From Ruania alkalisoli (lineage in GTDB: Bacteria; Actinomycetota; Actinomycetes; Actinomycetales; Beutenbergiaceae): 64,000 nucleotides of DNA. The stretch covers positions 2,203,581 through 2,267,580 of the forward strand of contig NZ_CP063169.1 of assembly GCF_014960965.1 (NCBI RefSeq), written 5' to 3'. The notes under the pieces were generated by a model. The model saw nothing but the letters and a program-made list of their open reading frames with translations. It was not told the DNA's origin and did not search any database. Positions 1-64,000 of the stretch are shown piece after piece; position 1 is the stretch's first letter, and each line of letters starts with the position of its first letter. The position numbers were made by a program, and so were the translations under genes.

Positions 1-122
1 TTGATCTGCCGGGCCCGCTTGGCGGAGTAGATCACCAGCGCGTACTTCGAGTCCGCGGCCTTGAGCAGGTCGTCGATGGGCGGGTCGGTGATGCCCTCGG
101 GTGCGGCAACAGTTCCTGACAT
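1..122 (-). CDS. rpoZ: RNA polymerase omega subunit, 5' part only
   Basis: About 40 N-terminal codons are visible; the gene continues past the left edge. The peptide begins [20 protein letters not shown] and continues through [17 protein letters not shown], the conserved N-terminal core of bacterial omega, which helps RNA polymerase assemble by clamping the beta-prime subunit. The ATG at 120-122 begins the family's usual N-terminus. It lies downstream of gmk on the same strand with a gap of 114 bases, the usual actinobacterial mihF-gmk-rpoZ order. The gap shows no obvious hairpin, so read-through from gmk is likely. Confidence 0.93.
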
Positions 123-236
123 GTGGATCCCTCGCGATAGTCGGTGCGTAGCAGCGGGAACATCTCGTGCGCCGTGAGGGCGTACGAGGACCCACCGCCA
201 ACGTTCCATGCTACCCGCTCCCGCGGCAAACGCGGG

Positions 237-827
237 TCAGGCGGTTCGTTCCGGTGTGGTGACGCCCATCAGCGCCACGAGCTCGTCCGTGGCGCGGGTG
301 ACGTCATCATTGATGATCGTATGGTCGAACTCGGCGGCCGCTGCCATCTCCACCTCCGCCGTCGCGAGGCGGCGCTGACGTTCTTCGGCGTCCTCCGTGC
401 CCCGGCCCTCGAGCCGCCGTACCAGCTCCTCCCAGCTCGGTGGCGCCAGGAACACGAAGTGCGCTTCGGGCATGGTCTGACGCACCTGGCGTGCACCCTG
501 CAAGTCGATCTCGAGCAGGGCTGGGCGCCCCGCAGCGAGCCGTTCCTCCACCGGACCACGCGGCGTGCCGTAGGAGTTGCGGCCGTGCACGACAGCCCAC
601 TCCAGGAACTCGCCATCGCTGACCATCCGGGCGAACTCCTCCGGTGGCAGGAAGTGATAGTGGACCCCGTCCACTTCGCCAGGCCGGGGCGGTCGCGTCG
701 TCGCCGACACGGACAGCCAGACATCCGGGTAGCGGGAGCGCACGTCAGCCGACACAGTTCCCTTGCCAACGGCGGTCGGACCGGCAAGGACCGTCAGGCG
801 GGCACGGTCGGTGGTCGCCTCAGCCAA
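237..827 (-). CDS. gmk: Guanylate kinase
   Basis: Phosphorylates GMP to GDP with ATP in the cytoplasm, an essential step of guanine nucleotide supply. The 196-residue protein has the P-loop GPTAVGKG at residues 16-23, the GMP-binding stretch [20 protein letters not shown], and [16 protein letters not shown], all typical of the family, and its length is normal. The start given is TTG at 825-827, which overlaps the end of mihF by 8 bases. No strong Shine-Dalgarno sequence is seen, so the exact start is uncertain by a few codons, and translational coupling to mihF is the simplest explanation. Confidence 0.96.
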
Positions 828-1131
828 ACCGCTCGACCAGCTTGGCGATCTGCTGCGGACCCAGGCCGCGGACCCGGCGTGACTCCGAGATGCCGACCTC
901 GGTCATCACCGTGCGTGCTGTCACCTTCCCGACGCCAGGCAGGGACTCCAGCAGGGCGAGCACCTTGAGCTTGCCGATGGCATCGTCCTCCTGCCCCTCG
1001 GCGATCACCTCGGAGAGCTTGCCGCCGGAGTATTTCAGGCGATTCTTCACCTCAGCACGCGTCACGCGGGCTTGTGCCGCCTTCTCAAGCGCCTTGGCGC
1101 GCTGTTCGGGCGTGAGTGGAGGAAGGGCCAC
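820..1131 (-). CDS. mihF: Actinobacterial integration host factor (mIHF)
   Basis: A 103-residue nucleoid-associated DNA-binding protein, unrelated in fold to E. coli IHF and known only from actinobacteria. Visible hallmarks are [11 protein letters not shown] at the N-terminus, a helix-hairpin-helix-like GVGKVTA near residues 66-72, and RRVRGLG near 85-91 followed by a C-terminal helix. It starts at GTG 1131 behind GAGGTG. A good vegetative promoter lies just upstream (1178-1206), so it is probably the head gene of mihF-gmk-rpoZ. The small size is normal for the family. Confidence 0.95.
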
Positions 1132-1177
1132 GGTGTGTCACCTCGCCGGTCGGGGACGGATAGGACGTATGCCTGGC

Positions 1178-1206
1178 AACGTAGCGAGCAGGCTGATGCA
1201 AATCAA
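1178..1206 (-). promoter_or_regulatory. Promoter of mihF-gmk-rpoZ
   Basis: On the minus strand there is a -35 TTGATT (1201-1206), a 17-base spacer and a -10 TACGTT (1178-1183), followed by about 46 bases to the mihF GTG. The -35 element overlaps the pyrF stop codon (1203-1205). Hexamers and spacing fit a housekeeping sigma-70-type promoter. No experimental start site is known to me. Confidence 0.6.
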
Positions 1207-2102
1207 TCGGAGGTTCCGCCGTCGGAACGCCGCAGATCCCTCAGGCCATCTTGCACCCGCTGCGCGACAACAGCCAGACCGGTTGGTCCCGCTGAGAGGA
1301 TCTCACGCGAACTCGACGGCAGCACGGCGTGCTCGGCTCCGGCGAAGACACGGCGGATCTCATCCGTCCCGGCGCCTTGGGCGCCCAGGCCCGGGGCGAG
1401 CAGTGCGCCACCGACGGCGGCCAGATCCATCCCGAGGTCGCGAGGCGCCGATCCCACGGTCGCCCCGACCACGAGGCCGACGCTGCCGAGGGGCTCACCT
1501 GCCTCGAGCTCGGCGGCGTTGCGATGCCCTGCCTCGGCTGCGATCCGTGCGGCAACGCTCGTGCCATTTGCCTCGCGGGCATGCTGCACCTGAGCGCCCT
1601 CCGGGTTGGAGGTCAGCGCCAGCACGAACACGCCGCGTCCCGTGGCGCGAGCCTGCTCGATGAGTGGGTCGAGCGAACCGAAACCCAGATACGGCGACAC
1701 GGTGACGGCGTCGCCGGCCAGAGGTGAATCCTCACCGACGTAGGCGCTGGCATATCCGCCCATCGTGCTGCCGATGTCGCCACGCTTGGCATCGACAATG
1801 CACAGCAGACCCGCTGCTCGGCACGCTGCGATCGTCTCCTCCAGCGCCGCCACACCAGGGCTGCCGAAGCGTTCGAAGAAGGCAGCCTGGGGCTTGACCA
1901 CGCCGACCACGTCACGAAGTGCCTCCACCGTGCGCAGAGCGAACTCCCGCACCCCATCGGCGGCGCTGGGTAGCCCCCAAGCGGCCAGTAGCTCCTCGTG
2001 CGGGTCGATGCCCACGCACAGCGGCCCGTAGGTGTCGATCGCGGCCGCGAGCCGACGCCCGAAAGGCGCACGTGGGGGCATCGTGGCCCCGGCAGCGTTC
2101 AC
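1203..2102 (-). CDS. pyrF: Orotidine 5'-phosphate decarboxylase
   Basis: Decarboxylates OMP to UMP, the last step of de novo pyrimidine synthesis. The 299-residue protein carries the catalytic signature [10 protein letters not shown] at residues 104-113 and an upstream lysine in [10 protein letters not shown] near residue 70. Its length and this motif spacing fit the longer mycobacterial-type OMP decarboxylases (about 280 residues) rather than the 230-residue E. coli type. GTG 2102 overlaps the carB stop by 4 bases (GTGA), implying translational coupling at the distal end of the pyr operon. An internal ATG at codon 8 is the only other plausible start. Confidence 0.96.
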
Positions 2103-5100
2103 TCGCCCACCCCGGCCACGGTCGCCTCCACCTCACGTAGTCGCTCGGCCCGGTCGGCGTCATGGGTCTGGAGCGACTTCACCGCGAAGGGACCCCGCCG
2201 GATCGCCTCGATCGCCTGTACCGCGGCCGTGAACTGCTGCATGGTCGTCACGATCGCCCTGTCAGCGGCGGTGGTGGCGGCCCGGATGTCGTATCCGTCG
2301 GCACGTGCTCCCTTGCTACCTGGGGTGTTCAGGACCATGTCGACCTCTCCCGCGGTGATGAGGTCGATGATCGTCCCCTCCCCGTCGGGCCCGGGCCCCT
2401 GCGAAGCCTTGCGCACCACCTGCGCGGCGATCCCGTTGCGCCGCAGCACCGATGCGGTGCCCGCCGTTGCCAGGATCCGGAAACCGAGCTCGACGAGCCG
2501 GCTCACCGGCAGCGTCAGGGAGCGCTTGTCCCGGTCGGCCACCGAGACGAACACGGTGCCCGTCGTCGGCAGACCGCCGAACGCGGCCGCCTGTGACTTG
2601 GCGAAGGCGAGGGGGAAGTCCACGTCGTAGCCCATGACCTCACCGGTGGAGCGCATCTCTGGGCCGAGCACCGTGTCGACGACCTGACCGGCCGCCGTCC
2701 GGAAACGCTTGAAGGGAAGCACGGCCTCTTTGACCGCCAGCGGTGCGCCGTGGTCGGTCACCGAGGCGTCGGTGTCGGGCAGCACTCCCGAGGCGGTCAG
2801 GTCGGCGATCGACTGCCCGCTCATCAGCAACGCCGCGGCCTTTGCCAGCGGCACGCCCGTGGCCTTGGCCACGAACGGGACGGTCCGGGACGCGCGGGGG
2901 TTGGCCTCCAGCACGTACAGCACGTCGGCAGCCAGAGCGAACTGGATGTTCAGCAAGCCGCGAACGCCGACCCCGGCCGCGATGGCCTCGGTGGAGGTGC
3001 GGATCCGGGCGATCATCGAGTCCGAGAGCGTGACCGGCGGGAGCACACATGCGGAGTCACCGGAGTGAATCCCGGCCTCCTCGATGTGCTCCATCACGCC
3101 ACCGAGGAACAACTGCTCGCCGTCGTAGAGGGCGTCGACGTCGATCTCGATCGCCTGGTCGAGGAAGCGGTCCACCAGCACGGGAGCCGGGAGCCTGCTC
3201 CCCTCGCTGCTGGTGCCGGTGGCACGGGAGACGTAGTCCACCAGCTGCGCCTCGTCGTAGACGATCTCCATCCCGCGCCCGCCGAGCACGTAGGAGGGCC
3301 GTACCAGCACGGGGTATCCGATCCGGTCGGCGATCTCCTTCGCCTCCACCAGGGTGCTGGCGGTGCCGAATGCCGGTGCGGGCAGGCCGGCCTGGACAAG
3401 CACCTCACCGAACTGACCGCGGTCCTCCGCTGCGTCGATCGCTGACGGCGGAGTCCCCCAGATCGGCAGGCCCGCCTCGGCCAGCCGGTCGGCCAAGCCC
3501 AGCGGGGTCTGGCCACCCAGTTGGACGATCACGCCCGCCACTGGGCCGGCGGCCAGCTCGGCCTCGTAGATCTCGAGCACGTCCTCGAACGTGAGCGGCT
3601 CGAAGTACAGCCGGTCCGCGGTGTCGTAGTCGGTGGAGACGGTCTCCGGGTTGCAGTTGATCATGACCGTCTCGTAGGAGTCCTTCAGTGCCAGCGCCGC
3701 ATGCACGCAGGAGTAGTCGAACTCGATCCCTTGACCGATTCGGTTCGGCCCGGAGCCCAGGATGAGAACCGCCGGGCGTTCCCGTGGCTGCACCTCGGTC
3801 TCGGAGTCATAGCTGGAGTAGTGATACGGCGTACGGGCGGCGAACTCGGCTGCGCACGTGTCCACGGTCTTGAATACCGGACGCAGGCCATAGGCGTGCC
3901 GCATCTCCCGGACGGTCGCCTCACCCAGCCGGCGGATGCCGGCGATCTGCTCGTCGGAGAAACCGTGCCGTTTGGCCCGGGCCAGCACCTCGGTGGTCAG
4001 CGCCGGAGCGGCGCGTACCTCCTCGGCCACCTCGTGCAGCAGCTGCAGCTGATCCAGGAACCACGGGTCGATCCAGGTGGCATCGAACAGCTCCGACAGG
4101 TCCGCCCCTCCGCGGATCGCGCGCATCAGGTCCAGCATCCGGTGATCGGTCGGCGTACGGATCGACTCCAGCAGCGCCGCAGTCTCCTCGGCGTCGGGCG
4201 CCGGCGAGGAGAAGTCGAAGCTGGAGCCGGTGTAATCGATCGAGCGCATCGCCTTCTGCAGCGCCTCGGTGAAGTTGCGGCCGAGAGCCATCGCCTCACC
4301 GACGCTCTTCATCGTGGTGGTCAGCGTCGGATCGGCGGCGGGGAACTTCTCGAATGCGAACCGCGGCACCTTGACCACGATGTAGTCCAGGGTGGGTTCG
4401 AAGGAGGCCGGTGTGGATCCGGTGATGTCGTTCGGGATCTCGTCCAGCGTGTACCCCACGGCGAGCCTCGCCGCGATCTTGGCGATCGGGAAGCCGGTGG
4501 CCTTCGAGGCCAGCGCCGAGGACCGCGAGACCCGCGGGTTCATCTCGATGACGACCACACGGCCGGTGTCGGGATGGACGGCGAACTGGATGTTGCACCC
4601 CCCGGTGTCCACGCCCACCTCGCGGATCACGGCGATGCCAACATCGCGCAGCTTCTGGTACTCGCGGTCGGTGAGGGTGAGCGCAGGCGCAACTGTGGTC
4701 GAATCGCCGGTGTGGACCCCGACCGGGTCGACGTTCTCGATCGAGCAGACGACCACCACGTTGTCGTTGCGGTCGCGCATCAACTCGAGCTCGTACTCCT
4801 TCCAGCCGAGGATCGACTCCTCCAGGAGCACCTCGGTCGTGGGTGAGTAGTGCAGGCCGGCTCCCGCGATCTGCCGCAGCTCGGCCTCGTCGAAGGCGAT
4901 ACCGGATCCGAGGCCGCCCATGGTGAAGGAGGGGCGCACCACCAGCGGATAGCCCAGATCCTCGACGGCCGCGAGCACCTCGTCCATCGAGTGGCAGATG
5001 GAACTGCGGGCGGATTCAGCACCGCAGCGTTCGACCACACCCTTGAACTTCTCCCGGTCCTCGGCCAGGTGAATGGCCTCGATGTTGGCCCCGATCAGCT

Positions 5101-5440
5101 CGACCCCATGCTCGGCGAGCACCCCGGCCTCGTCCAGTGCGATCGCGGCGTTGAGTGCGGTCTGGCCGCCCAGGGTGGGCAGCAGCGCGTCGGGCTTCTC
5201 CTTGGCGATGATCGCGGCTACCGCCTCCGGTGTGATCGGCTCGACATAGGTGGCATCGGCGAACTCGGGGTCGGTCATGATCGTCGCCGGATTGGAGTTG
5301 ACGAGGATGACCCGCAGTCCCTCCTCCCGGAGCACGCGGCACGCCTGGGTGCCGGAATAGTCGAACTCGGCGGCCTGGCCGATGACGATCGGCCCGGAGC
5401 CGATGACCAGGACGCTGGAGATGTCGGTGCGGCGGGGCAT
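2099..5440 (-). CDS. carB: Carbamoyl-phosphate synthase, large subunit
   Basis: Makes carbamoyl phosphate from bicarbonate, ATP and ammonia delivered by CarA, feeding pyrimidine and arginine synthesis. The 1113-residue protein has two homologous ATP-grasp halves: [20 protein letters not shown] opens the first and [19 protein letters not shown] the second. A C-terminal MGS-like regulatory domain follows ([10 protein letters not shown] onward). ATG 5440 was chosen over an in-frame extension to 5566 because [16 protein letters not shown] is the family N-terminus and the extension lies inside carA. It overlaps the carA stop by one base (TGATG). Confidence 0.97.
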
Positions 5441-6660
5441 CAGGCGTGGTCCTTCGTGGTCGAGGTGAGCAGGTCGACGAAGCGGTCGAACAGGTAGGCG
5501 GCGTCGTGGGGTCCGGCAGCAGCCTCCGGGTGGTACTGCACGGAGAAGGCAGGCAGGTCGAGGCACTGCAAGCCCTCCACGACGTTGTCGTTGAGGCCGA
5601 CGTGGGAGACGAGCACCCGGCCGTAGCGGCCGTCGTCGTAGGGGGCTGTGGTCGCGTCACCGATCGGTGCGTCGACGGCGAACCCGTGGTTGTGCGCGGT
5701 GACCTCCACCTTGCCGGTGGTCACGTCCTGCACCGGCTGGTTGATCCCGCGGTGCCCGTAGGCGAGCTTGTAGGTGCCGAACCCGAGTGCGCGGCCCAGC
5801 AGCTGGTTGCCGAAGCAGATCCCGAAGAACGGGATTCTCGCGTCCAGGACACCGCGAAGCAGGTCGACCGCATGCTCAGCCGTCTGCGGGTCACCGGGCC
5901 CGTTGGAGAAGAACACCCCGTCCGGCGCCAGCTCCTGCACCTCCTCGAGGGTGGTGGCCGCAGGCAGTACGTGGACACGCAGACCGCGTTCGGCCATCCG
6001 CTGCGGTGTCATGGCCTTGATGCCGAGATCGAGGGCGGCGATGGTGCCGATCGGTTCCTTCCCGGCGAAGTCCCCGGTGGGTTCGACCACATACGCCTCG
6101 GTGGTGGTGACGGCACCGGACAGGTCGGCGCCGGCCATCTCCGGTGAGGCGAGCACCTGCTCGCGCAACTCGGACTCGGTGCGCGCGTCGACGACGTCCG
6201 GCAGCGCCTCTCCGGAGAAGATGCCGGCACGCAGCACCCCGCCCTCGCGCAGGCGACGGGTCAGCGCCCGGGTATCGACATCGCTGATGGCGACGACTCC
6301 CTGTGCCTGGAGCTCCTCGTCCAGGCTGCGCTGGGAGCGCCAGTTCGACGGGCGCCGTGCCGGGTCACGCATCACGTACCCGGAGACCCAGATGCGACTG
6401 GACTCCCGGTCCTCGTCGTTGACACCGGTGTTGCCGACGTGCGGGGCGGTCATCACCACGATCTGCTGGTGGTAGGAGGGGTCGGTCAGGGTCTCCTGGT
6501 AGCCGGTCATCCCGGTCGAGAACACGATCTCTCCGAAGGTCACGCCGCGCGCACCGTAAGCCCGGCCACGCACGATCGTTCCGTCCTCGAGCACAAGAAG
6601 GGCGAGGTCTGAGGTTCCGGTCACGGCATGGTCCTTCGGCATCAGTGTGGTCGTGGTCAT
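5440..6660 (-). CDS. carA: Carbamoyl-phosphate synthase, small (glutaminase) subunit
   Basis: Hydrolyses glutamine and passes ammonia to CarB. It is 406 residues long. The N-terminal CPSase small-chain domain ([31 protein letters not shown]) is followed by a class I glutamine amidotransferase domain with nucleophile Cys282 in [12 protein letters not shown] and the His-Glu pair in QYHPEA (His377, Glu379). ATG 6660 overlaps the end of pyrC by 4 bases (ATGA). A longer in-frame reading to 6804 lies within pyrC and was discarded. The small membrane-protein gene that sits between pyrC and carA in M. tuberculosis is absent here. Confidence 0.97.
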
Positions 6661-7985
6661 CGGGTGCTCCCGTCCTGCGGCTGGCCGTCGAGCACGGTCG
6701 CCACGCCGCGGTAGAAGGTGGCCATCACGCGAGCCGGCAGCTCTCGGGCGGCGAACGGGGTGTTCTCGCTTGCGGTACGCAGCCCGGCGGGGTCCACGGT
6801 CCAACGGGCGGACGGATCGACGAGGGTGAGATGTGCGGGCTCACCGGCAGCGAGCGGCCGTCCCTGCCCGGTCACCCGGCCGATGCGGGCCGGGGTGGCC
6901 GACATCGTGCGCGCGAGGTCCTGCCAGCCGAAGTCGCGGGAGTCGTCCGCCACCATCGCCTCGGTCACGACCGACAGGGCGGTCTCCAGCCCGGTCATCC
7001 CCATCGCGGCAGCGGCGAACTCGCAGTCCTTGTCCTCGCTGGGGTGCGGGGCGTGGTCGGTGGCCACGATGTCGATCGTGCCGTCCTCCAAGCCGTCCCG
7101 CACGGCCTGGACGTCCTCGGCGGTGCGCAGCGGCGGATTGACCTTGAACTGCGGGTCGTAGCCACGGATCGCCTCATCGGTCAGCATCAGGTGGTGCGGG
7201 GTGACCTCGGCGGTCACCTGGATCCCGCGTGCCTTGGCCCAACGCACGATGTCGACCGAGCCGGCCGTGGACAGGTGGCAGATGTGCACTCGCGAGCCGA
7301 CATGCTCGGCGAGCAGGACGTCCCGGGCGATGATCGCCTCCTCCGCGACCGCCGGCCATCCGGTCAGGCCTAGCTCGGCGGAGACGATGCCCTCGTGCAT
7401 GAGAGCACCTGCGGTCAGGCGCGGCTCCTGTGCATGCTGGGCCACCACGCCGTCGAAGGCTTTGACGTACTCCAGTGCCCGGCGCATCAGCACCGGGTCG
7501 TGCACGCACAGACCGTCATCGGAGAACACACGAACACGCGCCGCTGAGGAGGCCATCGCACCCAGCTCGGCGAGCTGCTCCCCCGCCAGGCCGACCGTGA
7601 CGGCCCCCACCGGCCGCACCTGCGCCCACCCGGCATCCTCGCCCAAGCGCCATACCTGCTCAACGACTCCGGCGGTATCGGCCACCGGGGTGGTGTTCGC
7701 CATGGCGTGCACGCAGGTGTAGCCGCCCACGGCCGCCGCCCGGGTGCCGGAGGCGACGGTCTCGGCGTCTTCACGGCCGGGCTCGCGCAGGTGCGTGTGC
7801 AGATCGACCAGGCCGGGCAGGGCCACCAGGCCGTGGGCGTCGATGCGGTGGACCTGAGCACCGGCTCGAGCACCGGCCATGTCGGCGGCGTCCGCTCCGG
7901 TCGCGGCGATGCGGCCATCGGCGAGCAGCAGATCGGTGATCGAGCCCTCAGGCAGCTGGGCACCGGTGATGAGGTAGTCGGTCAT
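6657..7985 (-). CDS. pyrC: Dihydroorotase
   Basis: Cyclises N-carbamoyl-aspartate to dihydroorotate. The 442-residue protein belongs to the class I amidohydrolases: the metal-binding [10 protein letters not shown] lies at residues 61-70 (His63, His65), further metal ligands in AQHAQEPR and [11 protein letters not shown], and the catalytic Asp in ATDHAPH. This type is found in Gram-positives and actinobacteria rather than the shorter E. coli form. ATG 7985 overlaps the pyrB stop by 4 bases. It is probably co-translated with pyrB and regulated through the pyrR leader upstream. Confidence 0.97.
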
Positions 7986-8947
7986 GAGGGCGTCCCTTCG
8001 TTGCCGGCGAGCACCAGGTAGAGCACGGCCATACGTACGGCCACGCCATTGCCGACCTGTTCGACGATGGTGGAGCGGTCCGAGTCAGCCGCCCGGGCAG
8101 AGATCTCCAGGCCGCGGTTCATCGGACCGGGGTGCATGATCAGGGCGTGGCCAGGCAGCGCCTCGAAGCGTGCGGCGTCGAGGCCGTACCGGCGGGAGTA
8201 CTCGGCGGCCGAGGGGAAGAACCCGCCGCCCGCGCTCGACATCCGTTCGCGCTGTACCCGCAGCATCATGATGGCGTCCGGCGCCTGCTCGGCGATGGTG
8301 GTGTCGAGGTCGTAGGAAATCCGGCACGGCCATGTCGAGGCACCGATCGGCAGCAGCGTGGGTGGTGCCACCAGCGTCACCTCGGCGCCGAGGGTGTGCA
8401 GCAGGTCCACGTTCGAACGTGCCACCCGGGAGTGCAGCACGTCCCCCACGATCACCACGCGCTTGCCGTCCAGACCGGCACCGGTACCGGCCTCGGGCAT
8501 CAGGTGACGGCGCATGGTGAAGGCGTCGAGCAGTGCCTGGGTCGGATGCTGGTGCATCCCGTCACCGGCGTTGACCACGGGGGCATCGATCCAGCCCGAG
8601 GTGGCGAGCCGGTGCGGAGCGCCGGACGCCGAGTGACGGATCACCACGGCGTCGGCGCCCATCGCCTGCAACGTCTGCGCCGTGTCCTTCAGCGACTCCC
8701 CCTTGGAGACCGAGGACCCCTTGGCGGCGAAGTTGATGACATCAGCCGACAGGCGCTTGGCGGCGGCTTCGAACGAGATGCGAGTGCGGGTGGAGTCCTC
8801 GAAGAACAGGTTCACGACGGTCAGCCCCCGCAGTGCCGGGAGCTTCTTGATCGCCCGGGACTGGGTGGCCGCCATTGTCGCGGCCGTGTCGAGGATGGTG
8901 ATGGCCTCCTCGCGGCTGAGATCGGCGGCCGAGAGCAGGTGCCTCAT
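7982..8947 (-). CDS. pyrB: Aspartate carbamoyltransferase, catalytic chain
   Basis: Condenses carbamoyl phosphate with aspartate, the committed step of pyrimidine synthesis. The 321-residue protein shows the carbamoyl-phosphate motif STRTR at residues 52-56 and HPTQALLD at 133-140, followed by GPMNRGLEI near the C-terminus. No regulatory chain gene (pyrI) is present in the window, as expected where PyrR controls the operon instead. ATG 8947 overlaps the pyrR stop by 4 bases. Confidence 0.97.
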
Positions 8948-9495
8948 GAGAGCACCACCTCGTCAGCGTCATCGAGCTCCCTCAGATGGACGCTCACACG
9001 TTCGTGCCGGGCGGTCGGCAGGTTCTTGCCGATGTAATCGGCACGGATCGGCAGCTCCCGGTGCCCGCGGTCGACGAGCACTGCGAGCTGCACCGCGCGG
9101 GGACGGCCCACGTCCGAGAGGGCGTCGAGTGCGGCACGCACGGTGCGGCCCGAATAGAGCACGTCATCGACGAGAACCACGACCTTGTCGGTCAGTCCCG
9201 CCGGTGGGATGCGGGTGGGTTCCAGACCGCGGGTGGGCTGGCGGCGCAGATCGTCGCGGTACATCGTCGGATCGATCGTGCCGACGAGTTCAGCGGCACT
9301 CACGCGCCCGGATTCGGCCTCGACGATCCGGGCGCCGATCCTGGTGGCGAGCGGGACGCCGCGCGTGGGGATGCCGAGTAGCAGGACCTCCTCGGCGCCC
9401 TTGTTGCGTTCGACGATCTCGTGCGCGATCCGGGTCAGAGCCCGGGAGATGTCGTGCTCGGAGAGAACGACTCGTGCTGGGGCGCCAGAAGTCAC
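8944..9495 (-). CDS. pyrR: PyrR regulator / uracil phosphoribosyltransferase
   Basis: RNA-binding regulator of the pyr operon with uracil phosphoribosyltransferase ancestry. The 183-residue form starts at GTG 9495, chosen because AAGGAGG (9505-9511) lies 9 bases upstream. An in-frame GTG at 9522 lies inside the leader hairpin and has no such site. The PRPP-binding loop [13 protein letters not shown] is at residues 106-118. It is the first gene of pyrR-pyrB-pyrC-carA-carB-pyrF. PyrR senses UMP/UTP and would bind the hairpin in its own leader, shutting off its translation and probably that of the coupled genes. Confidence 0.96.
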
Positions 9496-9507
9496 CGGCG
9501 TTTGCCT

Positions 9508-9538
9508 CCTTCCCCGCCTCACGGGACGGGCTTAAAGG
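9508..9538 (-). promoter_or_regulatory. PyrR-binding hairpin overlapping the pyrR ribosome-binding site
   Basis: Read on the minus strand, the leader contains UCCCGUGAGG (9526-9517), an exact match to the PyrR loop core UCCNGNGAGG, closed by an upper stem CCCG/CGGG (9530-9527 with 9516-9513). A purine bulge AAG (9533-9531) separates it from a lower stem CCUUU/GAAGG (9538-9534 with 9512-9508). This is the canonical lower stem, bulge, upper stem, hexaloop layout. The 3' side of the lower stem includes AAGG of the Shine-Dalgarno AAGGAGG. No terminator follows, so the control is inferred to be translational, as described in mycobacteria. Confidence 0.8.
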
Positions 9539-9556
9539 GTTGCGTGCCGAGGCACT

Positions 9557-9562
9557 ACTCTA
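9557..9562 (-). promoter_or_regulatory. Probable -10 box of the pyr operon
   Basis: TAGAGT on the minus strand, with only a partial -35 (CCTGAT) 17 bases upstream that overlaps the stop codon of the preceding decarboxylase gene. It would start transcription near 9550 and give a leader of about 55 bases containing a small TGCC/GGCA hairpin and then the PyrR hairpin. The weak -35 keeps confidence low. Confidence 0.4.
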
Positions 9563-9580
9563 CCCGGGTCGCGGGCACGA

Positions 9581-11029
9581 TCAGGCGTCTGCAGCGCCGT
9601 CTGTGTCGTGGCCCACGTCTGGGTCGATCACCGATGCGAGCAGCGACGTCAGGGCGGCAGGTGCAGCGTCACCGTCCATTGCCTCCAGGGTGGACAGGAC
9701 CGGGGCCATCTCCTCCGGCAGACCACCGGTGATCACCCGCTCCACCAGATCGGGTTGTGGCCCAGGCGCCGCACGACCGCGGACCTCATCGGCACCGTCA
9801 CGCAGTGCGGCAACCAGCTCACGGGTCACGGACTCGGTGACCGGGGTGAAGGTCAGGTGTGCCGTGCGCGGCAGTACGGACCCATCGCCTTGAGCGAAGG
9901 CGGGTTGGGCCTGCAGCAGGAATCCGCGCCGGCGCACGGCATCGACCCAGGCGAATGGATCGACCTGGTGAGCTGGAGCCCGGTCCGGATCCGCGGCCAC
10001 CGCTAGCAGGGCAGCGGCGGGGTCTCCGACCACGCTGAGGCCGCTGAGGCCGTCGATCGCCCGGCGCACAGCACCGGTAGCCGCAGCGGTCTGCGCCACC
10101 AGGTCGGCGTACCCCTGAGTGCCGAGCGCCTGGGTAACTGCCCATGCTGCCGCCATCGCGGTCGCCGAGCGCGAGCCGAGCATCGTGGGATTGACCACGG
10201 GGTACCCGGGCCAGCCTGTGGTGGCGAAGTACTGCCCGCGGTGGCGTTGGCGCCCCCGGTACAGCACGACCGAGGCTCCTTTCGGGGCGTAGCCGTACTT
10301 GTGCAAGTCGGTCGAGATGGAGGTGACGCCGTCGACAGCGAAGTCCCACGGCTCGCCGGCCGCGCCCTCGGGCCACCAGGGCAGCAGCCACCCTCCGATA
10401 CAGGCGTCGACGTGCACGGCGACGCCGAGCCGCGCCGCCCCATCAGCAACCCGCGCGATCGGATCGATGGTGCCGAACGGATAGTTCGGTGCACTGACCA
10501 CGACGAGAGCAGTGGCGGCCGTGACCGCGGAGAGCAGGGCGTCGGCGTCGACCATCCCCGTGGCGGGATCGACCGGGACCTCCACGGGAACGAGGCCGAG
10601 ATAGTGAGCCGCCTTACGGAAGGCGGGGTGCGCCGTCGTGGGCATGACCACCTCGGGCCGTGGGCCGCCGGGGTCACCGGCACGACGGCCTTGCTGGGCC
10701 AGCCAGCCCTCTCGCGCGGACTTCACGGCCAGCAGGCAGGACTCGGTGCCTCCGGACGTGACCGAACCGACCACGTCCTCATCGCCGTGGAGTACCGATC
10801 GGGTGAAACGCACCAGATCTCGCTCCAGGCGTGCCACGGAGGAGAACGTCGTCGGGTCGAGGCCGTTCACGGGGAGGAACATCGCGGCCGCCTCCGCCGC
10901 GATCCGATCGAGCTCGGGACGGCCGTGATCGTAGACGTAGGACAACACCCGGCCGCCGTGGGTGGGCGGGTCTGCTCGCCGGATCTGTGCCAGTTCGGCA
11001 AGGATGCGGGTCGTATCGTCGTCGGTCAT
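9581..11029 (-). CDS. PLP-dependent decarboxylase/lyase (group II decarboxylase fold)
   Basis: A 482-residue cytoplasmic pyridoxal-phosphate enzyme resembling sphingosine-1-phosphate lyase and glutamate/tyrosine decarboxylases. TSGGTES (91-97) binds the cofactor phosphate, HVDAC (206-210) carries the Asp that pairs with the pyridine nitrogen, and STDLHKYGYAPKG supplies the Schiff-base Lys244. The exact substrate cannot be read from the sequence. ATG 11029 overlaps the stop of the upstream transporter by 4 bases, so the two are made together and the transporter may import the substrate or export the product. It lies at the end of the efp-nusB run, just before the pyr operon promoter. Confidence 0.85.
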   Translation of the reverse strand: MTDDDTTRILAELAQIRRADPPTHGGRVLSYVYDHGRPELDRIAAEAAAMFLPVNGLDPTTFSSVARLERDLVRFTRSVLHGDEDVVGSVTSGGTESCLLAVKSAREGWLAQQGRRAGDPGGPRPEVVMPTTAHPAFRKAAHYLGLVPVEVPVDPATGMVDADALLSAVTAATALVVVSAPNYPFGTIDPIARVADGAARLGVAVHVDACIGGWLLPWWPEGAAGEPWDFAVDGVTSISTDLHKYGYAPKGASVVLYRGRQRHRGQYFATTGWPGYPVVNPTMLGSRSATAMAAAWAVTQALGTQGYADLVAQTAAATGAVRRAIDGLSGLSVVGDPAAALLAVAADPDRAPAHQVDPFAWVDAVRRRGFLLQAQPAFAQGDGSVLPRTAHLTFTPVTESVTRELVAALRDGADEVRGRAAPGPQPDLVERVITGGLPEEMAPVLSTLEAMDGDAAPAALTSLLASVIDPDVGHDTDGAADA

Positions 11030-12402
11030 CGAGCCTCCGTGAACGGCTGGTGGTCGCGGTAACGGGCCAACGGGAACAACGAGACTCCCGCCAGCAGGGC
11101 CGGGAGCGCGCTGAAGATCACCACGACGGCGGTCAGGGCCGAGCCAGGCTGAACCGCGGGCCCCTCACCTGCGCTGGAGACGAATCCGCTGACGGCGAGC
11201 ACAGCGAGCGCGAGCGTCGGGCCGAGCGCCAGACCGGCGGTCTCCCCCGCCGTCCAGACACCGGCGATCACGCCGGCGCGGTCGTGACCGGCGGGGCGGG
11301 CATGGGTGTCGTGGGCGATCACGTCCGGCAGCATGGCCAGCGGGTACAGCTGCATCCCGGCGTAGGCAACCCCGGCCACGGCGACGGCGAGGTACACCCA
11401 CCAGCCCACGGCCGCCGTCATGAACATCAAGGACGCCGTAGCGAGCGCGAACAGCAGACTGCTCGCCACGAACGCGCGTTTCTTGCCTACGCGGTCGGCG
11501 AGACGACGGGCGGGGGCCATCACCAGCAGCGCCGGTGCCACGAGGGCGATGAAGAGTCCGGTGACGGCGCTCTCCTGGCCGAGCACATAGGTGGCGACGT
11601 ACTGAGCCGCTGCCAGCATCGCACCGGCAGCGAGTGCCTGCAGCACGAATGCCGCCAGGAGCGCCCGCAACGGGGCGCTGTCCCGCAGCACATCGATGGC
11701 GCTGCGATAGGCGGCCAGGATGCTCCCCTGCCGCTGTGAAGACGGTCCACGTGCGGGGGTGCTGGTTGTGCCACGTCTCCTGGCGCCGAGGGCCGCGACC
11801 ACCATGCCTGCAGCCATGACCACGCCGGTCACGACGGCCATCACCAGGTAGCCGGTACGACCCGATCCGGCAGCGTCGCGCACGATCGGACCTCCTCCAC
11901 CGAAGGCCAGGATGGCCAGGGCCAGGACGGCGATGCGCGGGGCGAGCAGCCGGGTGCGGGCTGCGGGAGTCGGTGCGAGCTCGGCCGGAAGGGCGATGTA
12001 GGGCACTTGGAACAGGGAGAAGGCGGTGGTGGCCAGCAAGAAGGCCCCGACGACCCAGACTGCAGCCGCGCCACCGGTCCAGGGTGCGGCGAACAGCAAC
12101 GTGAAGGCGACCGGGAGGCTGATCGCGCCGACCAGCATGATCGGTGCCCGTGACCCGGTGCGACGGGCACTGGCGTCGCTCAACCGGCCGACCAGCGGAT
12201 CGACGACTACGTCCCAGATCTTGGGGACCGTGACCACCAGTGAGGCAAGACCGGCGGCGACTCCGAGGGTGTCGGTGAGGTAGTAGCTGAGCACCAGGCC
12301 GGGCAACGTGCCGAATCCCCCGGTGCCCACCGACCCGGCGGCGTAGGCGGCCCGGAGCCGGTTGGGCATCTCGGGCTGTGGGTCGGGGGCTGGGGTCGGC
12401 AC
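11026..12402 (-). CDS. MFS transporter of the GPH (glycoside-pentoside-hexuronide:cation) type
   Basis: A 458-residue, roughly 12-helix membrane carrier. The N-terminal half contains GTLPGLVLSYYLTDTLG and KIWDVVVDPLVGRLSDASARRTGSR, close to the MelB-type signature with its conserved Asp in helix II and the loop 2-3 motif. A cytoplasmic linker (around ARRRGTTSTPARGPSS) separates the two six-helix halves. The family exchanges sugars or related polar solutes with cations; the real substrate is unknown. GTG 12402 lies one base beyond the nusB stop, and its end overlaps the decarboxylase start (ATGA), so it is inserted into the efp-nusB transcription unit. Confidence 0.85.
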   Translation of the reverse strand: MPTPAPDPQPEMPNRLRAAYAAGSVGTGGFGTLPGLVLSYYLTDTLGVAAGLASLVVTVPKIWDVVVDPLVGRLSDASARRTGSRAPIMLVGAISLPVAFTLLFAAPWTGGAAAVWVVGAFLLATTAFSLFQVPYIALPAELAPTPAARTRLLAPRIAVLALAILAFGGGGPIVRDAAGSGRTGYLVMAVVTGVVMAAGMVVAALGARRRGTTSTPARGPSSQRQGSILAAYRSAIDVLRDSAPLRALLAAFVLQALAAGAMLAAAQYVATYVLGQESAVTGLFIALVAPALLVMAPARRLADRVGKKRAFVASSLLFALATASLMFMTAAVGWWVYLAVAVAGVAYAGMQLYPLAMLPDVIAHDTHARPAGHDRAGVIAGVWTAGETAGLALGPTLALAVLAVSGFVSSAGEGPAVQPGSALTAVVVIFSALPALLAGVSLFPLARYRDHQPFTEAR

Positions 12403-12403
12403 G

Positions 12404-12862
12404 TCAGTCCACCAGGTTCGGCCCCAGCTCGGCTATCCGGCCGAGAAGGCCGTTGACGAACCCGGGTGAGTCGTCGGTGCTGAGCTCTCGCGCCAGCCCC
12501 ACCGCCTCGTCGATCGCGACCGCGGCGTCCACTTCGTCGTTGTAGAGCACTTCCCAGGTGCCCACCCGCAGAATCGCGCGGTCGACACTCGGCATCCGCT
12601 CCAGCGTCCATCCCTGGGAGAAGGTGGCAAGAACCTCGTCGATGCGCTCCGCGTGTGCTGCGAACCCTTCGACGATCTCGACCGAGTACTGCGGCAGGGC
12701 GGTCTGGGTGCCAGGTTCGATCAGGCGTTCAGCGAGGACCGAAACCGGGGTCGGGCGGCCAGGATCGGATGCGGCTGGATCCGACTGGGCTGCGACGGCG
12801 CGCTGGTCGGCCTCGTACAGGACGTCCACGGCTCGTTTGCGCGCCTTCGTGCGTGCGGCCAT
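12404..12862 (-). CDS. nusB: Transcription antitermination factor NusB
   Basis: Binds boxA RNA with NusE (S10) to form the rRNA antitermination complex. The 152-residue all-helical protein contains KARKRAVDVLYEADQR at the N-terminus and RAILRVGTWEVLYNDEVDAAVAIDEAVGLAREL, the best-conserved NusB segment. ATG 12862 follows efp by 3 bases, giving the usual actinobacterial efp-nusB pair. Length is slightly above the E. coli protein because of an insertion rich in Asp, Pro and Ser near residue 30. Confidence 0.96.
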   Translation of the reverse strand: MAARTKARKRAVDVLYEADQRAVAAQSDPAASDPGRPTPVSVLAERLIEPGTQTALPQYSVEIVEGFAAHAERIDEVLATFSQGWTLERMPSVDRAILRVGTWEVLYNDEVDAAVAIDEAVGLARELSTDDSPGFVNGLLGRIAELGPNLVD

Positions 12863-12865
12863 CTG

Positions 12866-13429
12866 CTAGTCGTTCACACGGCCGAGGTAGTCACCCGTAC
12901 GAGTGTCGACCTTGACCTTCGTGCCGGCCTCCAGGAAGAGCGGGACCTGGATCTGGTAGCCGGTCTCGATCGTGGCCGGCTTGGTGCCGCCGGTGGAACG
13001 GTCGCCCTGGAGTCCGGGCTCGGTGTAGGTGATCTCCATGACCACCGAGGCGGGCAGGTCGATGTACAGCGGCAGTGCTTCGTGCAGGGCCACGATCACC
13101 TCAGCACCTTCGAGGAGGAAGTTCTTGGCGTCACCGACGACGTCCTCGGGCACGGTGATCTGCTCGTAGTCGCTGGTGTCCATGAAGACGTAGCCGGTGC
13201 CGTCGACGTAGAGATACTGCATGTCCCGGCGGTCGACGTTCGCGGTCTCCACCTTGACGCCGGCGTTGAAGGTCTTGGCGACGACCTTGCCGGAGGTCAC
13301 GCCCTTGAGCTTGGTCCGGACGAACGCGGGCCCCTTGCCCGGCTTGACGTGCTGGAACTCCACGACGGACCACAGCTGCCCGTCGATGTTGAGCACGGTG
13401 CCGTTCTTCAGGTCGTTGGTCGTTGCCAC
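12866..13429 (-). CDS. efp: Elongation factor P
   Basis: Relieves ribosome stalling at polyproline stretches by binding between the P and E sites. The 187-residue protein starts [17 protein letters not shown] at GTG 13429, preceded by AGGAAG with a 5-base spacer; a longer reading to 13474 lacks a binding site and is not family-like. Domain I carries the loop KPGKGPAF with Lys32 at the position that is modified in many bacteria. Two OB domains follow, ending with the typical TGDYLGRVN. The nature of the lysine modification, if any, cannot be told here: no epmA/epmB is in the window. Confidence 0.97.
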
Positions 13430-13529
13430 GCGATCTTCCTCACTACAGGGTTGGTCGGGACGGGCTGGCGGCAAGAAGCCGGGCCCGGTGCGGCACTCAG
13501 GGTAACGTGCCCGGGCGTTCGAGCGCGCC

Positions 13530-13958
13530 TCAGCCGATCAGATGGAACAAAGCCAGGCCCCCGAGACCGATGAGGGCGGCCCACAGGTACGAGGCGAGCG
13601 TTCCGACGAGGAACCGCTCGGCGACGTTGGCATGGCCGTCCAGAGAGCGGAACCGTCCCAGGCCCTTGATCGCGACGATGACGGCTATCCCGGCGGGGTA
13701 GCCGACGAGGATGCACCCGGTGATGGCGAACCGTTCGAGAATCCCGATCCACAGTCCGCCGCGAAGAACCTCCGCGGCTGTCGGCTCCGGCTCGAGCGCC
13801 TGCGCATCCTCTGGCTGATCTCCTGGCTCATTCTCCGGCTCGGTGCGCCGGGCGATACGGCCGAGCAGCCATCCCGTCAGGGGCGCGCCGACACCGGCGG
13901 AGACACCCAGGGCAAGGCAGGCGACGGCCACGGTGAGGAGAATCTCGCCGACGTTCAT
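13530..13958 (-). CDS. Small multi-pass membrane protein paired with SatD-family regulator
   Basis: A 142-residue protein with about four predicted membrane segments: residues 5-35, and then the stretch [30 protein letters not shown] and the C-terminal helix [23 protein letters not shown] charged Glu/Pro-rich cytoplasmic loop ([14 protein letters not shown]) lies between helices 1-2 and the core. I know of no assigned function. Its ATG overlaps the stop of the SatD-family gene by 4 bases, so the two proteins are almost certainly made together, probably as a sensor or effector and its regulator. A stretch of 100 bases without features separates it from efp. Confidence 0.75.
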
Positions 13959-14575
13959 GATGCCTGCTTAGCAGGCTTGTCCAACGACGCCAGGAGGCGC
14001 TCCGCGAGGGGGTGGACTGCGCGCTCTTCATCCCACATCGCGGTCCGCAGCCGGTCGCTGACGGCCTGGGGAGAGATGCGCAGCTCGGCAGCGATCTCGC
14101 GCCCGGTGCCACCGGTGGCCATCAGCAGGTCGATCGCCTCCCACCCGGCTGTGGTGCGTCGTCGCACCACAGAGGCGAGGAGCTGGAGCAGGGCCTCGAC
14201 CTCACCGGCACTGTCGTCATCGTCGGCGGTGACAGCCATCGGGACCGGGACCGTGCGACCGCGCGCGCGTTCGACAGCCTCACGAGCGTGGAGGAACGCC
14301 GGACCCGACGACGCCCGGGAGCTCTCGGCGAGGGGACGGTCCACCTCCCCCACGCCGATGCCCACGCTCCAGTCCTGGCGGCGATGCAGTGCAAGGACGA
14401 TCCGGAGAGTACTGGCAGCCGATGCCAGGACGCCTTGGATCTCGTCGCCCACCGTGCGCTCGAACGGCAGCGTGAACTCGAGGTCGGTACCGATGTGCTG
14501 CAGGTGTTCCAGCGTCTCGGGAACGAGATCCCCTCGACGCCGGGAGGCGTTCTGGTCGGCGGTCACGACGAACAT
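13955..14575 (-). CDS. SatD-family protein with C-terminal helix-turn-helix
   Basis: A 206-residue protein whose N-terminus (MFVVTADQNASRRRGDLVP) and middle (LPFERTVGDEIQGVL, DWSVGIGVGEVD) match the SatD family, named after an acid-tolerance operon of streptococci. The C-terminus holds a helix-turn-helix at about residues 157-178 (GREIAAELRISPQAVSDRL), so DNA binding is likely. ATG 14575 has no close Shine-Dalgarno sequence; GAAGGAG sits about 22 bases upstream. Three palindromes at a 28-base period occupy the promoter region, suggesting autoregulation. It overlaps the downstream membrane-protein gene by 4 bases. Confidence 0.75.
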   Translation of the reverse strand: MFVVTADQNASRRRGDLVPETLEHLQHIGTDLEFTLPFERTVGDEIQGVLASAASTLRIVLALHRRQDWSVGIGVGEVDRPLAESSRASSGPAFLHAREAVERARGRTVPVPMAVTADDDDSAGEVEALLQLLASVVRRRTTAGWEAIDLLMATGGTGREIAAELRISPQAVSDRLRTAMWDEERAVHPLAERLLASLDKPAKQAS

Positions 14576-14577
14576 GA

Positions 14578-14653
14578 ATCAAGGTTAAGGCACTGATCTC
14601 CTTCTATCAAGGCCTATACCTTGATGCCGGACAATCAAGGCTCTACGCCTGAT
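14578..14653 (-). promoter_or_regulatory. Triple palindromic operator array before the satD-like gene
   Basis: Three copies of ATCAAGG start at 14578, 14606 and 14634, exactly 28 bases apart. Each is followed, after 6 bases, by the inverted half-site CCTTGAT or a 5/7 match: CACTGAT at 14591, perfect CCTTGAT at 14619, GCCTGAT at 14647. So there are three 20-base palindromic units, the middle one with perfect arms. The array fills the 67-base gap between aroQ and the satD-like gene, the first unit ends 3 bases from the start codon, and the third enters the 3' end of aroQ. This is what a repressor with several cooperative sites would look like; which protein binds is inferred. Confidence 0.65.
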
Positions 14654-15083
14654 GTACCAAAGCCTGGAGGGCCAGGCGATAGGAATCGACACCGAAACCC
14701 GCAATCGTTCCCGTGGCGACGCCCGCGATCACGCTGGTGTGCCGGAATCGCTCTCGTGAGGCTGGGTTGCTCAGATGCACCTCGATCAGGCGCAACCCGC
14801 CGGTGGTCACCTGGGCGGCCGCATCCCGCAGCGCATACGAGTAGTGGGTGAACGCCGCCGGGTTCAGCACCACATCCCGGCGCGTATCGACTGCTTCGTG
14901 CAGCCATGCCATCAGCTCAGCCTCGTCGTCGGTCTGACGCACCTCGGCCTCACAACCCAACTCGGCGGCCCACCCGAGCACCCGCTGGGCCAGGCCGGGG
15001 TGATCCAGGTGGCCGTACACGTCCGGCTCCCGGCTCCCCAGACGGCCCAGGTTGGGACCGTTCAACACCAGCACGTCAGTCAT
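14643..15083 (-). CDS. aroQ: 3-dehydroquinate dehydratase, type II
   Basis: Third step of the shikimate pathway. The 146-residue dodecameric type II enzyme shows LNGPNLGRLGSREPDVYG with catalytic Tyr23, NPAAFTHYS at 74-82 and EVHLSNP at 101-107 with the catalytic His103. Length is normal. ATG 15083 lies 3 bases beyond the aroB stop, making it the last gene of aroC-aroK-aroB-aroQ. Its final codons overlap the third palindrome of the satD-like operator. Confidence 0.96.
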   Translation of the reverse strand: MTDVLVLNGPNLGRLGSREPDVYGHLDHPGLAQRVLGWAAELGCEAEVRQTDDEAELMAWLHEAVDTRRDVVLNPAAFTHYSYALRDAAAQVTTGGLRLIEVHLSNPASRERFRHTSVIAGVATGTIAGFGVDSYRLALQALVHQA

Positions 15084-15086
15084 CTC

Positions 15087-16169
15087 TCACTCCCCGGTGA
15101 TCGCAGCATAGGCGGCGTCGAGCAGGGCGGGGTCGGGTCCCACCAGGCGGGTCGGACGTGCCAGTGCCTCCAGCACGACGAAGCGCAGCGTGGCCCCGCG
15201 GGTCTTCTTATCCCGCCCCATCGCTGTCCGCAGCTCCTCCCACACGCCGGGCCGGTAGCGCGTCGGAAGTCCCAGCGCGGTCAGGACGTCCCGGTGGCGC
15301 TGGAGCAGCGCGAGGTCGATCAAGCCCGCCCCGTGGGCCAGCTCGGCCACGAACACCATTCCGACGGCGACCGCCTCCCCGTGCCGCCACCGGTACTTCT
15401 CGTAGTGCTCGACCGCGTGAGCGAAGGTGTGCCCGTAATTGAGCACCTCCCGCAGCGACGACTCCTTCAGGTCCGCCGAGACCACATCGGCCTTGACCTG
15501 GACAGCTCGACGGATCAGTTCTGCCAGTACCGGGCCGGCCGGATCCATCGCGGCGGCAGGATCGGCTTCCACCAGCTCCAGGATCCGCGGGTCGGCGATG
15601 AAGCCGCACTTGACCACCTCGGCCATGCCCGCCCGCAGGTCCGCCTCGGGCAATGTACGCAACCAGTCCAGATCGCACACCACAGCACCCGGTGAGTGGA
15701 AGGCACCGACGAGGTTCTTGCCCTCGTCGGTGTTGATGCCCGTCTTGCCACCCACCGCAGCGTCAACCATGGCAAGGACGGTCGTCGGGATCTGGATCAC
15801 GCGTACGCCCCGCAACCACGTAGCGGCGACGAAGCCGGCGAGGTCGGTGGTGGCTCCTCCACCGAGCCCGATCACCACATCGGTCCGGGTGAAGGCATTC
15901 TGTCCCAACGCTGCCCAGCAGCCTGCCGCCGTCTCGACCGTCTTGGCTTGCTCGGCGTCGGGGAGCTGGTGCGTCCGGACCCCGTAGCCGGCCGCCGTCA
16001 GCCGTCCCGCGACTGCGGCCGCCTGCTCGGCCAGGGCTGGTGGGTGCATCAGGAAGACCCGGGCTACGCCGTCACCGACTAGTGCGGGCAGCCGGTCCAG
16101 CAGTCCGGAGCCGATGAGCACGTCATAGTCGTGCTCGGCGCGCACCTGCACGGTGACCGGCTCGCTCAC
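15087..16169 (-). CDS. aroB: 3-dehydroquinate synthase
   Basis: Converts DAHP to 3-dehydroquinate using NAD and a divalent metal. The 360-residue protein has the glycine-rich GLGGGATTDLAGFVAATW, the AVGGKTGINTDEGKNLVGAFHSP segment, and metal ligands including His in LNYGHTFAHAVEH. GTG 16169 overlaps the aroK stop by 4 bases (GTGA). It sits in the standard actinobacterial chorismate operon; the pathway's first (DAHP synthase) and sixth (aroA) enzymes are outside the window. Confidence 0.97.
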   Translation of the reverse strand: MSEPVTVQVRAEHDYDVLIGSGLLDRLPALVGDGVARVFLMHPPALAEQAAAVAGRLTAAGYGVRTHQLPDAEQAKTVETAAGCWAALGQNAFTRTDVVIGLGGGATTDLAGFVAATWLRGVRVIQIPTTVLAMVDAAVGGKTGINTDEGKNLVGAFHSPGAVVCDLDWLRTLPEADLRAGMAEVVKCGFIADPRILELVEADPAAAMDPAGPVLAELIRRAVQVKADVVSADLKESSLREVLNYGHTFAHAVEHYEKYRWRHGEAVAVGMVFVAELAHGAGLIDLALLQRHRDVLTALGLPTRYRPGVWEELRTAMGRDKKTRGATLRFVVLEALARPTRLVGPDPALLDAAYAAITGE

Positions 16170-16678
16170 GCTCCCACCTCCGCGAGGATGAGGTCACGGA
16201 CCTCCTCCGGGCTGAGCCCGTCAGTGCGCACGATGACGGTCGCGAGCCCTTCGTAGATCGCTCGCCGGGCCTCCATCAGCTCTTGCCACTGACGGCGGGG
16301 GCTGCCCAGCAGCAGGGGGCGGCTGGTGGTCAGCCCGACCCGCCCGGCGGCGTCGGCCAGACCGACCGAGAGGAACACCACGGAGTGTCCGGTGAGGTCG
16401 GCCTGCGTATCCGGATCGAGGATCGCTCCCCCACCCAGGGCGAGGATGCCGTCGTGCTCGCCCAGGGCACGCTGGACGGCAGCTCGCTCGACGCGGCGGA
16501 AGTACGGTTCGCCGTCATCGACGAAGATGTCGGAGATGGCGCGACCCTCCGTCGCCTCGACGTCGGCGTCGGTATCGCGGAAGGTGACGCCGAGGGATTC
16601 GGCCAGCAGATGACCGACCGTCGACTTCCCGGCACCGGGCGGGCCGATGAGCACGAGGCGGGGGGTACGGGGGCTCAT
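16166..16678 (-). CDS. aroK: Shikimate kinase
   Basis: Phosphorylates shikimate with ATP. The 170-residue P-loop kinase has Walker [10 protein letters not shown] at residues 12-20, the shikimate/metal-binding DTDAD at 35-39 and LGGGA at 81-85. ATG 16678 was taken because [15 protein letters not shown] is the normal N-terminus. A longer reading to 16828 lies inside aroC. It overlaps the aroC stop by 4 bases. Confidence 0.96.
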
Positions 16679-17892
16679 CGCATGTGCTCCGGGATGGACT
16701 CCAGGTAGGTGCGCACATTGCGCGCCGTCTCCGAGATCGAGTCGCCGCCGAACTTCTCCAGCAACGACTCCGCCACCACCAGGGCCACCATGGCCTCGGC
16801 GACCACGGCGGCGGGGGCGATAGCGCACACATCCGAACGCTGGTGCAGTGCCGTCGCTGCCTCACCGGTGGCCACGTCCACGGTGGCGAGCGCCCGCGGG
16901 ACAGTCGAGATCGGCTTGAGAGCAGCCCGGACCCGTAGGACCTGACCGTTCGCCATTCCCCCTTCGACACCGCCGGCACGATTGGTCTGGCGGGTGAGGT
17001 GCCCGTCGGCGTCCCGCACGATCTCGTCGTGAGCGACGGAGCCACGCCGGCCGGCGGTGCGGAAACCGTCGCCGACCTCGACTCCCTTGATGGCCTGGAT
17101 GCTCATGAGTGCACCCGCGAGCCGGGCGTCCAGGCGACGGTCGGAGTGCACGTAACTGCCCACCCCGGGCGGCACGTCGTAGGCCAACACCTCCACCACG
17201 CCACCGAGGGTGTCGCCGGACTTCTTGGCATCGTCGATCTCGGCGACCATCCGGGCCGAGCTCTCGGGGTCAAAGCAGCGCACGGGGTCGGCGTCGAGCG
17301 CGCCGACGTCGTCCGGTCCAGGCAGTGCAGCATCCTCGGGCACGCTGATCGGACCCGTCTGGACCACGTGTGAGACGAGCCGAACGCCGGCCGCTTGCTC
17401 CAGGAGGGCGGCCGCTACCCGGCCGAGAGCCACGCGGGTGGCCGTTTCCCGGGCCGAGGCGCGTTCGAGCACGGGACGAGCGTCATCGAGGTGGTACTTC
17501 GCCATCCCCACCAGATCGGCATGGCCGGGCCGGGGGCGGGTCAGCGGCTTGTTGCGGGCCTGCTCGCGGGCGTCACCGGTGCCGGCGTCGATGTCCAGCA
17601 CGGAGGTGTCCACCGGATCGGCGGACATCACCTGTTCCCACTTGGGCCACTCGGAGTTGCCGATCTCGATGGCCACCGGGCCACCCATGGTGCGCCCGTG
17701 CCGGACACCTCCGAGTAGCCGGACGGCGTCCTGCTCGAACTTCATCCGGGCGCCGCGTCCGTAGCCCAGCCGTCGCCTGGCCAGCGCCCCGGCCACGTCG
17801 TCGGTGGTGATCTCCACACCAGCCGGGACCCCTTCGAGGATCCCCAGAACTGCGGGGCCATGCGACTCGCCTGCGGTCAACCATCGGAGCAT
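16675..17892 (-). CDS. aroC: Chorismate synthase
   Basis: Makes chorismate from EPSP with reduced FMN, the branch point to aromatic amino acids, folate and menaquinone. The 405-residue protein begins [20 protein letters not shown] and contains the signatures [11 protein letters not shown] and, near the C-terminus, [24 protein letters not shown] 17892 is preceded by GGGAGG at a good distance; the in-frame extension to 18096 is not family-like. It is the first gene of the aro run; a 61-base gap separates it from the prepilin peptidase. Confidence 0.97.
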
Positions 17893-17953
17893 GGCGACAT
17901 CCTCCCACGGTTGCGGGTTGGTCTTGAGGGCGTGTCCAGGACGCGAGTCACCC

Positions 17954-18634
17954 TCACGCCGGGGCCGTCGTAGCGACCGCCACGGCCAGTGCGGCCCCGA
18001 GGCTGAGGAACGGTCCGAATGCGATCGGGGTGCGGCGCCCGGCTCGCCGGGCCACCAGCAGTGCGAGAGCCACGAGGCCGCCGGTGACGAAGGCAAGCAC
18101 GATACCGGCGAGTACTGCCGACCAGGAGAACCAGCCGAGCAGCGTGGCGAGGACCGCTGCGAGCTTGGCGTCGCCGAGTCCCAGGCCGGCGGGCGTCAGC
18201 AGGCACAGCACGAGGAAGCCTGCACCCACGGCGATGCCGGCGACGGCGGCACGTCCCAGATCCGTCCAGCTCCCCTCTCCGAGGAGGACTGATGCCAGCA
18301 GACCGGTCAGTACCACGACAGCGACGGCGCCGACCAGCCGGTCCGGGAGCCGGTGCACCGCGAGGTCGACAGTGACCAGGAGTGCGAGCCCGAGACCGGC
18401 GGCAGCGAGGGTCGCCTGGACGACCGGCCCGACGGGGAGTGCCATGACCCCGGCACCTGTCAGCGCCGCCAGCAGGATGTGGATCCGCCAGCGCATCCAG
18501 CGGTTGCCCGCGTGGCGGGAGGTACTCGCTGTGGTCGAGTTGACTGGCATCACGGACGTGCAACGGCGCACCAGTCCTGTGCTCGCCCACGCCGTCATTC
18601 CCAGCAGCAGCGCCCCGGCAACCGATCCCCACAT
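17954..18634 (-). CDS. Prepilin peptidase (A24 family), short form
   Basis: A 226-residue membrane aspartic peptidase that would trim type IV-like prepilins or Flp pilins. Two catalytic aspartates are visible, Asp90 in [11 protein letters not shown] and Asp155 in GLGLGDAKL, with six or seven predicted membrane helices around them. The cytosolic methyltransferase domain of PilD-type enzymes is missing, as is usual in actinobacterial members near aroC/aroE. ATG 18634 was chosen at the first membrane helix; a 94-codon upstream extension crosses into the divergent gene's region. No pilin or secretion ATPase gene lies in the window. Confidence 0.82.
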
Positions 18635-18760
18635 CCGCCCATCATGGCAGCGTCGGTCGCGTCGTCGCTGAAACGGAAACCCGACCTGTGGACAGCGGCC
18701 TGCTGGCGCCCAGATCCGCACCAGCACGCCAGTGTCAGTGGTCGGTGGTGAACTAAGGAC

Positions 18761-20542
18761 ATGTTCGAAGACCACTCGTCCACCCGCTCTGGTGAGGGGC
18801 CCGACGGCGTCCCCTCCCCAGGTGGTGGCCTCGCCACACTGCGTGGCCGGGTGGATGCGGCGAGGGACGTGGACCGCGGCACACCGGGGTGGTCGTTCGA
18901 CGCCTCCTGCTCGCAAGCAGCAGAAGTGGTGGCTGAGGCTCCGGCCGGAGCGGAACTGCTAGGCCTACTGGAGGCCGAGGTCGACGGGATGAGGACTCCG
19001 GACGAGGGGTTGCTGATCGAGTTGATCGCCGCCGCGGACCGGATCGTGAACCGAGCCGGCGCGTTGCAGGCAGCATTCGTCGCCGAGCTGATGGAACGGC
19101 GGCAGGGTTCACGCGGGATTTCGCACACACGCGATGAGATCGCGCTTCGGCTGGCGACCACGGGCCACGCGACCGAGACCCTGGTCGGACGCGCAGCCGC
19201 GTTGGCCGAGGCGCCCGCCGTGGCCGATGCACTGGGGCGCGGGCTCATCACGACCCGCAAGGCGGACCTGATCACCGACGCGACCGAAGGGATGGAGCTG
19301 GCCGCCGCACTCACCCTTCAGGAGCACGGAGCCGCCTACGGGCAGGAACACACGCCCCCGCAGCTGCGGCGCGAGCTGGAGGCGGCCGTACTCGCCGCCG
19401 ACCCGGCCGGAGCCCAGCGTGAGCGTGAGAAGGCCCACGCCCGGCGGCGGGTCATGTTGGAACCGACGCGGCACGAGATGGCCTGGGTCGGTGCCTACGT
19501 GCCGGCTGCGGAAGCCGTCGCTGCCTACACCTGCGTCGACACCCTCGCCGCGGACACCACCGCGGACGACGACCGCACCCTGGACCAGCGCCGCGCCGAC
19601 GTGTTCACCCAGATCTTCCAGGAAATCCTCGCCACCGGGCATACCCCCGGCGGGCGCACACTCCCCGAACGCCACGGCCGCCGCGCGGCCGTCCACGTCA
19701 CGGCGACCGTCCCCGTGCTCGCTGGCGATGACGAGACGCCCGCGGTACTGCATGGATATGGGCCGATCTCGGCTGCCTCGGCGCGCCGACTGGCTGGGCG
19801 CGCACCGGCAGGCGACGGCGCCATCGGGGCTGCGCCTGGGACAGGAGCGGCTCCGGTGTCCGCGCCGACGCTCCGGGAGCTCCTTGATCCGATGCGGGAG
19901 TTCCTCCCGCGGCGCCGGTCGCCGGACCTCCCGGACGGGAGCGATCCGAGGGCGACGGTGGCGTGGATGCGCCTGCACCGACTGGGCAACCCGGGACAGT
20001 CACGGGTCAGCCACTCCTCAGTCACCACTCGTCCGATCACCACGGCTGCGGACCCTCGGGCAGGGCCGAGCCCTCCGCGTCGCGAGAGTGGTGTCACCGA
20101 TCCGGTGACCGTGATGCGGACAGAACTCGGGCTTGTCTGCACTGACGGCTACGCGCCCTCACGTCGCTTACGCGGCGTTGTGGTCGACCGTGACCGGACG
20201 TGTTGCTTCCCGGGATGCCTCGTGCCGGCGTGGCGGTGCCAGATCGACCACATCGTCCCGTTCGACCCAGCCCTGCCTGCGTGGGCGCAGACCGTCGAGA
20301 CGAATCTGCAGGCGTTGTGCCGCCACCACCATCAGGGCAAGACCGAACGCGCATTCTCGGTCGAGCGCGACGCGTGGACCGGGATCACCACCTGGCGTAC
20401 TCGCACGGGGCATGTGTACGTGCGGCTACCTGAGCGCAGCGACTACACGGCGCTCAGTGAGCAACTCCGCGACGATGTCGCGGCTACCTGGACCGGTGAG
20501 GAGGACGCTGGCGACGTCAGGCACGCGCCAAGGAGTCGGTGA
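18761..20542 (+). CDS. DUF222/HNH endonuclease-domain protein (13E12-repeat family)
   Basis: A 593-residue protein with an N-terminal DUF222 region (about residues 60-330) and a C-terminal HNH nuclease domain (about 485-550). The nuclease has CCFPGC for a zinc site, then CQIDHIVPFD and TNLQALCRHHHQGKT supplying the His-Asn-His set, all intact. The family is abundant and often multicopy in actinobacterial genomes and is thought to include mobile or selfish nucleases; its cellular role is not established. ATG 18761 follows AAGGA. It is the only plus-strand gene between 0 and 28.8 kb, and its end overlaps the end of aroE by 26 bases. Confidence 0.85.
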   Translation: MFEDHSSTRSGEGPDGVPSPGGGLATLRGRVDAARDVDRGTPGWSFDASCSQAAEVVAEAPAGAELLGLLEAEVDGMRTPDEGLLIELIAAADRIVNRAGALQAAFVAELMERRQGSRGISHTRDEIALRLATTGHATETLVGRAAALAEAPAVADALGRGLITTRKADLITDATEGMELAAALTLQEHGAAYGQEHTPPQLRRELEAAVLAADPAGAQREREKAHARRRVMLEPTRHEMAWVGAYVPAAEAVAAYTCVDTLAADTTADDDRTLDQRRADVFTQIFQEILATGHTPGGRTLPERHGRRAAVHVTATVPVLAGDDETPAVLHGYGPISAASARRLAGRAPAGDGAIGAAPGTGAAPVSAPTLRELLDPMREFLPRRRSPDLPDGSDPRATVAWMRLHRLGNPGQSRVSHSSVTTRPITTAADPRAGPSPPRRESGVTDPVTVMRTELGLVCTDGYAPSRRLRGVVVDRDRTCCFPGCLVPAWRCQIDHIVPFDPALPAWAQTVETNLQALCRHHHQGKTERAFSVERDAWTGITTWRTRTGHVYVRLPERSDYTALSEQLRDDVAATWTGEEDAGDVRHAPRSR

Positions 20543-21398
20543 GGGCTTGGCGCATGGCATCGACGGGCGCCTCGTGGCCGGTCATGAGGCGCACCTGTTC
20601 GCAGGCCTGGTGCAGCAGCATCAGGAAGCCGCTCGCGATTGTCCCTCCCGCCTGCTCCCAGGCGGCCGCGGCAGCTGTCGGCCAGTCGGCGTAGACGGCA
20701 TCGAGCAGCACCTGCGACGGTGAGAGGTTGGCGCCGGTGAACCACTCCGCGAGGGGGTCGGCCGCGTGCTGCGGCAGCGTCAGGATCACGATGTCCGCCG
20801 AACGCAACAGCTCAGGCGCTCCGGGCCGGTCGAGTGCGACGTACTCCGGATCGAGGCCAGTCTTGGCCGCCGCTCGGCGCACGGCGCCGACTCGCGCAAG
20901 AGACCGCGCCAGCACTACCGGATGATGGACACCCAGTTCGCCGACCGCAGCCAGTGCCGACGAGGCCGTCGCCCCACCGCCGACGATCACGGCCGAACGC
21001 GGCTGCCACCCAGCAGGCGCTACCTCACGCAGCGAGGCCACCAGCCCGTGGACATCGGTGTTGGCCGCCACCAGCAACCCGCCCGGCTGTCGCAGCAGCG
21101 TATTCGCCGCCCCCACCACCTTGGCCAAGCCGTCCACATGGTCCGCGAGTCGTAGCGCCTCGTGCTTGAGAGGCATCGTCAGCGACAGGCCCGCCCAGGA
21201 ATCGTCGAGGCGCTCCAGGAACCCGGCCAGCTCGTGCTCGTCGACGTCGTGAAGCTGATACTCCCAGTCGGTCAGCCCGAGCGCCTCGTAGGCGGCCGCG
21301 TGGAGGACGGGAGAGCGTGAGTGGGCCACCGGGTGGCCGAGGACGGCGGCGCGGCGAGTCACTCCAGCCACAAGATAGTGCCGTTCATGGTCAGTCAT
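20517..21398 (-). CDS. aroE: Shikimate dehydrogenase
   Basis: Reduces 3-dehydroshikimate with NADPH. The 293-residue protein contains AAVLGHPVAHSRSPVLHAAAY (substrate site), the catalytic Lys in LSLTMPLKHEALRLAD, NTDVHG, and a Rossmann motif IVGGGATASSALAA. The start is uncertain: ATG 21398 overlaps the mltG stop by 8 bases and was chosen for coupling, with ATG 21404 and a GTG about 10 codons inside as alternatives. It is the distal gene of the DUF948-to-aroE run. Its 3' end overlaps the convergent DUF222/HNH gene by 26 bases. Confidence 0.93.
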   Translation of the reverse strand: MTDHERHYLVAGVTRRAAVLGHPVAHSRSPVLHAAAYEALGLTDWEYQLHDVDEHELAGFLERLDDSWAGLSLTMPLKHEALRLADHVDGLAKVVGAANTLLRQPGGLLVAANTDVHGLVASLREVAPAGWQPRSAVIVGGGATASSALAAVGELGVHHPVVLARSLARVGAVRRAAAKTGLDPEYVALDRPGAPELLRSADIVILTLPQHAADPLAEWFTGANLSPSQVLLDAVYADWPTAAAAAWEQAGGTIASGFLMLLHQACEQVRLMTGHEAPVDAMRQALTDSLARA

Positions 21399-22536
21399 CA
21401 CCATTGCTGCGTTCGTTGATGATCGCTCGGTTGTCGTTGTGCTCATCGAGGGTCTCTGCGAAGAGTGACTCACCAGTTTCGAGGTCACTGACGAAGTAGC
21501 ACAGTTGCCCCTCAGCTGGGTCAAGAACCGCTTCGATCGACAGCTGTCCGGGAGAATCGATCGGACCAGGTGGAAGCCCCGGGTTGATACGGGTGTTGTA
21601 CGACGTATCCGCCTCTAGACGTTCCTGCGTCAATGCCTCACCAAGCGTGATGCCCAGCCCGTAGGCAACCGTCGAGTCCATCCCGAGTCGACCGTCGCCA
21701 CTACACCCGTCGAGGCGGTTCTCAATGACTAGCGCAACACGAGCCCGCTCATCCTCACGGATGACCTCAGCCTCGATGATCGATGCCTTGATCAGTACGT
21801 CCTGACGATCGTCAGCGGGCACCTCGAGACTGTCCAGCATCTCCCCCGTACGGTCAATCATCGACTGGAGAACATCCTCAGCCGTGTCCTCCGGATGGAT
21901 GTTGTAGGTGCTCGCCGCGAGCCATCCCTCCATATCGCCACCGGCGACGTCAGGCAGGTAGTCGGCAGCGACTTCATCCGCAGCTGCCTCGACCTCGCTG
22001 ACCTCGATCTCTAGACGCTGCGCGATCCGCTCGTAGATCTGACTGGCCCGCCAGCCTTCGGGAACGGTGATCCGATTTCCGGTCAGGGAGGCCGGATCGA
22101 GCATCGTCGCGACGGCGTCCTCAGCGCTCATCTGCTGCATGAGCGTGTAGGTGCCCGGTTGGATGCCAGCGGCGTCAGGATTGGCGTTGTACGCATTGAT
22201 GAACGCGGTCCGCGTCGCCACCACATCGGCTTCGACCAGTGCCGTGGCCATATCGCTGCCGCTGGAGCCCTCCTCGATCACGACCTCGACCTCGCCGGAC
22301 CCCGGGCCCGGGTAGTCGGTGACCTCCACGGTGGGGTCGGAGTCGGGGTTGAGCAAGGGGCGCACCAGCACCCAGCCACCGCCGACCAGCAGGCCGAGGG
22401 CGACGATCATCACGATGAAGGAGATGATGTTGCGACGCCGCTGTGCTCGCTTCCGGGCACGGCGGCGTCTCTCGGCCGTGCGCCGCTCACGCGCGTCGAC
22501 GGCACTGACGGAGTCCTGGTTGAACAGGTCGGTCAC
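21391..22536 (-). CDS. mltG: Endolytic murein transglycosylase MltG
   Basis: Cleaves nascent glycan strands and helps end peptidoglycan elongation. The 381-residue protein has a very basic cytoplasmic head (ERRRRARKRAQRRR), one membrane helix at about residues 37-58, then an extracytoplasmic YceG domain with a LysM-like part (ISVPEGWRASQIYERIAQRLE-type segment here ITVPEGWRAS) and the catalytic Glu in SIIEAEVIREDERARVA. GTG 22536 overlaps the ruvX stop by 4 bases. Order alaS-ruvX-mltG-aroE is conserved in actinobacteria. Confidence 0.94.
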   Translation of the reverse strand: MTDLFNQDSVSAVDARERRTAERRRRARKRAQRRRNIISFIVMIVALGLLVGGGWVLVRPLLNPDSDPTVEVTDYPGPGSGEVEVVIEEGSSGSDMATALVEADVVATRTAFINAYNANPDAAGIQPGTYTLMQQMSAEDAVATMLDPASLTGNRITVPEGWRASQIYERIAQRLEIEVSEVEAAADEVAADYLPDVAGGDMEGWLAASTYNIHPEDTAEDVLQSMIDRTGEMLDSLEVPADDRQDVLIKASIIEAEVIREDERARVALVIENRLDGCSGDGRLGMDSTVAYGLGITLGEALTQERLEADTSYNTRINPGLPPGPIDSPGQLSIEAVLDPAEGQLCYFVSDLETGESLFAETLDEHNDNRAIINERSNGDD

Positions 22537-23066
22537 ATGCCCTCCTGAGTCGAAGCGTCCACGTTAGCGTCCGGATGAGCGCCCTGCTGCTTCTCACTAT
22601 CCGGGTCCGGGACGATCTCACCCGGGGGCCGTCCCTGACGTCGTTCGGCGTCGAGGGCTGCCTCCAGGATGGTCACCGCCGCCACCTGGTCCACGACCTC
22701 GCGGTGCCGCTTCGACTTGCGACCGGCCTGATGCAGCACCTGGTGGGCTGTCACCGTGGTCAGTCGTTCGTCGACGAGACGCACCGGGATCGGACGGACC
22801 GCCCGGACCAGGGGCCCACAATACGCCCGCACGCTGAGTGCTGCGGGGCCCTCACCGCCGTCGAGGCTCCGTGGCAGACCCACGAGCACCTCGATCGGCT
22901 CGTACTCGGCGACGATCTCGGCAAGCTCACGCAGCCCCTCTTGGTCCCCCGACCGCGACACCGTGCGGACCGGGGAGGCAAGGATTCCGTGCAGATCACA
23001 CCGAGCCACGCCGATCCGTACCGAACCGACGTCGACGGCGATGCGCACGCCTGTGCGGAAAGTCAC
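22533..23066 (-). CDS. ruvX: Holliday junction resolvase-like RuvX/YqgF
   Basis: An RNase H-fold nuclease related to RuvC, implicated in rRNA processing and junction resolution. The 177-residue protein has Asp12 in RIAVDVGSVRIGVA, Glu/Asp motifs in VLVGLPRSLDGGEGPAA and RLVDERLTTVTAHQVL, and Asp in VVDQVAAVTILEAALD. A C-terminal tail of about 30 residues rich in Asp, Pro and Gln is extra. GTG 23066 overlaps the alaS stop by 4 bases. Confidence 0.93.
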   Translation of the reverse strand: MTFRTGVRIAVDVGSVRIGVARCDLHGILASPVRTVSRSGDQEGLRELAEIVAEYEPIEVLVGLPRSLDGGEGPAALSVRAYCGPLVRAVRPIPVRLVDERLTTVTAHQVLHQAGRKSKRHREVVDQVAAVTILEAALDAERRQGRPPGEIVPDPDSEKQQGAHPDANVDASTQEGM

Positions 23067-25762
23067 GCCAGCGCGTCCAGGTCAGCGGCCACAGCCCGCA
23101 GCGCCTCCTCCAGCGCCCCAGCATCGGTGCCGCCCCCCTGGGCGATGTCATCCTTCCCCCCGCCGCCGCCACCAAGCCGGGTGGCTGCGGTCCGCACGAG
23201 CGCCCCAGCCTTCGCACCGGCCGCACGTGCGCCGTCGTTCGTGGCCACCACGACCACAGGACGTTCCTTGACCACCGCACCGAGGGCAACCACAGTCGGT
23301 GCAGAGGAGCCCAACCGGTCGCGCACGTCCAGAACCAGCGAGCGAACGTCGTCGGCGGAGGTGAGCTGCCCCAGCGTGGCGGTGACCGCGCGCACTCCCC
23401 CGTGCTCGGTGGCCGAAGCGGCCAGCTCACCCGCGCGGGCCAAAAGCTGCCCCTGCCGGAGCGTGGCCAACTCCTTCTCCGCATCCTTGAGGCGACCCAG
23501 GATCGTCTCAATACGCTCCGGGAGTTCCTCCCCTCGTGCACCCACGAGCTGAGAGATCTGCCCGACGAGGGCATGCGCCTTCGCCTGGTTGTCGTAGGCA
23601 CCCTGCCCGACGAGGGCGTCGATCCGGCGCACACCAGAGCCGATCGAGGACTCTCCCAGCACCGTCACGAGCCCGAGATCGCCCGAACGCTGCACGTGAG
23701 TACCCGCACACAGCTCCTTCGACCAGTCACCGCCGATGGAGACCACCCGCACGCGCTCGCCGTACTTCTCACCGAACAGGGCCATTGCACCCTGGGCCCG
23801 CGCCTCGTCCAGGCTCATCGTGGCGTCTGTGACGTCCAGGTTGTCGGCCAGGCGTTCATTCACCCGCTGATCGATCTCGGAGATCACCGAGTGCGGCACC
23901 GACGAACCGTGCCGGAAGTCGAATCGCAGCCGCGAGGGCGCGTTCTCGGACCCGGCCTGCGTGGCCTGCTCACCGAGGAACTCGTGTAGGGCCTTGTGCA
24001 CCATGTGGGTGGCCGTGTGCGCCCGGGCGATCGCCCGGCGGCGGTCACTGTCGATGGTGGCCACGGCCTGCTCGTCCACCGCAACCGTTCCCTCGGTGAG
24101 CGTTCCGCGGTGCACGTGCAACCCCTTCACCGGGGACTGCACGTCCGCCACGTCCACGACGCCACCGCCGGCGAGGGTGATGGTGCCCTGGTCGGCGAGC
24201 TGGCCACCGGCCTCGGCGTAGAACGGGGTCTGGTCGAGGATGACCTCAACATCGGCCGGAGCCGTGGCCACAGGTGAGGCAATCCCATCCACCACGAGAC
24301 CGATGACGCGCGCCTGGGCGGCGTGATCGGTGTAGCCGAGGAACGTGTCGGGGCCACCGAGTGCCGTCAGGAAGGACTGATAGACGGCCGAGTCCACGTG
24401 ACCGGTCTTCTTGGCCAGCGCATCGGCACGCGCACGCTGGCGCTGCTCCGACATCAGGGACCGGAATCCGGCCTCGTCGACCTCGACACCCTGCTCGGCC
24501 GCCATCTCCAGGGTCAGGTCGATCGGGAAGCCGTACGTGTCGTGCAGCGCGAACGCTTCCTTACCGGGCAGTTGGACACGGGTGCCCGCTCCGGCGGACT
24601 TCGCCCGCTGCACGGCGGTATCCAGGATCGTCGTTCCTGCCGCGAGGGTGCGGCGGAACGCCTCCTCCTCCTCGTAGGCCACCTGACTGATGGTGGGGAA
24701 CTGCGTCTCGAGCTCCGGGTAGGACTCCGCCATGGCGTCCTTGGCCACCGGCATCAGTGCCGGAAGGGCGGGCTCGTCCACGCCGAGCAGCTTCACGGAA
24801 CGGACGGCCCTGCGGATGAGGCGACGCAGCACGTATCCGCGACCATCGTTGCCGGGCCGGACGCCGTCACCGATCAGCATCAGGGCCGAGCGCACGTGAT
24901 CGGCCACGATCCGCATCCGCACCTGGTCGGGGGCGGGTGAGTTCTGACCGAGCAGGTACCGCGCTCCGGAGAGTTCCTCTGTGGTCTGAATCAGCGGGTA
25001 GGTCTGGTCGATTTCGTACAGGTTCTCGCGCCCCTGCAGCAGTGACGCGAGGCGCTCCAGGCCGAGACCGGTGTCGATCGACTTGCTCTCCAGCTCACCC
25101 AGCAGCTCATAGTCCTTGCCAGTGCCGGGGCCGCGGACGAACTGGTCGAAGACGTTGTTGTAGATCTCCAGGTACCGGTCACCACCCGGGTCGACTGTGC
25201 CGCCCTCGGCCTCCGGCCCGTACTCAGGGCCGCGATCGTAGTGGAACTCTGCACAGGGACCGGCCGGACCGGGCTGCCCGGTATCCCAGAAGTTCTCCTC
25301 GCGGGCAAGCTTGACGATGTGCCGCGGATCCACGCCGACATCGAGCAGCGCGCGCTCCGCCTCGGCGTCCTCGTTCCAGATGGTGACCCAGATCCGGTCG
25401 CCGTCCAGCCCGAACCCGCCCGCGTCCGCACCCGAGGTGAGCAGGTCCCAGGAGAACCCGATCGACTCGGTCTTGAAGTAGTCGCCGAACGAGAAGTTGC
25501 CGCACATCTGGAAGAACGTGCCATGCCGGGTGGTGACGCCCACGTTCTCGATGTCGTTGGTGCGGATGCACTTCTGGACGCTGACCGCCCGCGCGTACGG
25601 CGCCTTCTCCGTGCCGACGATGTACGGGATGAACGGCACCATCCCGGCGATCGTGAACAGGATCGAGGGGTCCGGGGAGACGAGCGGGGCGCTCGGCACC
25701 ACGGTGTGACCGCGGTCGGCGAAGTAGGTCAGCCAGCGGTTGCGGATCTCGGCGGTACGCAT
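23063..25762 (-). CDS. alaS: Alanyl-tRNA synthetase
   Basis: Charges tRNA-Ala and clears mischarged Ser and Gly. The 899-residue protein has the class II core (ILFTIAGMVPFIPYIVG, VGVTTRHGTFFQMCGNFSFGDYFK), the editing domain with the zinc set HTATHMVH and CAGTHVQRSGD, and a C-terminal domain with a Gly-rich linker (LGGGGGGKDDIAQGGGTDAG). ATG 25762 begins the normal MRTAEIRNRWLTYF; an extension to 25825 runs into the upstream gap. That 79-base gap has GC-rich inverted repeats (GGCGCC twice) but no clear terminator. Confidence 0.97.
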   Translation of the reverse strand: MRTAEIRNRWLTYFADRGHTVVPSAPLVSPDPSILFTIAGMVPFIPYIVGTEKAPYARAVSVQKCIRTNDIENVGVTTRHGTFFQMCGNFSFGDYFKTESIGFSWDLLTSGADAGGFGLDGDRIWVTIWNEDAEAERALLDVGVDPRHIVKLAREENFWDTGQPGPAGPCAEFHYDRGPEYGPEAEGGTVDPGGDRYLEIYNNVFDQFVRGPGTGKDYELLGELESKSIDTGLGLERLASLLQGRENLYEIDQTYPLIQTTEELSGARYLLGQNSPAPDQVRMRIVADHVRSALMLIGDGVRPGNDGRGYVLRRLIRRAVRSVKLLGVDEPALPALMPVAKDAMAESYPELETQFPTISQVAYEEEEAFRRTLAAGTTILDTAVQRAKSAGAGTRVQLPGKEAFALHDTYGFPIDLTLEMAAEQGVEVDEAGFRSLMSEQRQRARADALAKKTGHVDSAVYQSFLTALGGPDTFLGYTDHAAQARVIGLVVDGIASPVATAPADVEVILDQTPFYAEAGGQLADQGTITLAGGGVVDVADVQSPVKGLHVHRGTLTEGTVAVDEQAVATIDSDRRRAIARAHTATHMVHKALHEFLGEQATQAGSENAPSRLRFDFRHGSSVPHSVISEIDQRVNERLADNLDVTDATMSLDEARAQGAMALFGEKYGERVRVVSIGGDWSKELCAGTHVQRSGDLGLVTVLGESSIGSGVRRIDALVGQGAYDNQAKAHALVGQISQLVGARGEELPERIETILGRLKDAEKELATLRQGQLLARAGELAASATEHGGVRAVTATLGQLTSADDVRSLVLDVRDRLGSSAPTVVALGAVVKERPVVVVATNDGARAAGAKAGALVRTAATRLGGGGGGKDDIAQGGGTDAGALEEALRAVAADLDALA

Positions 25763-25841
25763 GGGTTCTCGTTCGGTCGCTTCGTCAGGGGCTGGGCACC
25801 CAGGGGGCGCCGGGTGCGGCGCCACCCGTGGGTGAGGGGTG

Positions 25842-26165
25842 CTAGAGCGTGTCGTCGATCTCGTCGATGTCGTCCGGCCACAGGGCAGGAGCGTTCCGGG
25901 CCGCGCGGTTCTGGCGAGCGCGCGCCTGCTCCTCCTCGCTCGGCAGCAGTGCCGCCGTCAATCTGTCCTCGTGCTCGGCCATGGAGCTGCGCAGCTGGTC
26001 GGTCAGATCACGGGCGGCCTCAGCGAGCGTTGTGACGGACTCGGCCAGTCCCGCCGGGCTCACCGCGCGCGCGATCGCGCCGACGCGTTCGTTCGCCTTC
26101 CCCACCTGGCGCAGGACCACCACCGTGACGGCGACGCCGACACCGACCCACAGGAGTCGCTTCAC
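25842..26165 (-). CDS. Small membrane-anchored protein (DUF6167-like)
   Basis: A 107-residue protein with one N-terminal membrane helix (KRLLWVGVGVAVTVVVLRQVG), a central helical region likely to form a coiled coil, and an acidic C-terminus (WPDDIDEIDDTL). Function is unknown. It is placed between a DUF948 gene and alaS, the arrangement found across actinobacteria, and is matched to DUF6167 mainly on that context. GTG 26165 overlaps the DUF948 stop by 4 bases. Confidence 0.7.
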   Translation of the reverse strand: MKRLLWVGVGVAVTVVVLRQVGKANERVGAIARAVSPAGLAESVTTLAEAARDLTDQLRSSMAEHEDRLTAALLPSEEEQARARQNRAARNAPALWPDDIDEIDDTL

Positions 26166-26518
26166 TTGGACTTCTCCCCCTTGCCGAACATGCCACGTAC
26201 GGCGAGTGAGAAGGCGGCCACCTTGATCAGCGGTGCGCCGACCGTCGCAGCCACCAGGGACGTCAGCGCCGAGACATTCGTCGACACCTCCGCCGCCGCC
26301 GTGGTCACGGTGTCGACCTTGCTGATCTGGCTGTTGGTCGAACTGATCGTGACCGCGGCCTCGTCGATCACGGGCAGCGTGTGCTCGGTGACGTCCGCAA
26401 GGCTCTTGCGAGCCTCGTCCATCACCCTGCCCAGCTTCAGCAACGGCACCGCGAGGGCGCCGACCAGCAGCACGAATGCGATCGCGGCGATGAGGCCGGC
26501 GATGTCACCTACAGACAT
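26162..26518 (-). CDS. DUF948-family membrane protein
   Basis: A 118-residue protein with an N-terminal membrane helix (DIAGLIAAIAFVLLVGALAVPLLKLG), then a long amphipathic stretch containing TEHTLPVIDEAAVTISSTNSQISKVD, a pattern typical of DUF948, and a second hydrophobic stretch near the end. Function unknown. ATG 26518 is preceded by TAGGAGAA at about 11 bases. It is probably the first gene of the run that includes alaS, ruvX, mltG and aroE; the rpsD terminator lies between it and rpsD. Confidence 0.75.
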   Translation of the reverse strand: MSVGDIAGLIAAIAFVLLVGALAVPLLKLGRVMDEARKSLADVTEHTLPVIDEAAVTISSTNSQISKVDTVTTAAAEVSTNVSALTSLVAATVGAPLIKVAAFSLAVRGMFGKGEKSK

Positions 26519-26600
26519 GGGGTGTGGTTCTCCTACCGAGACGTGCGAACAGGCTCTGGGGTGACCCTACCGGGCGTGCGGGTCGTCGAGTGAGACGACA

Positions 26601-26640
26601 ACGCCCCGGGCGTGGCCGGTGAAGACCTCGCCCGGGGCGT
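26601..26640 (-). terminator. Intrinsic terminator after rpsD
   Basis: A perfect 12-base inverted repeat, ACGCCCCGGGCG (26601-26612) with CGCCCGGGGCGT (26629-26640), loop 16 bases, lying 13 bases after the rpsD stop on the minus strand. A modest T-rich tail (TTGTCG) follows. This is one of only two strong hairpins of this kind I find in the window. Confidence 0.75.
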
Positions 26641-26652
26641 CGCACGTGAAGA

Positions 26653-27279
26653 TCAGCGCGAGTAGTGCTCGACGACCAGCTGCACGTCGCAGGTGATCGG
26701 CACCTCGGCACGCTTCGGGCGGCGGGTGAGCTCGAAGCGCAGCTTCTCGATCTGCACCTCGAGGTACTCCGGCACCGCGGGCAAGACGTCCCGGTGGGCG
26801 CCGGCCGCGGCGACCTGGAACGGCACCATCGTCTGGCTGCGGGGCTTGACCTGCACGACCTGGCCGGGCTTGACCCGGAAGGAAGGACGGTCAACCAGCT
26901 TGCCGTCGACGAGGATGTGGCGGTGCACGACCGCCTGGCGAGCCTGGGCGATGGTGCGGCCGAAACCGGCGCGCAGCACCAGCGCGTCCAGACGCATCTC
27001 GAGCAACTCGACCAGCGACTCACCCGTCAGGCCCTGCTCGTGGCGGGCCTCGACGAAGGCGCGGCGCAGCTGAGCCTCACGGAGCCCGTACTGGGCGCGC
27101 AGACGCTGCTTCTCCTTCAGACGGACGGCGTAGTCGGAGTCGGTCCGGCGACGGGCGCGGCCGTGCTCACCCGGCGGGTAGGGGCGCTTCTCGAAGTACT
27201 TGACGGCCTTCGGCGTGAGGGCTAGTCCGAGTGAACGGGAAAGCCGGACCTGCCGGCGCGTGCGGTTCTGCGATGCCAT
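26653..27279 (-). CDS. rpsD: 30S ribosomal protein S4 (cysteine-free N-terminus)
   Basis: Primary rRNA-binding protein of the small subunit body. The 208-residue protein begins MASQNRTRRQVRLSRSLGL; there is a S4 RNA-binding domain around RLDALVLRAGFGRTIAQARQ and ILVDGKLVDRPSF. The four N-terminal zinc cysteines of the C+ form are absent. It is monocistronic here, with a leader of about 150 bases and its own terminator, rather than in the rpsM-rpsK-rpoA operon. In Streptomyces rpsD is also near alaS. Confidence 0.97.
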   Translation of the reverse strand: MASQNRTRRQVRLSRSLGLALTPKAVKYFEKRPYPPGEHGRARRRTDSDYAVRLKEKQRLRAQYGLREAQLRRAFVEARHEQGLTGESLVELLEMRLDALVLRAGFGRTIAQARQAVVHRHILVDGKLVDRPSFRVKPGQVVQVKPRSQTMVPFQVAAAGAHRDVLPAVPEYLEVQIEKLRFELTRRPKRAEVPITCDVQLVVEHYSR

Positions 27280-27313
27280 GCGGCGAATCTTCCTGTCGTG
27301 TCGATGATGACGT

Positions 27314-27356
27314 CACACCACACTCCGCGAGACGAACTCGCGGGGAGCGGGGTGTG
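27314..27356 (-). promoter_or_regulatory. Long hairpin in the rpsD leader
   Basis: An inner perfect stem CCGCGAG/CTCGCGG (27325-27331 with 27337-27343, loop of 5) sits on an outer stem CACAC/GTGTG (27314-27318 with 27352-27356) with additional pairs between. It ends 35 bases upstream of the rpsD start in an otherwise untranslated leader. S4 is an autoregulator of its own mRNA in several bacteria, so this is a candidate S4-binding structure. That role is inferred. Confidence 0.5.
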
Positions 27357-27435
27357 GGGCCAACTCCGGGAGGCGTCCCGAATGGAACGTTCCGTCGGCT
27401 AAGACCCCAGGCGTGCCCGTGCGGACAACCCCCAC

Positions 27436-27441
27436 ACTCTA
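27436..27441 (-). promoter_or_regulatory. Possible -10 box of rpsD
   Basis: TAGAGT on the minus strand in GGGGTAGAGTGTGGGG. No good -35 is visible 16-18 bases upstream. If used it would give a leader of about 150 bases. Confidence 0.35.
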
Positions 27442-27489
27442 CCCCATCGTGACCACCGATGGATCTCACGAAGGCACGTGCACGGCAGA

Positions 27490-28836
27490 TCAGCGCCCCA
27501 GCATCGACCGGATCCGATCGAGCCGCTCCGTCAGCGCGCGTTCGAAACCCCGGTCGGTGGGCTGGTAGTAGCGCGCTCCCGCGAGATCCTCCGGCAGGTA
27601 CTCCTGCCGGGCCACACCGTGCGGTTCGTCGTGGGAGTACACATAACCGGCCCCGTGGCCGATCCGCTGAGCGCCGGCGTAGTGCGAGTCGCGCAGGTGC
27701 GCCGGGACGAGCCCGATCTTTCCGGCCTGCACGTCAGCGATGGCGGCGTTGATCCCCGCATAGGACGCGTTCGACTTCGGAGCACTCGCGACGTGCACCA
27801 CCGCCTGCGCCAAGATGATGCGCGCTTCGGGCATCCCGATCAGTGCGACCGCCTGCGCCGCGGCCACGGCCGTCTGCAGCGCCGTGGGGTCGGCCATCCC
27901 GACGTCCTCCGAGGCAGCGATCACCACCCGGCGGGCGATGAACCGGGGGTCCTCCCCCGCCACCACCATCCGGGCCAGGTAGTGCAATGCCGCGTCCACA
28001 TCGCTGCCGCGCATCGACTTGATGAAGGCGCTGATCACGTCGTAGTGCTGATCGCCGGCACGGTCGTACCTCACTGCGGCCACGTCGATCGCGCGCTCCA
28101 TCGCGTCCAGGCTGATACTGGCGGCCCCTGCCCCGACCGCGGTGCCCGCCGCCGCCTCGAGGATCGTCAATGCCTTACGTGCATCGCCGCCGGCGAGCCG
28201 CAGCAGGTACTCCCGGGCCTCCTCGTCCAATTCCACCTGACCGGACAGCCCGCGCTCATCGGTCAACGCACGCGCGATCAACGCATCGAGGTCGGCGGTC
28301 TCCAGCGAACGCAATGTCAACATGATCGACCGTGACAGCAGCGGCGAGATCACCGAAAAGGACGGATTCTCGGTGGTGGCCGCCATCAACGTCACCCACC
28401 GGTTCTCCACTGCGGGCAGCAGTGCATCCTGCTGCGTCTTGGAGAACCGGTGCACCTCGTCGATGAAGAGCACCGTCTCCTCACCCGATCCGGCCAGGCG
28501 CCGCCGCGCATCGGCAATCACCGTGCGCACGTCCTTCACACCCGCGGTGACGGCGGACAACTCCACGAAACGCCGCCCGGAGACATGCGCCACCAGGTAT
28601 GCCAACGTGGTCTTTCCCGTGCCGGGAGGCCCCCACAGCACCACCGATGACGGCGGCAGCGCACCAGCGGTGTGCGGGTCGATGAGGCGCCGTAATGGCG
28701 AACCGGACTCCAGCAGGTGGGCTTGACCGAGCACCTCCTCCGGACGTGCCGGCCGCATCCGCACGGCGAGCGGCGCCGTCGACGATGCCTGCGGGACCCC
28801 GGAGTCGTCGGTCCCGGCTGCCTCGAACAGATCCAC
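27490..28836 (-). CDS. rarA: Replication-associated recombination protein A (AAA+ ATPase)
   Basis: A clamp-loader-like ATPase acting at stalled replication forks. The 448-residue protein has Walker [11 protein letters not shown] at about residues 68-77, Walker [11 protein letters not shown], sensor [10 protein letters not shown] and the C-terminal tetramerisation domain ending in [25 protein letters not shown] 28836 begins [10 protein letters not shown]. It is divergent from the MMPL transporter, with 53 bases between the two starts. Confidence 0.95.
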
Positions 28837-28889
28837 ACGCCAGAGCCTACGCGCCTGTACCGGGCCCTCCTGCCTGCGATGATGTGCAC

Positions 28890-31181
28890 GTGTTCGATCG
28901 TCTCGGAGCCCTCACCGCGCACGCGCCTCGTCGCATCGTCGCCGTCTGGGTTGTCCTCGTAGCCCTGGCCGCCACGCTCGCCCTGACCGGATTCGGCGCC
29001 GGTGGACTGTTCGAGCGCCTGCACAGCGGCGAGCCTCGGGTACCCGGCTCCGAGAGCCAGGAGGCTCGCACCATCATCGAGGACGCCAGTGACCAGGGCG
29101 CGAGCGTCACGGCTGTGATGGACGGGGTCGATCTGGACTCCCCGGAGACGCTCGCGGAGGCGTCACGCGCTGCTGCCCGGTTGCACTCAGTCCTACTCGC
29201 CGATGACCGCGTCGACGCCGTCATCGATCCGTTCATCGTCCCCGGAGGGCCGCAGTCGGAGGCCGCAGCCGCGCTCAGGGCCGAGGACGGCGCGGGCTTC
29301 ATCGTCACCGTCGAGCTCGCCCCCACCCTCGACGCCGACGCCGAGGCTACGGCCCATGACGACGTCCTCGCCGAGTTGCGCACCTTCGCCGAGGACATCG
29401 ATGCCGAGGCGCAGCTGACCAGCGGCACGCTCATCACCGACGCGATCATTCACCAGATGGAGGAGGACCTCACCACCGGCGAGATGGTCGCCCTGCCGAT
29501 CTCCCTGCTGATCATGGTCGTCGTCTTCGGCGGCTTCCTCGCAGCCGGCATGCCACTGGCCGGTGCGCTCGCCTCGATCGCCGGCGGACTTGCTGTGCTG
29601 TGGGGCTTCTCAGCACTCATCGATCTGGAATCGGTGGTGGTCAACGTCGTCACCGTGCTGGGGCTGGGCCTATCGATCGACTACGGGCTGCTGATCGTCT
29701 CCCGCTTCCGGGAGGAGATCCGCCGAGCCGTCGATGAGGAGGAGGCGCAGCTCGCCGCCACCGGGCCGATCCCGACGGGTCGTGTGCGCCGGGAGCGCCG
29801 CAAGGGCCGGGGTGATGCGGCCGTGATCCGCGCCACGCGGCGCACTCTGACCACGGCCGGCCGGACCGTCACCTTCTCGGCGATCACCGTCGCGGTCGCG
29901 GTCGCCGGTCTGCTGCTGCTGCGCCCCGACATTCTCCGCTCGCTCGGTGCGGCCGGGGTGTCTGTGGTGGCGCTGGCCGTGCTCTCCGCGCTGACTCTGG
30001 TCCCCGCCCTGCTGGCCTGGCGCGGCCGCCGGATGCTGCGTCCGAGTGCCCTCTCCCGCATCCCGGGCGTGCGGTCCGTGCTGGGCAGGTTCGGCGAGAC
30101 CGCACCCACGAGCGGGCTGTTCTCTGCCCTGGCAGGTCGCGTCCAGCGCCATCCGTGGTGGGTGATGCTCGGCACGGCCGCGGTCCTGATGCTGCTCGCC
30201 TCCCCGTTGCTGGGACTGCAGCTGCGCAACTCGACGGTCGAGATGCTGCCACCCGGAACGGAGCAGCGGGGGGTGATCGACACCCTCGACGAGCAGTACC
30301 CAGCCCTGGCCGACGCCCCTGTGCAGGTGCTCGCGGAGTCCGGCGGTGCGCAGACACTCTCCGATGAGATCGCCGACGTAGCCGGTGTCGAGCGGCTCGA
30401 TCCCCCGCAGAGTCTCGACGAGGACTACGAGGTGCTCGGAGTGCACCTGGCCGACTCGGTCGACCCCGGAGGCAGCGCCGCCGAGGGCGTCGTGGATGAG
30501 ATTCGCCAGTTGCGTGAGTCCTCCGAGGCGACCTACTGGGTGTTCGGACAGGCGGCCAACCAGATCGACTTCACCGAGGCGCTCATCGCCGGAATCCCCC
30601 TCGCGGCGGGTGTGGTGGTGCTTGCCACCTTCATCCTGCTGTTCGCGATGACCGGATCAGTGCTGGTGCCCGCGAAGGCCCTGGTGGTGAACCTTCTCTC
30701 CCTGGCCGCCTCGGTGGGGGTGACCACCTGGGTCTTCCAGGAGGGCAACCTCAGCGGTCTGCTGGGGTTCGAACCGGTCGGCGGCCTGGAGTCCTACGTC
30801 GTGGCCGTGGTCGTCGCCTTCGGGTTCGGGCTCGCGATGGACTACGAGGTCTTCCTCATCGCCCGGATCAAGGAGTTCTACGACGCCGGACCGGGGGGCC
30901 GGGAAGGCAACGACGCCGCCGTCCGGGACGGTCTGCAGCAGTCGGGCCGCATCATCACCTCGGCCGCCGCCGTCATCGTCGTGGTCTTCGCCGGATTCGT
31001 CAGCGGCGAACTGGTCGTCATCAAGCAGGCCGGTTTCGCCCTGGCCGTCACCGTGATCATCGACGCCACCCTCGTGCGGATGCTGCTGGTGCCGGCCACC
31101 ATGACGCTGCTGGGGCACCGCAACTGGTGGGCCCCGCGGCCATTGCGCGCCCTGCACCGCCGGATCGCCATCACGCACTGA
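28890..31181 (+). CDS. MMPL/RND-family membrane transporter
   Basis: A 763-residue permease of the mycobacterial membrane protein large family, which exports lipids or other hydrophobic compounds using the proton gradient. Two homologous halves each have one helix, an extracellular loop and five more helices. The helix 4 motif [19 protein letters not shown] appears in the first half and [20 protein letters not shown] in the second. GTG 28890 fits the family start ([15 protein letters not shown]); no Shine-Dalgarno is present and GATGAT lies 6 bases upstream, so the mRNA may be leaderless. GTG 28884 is the alternative. Substrate unknown. Confidence 0.85.
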
Positions 31182-31192
31182 CCGGCACCACG

Positions 31193-31975
31193 TCAGGGGC
31201 GCCGGCTCTCCCACTCCTGCGCGAGCGTGAACCCGAGCCGCTCGTACACCCGTCTCGCCACCACATTGCTGGCATACAGCCCGAGGCTCACCTGCCCTGT
31301 GGCCGCCAGGCCGGCGCGGGTCACCGCGGCCGTGACCGCCGATGCCAGCCCCCGACGGCGCAGGTCGGGGTGGGTGAGGATCGAACCCAGGTGCACCTCG
31401 TCGGTCCACCCGCTCGCCGCCGCCATCGCACCGAGCCGACCGCCGCGATCGCGCCAGCCGAACCACCGCGTACCCGGCTTGTCGAGACGGGTGTAGGTGT
31501 CCGGGAGAACCCGTTCCTGCAGCGCGGTCATCTCCGGCAGATCCCGGGACAGATCGAGTTCGATCACGTCATCCTCGCCCGTCTGATGCACCGGCGCCCG
31601 GGTGCAGACCATCCAGTCCCAGTGGCTGACGCTGGTCGTGCCCAAGGATGCACGCACCGGCCCCGGAACCAGATCCCAGGTGCCCCGGGTGAGACTGACC
31701 ACCGCCATCTGCCCGGTGGACACGCCACTGCCGGGGTGAGGGACGCCGTCGGGAGTGAACGCCTCGGCGACCACACGAGCAAGTCCCGCGGGCGCACCTA
31801 CTCCGACGAGGGAGCGCGTGGATTCGCCCGCGTCAACACTCAGGGCAAGCGCCTCGGGGGTCGCCCACCAGATCGCCTGCCGGTACCGCGGGACGTCCGC
31901 TCGCAGCACCGGCAGGCTCGACCAGGAGTCACCAAGATCGGCGAGCGATCCCAGGCGGCGGAAGGTCGCCGTCAC
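31193..31975 (-). CDS. GNAT-family N-acetyltransferase
   Basis: A 260-residue protein whose C-terminal third has a GNAT acetyl-CoA fold: SILTHPDLRRRGLASAVTAAV includes the pyrophosphate-binding R/Q-x-x-G-x-G/A loop, followed by LGLYASNVVARRVYERLGF. The N-terminal half is unassigned and could be a degenerate GNAT domain, as in tandem GNAT proteins. GTG 31975 lies 4 bases after the aspS stop; no strong Shine-Dalgarno, so coupling to aspS is likely. Acceptor substrate is unknown. It converges with the MMPL gene, 11 bases apart. Confidence 0.78.
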   Translation of the reverse strand: MTATFRRLGSLADLGDSWSSLPVLRADVPRYRQAIWWATPEALALSVDAGESTRSLVGVGAPAGLARVVAEAFTPDGVPHPGSGVSTGQMAVVSLTRGTWDLVPGPVRASLGTTSVSHWDWMVCTRAPVHQTGEDDVIELDLSRDLPEMTALQERVLPDTYTRLDKPGTRWFGWRDRGGRLGAMAAASGWTDEVHLGSILTHPDLRRRGLASAVTAAVTRAGLAATGQVSLGLYASNVVARRVYERLGFTLAQEWESRRP

Positions 31976-31979
31976 GGGC

Positions 31980-33776
31980 CTACTGCGCAGGTGCGGGAGC
32001 CTGTACCTCGCCCTTCGGCTCCGGCGTGGCGTCCACCCCGGCCTCCTTGCGCTGCTGCGGCGAGATCGGGGCCGGCGCACCGGTCAACGGGTCGTACCCG
32101 CCGCCGGACTTCGGGAAGGCGATGACATCGCGAATGGAGTCCGCACGCGAGAGCAGGGCCACGATGCGGTCCCAGCCGAACGCGATCCCGCCATGGGGCG
32201 GGGCGCCGTAGGAGAACGCCTCCAGCAGGAAGCCGAACTTCTCCTCGGCCTCCTCCTGGCCGATGCCCATCAGCTCGAACACCCGCTGCTGGACGTCCTT
32301 GCGGTGGATACGGATCGAACCGCCGCCGATCTCGTTGCCGTTGCAGACAATGTCGTAGGCGTAGGCGAGCGCGTTGCCCGGGTCCGACTCGAAGGTGTCG
32401 ATCCACTCCGGCGTCGGGGACGTGAACGCGTGATGCACCGCCGTCCAGGCACCGCCGCCGACCGCGACGTCGTCATCCTCACCCGTGGGCTTGAACAGGG
32501 GCGCGTCCACCACCCACACGAACGACCACGCCGACTCATCGATCAGCTCCTGCCGCCGGCCGATCTCGAGCCGGGCGGCGCCCAGCAGGGCCCGCGACTC
32601 GGACTGCTTGCCCGCGGCGAAGAACACGCAGTCACCCGGCTGAGCGCCCACGGCCTCCACCAGGCCGGCACGCTCGGCCTCGGAGAGGTTCTTCGCCACC
32701 GGTCCGCCCAGCTCGCCGTCGTCGGCCACGGTGACATACGCCAGCCCCTTGGCGCCGCGCTGCTTGGCCCACTCCTGCCACGCGTCGAACTGACGGCGAG
32801 GCTGTGAGCCGCCACCGGGCATGACCACCGCGCCCACGTAGGGGGCCTGGAAGACCCGGAACGGGGTGTCGGCGAAGTAGTCGGTCAGCTCGACCAGCTC
32901 CAGGCCGAACCGCAGGTCCGGCTTGTCCGTGCCGTAACGGCGCATCGCGTCCGCATAGGTCATCCGCGGGATCGGAGCGGTGATCTCGTATCCGATCAAC
33001 TTCCACAGCGAGATGAGGATCTGCTCGGCGAGAGCGATCACGTCGTCCTGGTCGACGAAGCTCATCTCCACATCGAGCTGGGTGAACTCCGGCTGCCGGT
33101 CCGCACGGAAGTCCTCATCGCGATAGCAGCGGGCGATCTGGTAGTAGCGCTCCATCCCGGCCACCATCAGCAGCTGCTTGAACAACTGGGGCGACTGCGG
33201 TAGCGCGTACCAGGATCCGGGTGCCAGCCGCGCAGGCACGACGAAGTCACGCGCCCCTTCCGGGGTGGAACGGGTCAGGGTGGGGGTCTCGATCTCGACG
33301 AAACCCGCGTCGTCAAGGACAGTGCGAGCGGCTCGGTTCACCTGCGACCGCAGCCGGATCGCCGACGCCGGCCCGGGACGGCGAAGGTCCAGGTAGCGGT
33401 GCGCCAGGCGCACCTCCTCCCCCACGGTGACCTGGGCGTCGATCGCGGTCGATACCTGGAACGGCAGCGGCGCGCTCTCGTTCAGCACGAGGACCTCGCT
33501 CGCGATCACCTCGATCTCACCGGTACCGAGGTTCGGGTTGGCGTTGCCGTCGGGCCGCGCGCTGATCTCACCGGTCACCTGCAGCACGAACTCCGACCGC
33601 AGCGGGTGGGCGACCTCCTCGTCCCGCACGACCACCTGCACGATCCCTGAGGAATCCCGCAGGTCGAGGAATGCCACCCCACCATGATCCCGGCGACGAT
33701 CCACCCACCCGGTCAGGGTGACGGTGGTGCCGATGTCGCCGGCACGCAGAGTGCCGGCCTGGTGGGTGCGAAGCAC
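31980..33776 (-). CDS. aspS: Aspartyl-tRNA synthetase, bacterial type
   Basis: Charges tRNA-Asp (and perhaps tRNA-Asn if the amidotransferase route is used). The 598-residue protein has the N-terminal OB anticodon-binding domain ([23 protein letters not shown]), class II motif 2 ([19 protein letters not shown]), a GAD insertion domain, and motif 3 [16 protein letters not shown] 33776 is preceded by GGAGG with a 6-base spacer; longer upstream readings lack family similarity. A promoter lies at 33826-33853 and a GGCGCC stem-loop in the leader. Confidence 0.97.
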
Positions 33777-33825
33777 GAGGGTCCTCCGGATCGTTCGAGT
33801 GGTGGCGCCGGAGCGGCGCCCCACG

Positions 33826-33853
33826 ATCCTAATGCCCAGCGATCCCTCGCGAA
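33826..33853 (-). promoter_or_regulatory. Probable promoter of aspS
   Basis: On the minus strand TTCGCG (33848-33853), 16-base spacer, TAGGAT (33826-33831), about 50 bases before the aspS GTG. The -10 is a common actinobacterial form; the -35 is weak. Between them and the start lies a GGCGCC/GGCGCC hairpin with a 5-base loop. Confidence 0.5.
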
Positions 33854-33880
33854 GCCCCGCGTGCGACGTGCCCGGTGGCG

Positions 33881-35563
33881 TCAGGCACGGGCGAGCTCGA
33901 CCGCGCGGGCGTACCGCTCGGCCGTGTCGATCCGGGCACGCACCTCGGCCAACACCAGGCGCTCGGCCACCTGCTCCACCGCGCGCCCCAGCTCTGCCCG
34001 GGTTTTGCGCCGCCGACGGGCAGCCCCGATCCGCGCCGCGGCCCACACGAGGAGGGACGTGATCACACCGAGCAGCAGACCTGCCACCAGCAGCACCGTG
34101 GGCCAGGGCAGCGCCGGCAGGGCGGGCCACGGTTCCTGTGCCGGGACCGGCCCCAGCTGCGGCGTCCACGGCATCGGGAGGCCGAGATAGCGCACGCCCG
34201 CGATCACGCCCAGCCACAACGCACCCGTCACGGCGGCAGCGAACCACAGCCACTGCAGCACCGACGGCACCGCGAACCAACGAGGATCACGTTCATGCAC
34301 CGATCGGCGTGAGCTGATCGCGGCGTCGAGGGCGTCCGGGAGATCGTCGATCCGCGTCATCGCGCCCTCTCTCAGGTGGTCACGCCAGACCCCGGTCGTC
34401 TCACCCGCGCTCGCCTCGGCAAGGCGTCTGAGGGCGGTCGCAGCCTGCGAACGTACGGCCGGAGTGGCCGGTGGGGACGAGGAGACCGCCACGACCGGCT
34501 GCTGCTCGCTGCCCGGCTCCTTGCTTTGCATCTCGCGGGCCGGGCGTCCCAGATGCAAGCGGCGCAACGGATCGGGTCGGAACCGTCCCAGCCATCGAGT
34601 CACCGGCCATCCCGCCCGTCTGCGCGCGCGGTACCGGTAGGAACCGGCGACGGCGGCCGCAACCATCTCGACACCACCGGCCTCACTGAGCCGGTCCACC
34701 AGATGGCGCTGATCCGCACGAGTGATCCGGCCCGGAGCCGCGGCCGGGCATGCCTGCACCAGCCGGTCCGCTGCGGTGGCGACGTCGGCGGTCAGGCGTG
34801 CCTGTACGGCTGCGCGCCGAGCGACGACGTCACCCAGCCGGCGGCGCAGGTCCGGCAGCCCCGCACCGGTGAGCGCGGAGACCCCGAGGACGTTCACGCC
34901 GGAGAGGCCATCGTCGGCGAGCTTGGCACCGAGGTCGGCGATGACCTGGCGGGCGTCCGCCGGAGCGAGCGTATCCACCTGGTTCAGGACGGCGAGGGTG
35001 ACCTCGGCGTGACGTGCCATGGGCCGCAGGTACTGCTGGTGGACCACCGCGTCGGCGTACTTCTGCGGATCGAGCACCCACACGAGCATGTCCACGCGTT
35101 CGGCCAGGCGTGCCGCGCGATCGTGGTGGTCGGTCTTGACCGAGTCGATGTCAGGCAGGTCCACCAGCACCAATCCGTCGAGGCGCACATCGCTCGCCGG
35201 AACGGCGTCGATCCGGCGGGTGATGCCAAGCCAGTCCAGCAGCGCCCCGGAGGGTTCGGTTCCCCAGACCACCGCGACCGGGTGCCCGGTCGTGGGCCGG
35301 CGTGCTCCGACAGCGGTCACCTCCTGACCGGCGAGTGCGTTGGTGAGGGAGGACTTCCCGCTGCCGGTGGCACCCGCGAGAGCAACCACCGTGTGCGCGG
35401 CCGAGAGGCCACCGCGTTCGGCGGCCCGGTGCAGCACTCCTTCGGCGCCGGTGAGCGCCGCGCTGATCGCGGGGTCACCTGGACCGGCTACCGGCTTCAG
35501 GGCCTCGACCGCCTCGCCCAGTGCCCCGATCCGGTCGGCCAGCGCCGGTGCGCGGCGTCTCAT
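33881..35563 (-). CDS. Dynamin-like / Era-like GTPase with membrane hairpin (second of a pair)
   Basis: A 560-residue protein. G1 GATGSGKSS lies at residues 64-72, G3 DLPD at 135-138 and G4 NQVD at 194-197, so the GTPase site looks complete. Two membrane helices follow near residues 435-465 and 490-515 with a Pro-rich loop between, then a basic, helical C-terminus. The architecture recalls bacterial dynamin-like proteins, in particular DynB of Streptomyces, which with DynA stabilises FtsZ rings at sporulation septa; that assignment is by layout only. ATG 35563 overlaps the stop of the partner gene by 4 bases. Confidence 0.72.
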
Positions 35564-37254
35564 GAGCGCTCCGCTGCGTCGATCACTCCCTGTGCGGCGG
35601 CAGCGGCCTTGCGCAGAGCTGCCGACGAGCCGGCCATGGCGCCGGCCTCGGGCAGGAGTGCCTCGTAGCGATCACGTTCCTCGGCGAAGAGCGTGTGGAC
35701 CCGATCGTCGAGGTCAGCGCGCGCCTGCTCCGCGAGCCGGCGGACCGCCTGGTCGCCGAAGATCGCCTCCAGCAGCTTCTGGGCGACGACGGCCGCACCA
35801 CCGGCGATAGCGACCTCGGACCCGAGCAACGCGCCCCCGGTGGTGGCGAAGGCCACGATCATCAGCACCACCGCCGCACCGTTGACCCCGAAGGCCAGCA
35901 TCCTGGCTGAGGTGCGCTTGTCCTGCCCCTCGGTGCGCACCAGCTCCAGCAGGTAGTGCTGCCAGCCACGGATCTCTTCACCGGCACGCTCAGCAAACCC
36001 AGGCGAGGCGGCATCCAGGTCGGTACCAACCACAAGTTCCCGGCCCGCGGGCTCCTGCGAGAGGCCGCGATAGGTGCGTTCTGCGGCCGTGTTGGCCTGG
36101 TCCACCAGCACCGCGAGCACCCCGTTCCCGATCGCGTCCTCCACCTGACGCGCCGGTTGCGGCTTACCCGTCACGAACGCGGTGATCCGGTCCCGCGCCC
36201 GGCCGACCGTGGACTCCACCGAACGGATGAACTCACCGGTGCCCACGAAGTCCTGCCAGCGGGAGAGCACCTCGCTGCGCAGCAGGGCACCGTCGGCGAG
36301 CGTGCTGAGCAGGTCTGACGTGTCATAGGCGGCCTTGACCCGGGCCCGGAGGCCTTCGCTCAGGCGTTGCTGGCTCTCGACGGCGTCGGCGAGGTCGAGT
36401 GCGCCACGCGCCACGTCCCGGACAGCACCGTGCAGCGTCTGACGCGCCACCTGCGCCCGGGCCGCGGTGTCTGCTGACAGCCGCTCCAACCAGAGCGCGA
36501 GGCCGGAGAGCGCGGATTCGGGCAGCATCCCGCCGGCGAGCTCGGACTCTGCCACCAGGAACAGCGGTGCCTGCCCCAGACCCTCGGCCTCGAGCATCGC
36601 GGCCAAGTCATCGCTGACCTCGTCCCGGACCGTGAGTGGAACCCGGTCGAGCACGACCGCGATGGCCACGTCACGCCGCGCGGCCTCCCGCAGCAGCTCC
36701 CATGGCACCGCGTCCGCGTACCGATGCGCAGTCGTCACGAAGATCCAGAGATCGGCGGCTGCCAGCAGCTGCCCGGCGAGTTCCCGGTTCGCATCGACGA
36801 CCGAATCGATGTCGGGGGCGTCCAGCAGCGCAATCCCGGGCCCCACGGCCGAAGTCTCGACGAGCCGCACCACGCCGCCGGTGCCACGGTCCTGCGGCGT
36901 CCCGTCCCCTCGCTGGCGGGCCAGATGAGGCAGGATCCTCGCCGGGACGAACCAGCCGGCATCGCTGGGGTGATGGATCAGCAGCGGGTCCCTGGTGGTC
37001 GGGCGCAACGCCCCTGTGGTGGCCACCGGTTCGCCGACGAGAGCGTTGACCAGCGTCGACTTCCCGGCGCCGGTGGATCCGCCGACCACCACCAGGAGCG
37101 GAGCGTCGAGAGCAGCCGCCCTCGGCAGCACGTAGTCATCGAGTTGGGCCAGCAGGTGGTCCCGATGCGCGCTCGCCACCGCGGCGTGCGGCGTCTGCAG
37201 GGGAAGGCGGGCCCCGGCGACGGCGTCACGCACCTCCCGCAGCTCGGTCTCCAT
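35560..37254 (-). CDS. Dynamin-like GTPase (first of a pair)
   Basis: A 564-residue protein with G1 GGSTGAGKST at 58-67 and G3 DAPD at 145-148. The expected G4 N/TKxD is replaced by LDRV (about 202-205), so base recognition may differ. Long helical middle, then a hydrophobic region (ARMLAFGVNGAAVVLMIVAF and the following helix) that may insert in the membrane. ATG 37254 begins METELREVRD. It is co-translated with the next GTPase. The pair resembles DynA/DynB-type tandem dynamin-like proteins of actinobacteria; a role in membrane remodelling at division is inferred. Confidence 0.7.
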   Translation of the reverse strand: METELREVRDAVAGARLPLQTPHAAVASAHRDHLLAQLDDYVLPRAAALDAPLLVVVGGSTGAGKSTLVNALVGEPVATTGALRPTTRDPLLIHHPSDAGWFVPARILPHLARQRGDGTPQDRGTGGVVRLVETSAVGPGIALLDAPDIDSVVDANRELAGQLLAAADLWIFVTTAHRYADAVPWELLREAARRDVAIAVVLDRVPLTVRDEVSDDLAAMLEAEGLGQAPLFLVAESELAGGMLPESALSGLALWLERLSADTAARAQVARQTLHGAVRDVARGALDLADAVESQQRLSEGLRARVKAAYDTSDLLSTLADGALLRSEVLSRWQDFVGTGEFIRSVESTVGRARDRITAFVTGKPQPARQVEDAIGNGVLAVLVDQANTAAERTYRGLSQEPAGRELVVGTDLDAASPGFAERAGEEIRGWQHYLLELVRTEGQDKRTSARMLAFGVNGAAVVLMIVAFATTGGALLGSEVAIAGGAAVVAQKLLEAIFGDQAVRRLAEQARADLDDRVHTLFAEERDRYEALLPEAGAMAGSSAALRKAAAAAQGVIDAAERS

Positions 37255-37498
37255 GCCTCGATCATGCCAGGCGCTGTCGTGACGTTGCGCACAGCTCCCC
37301 CATCTCAGGCTGTCGAGCCCGTAGGATGGTGCTCGTATCCCTGGAGCGCATATCCCGCACTGGGCCCCTGGCGGACAGCCGCCGTGGAGACGCCGACATT
37401 GGCGCATGGAGTGAGGGCCGACGCGGAGCAGGACCGACCGGTCCGAGGCCTCCCACCGAGTCCCCCTTCTCTTGCCCCTGCTGCCCGATTGGCTTCTT
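37255..37498. other. 244-base divergent region: DynA-like GTPase / DEAD-box helicase
   Basis: Contains a possible plus-strand -10 box TAGGAT at about 37321-37326 without a clear -35, then about 170 bases with no credible gene. The last 60 bases are strongly pyrimidine-rich (CCCCCTTCTCTTGCCCCTG and on), continuing into the first codons. A plus-strand reading frame from 37326 overlaps the helicase in another frame but looks like a composition artefact. Confidence 0.4.
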
Positions 37499-39286
37499 GT
37501 GTCCTCTTCTGCTGCTTCTTCCGCGCCCGCTGCCGTCCGTTCGTTTGCCGAGCTCGGGCTTCCCGACTCCTCCCTGCGAGCGATCGAAGCTCTGGGCTTC
37601 ACCACTCCCACCGACATCCAGGTCGCCGCGATCCCGCCGCTGCTGGAAGGACGCGATCTCGTCGGGGTCGCTCAGACCGGTACCGGCAAGACCGCCGCCT
37701 TCGCACTGCCGATGCTCGCCCGGGTGGATACCTCGGCCCGCCATGTCCAGGCACTGGTGCTGACACCGACGCGTGAACTGGCACTCCAGGTGGCCGAGGC
37801 CACAGCCTCGTTCACCGGTGACGCCGGTGTGCAGGTCCTCTCGATCTACGGCGGTGCGCCCTACGGTCCCCAGCTGCGGGGACTCGCGCAGGGTGCACAG
37901 GTCGTCGTCGGGACGCCAGGCCGCGTGATCGACATGCTCGACAAGGGCGCACTGAACCTCTCAGCCGTGCAGATGCTGGTGCTCGACGAAGCGGACGAGA
38001 TGCTCCGGATGGGGTTCGCCGAGGATGTCGACCGGATCCTGTCGGCCGCCGCCCCCGATCGGCAGACGGCGCTGTTCTCGGCGACGATGCCGGCGGCGAT
38101 CCGGTCGGTGGCGCGTCGTCACATGAGCTCTCCCACGGAGGTCGCGACGTCACGTCCGTCCTCGACCACGGACACGATCACCCAGACGTACGCCGTCGTC
38201 CCGTTCCGGCACAAGGTCGGTGCGCTGGCCCGCGTGCTCGCGACGACCGACGCCGAGGCGGCTGTCGTCTTCGTGCGCACCCGCCAGACCGCCGAGGAGG
38301 TCGGCAGCGCGCTCCTGGAGCGGGGCGTCAGCGCCGCCACCATCAGTGGTGACGTCGCTCAGCGTGAACGCGAGCGGATCGTGGAGCGACTGCGATCGGG
38401 CAGTGTCCGCGTGCTCGTGGCCACGGATGTTGCCGCCCGCGGGCTGGACGTGGAGAAGCTGGGACTCGTCGTCAACTTCGACGTCCCTCGCGAGGCCGAG
38501 GCGTACGTGCACCGCATCGGACGCACCGGTCGCGCCGGGCGGTCCGGAACGGCGCTGACGTTCTTCACCCCGCGTGAACGCGGCCGCCTGACCCAGATCG
38601 AACGGCTCACCCGCACGAGCCTCACCGAGGTCCCCATCCCGACCCCCGCGCAGGTCAGCGCCCATCGTGCCGCGACGGTCCTCGACTCGGTCTCCGAGCG
38701 CATCAGTGCGGGTCGGTTGCACATGTATCGCGACCAGCTCGCTGAGCGCATCGGCTCCGAGGGTGATCCGATGGAGATCGCCGCCGCTCTGCTCGCACTC
38801 GCCGTGGGTGATGCGGGTCCGCGCGCGAACGACCAGGACGAGGTTGCCTCTCCAGCCGAGCAGACCTTCGATCGCGAGAGCAACTCCGATCGTGGCCGTT
38901 CAGCCAGTGGTCGTCCGCGACGTTCCGCCAGCGGATCGGTCTACCGGGTCGCGGTGGGCCACAGCCACGGGGTGCGGCCGCAGGACATCGTCGGCGCCAT
39001 CACCGGTGAAGGCGGCCTGCGGGGCTCCGATCTGGGCAAGATCGACATCTTCTCCCGCTTCTCGCTGGTGGAGATCGGGCCGGACCTGAGCCCCGATGTC
39101 ACCCGCAGGATCGCCCAGGCCCGGGTCGCGGGGCAGTCCCTGCACATTCGCCCGGACACCGGACCGCGGGGCAATGCGGGCGCGCGCCCGGCAGCCTCGA
39201 CGAAGCGCGGCGGCCGGCCCGAGGGCCGACGCCCCGGCGCTCAGCACCGGGGCCGTCGCCCCGTGGGGAGCACCGGAAGCCGCTGA
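37499..39286 (+). CDS. DEAD-box RNA helicase (DeaD/CsdA type)
   Basis: A 595-residue ATP-dependent RNA helicase: Q motif FTTPTDIQ, motif I AQTGTGKT (58-65), PTREL, DEAD (163-166), SAT, ARGLDVEKL and HRIGRTGRAG. A C-terminal DbpA-type RNA-binding domain (VYRVAVGHSHGVRPQDIVGAI) is followed by a basic Gly/Arg-rich tail. Such enzymes help ribosome assembly and mRNA decay, often in the cold. The start is unsure: GTG 37499 is shown, TTG 37472 is possible, neither has a Shine-Dalgarno sequence. The stop lies 3 bases from that of the convergent hisS. Confidence 0.92.
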   Translation: MSSSAASSAPAAVRSFAELGLPDSSLRAIEALGFTTPTDIQVAAIPPLLEGRDLVGVAQTGTGKTAAFALPMLARVDTSARHVQALVLTPTRELALQVAEATASFTGDAGVQVLSIYGGAPYGPQLRGLAQGAQVVVGTPGRVIDMLDKGALNLSAVQMLVLDEADEMLRMGFAEDVDRILSAAAPDRQTALFSATMPAAIRSVARRHMSSPTEVATSRPSSTTDTITQTYAVVPFRHKVGALARVLATTDAEAAVVFVRTRQTAEEVGSALLERGVSAATISGDVAQRERERIVERLRSGSVRVLVATDVAARGLDVEKLGLVVNFDVPREAEAYVHRIGRTGRAGRSGTALTFFTPRERGRLTQIERLTRTSLTEVPIPTPAQVSAHRAATVLDSVSERISAGRLHMYRDQLAERIGSEGDPMEIAAALLALAVGDAGPRANDQDEVASPAEQTFDRESNSDRGRSASGRPRRSASGSVYRVAVGHSHGVRPQDIVGAITGEGGLRGSDLGKIDIFSRFSLVEIGPDLSPDVTRRIAQARVAGQSLHIRPDTGPRGNAGARPAASTKRGGRPEGRRPGAQHRGRRPVGSTGSR

Positions 39287-39289
39287 GGT

Positions 39290-40645
39290 TTACACCGTGG
39301 GAGCCACCGTGGGCCAGAGGTCGGCCGCCGGTGGCTCCCACGTCTGTGCGTCGGCGTCGACCTGCTCTCCGTTGCGGATGTCTTTGACCTGGTGACCCTC
39401 CGGCGAGGGAAACCAGACGAAGGGGATACCGCGCCGATCGGCGAAACGGATCTGCTTACCGAACTTCGCCGCTGATGGGGCGACGTCGGTCGGGATACCG
39501 CGACGCCGCAGCGCTGCGGCGATGGCGACGCTGTCGGCACGGGTCTGTTCGTCGGTGACGGCCACCAGCACCGCTGTCGGAACGGATCGGCTCGCGCGCA
39601 CCAGGTCCGCGCTGAGGAGGCGGGAGACCAGCCGTGTGACACCGATCGACATCCCCACACCGGGATAGGTCGCGGAACCATCAGAAGCGAGCGAGTCGTA
39701 CCGGCCGCCAGAGCTGATCGAGCCGAGCTGCTCATGCCCGACGAGGGTGGTTTCGTACACGCTGCCGGTGTAGTAGTCGAGGCCGCGGGCGATCTTCAGG
39801 TCGGCGACCACGGTGCCCGGCACACGTTGCTGTGCCGCCTCCACGAGGGTGACCAGTTCCTCGAGCCCCTCCTGCAGCAGCTCACTGCGCGCACCGAGGG
39901 CGAGCACCCGATCGGCGATAGAGCCATCCGTACCGGAGATCGACGCCAGATCCAGGCATGACTGCGCCTGCTCCGGTGAGGCGCCGTTCTCCTGCTGCAG
40001 CGTGGCGAGTACTCGCTCGGGTCCGATCTTGTCGAGCTTGTCGATGGTCCGCAGCACGCCCTCGACGTCAGCGAGGCCGATGGCCTCGTAGAAGCCCTGT
40101 GCGACTTTGCGATTGTTGACCTGGATCCGCACCGGGGGTACGCCGAACTGCTGCAGCCGGGCGAACACCTCCGCCATCACGAGTGGAACCTCGACCTCGA
40201 AGTGGAACGGCAGTGCCCCGGACCCGACCACGTCGATATCGGCCTGAGTGAACTCCCGGAAGCGGCCTTCCTGCGGGCGTTCGCCCCGCCATACCGACTG
40301 CACCTGATACCGCTTGAACGGGAACTGCAGCCGACCCGAGTTCTCCAGCACGTACCTCGCAAACGGGACCGTGAGATCGAAGTGCAGACCCAGCGCCTTG
40401 TGATCGAGATCGTCCTCGCCCGCATCGACGGACTCCTCCGCCTGCAACCGGCGCAGCACATACACCTCTTTCGAGGTCTCTCCCTTGCGTAGGAGCTGTT
40501 CGAGCGGCTCCACCGCGCGCGTCTGGATCCCGGCGAAACCGTGCAGTTCGAAGGTGCGTCGCACCGTCTCCAGGACTGCATGCTCGACGGCACGGCCTTC
40601 GGGGAGCCATTCAGGGAATCCGGACAGGGGTGAGATGCGAGCCAT
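39290..40645 (-). CDS. hisS: Histidyl-tRNA synthetase
   Basis: Charges tRNA-His. The 451-residue class II enzyme has motif 2 region KRYQVQSVWRGERPQ with GRFREFTQADIDVVG, the histidine-binding ARGLDYYTGSVYE, motif 3 GVGMSIGVTRLVSRLL, and a C-terminal anticodon-binding domain (TAVLVAVTDEQTRADSVAIA). ATG 40645 was preferred to ATG 40654 because GGGAG stands 10 bases upstream of it but only one base from the other. Tail-to-tail with the helicase gene, 3 bases apart. Confidence 0.96.
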   Translation of the reverse strand: MARISPLSGFPEWLPEGRAVEHAVLETVRRTFELHGFAGIQTRAVEPLEQLLRKGETSKEVYVLRRLQAEESVDAGEDDLDHKALGLHFDLTVPFARYVLENSGRLQFPFKRYQVQSVWRGERPQEGRFREFTQADIDVVGSGALPFHFEVEVPLVMAEVFARLQQFGVPPVRIQVNNRKVAQGFYEAIGLADVEGVLRTIDKLDKIGPERVLATLQQENGASPEQAQSCLDLASISGTDGSIADRVLALGARSELLQEGLEELVTLVEAAQQRVPGTVVADLKIARGLDYYTGSVYETTLVGHEQLGSISSGGRYDSLASDGSATYPGVGMSIGVTRLVSRLLSADLVRASRSVPTAVLVAVTDEQTRADSVAIAAALRRRGIPTDVAPSAAKFGKQIRFADRRGIPFVWFPSPEGHQVKDIRNGEQVDADAQTWEPPAADLWPTVAPTV

Positions 40646-40744
40646 GGACCGCATTCTCCCATCGGCTGAGCATGGAGATGCAGTTGTGACCATCCCGTGA
40701 CCGTTCTAGGCACGTCTCATGCACGGGCCCTGCGGGCCCTCCCC

Positions 40745-40750
40745 TAGAAT
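40745..40750 (+). promoter_or_regulatory. Possible -10 box of the cyclophilin gene
   Basis: TAGAAT on the plus strand, no convincing -35. A start near 40757 would give a leader of about 70 bases that contains the 8-base perfect hairpin CCCGCGCT/AGCGCGGG (40763-40770 with 40774-40781). Confidence 0.4.
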
Positions 40751-40827
40751 CGCCACCGTGTGCCCGCGCTCCGAGCGCGGGTCGGAGCGTGCGCGCCCCA
40801 CACCAGGGCCACGAAGAGGAGACCGGA

Positions 40828-41625
40828 TTGTCCCCGAGCAAGCGGGAGCGGGAGTACGCCCGCCGACGGTACGAGAAGCGTGCAGCACGTCAGGAGCGAG
40901 CAGCGCAGGTTGCCCGTGAGCGCCGGATCGTGGCCGCCGTGGTCGTGGTCGTCCTCGCCGTGGTCGCCGTTGCCCTCATCGTGCTCAACCGTCAGCAGGG
41001 CGATGTGCCCGAGGCCGGGTCCACTCCGAGCGCCACGGCCAGTACGCCGGCGGACTCGGCCGATCCGCTGGATCCGTTGCCCACGACGCAGCCACGCAGC
41101 TACGACGCACCCCCGCCGGCCGGCGACTCCCTCGACACCAGCTGGAACGCCGTGATCAGGACCAACATGGGCGAGATCGCCGTGACGCTGGACGGACTCG
41201 CCGCACCGCAGGCGGTAGCCTCGTTCCTCATGCTTGCGGGAGACGACTACTTCGACGGGACGGCGTGTCACCGGCTGCTGCCGGACTCGCTGTTGCAGTG
41301 CGGCGATCCGACCGCCACCGGAACCGGTGGGCCCGGCTATTCCTTCGGCCCGGTTGAGAACGCTCCCGACGACGACGTGTATCCGGCCGGCACGCTGGCC
41401 ATGGCCCGGCAGGGCAATAACGGCGAGAGCATGGGATCGCAGTTCTTCCTCGTCTTCGGCGACGTGACTCTTCCCAGCGACAGCGCCGGGGGTTACACCG
41501 TGTTCGGCGAGGTGACCGAAGGGCTCGACATCCTGGAGCAGATCGGCGCCGCCGGGACGGCCGACGGAGGCGTCGACGGCCGGCCGGCACAGAACGTGAT
41601 TATCGAGAGTGTGGACATCCAGTGA
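40828..41625 (+). CDS. Membrane-anchored cyclophilin-type peptidyl-prolyl isomerase
   Basis: A 265-residue protein: a basic cytoplasmic head, one membrane helix (about 34-53), a Pro/Ser/Thr-rich linker, and an extracytoplasmic cyclophilin domain (NMGEIAVTLDGLAAPQAVASF, then QFFLVFGD). The catalytic Arg is kept in CHRLLPD, but the usual F-M-x-Q is SLLQ, so activity may be reduced. It starts at TTG 40828 behind GAGGAG with a 6-base spacer. Genes of this kind sit next to rel in mycobacteria. The stop overlaps the DUF349 gene start by 4 bases (GTGA). Confidence 0.88.
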   Translation: MSPSKREREYARRRYEKRAARQERAAQVARERRIVAAVVVVVLAVVAVALIVLNRQQGDVPEAGSTPSATASTPADSADPLDPLPTTQPRSYDAPPPAGDSLDTSWNAVIRTNMGEIAVTLDGLAAPQAVASFLMLAGDDYFDGTACHRLLPDSLLQCGDPTATGTGGPGYSFGPVENAPDDDVYPAGTLAMARQGNNGESMGSQFFLVFGDVTLPSDSAGGYTVFGEVTEGLDILEQIGAAGTADGGVDGRPAQNVIIESVDIQ

Positions 41626-43193
41626 CCGAGCAGCAGGCCGACCCCCAGGACGAGGCGAACTCCGTGAGCAGCGACCAGGTAGAGACGACTCCGAGCGCGG
41701 ACCAGGCCGACGTGGCCGAGAACGCTCCGGCCGCCCCGGAGACACCGGCACCGGCACCCTCACCGGCGCCCAAGCCGTCGGCGATCCCCACACCTGCCGC
41801 CCTCGCGCCGAAGGTGCGGTCACACCCGCCGGCCGGGGCGCCGGGAGTGGCGGCATCACCGGCCGCACCTCCCACACCGGCAGTGCCTGGTGTGCCTGCG
41901 GTGCCGACGACGGATCCCACGGCACCACCGATGGATCCTGCGGACGTCGCGGCCGCGACCGAGTTCGGTCGTGTCGACCCCGATGGCACCGTGTACGTGC
42001 GGGAGGCAGGCGAGGAACGGACGGTAGGGCAGTTCCCCGACGTTTCGGAGGCTGAAGCACTGTCGCTGTATATCCGCCGCTTCCTCGACCTCAAGGCGCA
42101 GGTGGAGCTTTTCGCAGCACGGATCAGCCAGCTCAGCGTCAAGGATCTGGACACCACGCAGCACAACCTGGCCGAGGCTCTGGCCGAACCGGCTGCCGTC
42201 GGCGACCTGGACGGATTGCGCGCGCGCTTCGACGAGCTCAAGGAAGCCGCCAAGGAGCGGCGCCAGCAGGTACAGGCCGAACGGGAGGAGGCCAAGGCGC
42301 AGGCCTTGGCCGAGCGGACGGCGATCGTCGAGCAGGCGGAGCAGATCGCTGCCATGGATCCCTCCCGAGTGCAGTGGAAGACACAGGGCCAGGCCCTGCG
42401 CGACCTGCTCGATACCTGGAAGGTGGCCCAGAAGACCGGGCCCCGTCTCGACCGACCGACCGAAGACTCCTTGTGGAAGCGATTCGCTGCCGCTCGCTCA
42501 GCGTTCGACAAGCAACGACGGCAGTTCTTCTCCGAGCTCGACAAGCAACATGCCGAGGCGAAGGAGATCAAGGCGAAACTGATCGAGCGTGCCGAGGCGC
42601 TCTCTGCCTCCACCGACTGGGGTCCGACCACCCTCGCCTACCGTGACCTGATGGCCGAATGGAAGGCCGCGGGCCGGGCCGCACGCAAGGAGGACGACGC
42701 CCTCTGGGAGCGGTTCCGTGCCGCACAGGACCGCTTCTTCGAGGCGCGGAACGCTCAGAATGCACAGATCGACGCCGAGTACGGCGAGAATCTCGACGTG
42801 AAGCTGGCCCTGCTGGAGGAGGCGGAGGCGCTCGTCCCCGTCACCGACCTCAAGGACGCCAAGGCCCGCCTGCGCGACATCCAGGAGCGCTGGGAGGCCG
42901 CGGGTAAGGTGCCGCGCGGGGACGTTCAGCGCGTCGAAGGCCGGATGCGCGCCGTCGAGCAGTCGGTCCGTGATGCCGACCAGGCGGAGTGGCGCCGCAA
43001 GAACCCCCGCGTGCGTGCTCGAGCCGAGGGTGCCGCGGCCCAGCTCGAGGAGTCGATCGCTGGGCTCGAGGACGACCTCGCCAAGGCCGAAGCGTCCGGC
43101 GACCAGAAGGCGGTGCGGACCGCCACGGAGGCCCTGAACGCTCGCCGCGCCTGGCTGGAACAGGTGCTGCGCGCAGCCGACGACGCTCGCTAG
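41622..43193 (+). CDS. DUF349-repeat protein
   Basis: A 523-residue protein. The first 110 residues are low complexity, Ala/Pro-rich; the rest is mostly helical with DUF349 repeats seen as [59 protein letters not shown] and the related [14 protein letters not shown]. Coiled coil is likely through most of the C-terminal 400 residues. Its function is not known. GTG 41622 overlaps the cyclophilin stop; its stop TAG and that of rel share CTAG at 43190-43193. Confidence 0.85.
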
Positions 43194-45505
43194 GGAGTGC
43201 TGACCGGGCCGTCCGAACGGGAGCCGGTGGTGCGGAAGACGTCGAACACCCCGTTGATGCCGCGTACAGCGCGCAGCACGTGTCCCAGATGAGAAGGCTC
43301 CGCCATCTCGAAGACGAACTTCGAGATCGCCACCCTGTCTCGGGAGGTGGCCACATTCGCGGACAGGATGTTCACGTGGTTGTCGGAGAGCACCTTCGTC
43401 ACGTCCGAAAGCAGACCATTGCGGTCAAGCGCCTCCACCTGGATCTGTACGAGGAACACGCTCTGGGTGCCGGGGGCCCACTCGACGTCGATCATCCGCT
43501 CCGGCTGCCGGCGTAGGCTCTCCACGTTCGCGCAGTCCACCAGGTGCACCGAGATCCCTGCGCCGCGGGTCACGAACCCCACGATCGGATCGCCCGGGAC
43601 AGGGGTACAGCACTTCGCGAGCTTCGTCCACGTCTCCCCCGCGTCCATCCCCTTGACGATGATGCCGGGGTCACCGCCGCGACCGTGCCGCATCGGCGCT
43701 CCCGGGCGCGTGATCTCCGCCAGGTCCTCTTCGTGCCCATCCTCACCGCCGAGATTGGCCACCAGCTTCGAGACGACGTTCGCGGCCGAGACGTGTCCCT
43801 CACCGACGGCGGCGTACAACGCCGTCACGTCCGGATAGTGCATCTCATCGGCGACCGTCAGCAGGGTGTCGTGGTTCAACAGACGCTGCATCGGCAGGTT
43901 CTGCTTGCGCATCGCCTTCGCAATGAGCGTCTTGCCGGTATCGACAGCCTCCTCGCGGCGCTCCTTGCTGAACCAGGAACGGATCTTGTTCCGTGCCCGA
44001 GGCGACTTCACGAACGTGAGCCAGTCCTGGCTCGGGCCGGCGCCCTCGGCCCGGGAGGTAAACACCTCGACCGTGTCACCGTTCTCGAGCGTCGACTCCA
44101 GCGGTACCAATCGGCCGTTCACCCGGGCGCCGACGGTGCGGTGGCCCACCTCGGTGTGCACGGCGTAGGCGAAGTCGACCGGGGTCGAACCGCCAGGCAA
44201 CGAGAGCACGTCGCCCTTGGGGGTGAAGACGTAGACCTCCGCACCGGACATCTCGAAGCGGAGCGAATCGAGAAACTCCCCGGGATCGGCCGTCTCGCGC
44301 TGCCAGTCCACGAGCTGGCGCAACCATGGCATCGCATCCACCTCGGCCGAGGTCTTCGACCCGGTGCGGCTGCTCTCCTTGTACTTCCAGTGCGCTGCTA
44401 CCCCATACTCGGCCCGGCGGTGCATGTCATGACTGCGAATCTGGATCTCGACCGGCTTGCCGGTCGGGCCGATCACCGTCGTGTGCAGCGACTGATACAT
44501 GTTGAACTTCGGCATCGCGATGTAGTCCTTGAACCGGCCCGGTACCGGGTTCCATCGCGCGTGCAGCGCACCGAGGGCGCCGTAGCAGTCCCGCACCGAG
44601 TCGACCAGCACCCGCACCCCGACCAGGTCGTAGATGTCGGCGAAGTCGCGTCCGCGCACGATCATCTTCTGGTAGATCGAGTAGTAGTGCTTGGGACGGC
44701 CCGTGACCGTCGCCTTGATCTTCGCTGCCTTCAGATCCTCGGCCACCTGGGTGCGTACCGTGGTCAAGAACTCTTCTCGCGCCGGTGCACGTTCAGCGAC
44801 AAGGTGCACGATCTCATCGAACACCTTCGGGTAGAGGGTGGCGAAGGAGAGATCCTCCAACTCCCACTTGATCGTGTTCATCCCCAGGCGATGCGCCAAC
44901 GGGGCGTAGATCTCGAGGGTCTCACGAGCCTTCTTCGACGCCGAGGACGCATTGACGTAGCGCCACGTGCGGGCGTTGTGAAGTCGGTCGGCCAGTTTGA
45001 TCACCAGGACGCGGATGTCTCGCGCCATCGCGATCACCATCTTGCGCACGGTCTCGGCCTGGGCAGCCTCGCCGTACTGCACCTTGTCCAGTTTCGTGAC
45101 GCCGTCAACCAGCAGTGCGATCTCGTCCCCGAACTCCTGCCTGAGGTCCTCCAGCGAATAGCTGGTGTCCTCGACGGTGTCGTGCAGCAGGGCGGCGGCG
45201 AGCGTCGGCGGTGTCATTCCGAGTTCGGCGAGAATCGTCGCAACCGCGACCGGGTGAGTGATGTAGGGGTCGCCACTCTTGCGCAGCTGGCCCGCGTGCG
45301 CTCGTTCGGCCACACGGTAGGCACGCTCGATGAGCGTGATGTCACCCTTGGGGTGATTGCTCCGGACGACGGAGATGAGCGGGTCGAGGGCGGCGGGTGT
45401 GCTCGAGGTGCGGCCGCCGAAGCGCAGGAGGCCGGAGCGTGGCCGCACCGGAGGAACGCGGCTGTCGCCGGCCGTTTCCTGCTCCTGGGCCACGTCCTCG
45501 CTCAT
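43190..45505 (-). CDS. rel: Bifunctional (p)ppGpp synthetase/hydrolase Rel
   Basis: Makes and degrades (p)ppGpp in the stringent response. The 771-residue protein has the HD hydrolase domain (THPVAVAT with His84, HDTVEDT at 108-114), the synthetase domain ([38 protein letters not shown]), TGS ([29 protein letters not shown]), and a C-terminal ACT domain. Both catalytic domains look intact. ATG 45505 lies 6 bases after TAGGAT, with no Shine-Dalgarno, so a leaderless transcript is plausible. It converges with the DUF349 gene. Confidence 0.96.
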
Positions 45506-45511
45506 CTATCC

Positions 45512-45517
45512 ATCCTA
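45512..45517 (-). promoter_or_regulatory. -10 box for leaderless rel transcript
   Basis: TAGGAT on the minus strand, then GGATAG, then the rel ATG. A -10 box 6-7 bases before the start codon is the hallmark of leaderless promoters in actinobacteria. The -35 is poor (CACGAC at 17 bases). Confidence 0.5.
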
Positions 45518-45582
45518 CGCGCGGCCCTGGCGCCGTCGTGGACCGTTAGCGACGCGGACGGGCCCACGCCCACGGATCGATA

Positions 45583-46125
45583 TCAGTACGTGACCAAGGT
45601 GTGCAGCTCCCGCCCGGGAAGCCGGTCGCGACCGCCAAGCTCTCCCAGCTCGAGCAGGAATCCCAGCCCGGTGATCGTGGCGCCCGCCCGTTCCAGCAGC
45701 GCGCAGGCCGCAGCCGCCGTACCTCCGGTCGCGAGCACATCGTCCAGCACCGCGACGCGCGCTCCCGGACGCAAGGCATCCGCGGGGATCTCGATGCTCG
45801 CCGAACCGTACTCCAGCTGGTAATCGGCCGAGAGAACCGGTGGCGGAAGTTTGCCGGCCTTGCGGACCGTCAGCAACGAGCAGCCCAGGACCGAGGCCAG
45901 CGGGGCCGCCAGCAAGAAGCCACGTGCCTCGATTCCGGCGACCGCATCCACCGCCCCGCTGAAGACATCGGCGAGATGACCGATCACCGCCGAGAACGCG
46001 GTACCGTCCGCAAGCAGCGGGGTGATGTCACGGAAGGTCACACCCTCCTGCGGAAACCCGGGGACATCACGCACCCGAGCCCGGATCAGATCGCTCAGCC
46101 CATCGGAGACGGGCGTCGGGGTCAT
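45583..46125 (-). CDS. apt: Adenine phosphoribosyltransferase
   Basis: Salvages adenine to AMP using PRPP. The 180-residue protein has FPQEGVTFRDITPLLADG, GIEARGFLLAAPLA, and the PRPP loop VAVLDDVLATGGTAAA. Length and motifs are normal. ATG 46125 overlaps the secF stop by 4 bases, continuing the yajC-secD-secF-apt order found next to rel in actinobacteria. Confidence 0.96.
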   Translation of the reverse strand: MTPTPVSDGLSDLIRARVRDVPGFPQEGVTFRDITPLLADGTAFSAVIGHLADVFSGAVDAVAGIEARGFLLAAPLASVLGCSLLTVRKAGKLPPPVLSADYQLEYGSASIEIPADALRPGARVAVLDDVLATGGTAAAACALLERAGATITGLGFLLELGELGGRDRLPGRELHTLVTY

Positions 46126-47222
46126 CCGCGCGACCGCCGCTTACGGCGCGGTTGCGCGGCCTGCCCCCGGTGCCCGCCGGCGATCAGTCCGCCCGTGCCG
46201 ACCGGTTCCGCCGCGCCGACCACGTCACCGGACGAAGCCGCGGCGAGCACCGCCTCCCGGCGCTCCTGCACCTTCTCGGTGTGCTCGGTGACCGCAGGCC
46301 GTCTCGACTCCAGCAACACGTGCAGCGGGGTCGCGATGAAGATCGAGGAAGCCGTCGAGGCGATCATGCCGATGAACAGCGCCAGGGAGATGTCCCGCAA
46401 CGTCCCCGCACCGAGCAGGAATGCACCGATGAAGAGGATCGCTGCCACGGGCAGCACCCCGACCACGGACGTGTTGATCGAGCGAACCAGCGTCTGGTTG
46501 ACCGCCAGATTCGCGCCCTCGGCATAGCTGTAGCGCGTCTGCTCGGTGAGCCCGGCGGTGTTCTCGCGTACCTTGTCGAAGACCACCACGGTGTCGTAGA
46601 GCGAGTACCCGAGGATCGTCAGGAAGCCGATCACCGTCGCCGGGGTCACCTCGAAACCGATCGCGGCGTAGATCCCGACGGTCAGTACCACGTCGTGGAG
46701 CAGCGCGACCAGCGCTGCGACCGCCATGGTCCAGCGCCGGAAGTACAGGACCATGACCGCACTGACGAGGACGAGGAAGATCACCAGGCTCTGCAGTGCC
46801 TTGGTCGTGACATCCTGCCCCCAGAACGGACCCACGAAAGACGAGGTGACATCCGTGGCGGGCACCCCGTAGGCGTCGGCGAGCTCGGCTGCGACGTCAG
46901 TGGTCTCCAGGTCGCTCAGTTGCTCGGTCTGCACCTGCACGGTGTCGTCCCCGACGATCGTCACGCGTGCCACATGGTCGGTGCCGACGTCGTCGAGCAC
47001 CTCGTGTGCCGGGCCTTCCTCAGCGGTGGCCGTACCGGAGATCGTGAACTGTGAACCACCCGTGAACTCGATCCCGAGGTTCAAGCCCCGCACCCCGAGA
47101 ACCAGTGCCGACAGGATGACCAGCATGGCAGCAGCGGTGAACCACCGGCGCCGGTGGCCGACGATGTCGAACGAACGCCGGCCCGTGTACAGGTCGTTGC
47201 CGAACCTTGCGAAGCTGGGCAT
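46122..47222 (-). CDS. secF: Protein translocase subunit SecF
   Basis: Works with SecD to pull preproteins through SecYEG using the proton gradient. The 366-residue membrane protein has the first helix (RWFTAAAMLVILSALVLGVRGLNLGIEFTGGSQF), a periplasmic P4 domain and five more helices with ILGYSLYDTVVVFDKVREN and SINTSVVGVLPVAAILF. A Gly/Ala/Arg-rich C-terminus follows. ATG 47222 overlaps the secD stop by one base. Confidence 0.96.
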   Translation of the reverse strand: MPSFARFGNDLYTGRRSFDIVGHRRRWFTAAAMLVILSALVLGVRGLNLGIEFTGGSQFTISGTATAEEGPAHEVLDDVGTDHVARVTIVGDDTVQVQTEQLSDLETTDVAAELADAYGVPATDVTSSFVGPFWGQDVTTKALQSLVIFLVLVSAVMVLYFRRWTMAVAALVALLHDVVLTVGIYAAIGFEVTPATVIGFLTILGYSLYDTVVVFDKVRENTAGLTEQTRYSYAEGANLAVNQTLVRSINTSVVGVLPVAAILFIGAFLLGAGTLRDISLALFIGMIASTASSIFIATPLHVLLESRRPAVTEHTEKVQERREAVLAAASSGDVVGAAEPVGTGGLIAGGHRGQAAQPRRKRRSRG

Positions 47223-49102
47223 CAGCGCTCCCCCTCCTTGCTACCAGTTCCGGCAGAGGCATCGGCCGTGACCCCGCTGCGCTCGTCGGCGTCCGCTGAG
47301 TCCCCGCCCTCGGTGCTCGCCGACGTGTGCTGTCCGTCGCGGGCTGCGAGTTCGGCAGCCCGGCGCCGCTCGGCGATCGTTTGCCCGGCCCCGGACTCTG
47401 CGCCGCTGCGGATCCGTCCCCGCCCACGGTAGAGCGGTACCTCCGAGCCGAGGTGCCGTGGGTCGAGCCCGGAGAGCCGGTGCCCCTGGCCGAAGAACTT
47501 CGTCCGCACCAGCAGCTGCATCATCGGGTGAGTGAACAGGAACACCACGATCACGTCGATGAAGGTCGTCAACCCCAGCGTGAACGCGAAACCGCGCACG
47601 CCTCCCACGGCCAGCGTGTACAACACGACCGCGGCCAGCAGGTTGACCGCATCCGAGGCCAGGATCGTACGCCGCGCCCGGGCCCAGCCGAGTTCGATCG
47701 CGTCCTCCAGCCGACGGCCCTCGCGCACCTCGTCGCGGATACGTTCGAAGTACACAATGAACGAGTCGGCCGTGATCCCGATCGCGACGATCAGACCGGC
47801 GACGCCTGCGAGGGAGAGCCGGTACCCGATGAGCTGCGACATCGCCGTGATCGCACCGTAGGTGATCGCACCGGCGATCAGCAGGCTGGCCATCGTGACC
47901 AGGCCCAGGCCCCGGTACTGCACCAGGCAGTACAGCACGATCAGAACCAATCCGATCAGACCGGCGAGGATGCCGCGCTCGAGTTGTTCGGCACCGAGGG
48001 TCGCCGAGATCTGGTCCTGGCTCTGCACCTCGAAGGTGATCGGGAGCGCGCCGAAGTTCAGCTGGTTCGCCAGTGACTGGGTCTCTTCCTGCGTGAACGG
48101 ACTCGCCGAGCTGCCGCGAATCTGCGCCTCACCGTCGGGAATCTGCTCGGTGACGTTTGGCGCGGAGATCACCAGCCGGTCCAGCACCATCGCGAATCGG
48201 TTCTGGCCGCTGGTGGCGAGTCCGGCGAGCCGCTCGGTGATGTCCGAGAACGTCTCACCGCCGGCATTCGTGAAGGTGATGTTGACGACGTACTCGTTGG
48301 TGACGATCCCCTGTTGGTTCACGTACAGACCAGAGTTGGCGGTCTCGATCTCGGTCCCCGCCAGCTCGGACGGACCGAGGATGTACTTGGCCGTGCCGTC
48401 CTCGGCACAGGCCACCAGTGGGGCGTCCGGATCGTCCCCGCCGGTTCCGACCAGGTTCGCACTGTCGAGACAGTTGAGGGTGTAGAAGTCGTAGAGCACC
48501 TGCTCGGTGATCCAGGCGGTGTCCGAGGCGCTCGTCGGCTCGGTGGCCGGCTCGGTGGAGAGCTCGCCGTCGCCGTCCTGGTCAGCCGCCGTCCTGGCAG
48601 CCTCGGCAATCTCCTCGTCGGTGTACTGCGGCTGCGTATCGGGCTCGTCGGTGGACTCGTCCACGGCTTCGGGGTCCTCCGCCGCTTCCAGTGCGGAGGG
48701 GTCGATCGGACCCGGCCCCGCCTCGGTGAGCAGCACCCGGAAACGCATCTGCGCGCTGCGGCGGACCAGGTCGAGCGTCTCCTGGCTCGGGTTGCCCGGG
48801 AGGCCGACCACGATGTTCTCGCCACCCTGGCTGGTGATCTCCGCCTCGGCGACGCCACTGGCGTCGACGCGCTGACGCATGATGCGGATCGCCTCGTCGA
48901 TCTGCGCCTCGGTCACCTCGGCACCCTCGGCGGTGGGCTGCAGGATGAGCTGGGTCCCGCCCTCAAGGTCGAGGGCGAGGCTTGGGCTCATCTCACCGTC
49001 GCCCCACCGTGCGGAGGCGAACAGCCCTCCGAAGGTCAGGCCGAGGATGATCAGCAGATAGATCAGCGTGCGCACGGGATGGACCCGGCTGCGTGTAGCC
49101 AC
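47222..49102 (-). CDS. secD: Protein translocase subunit SecD
   Basis: A 626-residue membrane protein. After the first helix comes DLEGGTQLILQP, a large P1 domain (with an acidic insert rich in Glu, Asp and Thr, about residues 125-180), then five helices containing the conserved GLIVAIGITADSFIVYFERIRDE. A hydrophilic C-terminal tail of roughly 80 residues includes acidic and Ser-rich parts. GTG 49102 is used; AAGTACGA upstream is a weak binding site. It follows yajC by 53 bases. Confidence 0.95.
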   Translation of the reverse strand: MATRSRVHPVRTLIYLLIILGLTFGGLFASARWGDGEMSPSLALDLEGGTQLILQPTAEGAEVTEAQIDEAIRIMRQRVDASGVAEAEITSQGGENIVVGLPGNPSQETLDLVRRSAQMRFRVLLTEAGPGPIDPSALEAAEDPEAVDESTDEPDTQPQYTDEEIAEAARTAADQDGDGELSTEPATEPTSASDTAWITEQVLYDFYTLNCLDSANLVGTGGDDPDAPLVACAEDGTAKYILGPSELAGTEIETANSGLYVNQQGIVTNEYVVNITFTNAGGETFSDITERLAGLATSGQNRFAMVLDRLVISAPNVTEQIPDGEAQIRGSSASPFTQEETQSLANQLNFGALPITFEVQSQDQISATLGAEQLERGILAGLIGLVLIVLYCLVQYRGLGLVTMASLLIAGAITYGAITAMSQLIGYRLSLAGVAGLIVAIGITADSFIVYFERIRDEVREGRRLEDAIELGWARARRTILASDAVNLLAAVVLYTLAVGGVRGFAFTLGLTTFIDVIVVFLFTHPMMQLLVRTKFFGQGHRLSGLDPRHLGSEVPLYRGRGRIRSGAESGAGQTIAERRRAAELAARDGQHTSASTEGGDSADADERSGVTADASAGTGSKEGER

Positions 49103-49155
49103 TCGTACTTCTTCCTACCAGGCGCCGGCGCTCAGTCCGACGGCGATGAGAGGTC

Positions 49156-49587
49156 TCAGATCCGGTCGTCTCGGCGGATGTCGTCGAGCTCGTTGCGACT
49201 CGTGAATCCGGACGGCCGCGTCGGATCCTCGGACGCGCCCGAGGCATCGTCAGCCCCCGTGGAAGTCTCCGCATCCTCGGCAGTCTCCCCGTCCTCGACG
49301 TCACCGGCCTCATCAGCCTCGCCCACGGGCTGTTCGGCGTCTCGCAATTTTGCCAGCGCGGCTTTGATGAACCGCACCTGGGTGCCGGGGCTGGTCTCGA
49401 GCGTGATGACATCCCCGTCGACGTCGACCACCGTGCCGATCAGACCACCGATGGTCTGCACCTCCTGCCCCTCCTCGAGGTGGTCGCGGAAGGACAACTG
49501 GTCCTGCTGCTTGCGGCGCATGCGCCAGTTCATGAACAGCAGGGCACCGAGCCCCACCACGACGATGGCGAGAAATGCGGGGTCCAT
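49156..49587 (-). CDS. yajC: Preprotein translocase subunit YajC
   Basis: Small partner of SecDF. The 143-residue protein has one N-terminal helix (FLAIVVVGLGALLFMNWRMRRKQQ), the conserved GQEVQTIGGLIGTVVDVDGDVITLE and an extra 55-residue acidic tail rich in Glu, Asp and Ala. ATG 49587; a good promoter lies 48 bases upstream, so it probably heads yajC-secD-secF-apt. Confidence 0.94.
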   Translation of the reverse strand: MDPAFLAIVVVGLGALLFMNWRMRRKQQDQLSFRDHLEEGQEVQTIGGLIGTVVDVDGDVITLETSPGTQVRFIKAALAKLRDAEQPVGEADEAGDVEDGETAEDAETSTGADDASGASEDPTRPSGFTSRNELDDIRRDDRI

Positions 49588-49634
49588 GAGTGGGCACGCT
49601 CCAGTGCTGGGTCGAGAAGACGGACGTCTCAGCG

Positions 49635-49663
49635 ATTGTAGGTGACCGGCGACGGGCCACCAA
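49635..49663 (-). promoter_or_regulatory. Promoter of yajC-secD-secF-apt
   Basis: On the minus strand TTGGTG (49658-49663), 17-base spacer, TACAAT (49635-49640). This is one of the best sigma-70-like promoters in the window, in the 116-base gap between ruvB and yajC. Confidence 0.65.
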
Positions 49664-49703
49664 CCACAGGTCGACTACGACCGGTCGGGACAATCCCGGG
49701 ACA

Positions 49704-50732
49704 TCACTCCCAGAGCGCTCCGGTCCGGGTCGGCGCACTCATGCCCAGGTGCTCGAATGCCGCGGCCGTGGCCACCCGGCCCCGTGGCGTCCGGGCCATG
49801 AATCCCTCGCGTACGAGGAACGGTTCGGCCACCGTCTCCACCGTCTCAGGTTCCTCCCCGATGGCGACGGCGAGTGTGGTCAGCCCGGTCGGCCCACCGC
49901 CGAACTGACGGCATAGCGCGCGCAGCACCGCACGGTCCAGCCGGTCCAGACCGCGCGGGTCGACCTCGAAGACATCGAGTGCAGCCATCGCGGCACCCAG
50001 ATCCAGCACACCCGTGCCGCGCACCTGCGCCCAGTCCTGCACGCGGCGCAGGAGCCGGTTGGCGATCCGCGGCGTCCCGCGTGCGCGAGAGGCGATCTGG
50101 GAGGCCGCGTCAGCGTGCAGATCGGCCCCGAGCAGCCGAGCCGACCGCGTCAGCACCAGCTCGAGCTCGTCCTCGGAGTAGAAGTCCATGTGGGCGGTGA
50201 AGCCGAACCGGTCCCGCAATGGCGCGGGCAGCAGACCTGACCGGGTCGTGGCTCCCACCACGGTGAACGGAGGCAGAGACAGCGGGATGGCGGTGGCGCC
50301 GGGTCCTTTGCCGACCACGACGTCGACCCGGAAGTCCTCCATCGCCAGGTAGAGCATCTCCTCGGCGGGCCGGGCCAGCCGATGGATCTCGTCGATGAAG
50401 AGGACGTCTCCCTCCTGCACGGCGGAGAGGATAGCGGCCAGGTCGCCTGCATGCTGGACCGCCGGACCGGAGGTGATGCGCAGCGCCCCACCCACCTCCG
50501 AGGCCACGATCATCGCCAGGGTGGTCTTCCCGAGCCCGGGTGGGCCGGCCAGGAGGACGTGGTCGGGGGACTTCGACCGGGCGTTGGCAGCGTCGAGCAC
50601 CAACGAGAGCTGGTCGCGTACGACCGGTTGTCCGATGAACTCCTCCAACCGCCGTGGCCGCAGCGCCGCCTCGGCCGCACGGTCCAGCTCGTCCGCCTCG
50701 GCGGCCAGCAGGTGGTCCTCGTGCTCAGCCAC
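49704..50732 (-). CDS. ruvB: Holliday junction branch-migration helicase RuvB
   Basis: Hexameric AAA+ motor of branch migration. The 342-residue protein has Walker A GPPGLGKT (63-70), Walker [10 protein letters not shown], sensor [18 protein letters not shown] and a winged-helix C-terminus ending in [20 protein letters not shown] 50732 follows GGGAGGAGG at 5 bases and overlaps the ruvA stop by 8 bases; a longer reading to 50765 is inside ruvA. Confidence 0.97.
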
Positions 50733-51336
50733 GAACGCCTCCTCCCAGGCGCAGCAATGAGGCACGGAGGACGGCGCCGGTGTCGCCGGTCACCGACGTA
50801 TCCTCCTCGGCGAGGACCGCATCGACGGCGCTCTCGGCCTGCTTGGCAGCCCATCCCAGGCCGATGAGGGCTGCGACGACGTCAGTGCGCCCACCCTCGG
50901 CAGCCGCAGGGACGGCAGCGGTGGTCCCGTCTGCGGCGGGTCCGAGCCGGTCACCCAGCTCCAGCACGATCCGTCGCGCCCCCTTCTGCCCGATCCCCGG
51001 CACGCGTGTGAGGGCTTTGAGGTCTTCGATCGCGACGGCGCTGCGCAGCTCGTCTGGCGAGTGGACGGCAAGCATCGCCAGGGCCAGCCGCGGACCGACC
51101 CCGCTGACGGTGAGCAGTGTGTCGAAGACGTCGCGTTCCTCAGCGTTCGCGAACCCGAACAGGGTCATGGAGTCCTCACGGACGACGAGTGTGGTCGCGA
51201 GGCTGGCCTCCGCTCCCGCTCGCAGTCCGGCCAACGTGCCGGGGGTGGCCTGCACCCGGTACCCGATCCCTCCGGTGGACAGGACGCAGGCGTCGAGTCC
51301 GACGTGGTCCACTCGACCGGTGACCGAGGCGATCAT
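50725..51336 (-). CDS. ruvA: Holliday junction-binding protein RuvA
   Basis: Tetramer that holds the four-way junction and loads RuvB. The 203-residue protein opens with [19 protein letters not shown] (OB fold), has two helix-hairpin-helix motifs ([13 protein letters not shown] and [16 protein letters not shown]) and a C-terminal RuvB-binding domain ([20 protein letters not shown]). ATG 51336 follows GGGAGGAG. Confidence 0.96.
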
Positions 51337-51405
51337 CTGCTGCTCCTCCCACTGACGGTCCGGTACGACACGGATCGTCACGCGAACATCTGTACTAGCG
51401 CCAGG

Positions 51406-52005
51406 TTAACGGCCAGGGAAGCGGGCGCGGGTGCGACCCGCCGTCCGGGATTGCGCTTCTGCCGCCGCCCAGGCCTGCTGCGCGGGTGTCTGCCGCGATC
51501 CGGCTGCCTGGTGTACCGATCCGACGGCGTGCGCTCGCCATGCGTGCGTGATCGCCAGTGCCAGGGCATCCGCCGCATCAGCGGGCCGCGGGATCTCAGG
51601 CAGCTCAAGCAGACGCCGCACCATTTCTTGCACCTGGGCCTTCTCGGCACGACCGCTCCCGGTCACCGCAGCCTTCACTTCGCTCGGCGTGTGCAGCGCG
51701 ACCGGTACCCGGGCTCGACTCGCCGCGACCATCGCCAGCCCGGCCACCTGTGCGGTCCCGGTCACTGTGCGCACGTTGTGCTGGGCGAACACTTGCTCGA
51801 CGGCGACGGCATCGGGCTCCAGCCGCGCGATCCAGGCCTCGATCTCGTCGGCGATCGCCCGGAGGCGTTCACTGAGGGGATCTTCCGGTGCGGTCCGCGC
51901 CACACCGACGTCGACGAGCCGCAGGCCGCGGCCACGTCCCGAGTCGACAACACCCAGTCCGCACCTGGTCAGGCCAGGATCGACACCGAGGATGCGAAAG
52001 CTCAT
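51406..52005 (-). CDS. ruvC: Crossover junction endonuclease RuvC
   Basis: Resolves Holliday junctions. The 199-residue protein has the acidic catalytic set: Asp9 in [13 protein letters not shown], Glu70 in [10 protein letters not shown], and Asp residues in [21 protein letters not shown] 52005 follows GGGAGAG at 8 bases. A C-terminal extension of about 25 residues, basic, is beyond the core. It is 69 bases upstream of ruvA in the usual ruvC-ruvA-ruvB order. Confidence 0.96.
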
Positions 52006-52063
52006 GAATGCCACTCTCCCAGCCGGTGGGAGGCTGGTGTGGAACCGACACGAGAGCGGGCCG

Positions 52064-52822
52064 TCAGGACTCCTCGACCGCGGCCAGTACCTCGTCCGAG
52101 GCGTCGAAGTTGGCGAACACGTTCTGCACGTCGTCACTGTCATCGAGAGCGTCCAGTAGGCGAAGCACCTTGCGGGCACCCTCGACGTCGACCTCGATCT
52201 GGGTGGCGGGGACGAACTGCGCGTCGGCGGAGTCGTAGTCGATTCCGGCCTCCTGCAGCGCCGTGCGCACTGCCACCAGATCTGTCGCCTCGCTCAGCAC
52301 TTCGAACGACTCCCCGAGGTCGTTGACCTCCTCGGCACCGGCATCCAGGACCGCGACGAGGATGTCGTCCTCGGTGAGACCGTCCGTCTTGGAGACCAGC
52401 ACGACACCCTTGCGGGTGAACAGGTAGGAGACGCTGCCCGGGTCGGCGAGGTTGCCGCCGTTACGGGTGAACGCGACACGCACATCGGAGGCGGCGCGGT
52501 TCTTGTTGTCGGTCAGGCACTCCACGAGCACGGCCACACCGCCGGGCGCATACCCCTCGTACATGATCGTCTCGTAGTCGGCCGCACCGGCTTCCTCACC
52601 GGAGCCACGCTTGAGTGCCCGGTCGATGTTGTCATTAGGTACCGAGGACTTCTTGGCCTTCTGGATGGCATCGAAGAGGGTCGGGTTGGCGGCCGGGTCG
52701 CCACCGCCGGTACGGGCGGCGACCTCGATGTTCTTGATCAGCTTGGCGAACAGCTTGCCTCGCTTGGCATCGATCGCTGCCTTCTTGTGCTTCGTCGTTG
52801 CCCATTTGGAGTGACCCGACAT
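52064..52822 (-). CDS. YebC/PmpR-family protein (TACO1-like)
   Basis: A 252-residue protein starting [25 protein letters not shown], the family signature. Members were first called transcriptional regulators; newer work links YebC to translation of polyproline stretches. Three domains are of normal length. ATG 52822. It sits between pdxT and ruvC, as in many actinobacteria (Rv2603c region). Confidence 0.95.
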
Positions 52823-52884
52823 GTGTTCACCTCTCGCATCTGATCCTGTGCTCCGCAACTCGGCCGCCCTGCGGAGCGAATGAC

Positions 52885-53502
52885 TCAGCGGTGCGCCCGG
52901 ACCAGATCGACGAATGCGCGGTGGATGCGCACGTCCCCACTGATCTCCGGGTGGAAGGCAGTCGCCATCAGCGCACCCTGACGTACTGCGACGATCCTAC
53001 CCGCCGCCGGACCGGTGCTCACTGTAGCGAGCACGTCCACACCGGCCGCTGCTTGCTCGACCCACGGAGCTCGGATGAAGACCGCGCGCATCGGCTCCTC
53101 ATCGTCGCCGGCTCCGAGCTGCGGAGCGTGCAGATCCTCCTCGAAGGAGTCGACCTGACGTCCGAAGGCGTTGCGGCGCACGGTCACGTCGAGCCCGCCC
53201 ACCGTCTGCTGCCCGTCGATCCCGTCCAGGATCCGATCGGCGAGCAGGATCATGCCCGCGCACGAACCGTAGACAGGCATGCCACCGGCGATGCGAGCGC
53301 GCAGCGGCTCCATCAGGCCGAACCTGCGTAGCAGCTTGTCGATCGTCGAGGATTCGCCGCCGGGGAGGACGAGTGCATCCACCGAGCTGAGCTCCTCGCT
53401 GCGGCGCACACGCCTGGACCGGGCACCCGCTCGCTCCAGCGCACGCGAGTGCTCCAGCACGTCACCTTGGAGAGCGAGCACGCCGATGATGGGGTTGCTC
53501 AC
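52885..53502 (-). CDS. pdxT: Pyridoxal 5'-phosphate synthase glutaminase subunit PdxT
   Basis: Hydrolyses glutamine and channels ammonia to PdxS for PLP synthesis. The 205-residue protein has [20 protein letters not shown] (47-54), nucleophile Cys81 in [11 protein letters not shown], and the His-Glu pair in [12 protein letters not shown] 53502 follows GAAGGA and overlaps the NUDIX gene stop by 4 bases; upstream readings to 53961 belong to the NUDIX gene region. Confidence 0.96.
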
Positions 53503-54104
53503 CGGTGATGTCCTTCCTCGCTCGCGCTGCTGGCTTGTCGCGTCGTCGCAGGGGACGCGATCGTCGTGCGCTCGTCCTGCAGACCGAGGTGGATGACCGT
53601 GCCGTCCCAGCCACTGCGCCACTGCCGGACCAGGGCCGGCAGCTGTGCGGGGAAGATCTCCCGCGTGACCTGGGCGAGGTCGCCGGCCTCCCACCAGCAC
53701 ACTTCGTCCATGAACCCCCGCTCGACCGCGGTCCATCCGTCCGTGCTGACGGCCGACCCTGCTGGGACGTGGGCGAGGAAGAAGACCTCGTCCTGACGTA
53801 CGGTCTCGGCGAAGAAGTCGAATCTCGCCTGCCTGGTGAGGACGGGACCCACCAGCACCTGAGGGTCGACCCACAGGCCGGCCTCCTCGGCCAGCTCGCG
53901 CACCGCTGCCTGCCGCGGGCTCTCCCCTGGTTCGATACCGCCGCCGATCGTGAAGTACCACGAGCGTTCCGGCTGGTCGGCATCGTGCCCGCGCGCGAGC
54001 AGCACACGGCCGTCGTCACCGAAGACGACCACGCGTGCCGCCTGCCGGTAGGCGGTGCCGTCCGGGAGGCGCTCCCAGTCCGGCCCGAGATTGGCTCCGC
54101 TCAC
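53499..54104 (-). CDS. NUDIX hydrolase
   Basis: A 201-residue protein with a perfect NUDIX box at residues 55-77 ([23 protein letters not shown]). The N-terminus ([23 protein letters not shown]) is typical of stand-alone NUDIX pyrophosphatases of nucleotide or coenzyme derivatives; the substrate is not known. GTG 54104 lies 12 bases after pdxS with no strong Shine-Dalgarno, and its end overlaps pdxT. It thus separates the two PLP-synthase subunits, which are often adjacent. Confidence 0.85.
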
Positions 54105-54116
54105 CCGCCCGGCGCC

Positions 54117-55043
54117 TCACCAACCCCGCTCGGCGAGCCGGTGCGGGACGGGTACGTCATCGACGTTGATCCCGACCATCGCCTCGCCCAGCCCGCGCGA
54201 GGCGTCGGCCACCTGATCCGGGTCGTCATAGAACGTGGTCGCACGAACGATGGCCGCTGCGCGCTGCGCGGGATTCCCGGACTTGAAGATCCCGGACCCG
54301 ACGAACACGCCCTCGGCCCCGAGCTGCATCATCATCGCTGCGTCGGCCGGGGTGGCGATGCCGCCAGCAGTGAAGAGAACCACGGGGAGCTTGCCGGCTT
54401 GGGCAACCTCACGCACGAGCTCGTAGGGGGCCTGCAGCTCCTTCGCGGCGACATACAGCTCGTCCTGCGGCAGATTCTGCAGCCGGCGGATCTCCTGCCG
54501 GATCTGACGCATGTGGGTGGTCGCGTTGGAGACGTCACCCGTACCCGCCTCCCCCTTCGAGCGGATCATGGCGGCACCCTCGGTGATACGCCGCAACGCC
54601 TCTCCGAGGTTGGTCGCCCCGCACACGAACGGCACGGTGAAGTCCCATTTGTCGATGTGATTGGCATAGTCGGCGGGGGTCAGGACTTCGGACTCGTCGA
54701 TGTAATCGACCCCGAGGCTCTGCAGCACCTGGGCCTCGACGAAGTGACCGATGCGCGCCTTGGCCATCACCGGGATCGAGACCGTCGAGACGATGCCGTC
54801 GATCATGTCAGGGTCGCTCATCCGCGAGACCCCGCCCTGGGCGCGGATATCGGCCGGGACCCGCTCGAGAGCCATGACTGCCACGGCACCGGCGTCCTCG
54901 GCGATCTTGGCCTGCTCCGGTGTGACGACGTCCATGATGACGCCGCCCTTGAGCATCTCGGCCATACCGCGCTTGACCCGGGCGGTCCCGCGGATGGTGC
55001 CCTGCTCGGACTCGGTGGGCGGGGGTGTCGGAGTGTCGGACAC
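54117..55043 (-). CDS. pdxS: Pyridoxal 5'-phosphate synthase lyase subunit PdxS
   Basis: Makes PLP from ribose 5-phosphate, glyceraldehyde 3-phosphate and ammonia. The 308-residue (beta/alpha)8 protein has [20 protein letters not shown], the catalytic lysines in [13 protein letters not shown] and [13 protein letters not shown], and [22 protein letters not shown] 55043 begins a short variable head; an internal start near [10 protein letters not shown] is less likely. A TAGAAT box at 55094-55099 may be its promoter. Confidence 0.96.
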
Positions 55044-55093
55044 GATGACCTTTCGGGCGTTGGGCAGGCGGCGGCGCCGCCGGGACTACCGCC

Positions 55094-55099
55094 ATTCTA
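55094..55099 (-). promoter_or_regulatory. Possible -10 box of pdxS
   Basis: TAGAAT on the minus strand in CACTAGAATGGCGG, about 50 bases before the pdxS GTG, with no convincing -35. The remaining gap to the PrsW stop at 55178 shows nothing else. Confidence 0.4.
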
Positions 55100-55177
55100 G
55101 TGCCCGCAGGCTCGCGCCGACGTGACCTGCCAGCGCCGTCTCATCCCCACCCCGGCGGCCTTCACGCGGCACTCAGC

Positions 55178-56425
55178 TCAGTAGCCGCGAGCGGCAGCAG
55201 CCCGGGCGATGGTGCCGCGCAGCTCGACCAGGTGCTCGAGGAGCTCGGTCTCACTGCGGTCGGCTCGCACGGGCCGCCCGAGCAGCACCTTCTGCCGGCG
55301 CAGCGCCAAGGTCGTCGCATCCCGCTGGAACTCGACCATCGCACGCTTGGAGCGCTCCCCCAGACGCGTGGCCCAGGTCTTGGCCTCGCTGCGCAACCGC
55401 AACGACGCAAGCATGTCCACCTCATGTGGTGCGAACCATCCCACCTGGGCGTATTCGCCGAGCCGGCCGCGGATGATCCGCGCCTCATGACGGCGCAGCC
55501 ACCACAGCAACAGCACCATGGCGGCGAAGACCGGCACCTGCACGAGTGCGTAGACCACGAAGAAGTTCGCCGCGAACAGCGCGCTGCCGTTCCACAGGGC
55601 GTGCAGGGCCATCGCCCCGAGCAGCCCGAGAGGAAAGGCCAGCAGAACTGTGCGCCGCCGCGCGGACCGGGCAGCGAGCCCGATGGCCAGGCCCGTGCAC
55701 GCGCAGAACAGCGCATGGGCGAAAGGCGACATCAGCCCGCGCAGCACGAAGACCTCCAGCACCACCTGCGCATTGCTGGAGAAGTACAGGATGTTCTCCG
55801 TGAAGGCGAACCCGGCTCCCACCGTGGCCGCATAAACCACACCGTCGACCGGGCTGTCGAGATGCTGGCGGCGCACAAGGAAGATCAGCAGCACTCCCGC
55901 CCCCTTCACCAGCTCCTCGACCACCGGTGCCACCACCACAGCGCCCAGGGCATCTGCGGTTGACGGATCGCCGGTGCGCACCTGGATCAGGACGATCGCC
56001 GTGGTGTTGAGCACCAAGGCGCTCAGCACGGCTACGCCGGCTCCCCACAGAAGGGCCACGAGCAGCATCGGTACCGGCTCCGGCTCCCACCGGTCCAGCC
56101 AGCGCACCCCGGCAAGGACGATCGCCAGGGGCACGAGCGCAAGCACGAATCCCATCGAGGTGCTGCCCAGTCCTGTCACCAAAGCGATATAGCCGAGCGC
56201 GATCAGCAGTGCGAGACCACCGATGATCGACGTCACGAGCTGGAAGACAAACCGGTTCCGGGTGCGCTGCCCGGGAGCCCACACCTGGGGTACGGGGCCA
56301 CTGCGCAGGGGCGGTGCTGACCCCGCCGGTCCAGCCGGCCACCCGCTCGCACCGGGTGCGCCAGCCGAGGCAGGCGCTTGACCGGGTCGTCGTGGCCGGT
56401 ACGCCGGCGGATACTCGAGCGGCAT
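55178..56425 (-). CDS. PrsW-family intramembrane metalloprotease
   Basis: A 415-residue membrane protein. A Pro/Ala-rich cytoplasmic head of about 60 residues is followed by eight or so helices. PrsW-type active-site motifs are present: VVEELVKG (Glu-Glu), FAFTENILY, SPFAHALFCACTG and GAMALHALWNGSALF with the metal-binding His. PrsW cleaves an anti-sigma factor in Bacillus; in actinobacteria the target is generally unknown. ATG 56425 follows GAGGTGAGG and lies 10 bases beyond the stop of the preceding gene, so it is probably the tail of the thrS-pimA run. Confidence 0.85.
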   Translation of the reverse strand: MPLEYPPAYRPRRPGQAPASAGAPGASGWPAGPAGSAPPLRSGPVPQVWAPGQRTRNRFVFQLVTSIIGGLALLIALGYIALVTGLGSTSMGFVLALVPLAIVLAGVRWLDRWEPEPVPMLLVALLWGAGVAVLSALVLNTTAIVLIQVRTGDPSTADALGAVVVAPVVEELVKGAGVLLIFLVRRQHLDSPVDGVVYAATVGAGFAFTENILYFSSNAQVVLEVFVLRGLMSPFAHALFCACTGLAIGLAARSARRRTVLLAFPLGLLGAMALHALWNGSALFAANFFVVYALVQVPVFAAMVLLLWWLRRHEARIIRGRLGEYAQVGWFAPHEVDMLASLRLRSEAKTWATRLGERSKRAMVEFQRDATTLALRRQKVLLGRPVRADRSETELLEHLVELRGTIARAAAARGY

Positions 56426-56435
56426 GGGCCTCACC

Positions 56436-57044
56436 TCAGGGCGTGACATCCGGACCGGGGTCGAGCACGTCGACCTCGTCGTCCATCTCAAACGGTCGTG
56501 GCATCGGGGCGAGGCCCGCCAACCGGAACAACCGCACCGCCCAGGTACTGCGGACGTGCCGGATCTGGACGACGGCGTCATTGTGGAACCGGCGCGCCAA
56601 CTGCACCCGGTAGACGTGGTGAGCCAGGGTGCGCAGGTGAGTTGCGCCGTCGGGGGTGGCGGCCAGCGGACGCTGATCCTCCGGTGTGCCCAGAGCTGTG
56701 CGCAGCGCCCGGCTCAGTTCGCTCTCCGCGAGGCCACGCGCTTGACCGACGGCTCGGCCCGGGCCGGTGGCACTGTGATCGTCCTCGCCGACCAAGCGCT
56801 CAGACTCCACCGCCGCGCGCCACCCGGCGTCAGCCACCACCATGGCGCCGGCAGGATCGAGCAATCCCGACTCCGCGAGTGCGATCGCGGACTCCGCGCG
56901 GTGCACGAGCTGGGCCTCGAGCGTTGCCCGGGAACTGTTCTCACGACGGTGCAGCCGATCGAGCCGTCGTGCCGCCGTCACCAGCACGACGGCGATCAGG
57001 ATGAGCCCGGCGACCACGATCAGGGCGATCTCGGCAGCGTTCAT
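56436..57044 (-). CDS. Membrane-anchored protein of the PIM gene cluster
   Basis: A 202-residue protein with one N-terminal helix (EIALIVVAGLILIAVVLVTAARRL) and a helical soluble part beginning RLDRLHRRENSSRATLEAQLVHRAESA. That segment resembles the membrane head of Rv2609c-type proteins, which carry a NUDIX domain behind it; here there is none. Function unknown. ATG 57044 follows GGAGGGGAG and overlaps the pimA stop by 4 bases, tying it to PIM synthesis. Confidence 0.72.
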   Translation of the reverse strand: MNAAEIALIVVAGLILIAVVLVTAARRLDRLHRRENSSRATLEAQLVHRAESAIALAESGLLDPAGAMVVADAGWRAAVESERLVGEDDHSATGPGRAVGQARGLAESELSRALRTALGTPEDQRPLAATPDGATHLRTLAHHVYRVQLARRFHNDAVVQIRHVRSTWAVRLFRLAGLAPMPRPFEMDDEVDVLDPGPDVTP

Positions 57045-58207
57045 GCCTCTCCCCTCCTGAAGAGCCGGCCCAACAAGGGCCGTACCCCGCTCACCGGGCC
57101 CGGCGTGGGCGTCACCATCGCGTAGACGTCGAGGATCCGCGCCGCCACCTCGTCCCAATCGAAACGCACGACGGCGGAGCGTGCGTGCGCCCGGCGCGCC
57201 CGGCTTTCCGCCGGATCGTCCAGGGCTCGGCAGATCGTCTGCGCCAGCGAGGCAGAGTCTCCCGTGGCGAACAGGAATCCGGAGCCGCCGTCGTCGAGCA
57301 CGCGCCGAAAGGCGTTGAGATCGCTGGCCACGACCGTGGTCCCGGCGCTCATCGCCTCCACCAGCACGATGCCGAAGCTCTCCCCGCCGGTCTGGGGAGC
57401 GACATACACGTCGGCCGAGGCGAGCAGTGAGGCCTTCTCGGCATCGCTGATGCCGCCGAGTCCCTCAACCGCTGCAGCATGGTCACCCATGCCTCGCACT
57501 GCCGCCTCCAGATGGCCTCGTCCTGCCACCAGGAAACGTGCTCCCGGATACCGGGCGCGGACGGCCGCGACCGCGCCGAGCAGAACGGGCAGGCCCTTGC
57601 GCGATTCGTCCAGTCGCCCGAGGAAGGCGATCGTGGGTGCCTGGGCCGTGCCCTGCCATGCCGGCTGCACCGGCGCTTCGGCGAAGGTGCGGGTGTTGAC
57701 CCCGTTGGGAATGATCACCGCGTCACCGCCGAGGTGCTCGACAACGGTGCGACGGGCATCTTCCGAGACGGCGATCCGCGCACTGATCCGTTCCAGACCG
57801 GGGCGTACGAGTGGGTAAGCGAGCTGCATCGCCCGGGAACGCTCCTGCGCGGAGTGGAACGTGGCCACGACGGGCACATCCGCGAGCCGCAGGGAGATCA
57901 GGCCGACCGAGGGTGCGAACGGTTCGTGGATGTGGACCACGTCGAACTCGCCGGCGGCCAGCCACCGGCTCGCCCGAGCTGCGACCACCGGCCCGAACGC
58001 CAGCCGGGCGACTGACCCGTTGTAGCGCACCGGTACGGCGCCGCCCACCGACTCCACATAGGACGGAAGCTCGGTGTCGTCTTCAGCCGGCGCGAGCACC
58101 GAGGTCGGGTGTCCGAGGTCAAGGAGACGCTCGGCCAGATCGCGGATATGGAACTGGACACCGCCCGGGGCGTCGAAGGAGTACGGGCTGACCAGGCCGA
58201 CCCTCAT
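57041..58207 (-). CDS. pimA: Phosphatidylinositol alpha-mannosyltransferase PimA
   Basis: Transfers the first mannose from GDP-mannose to phosphatidylinositol at the cytoplasmic membrane face, starting PIM and lipomannan synthesis. The 388-residue GT4 enzyme (GT-B fold) has GGVQFHIRDLAERLLD at the N-terminus, VHIHEPFAPSVGLISL, ISEDARRTV-like sites (here AVSEDARRTVVEHLGG), GRLDESRKGLPVL, and the donor-site GESFGIVLVEAMSAGTTVVAS. ATG 58207 overlaps the acyltransferase stop by 4 bases. Confidence 0.94.
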   Translation of the reverse strand: MRVGLVSPYSFDAPGGVQFHIRDLAERLLDLGHPTSVLAPAEDDTELPSYVESVGGAVPVRYNGSVARLAFGPVVAARASRWLAAGEFDVVHIHEPFAPSVGLISLRLADVPVVATFHSAQERSRAMQLAYPLVRPGLERISARIAVSEDARRTVVEHLGGDAVIIPNGVNTRTFAEAPVQPAWQGTAQAPTIAFLGRLDESRKGLPVLLGAVAAVRARYPGARFLVAGRGHLEAAVRGMGDHAAAVEGLGGISDAEKASLLASADVYVAPQTGGESFGIVLVEAMSAGTTVVASDLNAFRRVLDDGGSGFLFATGDSASLAQTICRALDDPAESRARRAHARSAVVRFDWDEVAARILDVYAMVTPTPGPVSGVRPLLGRLFRRGEA

Positions 58208-59169
58208 GGTCCCTCCCCCGTCCCACGTCGTCGGGCTGGGTCGAGATCGTCGACAAAGACCTTCTGCAGCATGTGCCAGTCCTCGGGCACCTGGGCGAGG
58301 CGCGCGGCGTAGGCCGCGAACCAGGTGCGCGTGAGCGTGGCGCTGAGCGCTTGCACAGATGCTCCGGCGCGATCTGGCACCGGGGTCTCCTCAAGGAACT
58401 CGATATGAACTCCCCAGCGGCTACGGGCGGCCCGGCGCCGCGCACCACGCAACCGCTCGTAGGAGACGAGGACGGGGACGAGTCGGTGCCCTCGGGCGAG
58501 AGCGAGAGCCGCCGGACCGGGAGCCACGCGCAGTGCCGGACGGCCGGGACCATCGAGCTCGGTCTCGACGCCAGTGGAGGACAAGTCGCGATCGGCCAGC
58601 AGCGGCACCACGCCGGGACGACGCGAGGCCCTGAGCAAGTGGCGGAACACTCCACCACCGCGCTCGTGCGGGACGATCACCATCCCGAGCGACTCGCGGA
58701 ACGCCAAGAACTCCTCGAACAGCTCCTCGGGTTCCAGGCGCTCAGCCACCGTGATCACGGTACCCAGGTGCCGGTTCGCCCATGCGCCGGCGAGGTCCCA
58801 GTTGCCCGCGTGCCCGAGCGCCAGCACGACGGTGCCGCCAGCACGAACCTCATCAGCCACCCACTCGTGCCCCGACGCCCGTACGCGGGCGTCGACCTCG
58901 GTCTCCGTCATCCCCGGGAGCTGGAAGGCCTCGCAGTAGTACCGCATGTACGAGCGCATGCCGCGGCGGGAGAGCCGGCGCAGGGCGCGGCGGGAGAGGC
59001 CAGGAACGAGCCGGTCGAGGTTGCGTTCCAGCTGCCGCACCCCAGGGATGCGCAGAGTGTGCACAGCCACGGCGATGACGTCGAAGAGGGCGCTGGCCAG
59101 CCCCCTCGGCATCCGGGGGACCCACCGCCAAGCGAGTGCGAACAGCCGGGCCGGATCAGTTGCCCTCAT
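58204..59169 (-). CDS. Phosphatidylinositol mannoside acyltransferase
   Basis: Adds a fatty acyl chain to the mannose of PIM (PatA type, LpxL-like fold). The 321-residue protein has the H-x4-D catalytic motif in LALGHAGNWDLAGAWANRHLG, preceded by RGMRSYMRYYCEAFQLPG. It may associate with the membrane without obvious transmembrane helices. ATG 59169 overlaps the pgsA stop by 14 bases; pimA follows. The order pgsA-patA-pimA is the standard actinobacterial PIM cluster. Confidence 0.92.
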   Translation of the reverse strand: MRATDPARLFALAWRWVPRMPRGLASALFDVIAVAVHTLRIPGVRQLERNLDRLVPGLSRRALRRLSRRGMRSYMRYYCEAFQLPGMTETEVDARVRASGHEWVADEVRAGGTVVLALGHAGNWDLAGAWANRHLGTVITVAERLEPEELFEEFLAFRESLGMVIVPHERGGGVFRHLLRASRRPGVVPLLADRDLSSTGVETELDGPGRPALRVAPGPAALALARGHRLVPVLVSYERLRGARRRAARSRWGVHIEFLEETPVPDRAGASVQALSATLTRTWFAAYAARLAQVPEDWHMLQKVFVDDLDPARRRGTGEGP

Positions 59170-59797
59170 CGCCGGCCTCCATCTGCCTGGCCTGACCGCG
59201 AACGGTCAGCACCCGCTGCACGACGGTCACCGCACTAGCCGCGGCCAGGACTCCGAGCGCGAGGACCAGCACGCCATCCGGGGCACCGAGACCGACCGCA
59301 AGAGCCGCCACCAGCGCCACGACGAGGCGATCGGCGCGTTCGGCGATCCCGACCGATGCGCGCATCCCCAGCCCTTCGGCCCGCGCCCGCACATAGGAGA
59401 CGAGCATGCCCGTCACCAGGCAGGCCAGCCCCACCCCCAGCCCTGGCAACTGCCACGCAGCCGGAGCGGACGTCGTCATGTACCACGTGAGGCCGCCGAA
59501 GACCGCGGCGTCCGAGAGGCGGTCCAGCGTGGAGTCCAAGAATGCCCCGAACGCCGACGATCCCCCACGCTCACGAGCCATCAGCCCGTCGACGGAGTCG
59601 GTGAAGGCGAGCACACCGATGATCAAGGCTCCGGCTGCCAGGTGCCCGGTGGGGAAGAGCCACAGTGCGGCCACCGAGACCAGCAGCGTCCCGGTCAGGG
59701 TGACGGCGTCCGGGTGAACACCCGCACGCACGAGCGTGCGCGCCAGCGGGCCGAAGATCGTCGACGTGACCGAGCGGCCACGGTTACCGAGAACCAC
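59156..59797 (-). CDS. pgsA: CDP-alcohol phosphatidyltransferase (phosphatidylinositol phosphate synthase)
   Basis: Joins CDP-diacylglycerol with inositol 1-phosphate, giving the lipid that PimA mannosylates. The 213-residue membrane protein has the CDP-OH motif: Asp67, Asp70-Gly, Ala-Arg75, Gly84, Asp88, Asp92 in DSVDGLMARERGGSS and AFLDSTLD. About six helices. GTG 59797 was preferred because GGGGGAG precedes it at 5 bases; GTG 59803 is the alternative. It overlaps the HIT gene by 14 bases. Confidence 0.93.
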   Translation of the reverse strand: MVLGNRGRSVTSTIFGPLARTLVRAGVHPDAVTLTGTLLVSVAALWLFPTGHLAAGALIIGVLAFTDSVDGLMARERGGSSAFGAFLDSTLDRLSDAAVFGGLTWYMTTSAPAAWQLPGLGVGLACLVTGMLVSYVRARAEGLGMRASVGIAERADRLVVALVAALAVGLGAPDGVLVLALGVLAAASAVTVVQRVLTVRGQARQMEAGDEGN

Positions 59798-60335
59798 TGT
59801 CACTCCCCCACTGCTGGGCCAGTTCACGCCTGGTGTCGGCGAGGAGTTCCGGAACGGCCTTCGCCCGGCCCACGATCGGCAGGAAGTTCGCATCCCCGCG
59901 CCACCGGGGCACGATGTGCTGATGGGCGTGCGCCGCAACACCTGCCCCGGCGACCTCGCCGGCGTTCATGCCGAGGTTGAAGCCGTCCGGCGCCTTCGCG
60001 GCGCGCAGGTGCACCATCGCGGCCTCCGTCAGCTCGATCAGCTCGGCCCGCTCTTGCCGGTTCATCGCCACCAGGTCCGGCACGTGGCGATACGGGCACA
60101 CCAGCAGGTGCCCGGGGTTGTACGGGTACAGGTTCAGCACCACGTAGCAGGTGTGTCCCCGGTGCACGATCAGAGCGGTCTCGTCATCACCCTCGGGTGC
60201 CGCACAGAACGGGCAACCGGGCCCCGGACGGTCGTCCACGGGTTTGGACTCGCCACCGATGTAGGCCATCCGGTGGGGAGTCCACAGTCGGTCGTACCCG
60301 TCCGGGACGCCCGCCATCGATCCGGCTGCCTCCAC
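59784..60335 (-). CDS. HIT-domain protein (Ap4A phosphorylase-like)
   Basis: A 183-residue nucleotide hydrolase or transferase of the HIT superfamily: zinc pair CPFC (41-44) and the triad H-x-H-x-H at His136, His138, His140 (HAHQHIVPRW). Mycobacterial counterpart Rv2613c has diadenosine tetraphosphate phosphorylase activity, so the same is likely. GTG 60335 is 1 base from the thrS stop; ATG 60317 behind GGAGG is an alternative. Its 3' end overlaps pgsA. Confidence 0.9.
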   Translation of the reverse strand: MEAAGSMAGVPDGYDRLWTPHRMAYIGGESKPVDDRPGPGCPFCAAPEGDDETALIVHRGHTCYVVLNLYPYNPGHLLVCPYRHVPDLVAMNRQERAELIELTEAAMVHLRAAKAPDGFNLGMNAGEVAGAGVAAHAHQHIVPRWRGDANFLPIVGRAKAVPELLADTRRELAQQWGSDSGSR

Positions 60336-60336
60336 C

Positions 60337-62352
60337 TCAGACCTGCACGCGGGTGGCGATCGCGTCCTGGATCAGTTCGATCGCCTCAGCTACCGGGACG
60401 CCGTTGCGTTGCGTGCCGTCGCGATAACGGAAGGAGACGGCGCCGGCTTCGGCGTCCTCACCACCGGCGATGAGCACGAATGGCACCTTCTCCTTCGTGG
60501 CGTTGCGGATCTTTTTATTGAATCGGTCGTCGCTGCTGTCCAGCTCGGCGCGCACGCCTGCGGTCCGCAACTGGTCGACGACGCCCCGCAGATAGTCGTC
60601 GAACACCTCGGCCACGGGAACCGCGACCACCTGGACGGGAGCGAGCCACGGGGGGAAGGCCCCCGCATAGTGCTCGGTCAGCACCCCGAAGAAGCGCTCG
60701 ATCGAGCCAAACAGAGCACGGTGGATCATGACGGGCCGTTCCCGGCTGCCGTCGCTGGAGGTGTACTCGAGTTCGAACAGATCCGGCTCGAAGAAGTCCA
60801 GCTGGATGGTCGACAACTGCCAGGTACGGCCGATGGCGTCCTTGGCTTGCACCGAGATCTTCGGCCCGTAGAACGCGGCGCCACCGGGATCTGGCACGAG
60901 GTCGAGTCCGGACGCCTCGGCGACCTCAGCCAGCGTGCGGGTGGCCTCCTCCCAGGTCTCCTCGTCACCGACAGACTTCTCCGGGTTCCGGGTGGACAGC
61001 TCGAGATAGAAGTCGTCCAGACCGTAGTCCTTCAGCAAGTCCAGCACGAAGGTCAGCAGCGACCCGAGCTCCTCGCGCATCTGCTCACGGGAGCAGTAGA
61101 TGTGGGCATCGTCCTGGGTGAAGCCCCGCGCCCGGGTCAGGCCGTGCACCACACCGGACTTCTCGTACCTGTAGACATGCCCGAACTCGAACAGCCGGAG
61201 CGGCAGTTCGCGGTAGGAGCGGCCGCGGGAGCGATAAACGAGATTGTGCATCGGGCAATTCATCGGCTTGAGGTAGTAGTCGTGGCCGGCCTTGATGATC
61301 TGCCCCTCGGCGTCGCGTTCTTCGTCCACGCGCATCGGCGGGTACATCCCGTCGGCATACCACTCGAGGTGCTTGGAGGTCTCGAACAGGTGGCCCTTGG
61401 TGACGTGCGGAGTCGAGACGAAGGAGTACCCGGCCTCCACGTGCCGACGACGGGAGTAGTTCTCCATCTCCATCCGCACCATCGCACCCTTGGGGTGGAA
61501 GACCGGGAGTCCGGAGCCGATCTCTTCCGGGAAGGAGAACAGGTCCAGCTCGGAGCCCAGCTTGCGGTGGTCACGCCGCTCGGCCTCGGCGAGACGTTCC
61601 AGGTGGCTGCGCAGGGCCTCTTTGGTGGGCCAGGCCGTGCCATAGATCCGCTGCAGCTGCGGGTTCTTCTCACTGCCGCGCCAGTAGGCCGCGGCGCTGC
61701 GCATGAGCTGGAACCCGTTGCCGATGATGCGGGTGCTGGGAAGGTGCGGGCCCCGGCAGAGATCCTTCCACGCGACTGACCCGTCGCGGCGGAGGTTGTC
61801 GTACATCGTCAGCTCGCCACTGCCGACCTCCGCGCCGGCTCCTTCGGCTGCCGAGGTGGCATCACCTCCAGCTCCCTTGATCCCGATCAGCTCGAGCTTG
61901 TAGGGCTCCTCGGCGAGCTCCGCCCGGGCCTCGTCCTCGGTGACGACCCGGCGGCGGAAGGTCTGTCCCTCTTTGACGATGCGGGCCATCGCCTTCTGCA
62001 ACGCCTTTAGATCCTCCGGGGTGAAGGGGGTCTCGACGTCGAAGTCGTAGTAGAAGCCGTCGGTGATGGGCGGGCCGATACCCAGGCGCGCGTCCTCATG
62101 CACCTGCTGGACCGCTTGCGCGAGGACATGGGCGCAGGAGTGCCGCAGGATGTCCAGACCGTCGCTGGAGTCCAGACGGACGGCCTCGACGATCTGGCCG
62201 TCGCTCACGTCGCGGTCCAGATCACGCAGCCGCCCGTCCACCCGGACGGCCACGACGTCGCGCTCCTGGCCGAACAGGTCCGTACCCGTCGTGCCCACCG
62301 GGACAGTTCGCGGTGAGTCATCGACGTGGAGGGTGATCTCGGGCACGGGCAC
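60337..62352 (-). CDS. thrS: Threonyl-tRNA synthetase
   Basis: Charges tRNA-Thr. The 671-residue protein has the TGS-like head, an editing domain with [11 protein letters not shown] and the later CRGPHLPST, class II core with [12 protein letters not shown] and [26 protein letters not shown], and a C-terminal anticodon-binding domain. GTG 62352 follows AGGAG. A -10-like TACGAT lies about 45 bases upstream at 62396-62401. It heads thrS-HIT-pgsA-acyltransferase-pimA. Confidence 0.97.
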
Positions 62353-62501
62353 TCCTGGCTGTACGAATGCGGACGGGTGACAACGGTCAGCACCGATCGT
62401 ATCGACTACCGGACGCGCAGAAGCACCCGCGCGGCCCCAGGCGCGTCACGAGCGTGAGCGAGGCACGCACGTACCGATCCGCCGGACAGGCACACGTGCA
62501 C

Positions 62502-62533
62502 GAAGAGCCCCGGCTGTGTAGCCGGGGCTCTTC
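62502..62533 (-). terminator. Terminator after the tRNA cluster
   Basis: A perfect 14-base inverted repeat, GAAGAGCCCCGGCT (62502-62515) and AGCCGGGGCTCTTC (62520-62533), loop GTGT, 11 bases after the 3' end of tRNA-Val on the minus strand. No clear T-run follows. It likely separates the tRNA transcript from thrS. Confidence 0.7.
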
Positions 62534-62543
62534 GGTGGAGATC

Positions 62544-62618
62544 TGGTGGGCGATACTGGGTTCGAACCAGTGACCTCTTCCGTGTCAGGGAAGCGCGCTA
62601 CCGCTGCGCCAATCGCCC
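62544..62618 (-). tRNA. tRNA-Val (GAC)
   Basis: A 75-base tRNA including an encoded CCA. Acceptor stem GGGCGAT/ATCGCCC, anticodon loop CTGACAC in CTTCCCTGACACGGAAG, and the T-arm GGTTCGAACC. It is the third and last gene of the Gly-Cys-Val cluster. Confidence 0.95.
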
Positions 62619-62629
62619 CTATGAATGCG

Positions 62630-62700
62630 AGGTGGGTACGGGATTCGAACCCGTGTATACGGCTTTGCAGGCCGCTGCCTCGCCTCTCGGCCAACCCACC
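62630..62700 (-). tRNA. tRNA-Cys (GCA)
   Basis: A 71-base tRNA. Acceptor stem GGTGGGT/ACCCACC, discriminator U (typical of tRNA-Cys), anticodon loop with CTGCAAA, T-arm GGGTTCGAATCCC. No CCA is encoded. It is 11 bases upstream of tRNA-Val. Confidence 0.95.
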
Positions 62701-62748
62701 GGGTGACGACGTGAGACCCGTCGTCTCCTTCGTGGGCCGCCGTCTCCG

Positions 62749-62821
62749 AGCGGATGACGGGACTCGAACCCGCGACCCTCACCTTGGCAAGGTGATGCTC
62801 TACCAACTGAGCCACATCCGC
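62749..62821 (-). tRNA. tRNA-Gly (GCC)
   Basis: A 73-base tRNA. Acceptor stem GCGGATG/CATCCGC, D-arm with CTCAGTTGGTAGAG, anticodon loop CTTGCCAAG, T-arm GGGTTCGAGTCCC, discriminator U. No CCA is encoded. It is the first gene of the cluster, with a promoter at 62864-62893. Confidence 0.95.
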
Positions 62822-62863
62822 ATGCTGCCTCCCGCATCTGGTGCGGTTTGGCGTGCGACAGAG

Positions 62864-62893
62864 ACTTTAACCCACTCGGTCCGTGAGGTCCAA
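62864..62893 (-). promoter_or_regulatory. Promoter of the tRNA-Gly/Cys/Val cluster
   Basis: On the minus strand TTGGAC (62888-62893), 18-base spacer, TAAAGT (62864-62869), 43 bases before tRNA-Gly. Both boxes are close to consensus. It lies back to back with the probable start region of the PabB-like gene. Confidence 0.65.
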
Positions 62894-62908
62894 ATCGGCC
62901 CCGGTGAG

Positions 62909-62914
62909 TAGCGT
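62909..62914 (+). promoter_or_regulatory. Possible -10 box for a leaderless PabB-like transcript
   Basis: TAGCGT on the plus strand, 7 bases before GTG 62922. This is the spacing of actinobacterial leaderless promoters. The -35 region is weak and overlaps the divergent tRNA promoter. Confidence 0.4.
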
Positions 62915-62921
62915 GTGCCGG

Positions 62922-64000
62922 GTGCCACATGACCCCTATCACCCACCCCTGGCCCCATCCCCGGCTGCCGCTGCGGACCGCCCGGGGCGGGCATGGTTCC
63001 GAGGTGCGCACGCGAGGGGGGTCATCGACCAGGCTGACCTGCGAACCGACCCCGACGCGCTGAGCCGGGGCGGATGGTGGGCCGTGGTCGCCGAGTTCGA
63101 CGGCCCCATCCACGCCTGGCGCTTCCGCCACGTCGACACCAGCGACCGGGTGGTCCGTGATGCCGGACGGTGGCGGGGACCGGCACCGTCCGACTGGGCA
63201 TCCTCGCTCGATCAACTCGGCTATATCAGCGCGGTCCAGGATGTACGGGATGCGGTGCGCGAGGGTCTGGTCTATCAGGTGAACGTCTGCCGCGTGCTGT
63301 CGGCGGCGATGCCCCAGCGTGCGGACCCGGCAGCACTGGCCGTGCGGCTCGCCCGTGGCAACCCGGCGCCGTACGCCGCCATGATCGACGTGCCGCCGCT
63401 GGCCGCCGCCGGCGATCCCGGATGCTGGATCGTCAGCGCCTCACCGGAGTTGTCGATCGAGATCTCCGGTGGGCAGATCAGCTCCGGACCGATCAAGGGC
63501 ACGGCGGCCGAAGAATCCGGCCTGCTGGACAAGGACCGGGCCGAGAACGTCATGATCACCGATCTCGTCCGCAACGACCTGCAACGAGTCTGCGCGCCCG
63601 GAACGGTCGCCGTCACCGACCTGCTCCGCGTCGAACGCCACCCTGGCCTGGTGCACCTCGTCTCCCGCGTCCAGGGCCGGTTACGCGGCGACCCCGCGAC
63701 CGATCCTCGCGTGTGGACCGAGATCCTTGGCGCCACCCATCCCCCCGGAAGCGTGTCCGGCGCACCCAAGTCCACGGCCCTGCAGCTGATCGACTCCCTG
63801 GAGCCGGTCGCCCGGGGGCCGTATTGCGGCCAGATCGGCTGGATCGACGCCGACCGGGGGACGGCCCGCCTGGCCGTGGGCATCCGCACGTTCTGGTGGT
63901 CGCAGGAACGGTTGCGGTTCGGCACCGGTGCCGGCATCACGTGGGGTAGCGAGCCGGAGCGCGAGTGGGAGGAGACCGAGCTCAAGGCGTCCCGGCTGAT
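62922..64000 (+). CDS. Chorismate-binding enzyme, PabB-like (3' end outside window)
   Basis: About 359 codons are visible, open to the right edge. It belongs to the anthranilate synthase I / aminodeoxychorismate synthase I family: ASPELSIEIS, SSGPIKGTAAEE, NVMITDLVRNDLQRVCAPG, HLVSRVQG, THPPGSVSGAPKSTALQLI and a C-terminal GAGITWGSEPEREWEETELK. The Lys in PIKGT is typical of PabB rather than TrpE, so 4-amino-4-deoxychorismate synthesis for folate is the likely role. GTG 62922 is proposed on the nearby TAGCGT box; the frame is open further upstream and other GTG codons exist. Confidence 0.85.
   Translation, partial: MPHDPYHPPLAPSPAAAADRPGRAWFRGAHARGVIDQADLRTDPDALSRGGWWAVVAEFDGPIHAWRFRHVDTSDRVVRDAGRWRGPAPSDWASSLDQLGYISAVQDVRDAVREGLVYQVNVCRVLSAAMPQRADPAALAVRLARGNPAPYAAMIDVPPLAAAGDPGCWIVSASPELSIEISGGQISSGPIKGTAAEESGLLDKDRAENVMITDLVRNDLQRVCAPGTVAVTDLLRVERHPGLVHLVSRVQGRLRGDPATDPRVWTEILGATHPPGSVSGAPKSTALQLIDSLEPVARGPYCGQIGWIDADRGTARLAVGIRTFWWSQERLRFGTGAGITWGSEPEREWEETELKASRL

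Follow-up and report, generated by a model that had tools for sequence, protein, structure and literature searches.

Introduction

The operator of phage lambda cI is an example of a multi-site autorepressor operator. Phage repressors can be dual-acting, in that they both activate and repress, and class II activators are centred near −40.5. The SatD family (PF16264) derives its name from a streptococcal sat operon, and the titles and abstract openings of the literature matches listed give neither a DNA site nor a regulatory role for it. Here we describe a SatD-like gene within 64,000 nucleotides of the Ruania alkalisoli genome (contig NZ_CP063169.1; this whole stretch is called the window). Like the cI operator, the locus has three phased palindromes over what appears to be the regulator's own promoter. 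In contrast to cI, however, the half-sites recur at 14-base steps, with gaps inside a palindrome as long as those separating palindromes, the promoter hexamers overlap half-sites, and the mRNA is predicted to be leaderless.

Results

A SatD-like protein with a helix-turn-helix, and its membrane partner

The SatD-like regulator (206 aa) is encoded at 13955..14575 on the minus strand and is 97% identical to that of R. rhizosphaerae. It matches PF16264 over residues 33-178 (E 3.3e-7; 30.6 bits against a cut-off of 29), and 40 of 48 aligned relatives match this family at E ≤1 (best 5.4e-10). Several helix-turn-helix (HTH) models match at C-terminal residues 145-188; taken by itself, the window protein gives weak matches that miss the cut-offs (best E 0.006). 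Matches are stronger in relatives, 41 of the 48 matching Sigma70_r4 at E ≤1 (best 3.2e-6). The HTH resembles the Sigma-70 region 4 or GerE type, but the SatD-like protein is not a sigma factor, and the half-sites of its putative palindromic sites vary from lineage to lineage. Seventeen of the 18 PDB sequence matches at E ≤10 lay over the HTH and none was informative on the N-terminal part; the remaining match, a copper oxidase (E 1.8), falls outside the HTH and looks like chance.

The N-terminal part may be a class III cyclase-like domain. In hhalign comparisons with a class III cyclase profile of 21 domains, the SatD profile gave a probability of 67% and the class-level SatD profile one of 56%, compared with 0.4% for the membrane-partner control. 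The aligned stretch of the class III cyclase domain (PF00211) comprises the VGDE hairpin together with the GIGVGEV (GIGxGxV) strand. D7 and D44, which are invariant in the 48-sequence alignment, can be read as counterparts of the two metal-binding aspartates; N replaces D7 in a group of paralogues outside that alignment. A search for PF00211 itself gave no match in the window protein or elsewhere in its genome.

A small protein of 142 aa, assigned to the membrane from its hydrophobic sequence, is encoded at 13530..13958 on the minus strand and overlaps the stop of the SatD-like gene. Homologues were found in 78 of the 80 loci compared below: 74 immediately follow the SatD-like gene and share its strand, and four lie elsewhere in the locus (one of these on the opposite strand). 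In the remaining two loci the contig ends. All 30 class-level loci contain a related domain; in 29 it was placed on the SatD strand, the best-covered stretch lying ~1.0-1.3 kb downstream of the SatD start. The protein carries the motifs RGGxWIGxLER ... AVKGLGRYPELR ... ERFxIGTLxS and has no Pfam family. A suspected resemblance to the end of DUF3307 proteins did not hold up, and an assignment to DUF3307 (PF11750) was rejected after no match was obtained in the window protein, three relatives, four class-level proteins or the R. alkalisoli genome. A defence system was also discarded as a candidate, with no PADLOC match for either regulator or membrane partner.

On the minus strand the gene order is aroB-like ORF, aroQ, array, SatD-like gene, 142-aa membrane protein, efp and nusB-like ORF, where the names of the aroB-like and nusB-like ORFs are our assumption. 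The upstream neighbour aroQ (type II dehydroquinase; 14643..15083, minus strand; PF01220, E 2e-47) is not part of the system. Adjoining the aro cluster is a 593-aa ORF (18761-20542, plus strand) with an HNH-like motif near its end, presumably of the 13E12/DUF222 type.

Three palindromes form an array with a 28-base period

The 67-base gap upstream of the SatD-like gene holds six hexamers, ATCAAG or CTTGAT in alternating orientation, one per 14 bases (ATCAAG n8 CTTGAT n8 ATCAAG n8 CTTGAT n8 ATCAAG n8 CTTGAT), so that palindromes recur with a period of 28 bases. ATCAAGG occurs at 14578, 14606 and 14634, and the 20-base units beginning there contain 2, 0 and 2 mismatches, which confirms the three palindromes in strict 28-base phase reported in the first-pass annotation of this DNA. 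Because the SatD-like gene and aroQ both lie on the minus strand, the promoter reads on that strand, with unit 1 closest to the SatD-like gene. Unit 1 (14578..14597, minus strand; centre ~−12.5) covers the putative −10 element. Unit 2 (14606..14625, minus strand; centre ~−40.5) is perfect, and its proximal half-site CTTGAT holds most of the putative −35 element. The distal unit 3 (14634..14653, minus strand; centre ~−68.5) overlaps the end of aroQ and is the least conserved unit in relatives.

Some details of the annotation had to be adjusted. Its 6-base spacer applies to 7-base arms, and with hexamer arms the spacer is 8 bases both within and between palindromes. Unit 1 had been described as touching the start codon and in fact begins two bases off. 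Unit 3, placed inside aroQ, does overlap that gene, but only in its last codons and stop. The view that such even spacing is far from chance held up well: the array departs from the ideal in 3 of 36 half-site letters, and among 200 dinucleotide shuffles of the whole window none came below 13. Furthermore, the palindrome pattern allowing up to three mismatches had 8 matches in the window where 0.58 were expected.

The array is conserved upstream of SatD genes

A contig scan found 202 relatives, of which the best 80 were used. One of these (L099) was left out of the counts, its matched start disagreeing with the other loci, and the set therefore comprises the window and 79 relatives (80 loci). 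Counted from the start codon in 79 loci, CAAG peaked at −76 (15 loci), −48 (39) and −20 (40), and CTTG at −64 (22), −36 (56) and −8 (40), making −36 the commonest half-site core. The array threshold was defined as a score of at least 18 of 24 over four half-sites at fixed positions, which 0.33% of 8100 shuffles reached. It was reached by 68 of the 80 loci, and several of the 12 loci below it show, when read by eye, the same array displaced by one base. Aligning the regions upstream of SatD homologues, the check proposed with the annotation, thus bears out conservation of the array at strict phase. The array was kept in 40 of 43 loci with aroQ directly upstream and in 27 of 36 without, and it is therefore a feature of the SatD gene. 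When the start point was left free, 28 alone stood out among periods of 20-36 (mean best score 21.6 versus 16.2-17.7), both for the Micrococcales set (n=80) and for the class set (n=30).

Among 80 further loci (L218-L297), 28 reached the array threshold, or 27 of 79 once L225, identical to the first-set locus L112, was excluded. Distant paralogues had either no array or apparently a single palindrome. N7 in place of D7 (TINQ for TADQ) was observed in the SatD proteins of L243-L246, L248, L251-L253, L255, L256, L260, L262, L266, L267 and L270. Those in family f6 often adjoin a second SatD gene of the same genome; the N7 loci fall below the array threshold, and several contain one palindrome such as CAACCGATATCGGTTG near −35, as read by eye. 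Separately, four SatD matches in the order (L195, L206, L208 and L217) have one in-frame stop in an open frame.

The array probably contains a leaderless promoter

The putative −10 hexamer, TAACCT (TANNNT class), lies at 14582..14587 on the minus strand, 6 bases before the ATG, and the putative −35 hexamer, TTGATA, at 14605..14610 on the same strand, 17 bases from the −10 and in a position fixed relative to the start codon. TANNNT was present at exactly −12..−7 in 58 of the 80 loci, with every other tested offset below 12 loci; TTG occupied −35..−33 in 67, and both occurred together in 55. No SD-like pentamer was found within −16..−4 in any of the 80 loci. The AAGGAG at 14598-14603, 23-28 bases before the ATG, is too distant for a usual Shine-Dalgarno sequence. 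From the distance between −10 and ATG and the lack of an SD-like pentamer, we infer that transcription starts at the A of the ATG (14575, minus strand), and that the array contains a leaderless, sigmaA-type promoter of the SatD-like gene. An E. coli-type promoter scan found none, because TAACCT, which matches TATAAT in only 3 of 6 positions, is below the threshold of that scan.

In unit 2, the half-site nearer the gene houses the putative −35, and its counterpart in unit 1 contains the end of the putative −10. If equivalent half-sites of neighbouring units contribute the −35 and the end of the −10, the 28-base period would follow from the 17-base promoter spacer.

Half-site letters follow the recognition helix

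The recognition helix, as placed by the HTH model matches, includes residues 169-174 (P169, Q170 ... D174; codons at 14054..14071, minus strand). By normalised mutual information, the top columns of the whole protein were 169 against base 2 of the half-site, 170 against base 3 and 174 against base 6. The two arms change together: positions −49/−32 read T-A in 35 and A-T in 28 of the 80 loci, giving 63 complementary pairs against a shuffle mean of 34.8, with T-G in only 2. In this first set, base 2 was A with Q169 (28/28 called), while E, P, A or V at this residue went with T (38/38), and base 6 was G with Q174 (58/58 called) and C with K or R (4/4). The window and its nearest relative, L039, which combine D174 with G at base 6, stand outside the rule, and base 3 was uncallable in the four first-set loci with S170.

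The loci L218-L297, chosen before their upstream DNA was seen, served as a held-out set (79 loci after the exclusion of L225). Proteins of the 27 array loci in this set are at most 75% identical to any first-set protein. In covered and callable cases, the first-set rules agreed with 21 of 21 letters at base 2 and 19 of 19 at base 6; base 6 was uncallable in three of the six R174 loci, two of the four S174 loci and the single N174 locus. Residues outside the rules brought new letters, G with R169 (3/3) and T at base 3 with A or G at 170 (3/3).

On a tree computed from the alignment minus its HTH columns, two changes each were counted for base 2 and residue 169, and five each for base 6 and residue 174. 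Supported independent pairs agreed in 1 of 1 (base 2) and 3 of 3 (base 6), numbers at which sign tests cannot reach significance. Because changes on the tree are few, independence of the residue-letter relation from ancestry is not significant. Control columns failed to follow base 6 (175, 0.15 of 3; 41, 0.3; 144, 0.7; 179, 0 to 0.7), and two performed nearly as well as 169 on the single base 2 pair (159, 0.99 of 1; 109, 0.9). The residue-letter code thus appears consistent and predictive, with its independence from ancestry only partly shown. The agreement between array letters and the recognition helix encoded next to them points to the SatD-like protein as the binder.

Arrays away from SatD genes are at control level

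The 4.45 Mb genome (one contig) contains a single copy of the perfect 20-mer. Arrays of two palindromes with up to three mismatches were confined in this genome to the present locus (2 overlapping places; 1 place for a reversed control pattern). Single sites with 1 mismatch in 12 half-site letters numbered five outside the array, all within mechanical ORFs of at least 299 codons.

Across 59 relatives' genomes, 43 of which have a SatD-like protein match, the two-palindrome array at up to three mismatches was found at 46 places in 27 genomes. By coordinate comparison, 33 of these places (24 genomes) adjoin SatD, the one in G024 being off phase. The other 13 places are at chance level, since the control search with the reversed pattern returned 16, spread over 16 genomes. 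All 16 places with no or one mismatch adjoin SatD, as do 10 of the 12 with 2 mismatches. The 16 genomes without a SatD match in that scan had one array among them, with 3 mismatches; two of these genomes, G055 and G052, have a divergent SatD in other searches. A scan for further copies had been suggested together with the operator reading, and it returned no second array in the genome and copies unrelated to SatD only at control level. A wider regulon was considered and rejected: the single sites in the own genome sit within long ORFs, and the two extra 2-mismatch places in relatives (G006:C5 and G001:C1) overlap mechanical ORFs and do not adjoin a SatD gene.

Arrays with other letters in the wider family

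A PF16264 search across the class found SatD genes in 59 of 394 genomes, and the 30 best loci were examined. Families f22, f45 and f17 have arrays of the form ATGAAG n7 CTTCAT, with the 28-base period and letters other than those of the window; f29 (one locus) has a CTTAAC-type array, and f19 has AT-rich, less regular repeats. A free-start score of 21 was reached by 23 of the 30 loci and by none of their shuffles. In f22, the promoter as read is TATAGT, TATAAT or TATGAT followed by 6 bases and ATG, and one palindrome lies beyond this likely start codon (class-level SatD loci among L160-L186). Such arrays, which overlie a promoter like that of the window and run past the likely start codon, fit repression. 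In the phylum set, SatD was present in 18 of 296 genomes; by eye, CTTCA or CTTAT repeats were seen in L306 and L309, and no such repeats in L302-L305, L308 and L310.

Discussion

We consider it likely that the array is the operator through which the SatD-like protein regulates, and most probably represses, its own operon with the membrane protein. The first-pass annotation had proposed an operator for the SatD-like product, and comparative sequence evidence supports this proposal, in that the array is conserved upstream of homologues and its letters track the recognition helix. Since the array is conserved, follows the DNA-reading residues and contains the probable promoter, the gene is most likely switched by its own product. 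SatD-like dimers would bind the palindromes side by side, and the bound dimers would occlude the −35 and −10 elements; occlusion would repress the operon of regulator and small membrane protein. More speculatively, a cyclase-like N-terminal domain might respond to a nucleotide-type ligand, or to what state the membrane partner is in, and so release the repressor.

The most serious alternative is that the protein acts as an autoactivator or exerts dual control, contacting RNA polymerase from unit 2 to activate and filling unit 1 at high concentration to repress. Unit 2 is perfect in the window and centred at ~−40.5, the distance of a class II activator; the window −10 matches TATAAT at only 3 of 6 positions, and the CTTG of −36 is the commonest half-site core (56/79). 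Against this, unit 1, which covers the putative −10, is conserved about as well as unit 2 (CAAG in 40 and 39 loci, CTTG in 40 and 56 of 79), and class-level arrays reach past the likely start codon, so that we regard activation as unlikely, though with a real chance of being correct. It is a good deal less probable that another transcription factor binds the array and that the SatD-like protein is merely its target. DNA letters could indeed follow a co-inherited regulator, but the recognition helix tracks them better than any other column of the SatD-like protein. Moreover, such a factor would have a single target, because arrays away from SatD are no commoner than the control (13 versus 16 in 59 genomes).

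Control at the RNA level, in which the palindromes form hairpins in mRNA reading through from aroQ, seems more improbable still. A folding energy of −32.1 kcal/mol (z −3.9) for this strand is what inverted repeats would give, yet the array would not be part of the gene's own mRNA, since the putative start is at the ATG. The changes at −49/−32 are mainly full T-A to A-T swaps (63/80, only 2 T-G), Rfam gave no match and the half-sites co-vary with HTH residues. An RNA structure or riboswitch was rejected as a candidate on the negative Rfam result and because a strong fold is expected of inverted repeats and leaves the HTH covariation unexplained. Finally, only the shortness of the motif speaks for chance or for a mobile or structural repeat. 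We give this almost no weight: the 200 shuffles never came near, the genome holds no second array, the position is fixed to the start codon across genera, and we count the period of 28 and the threshold counts as refuting it.

Beyond autoregulation at this locus, we put forward only tentatively, and with more doubt than conviction, that SatD proteins are a widespread, undescribed group of actinobacterial one-component regulators. Such proteins would join a class III cyclase-like sensor to a sigma-region-4-like HTH, have a membrane protein partner and be dedicated to their own operon, with half-sites doubling as promoter and specificity readable from residues 169 (Q for A; E, P, A or V for T; R for G), 170 (Q for C; A or G for T) and 174 (Q for G; K or R for C). 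The SatD-like operator would provide the first testable DNA target and role for a named, little-studied family, together with a specificity rule that predicted loci outside those used for making it. Its design would be compact, in that operator period and promoter spacing become one constraint. If the sensor part is cyclase-like, a nucleotide-binding fold would be tied directly to one-component gene control.
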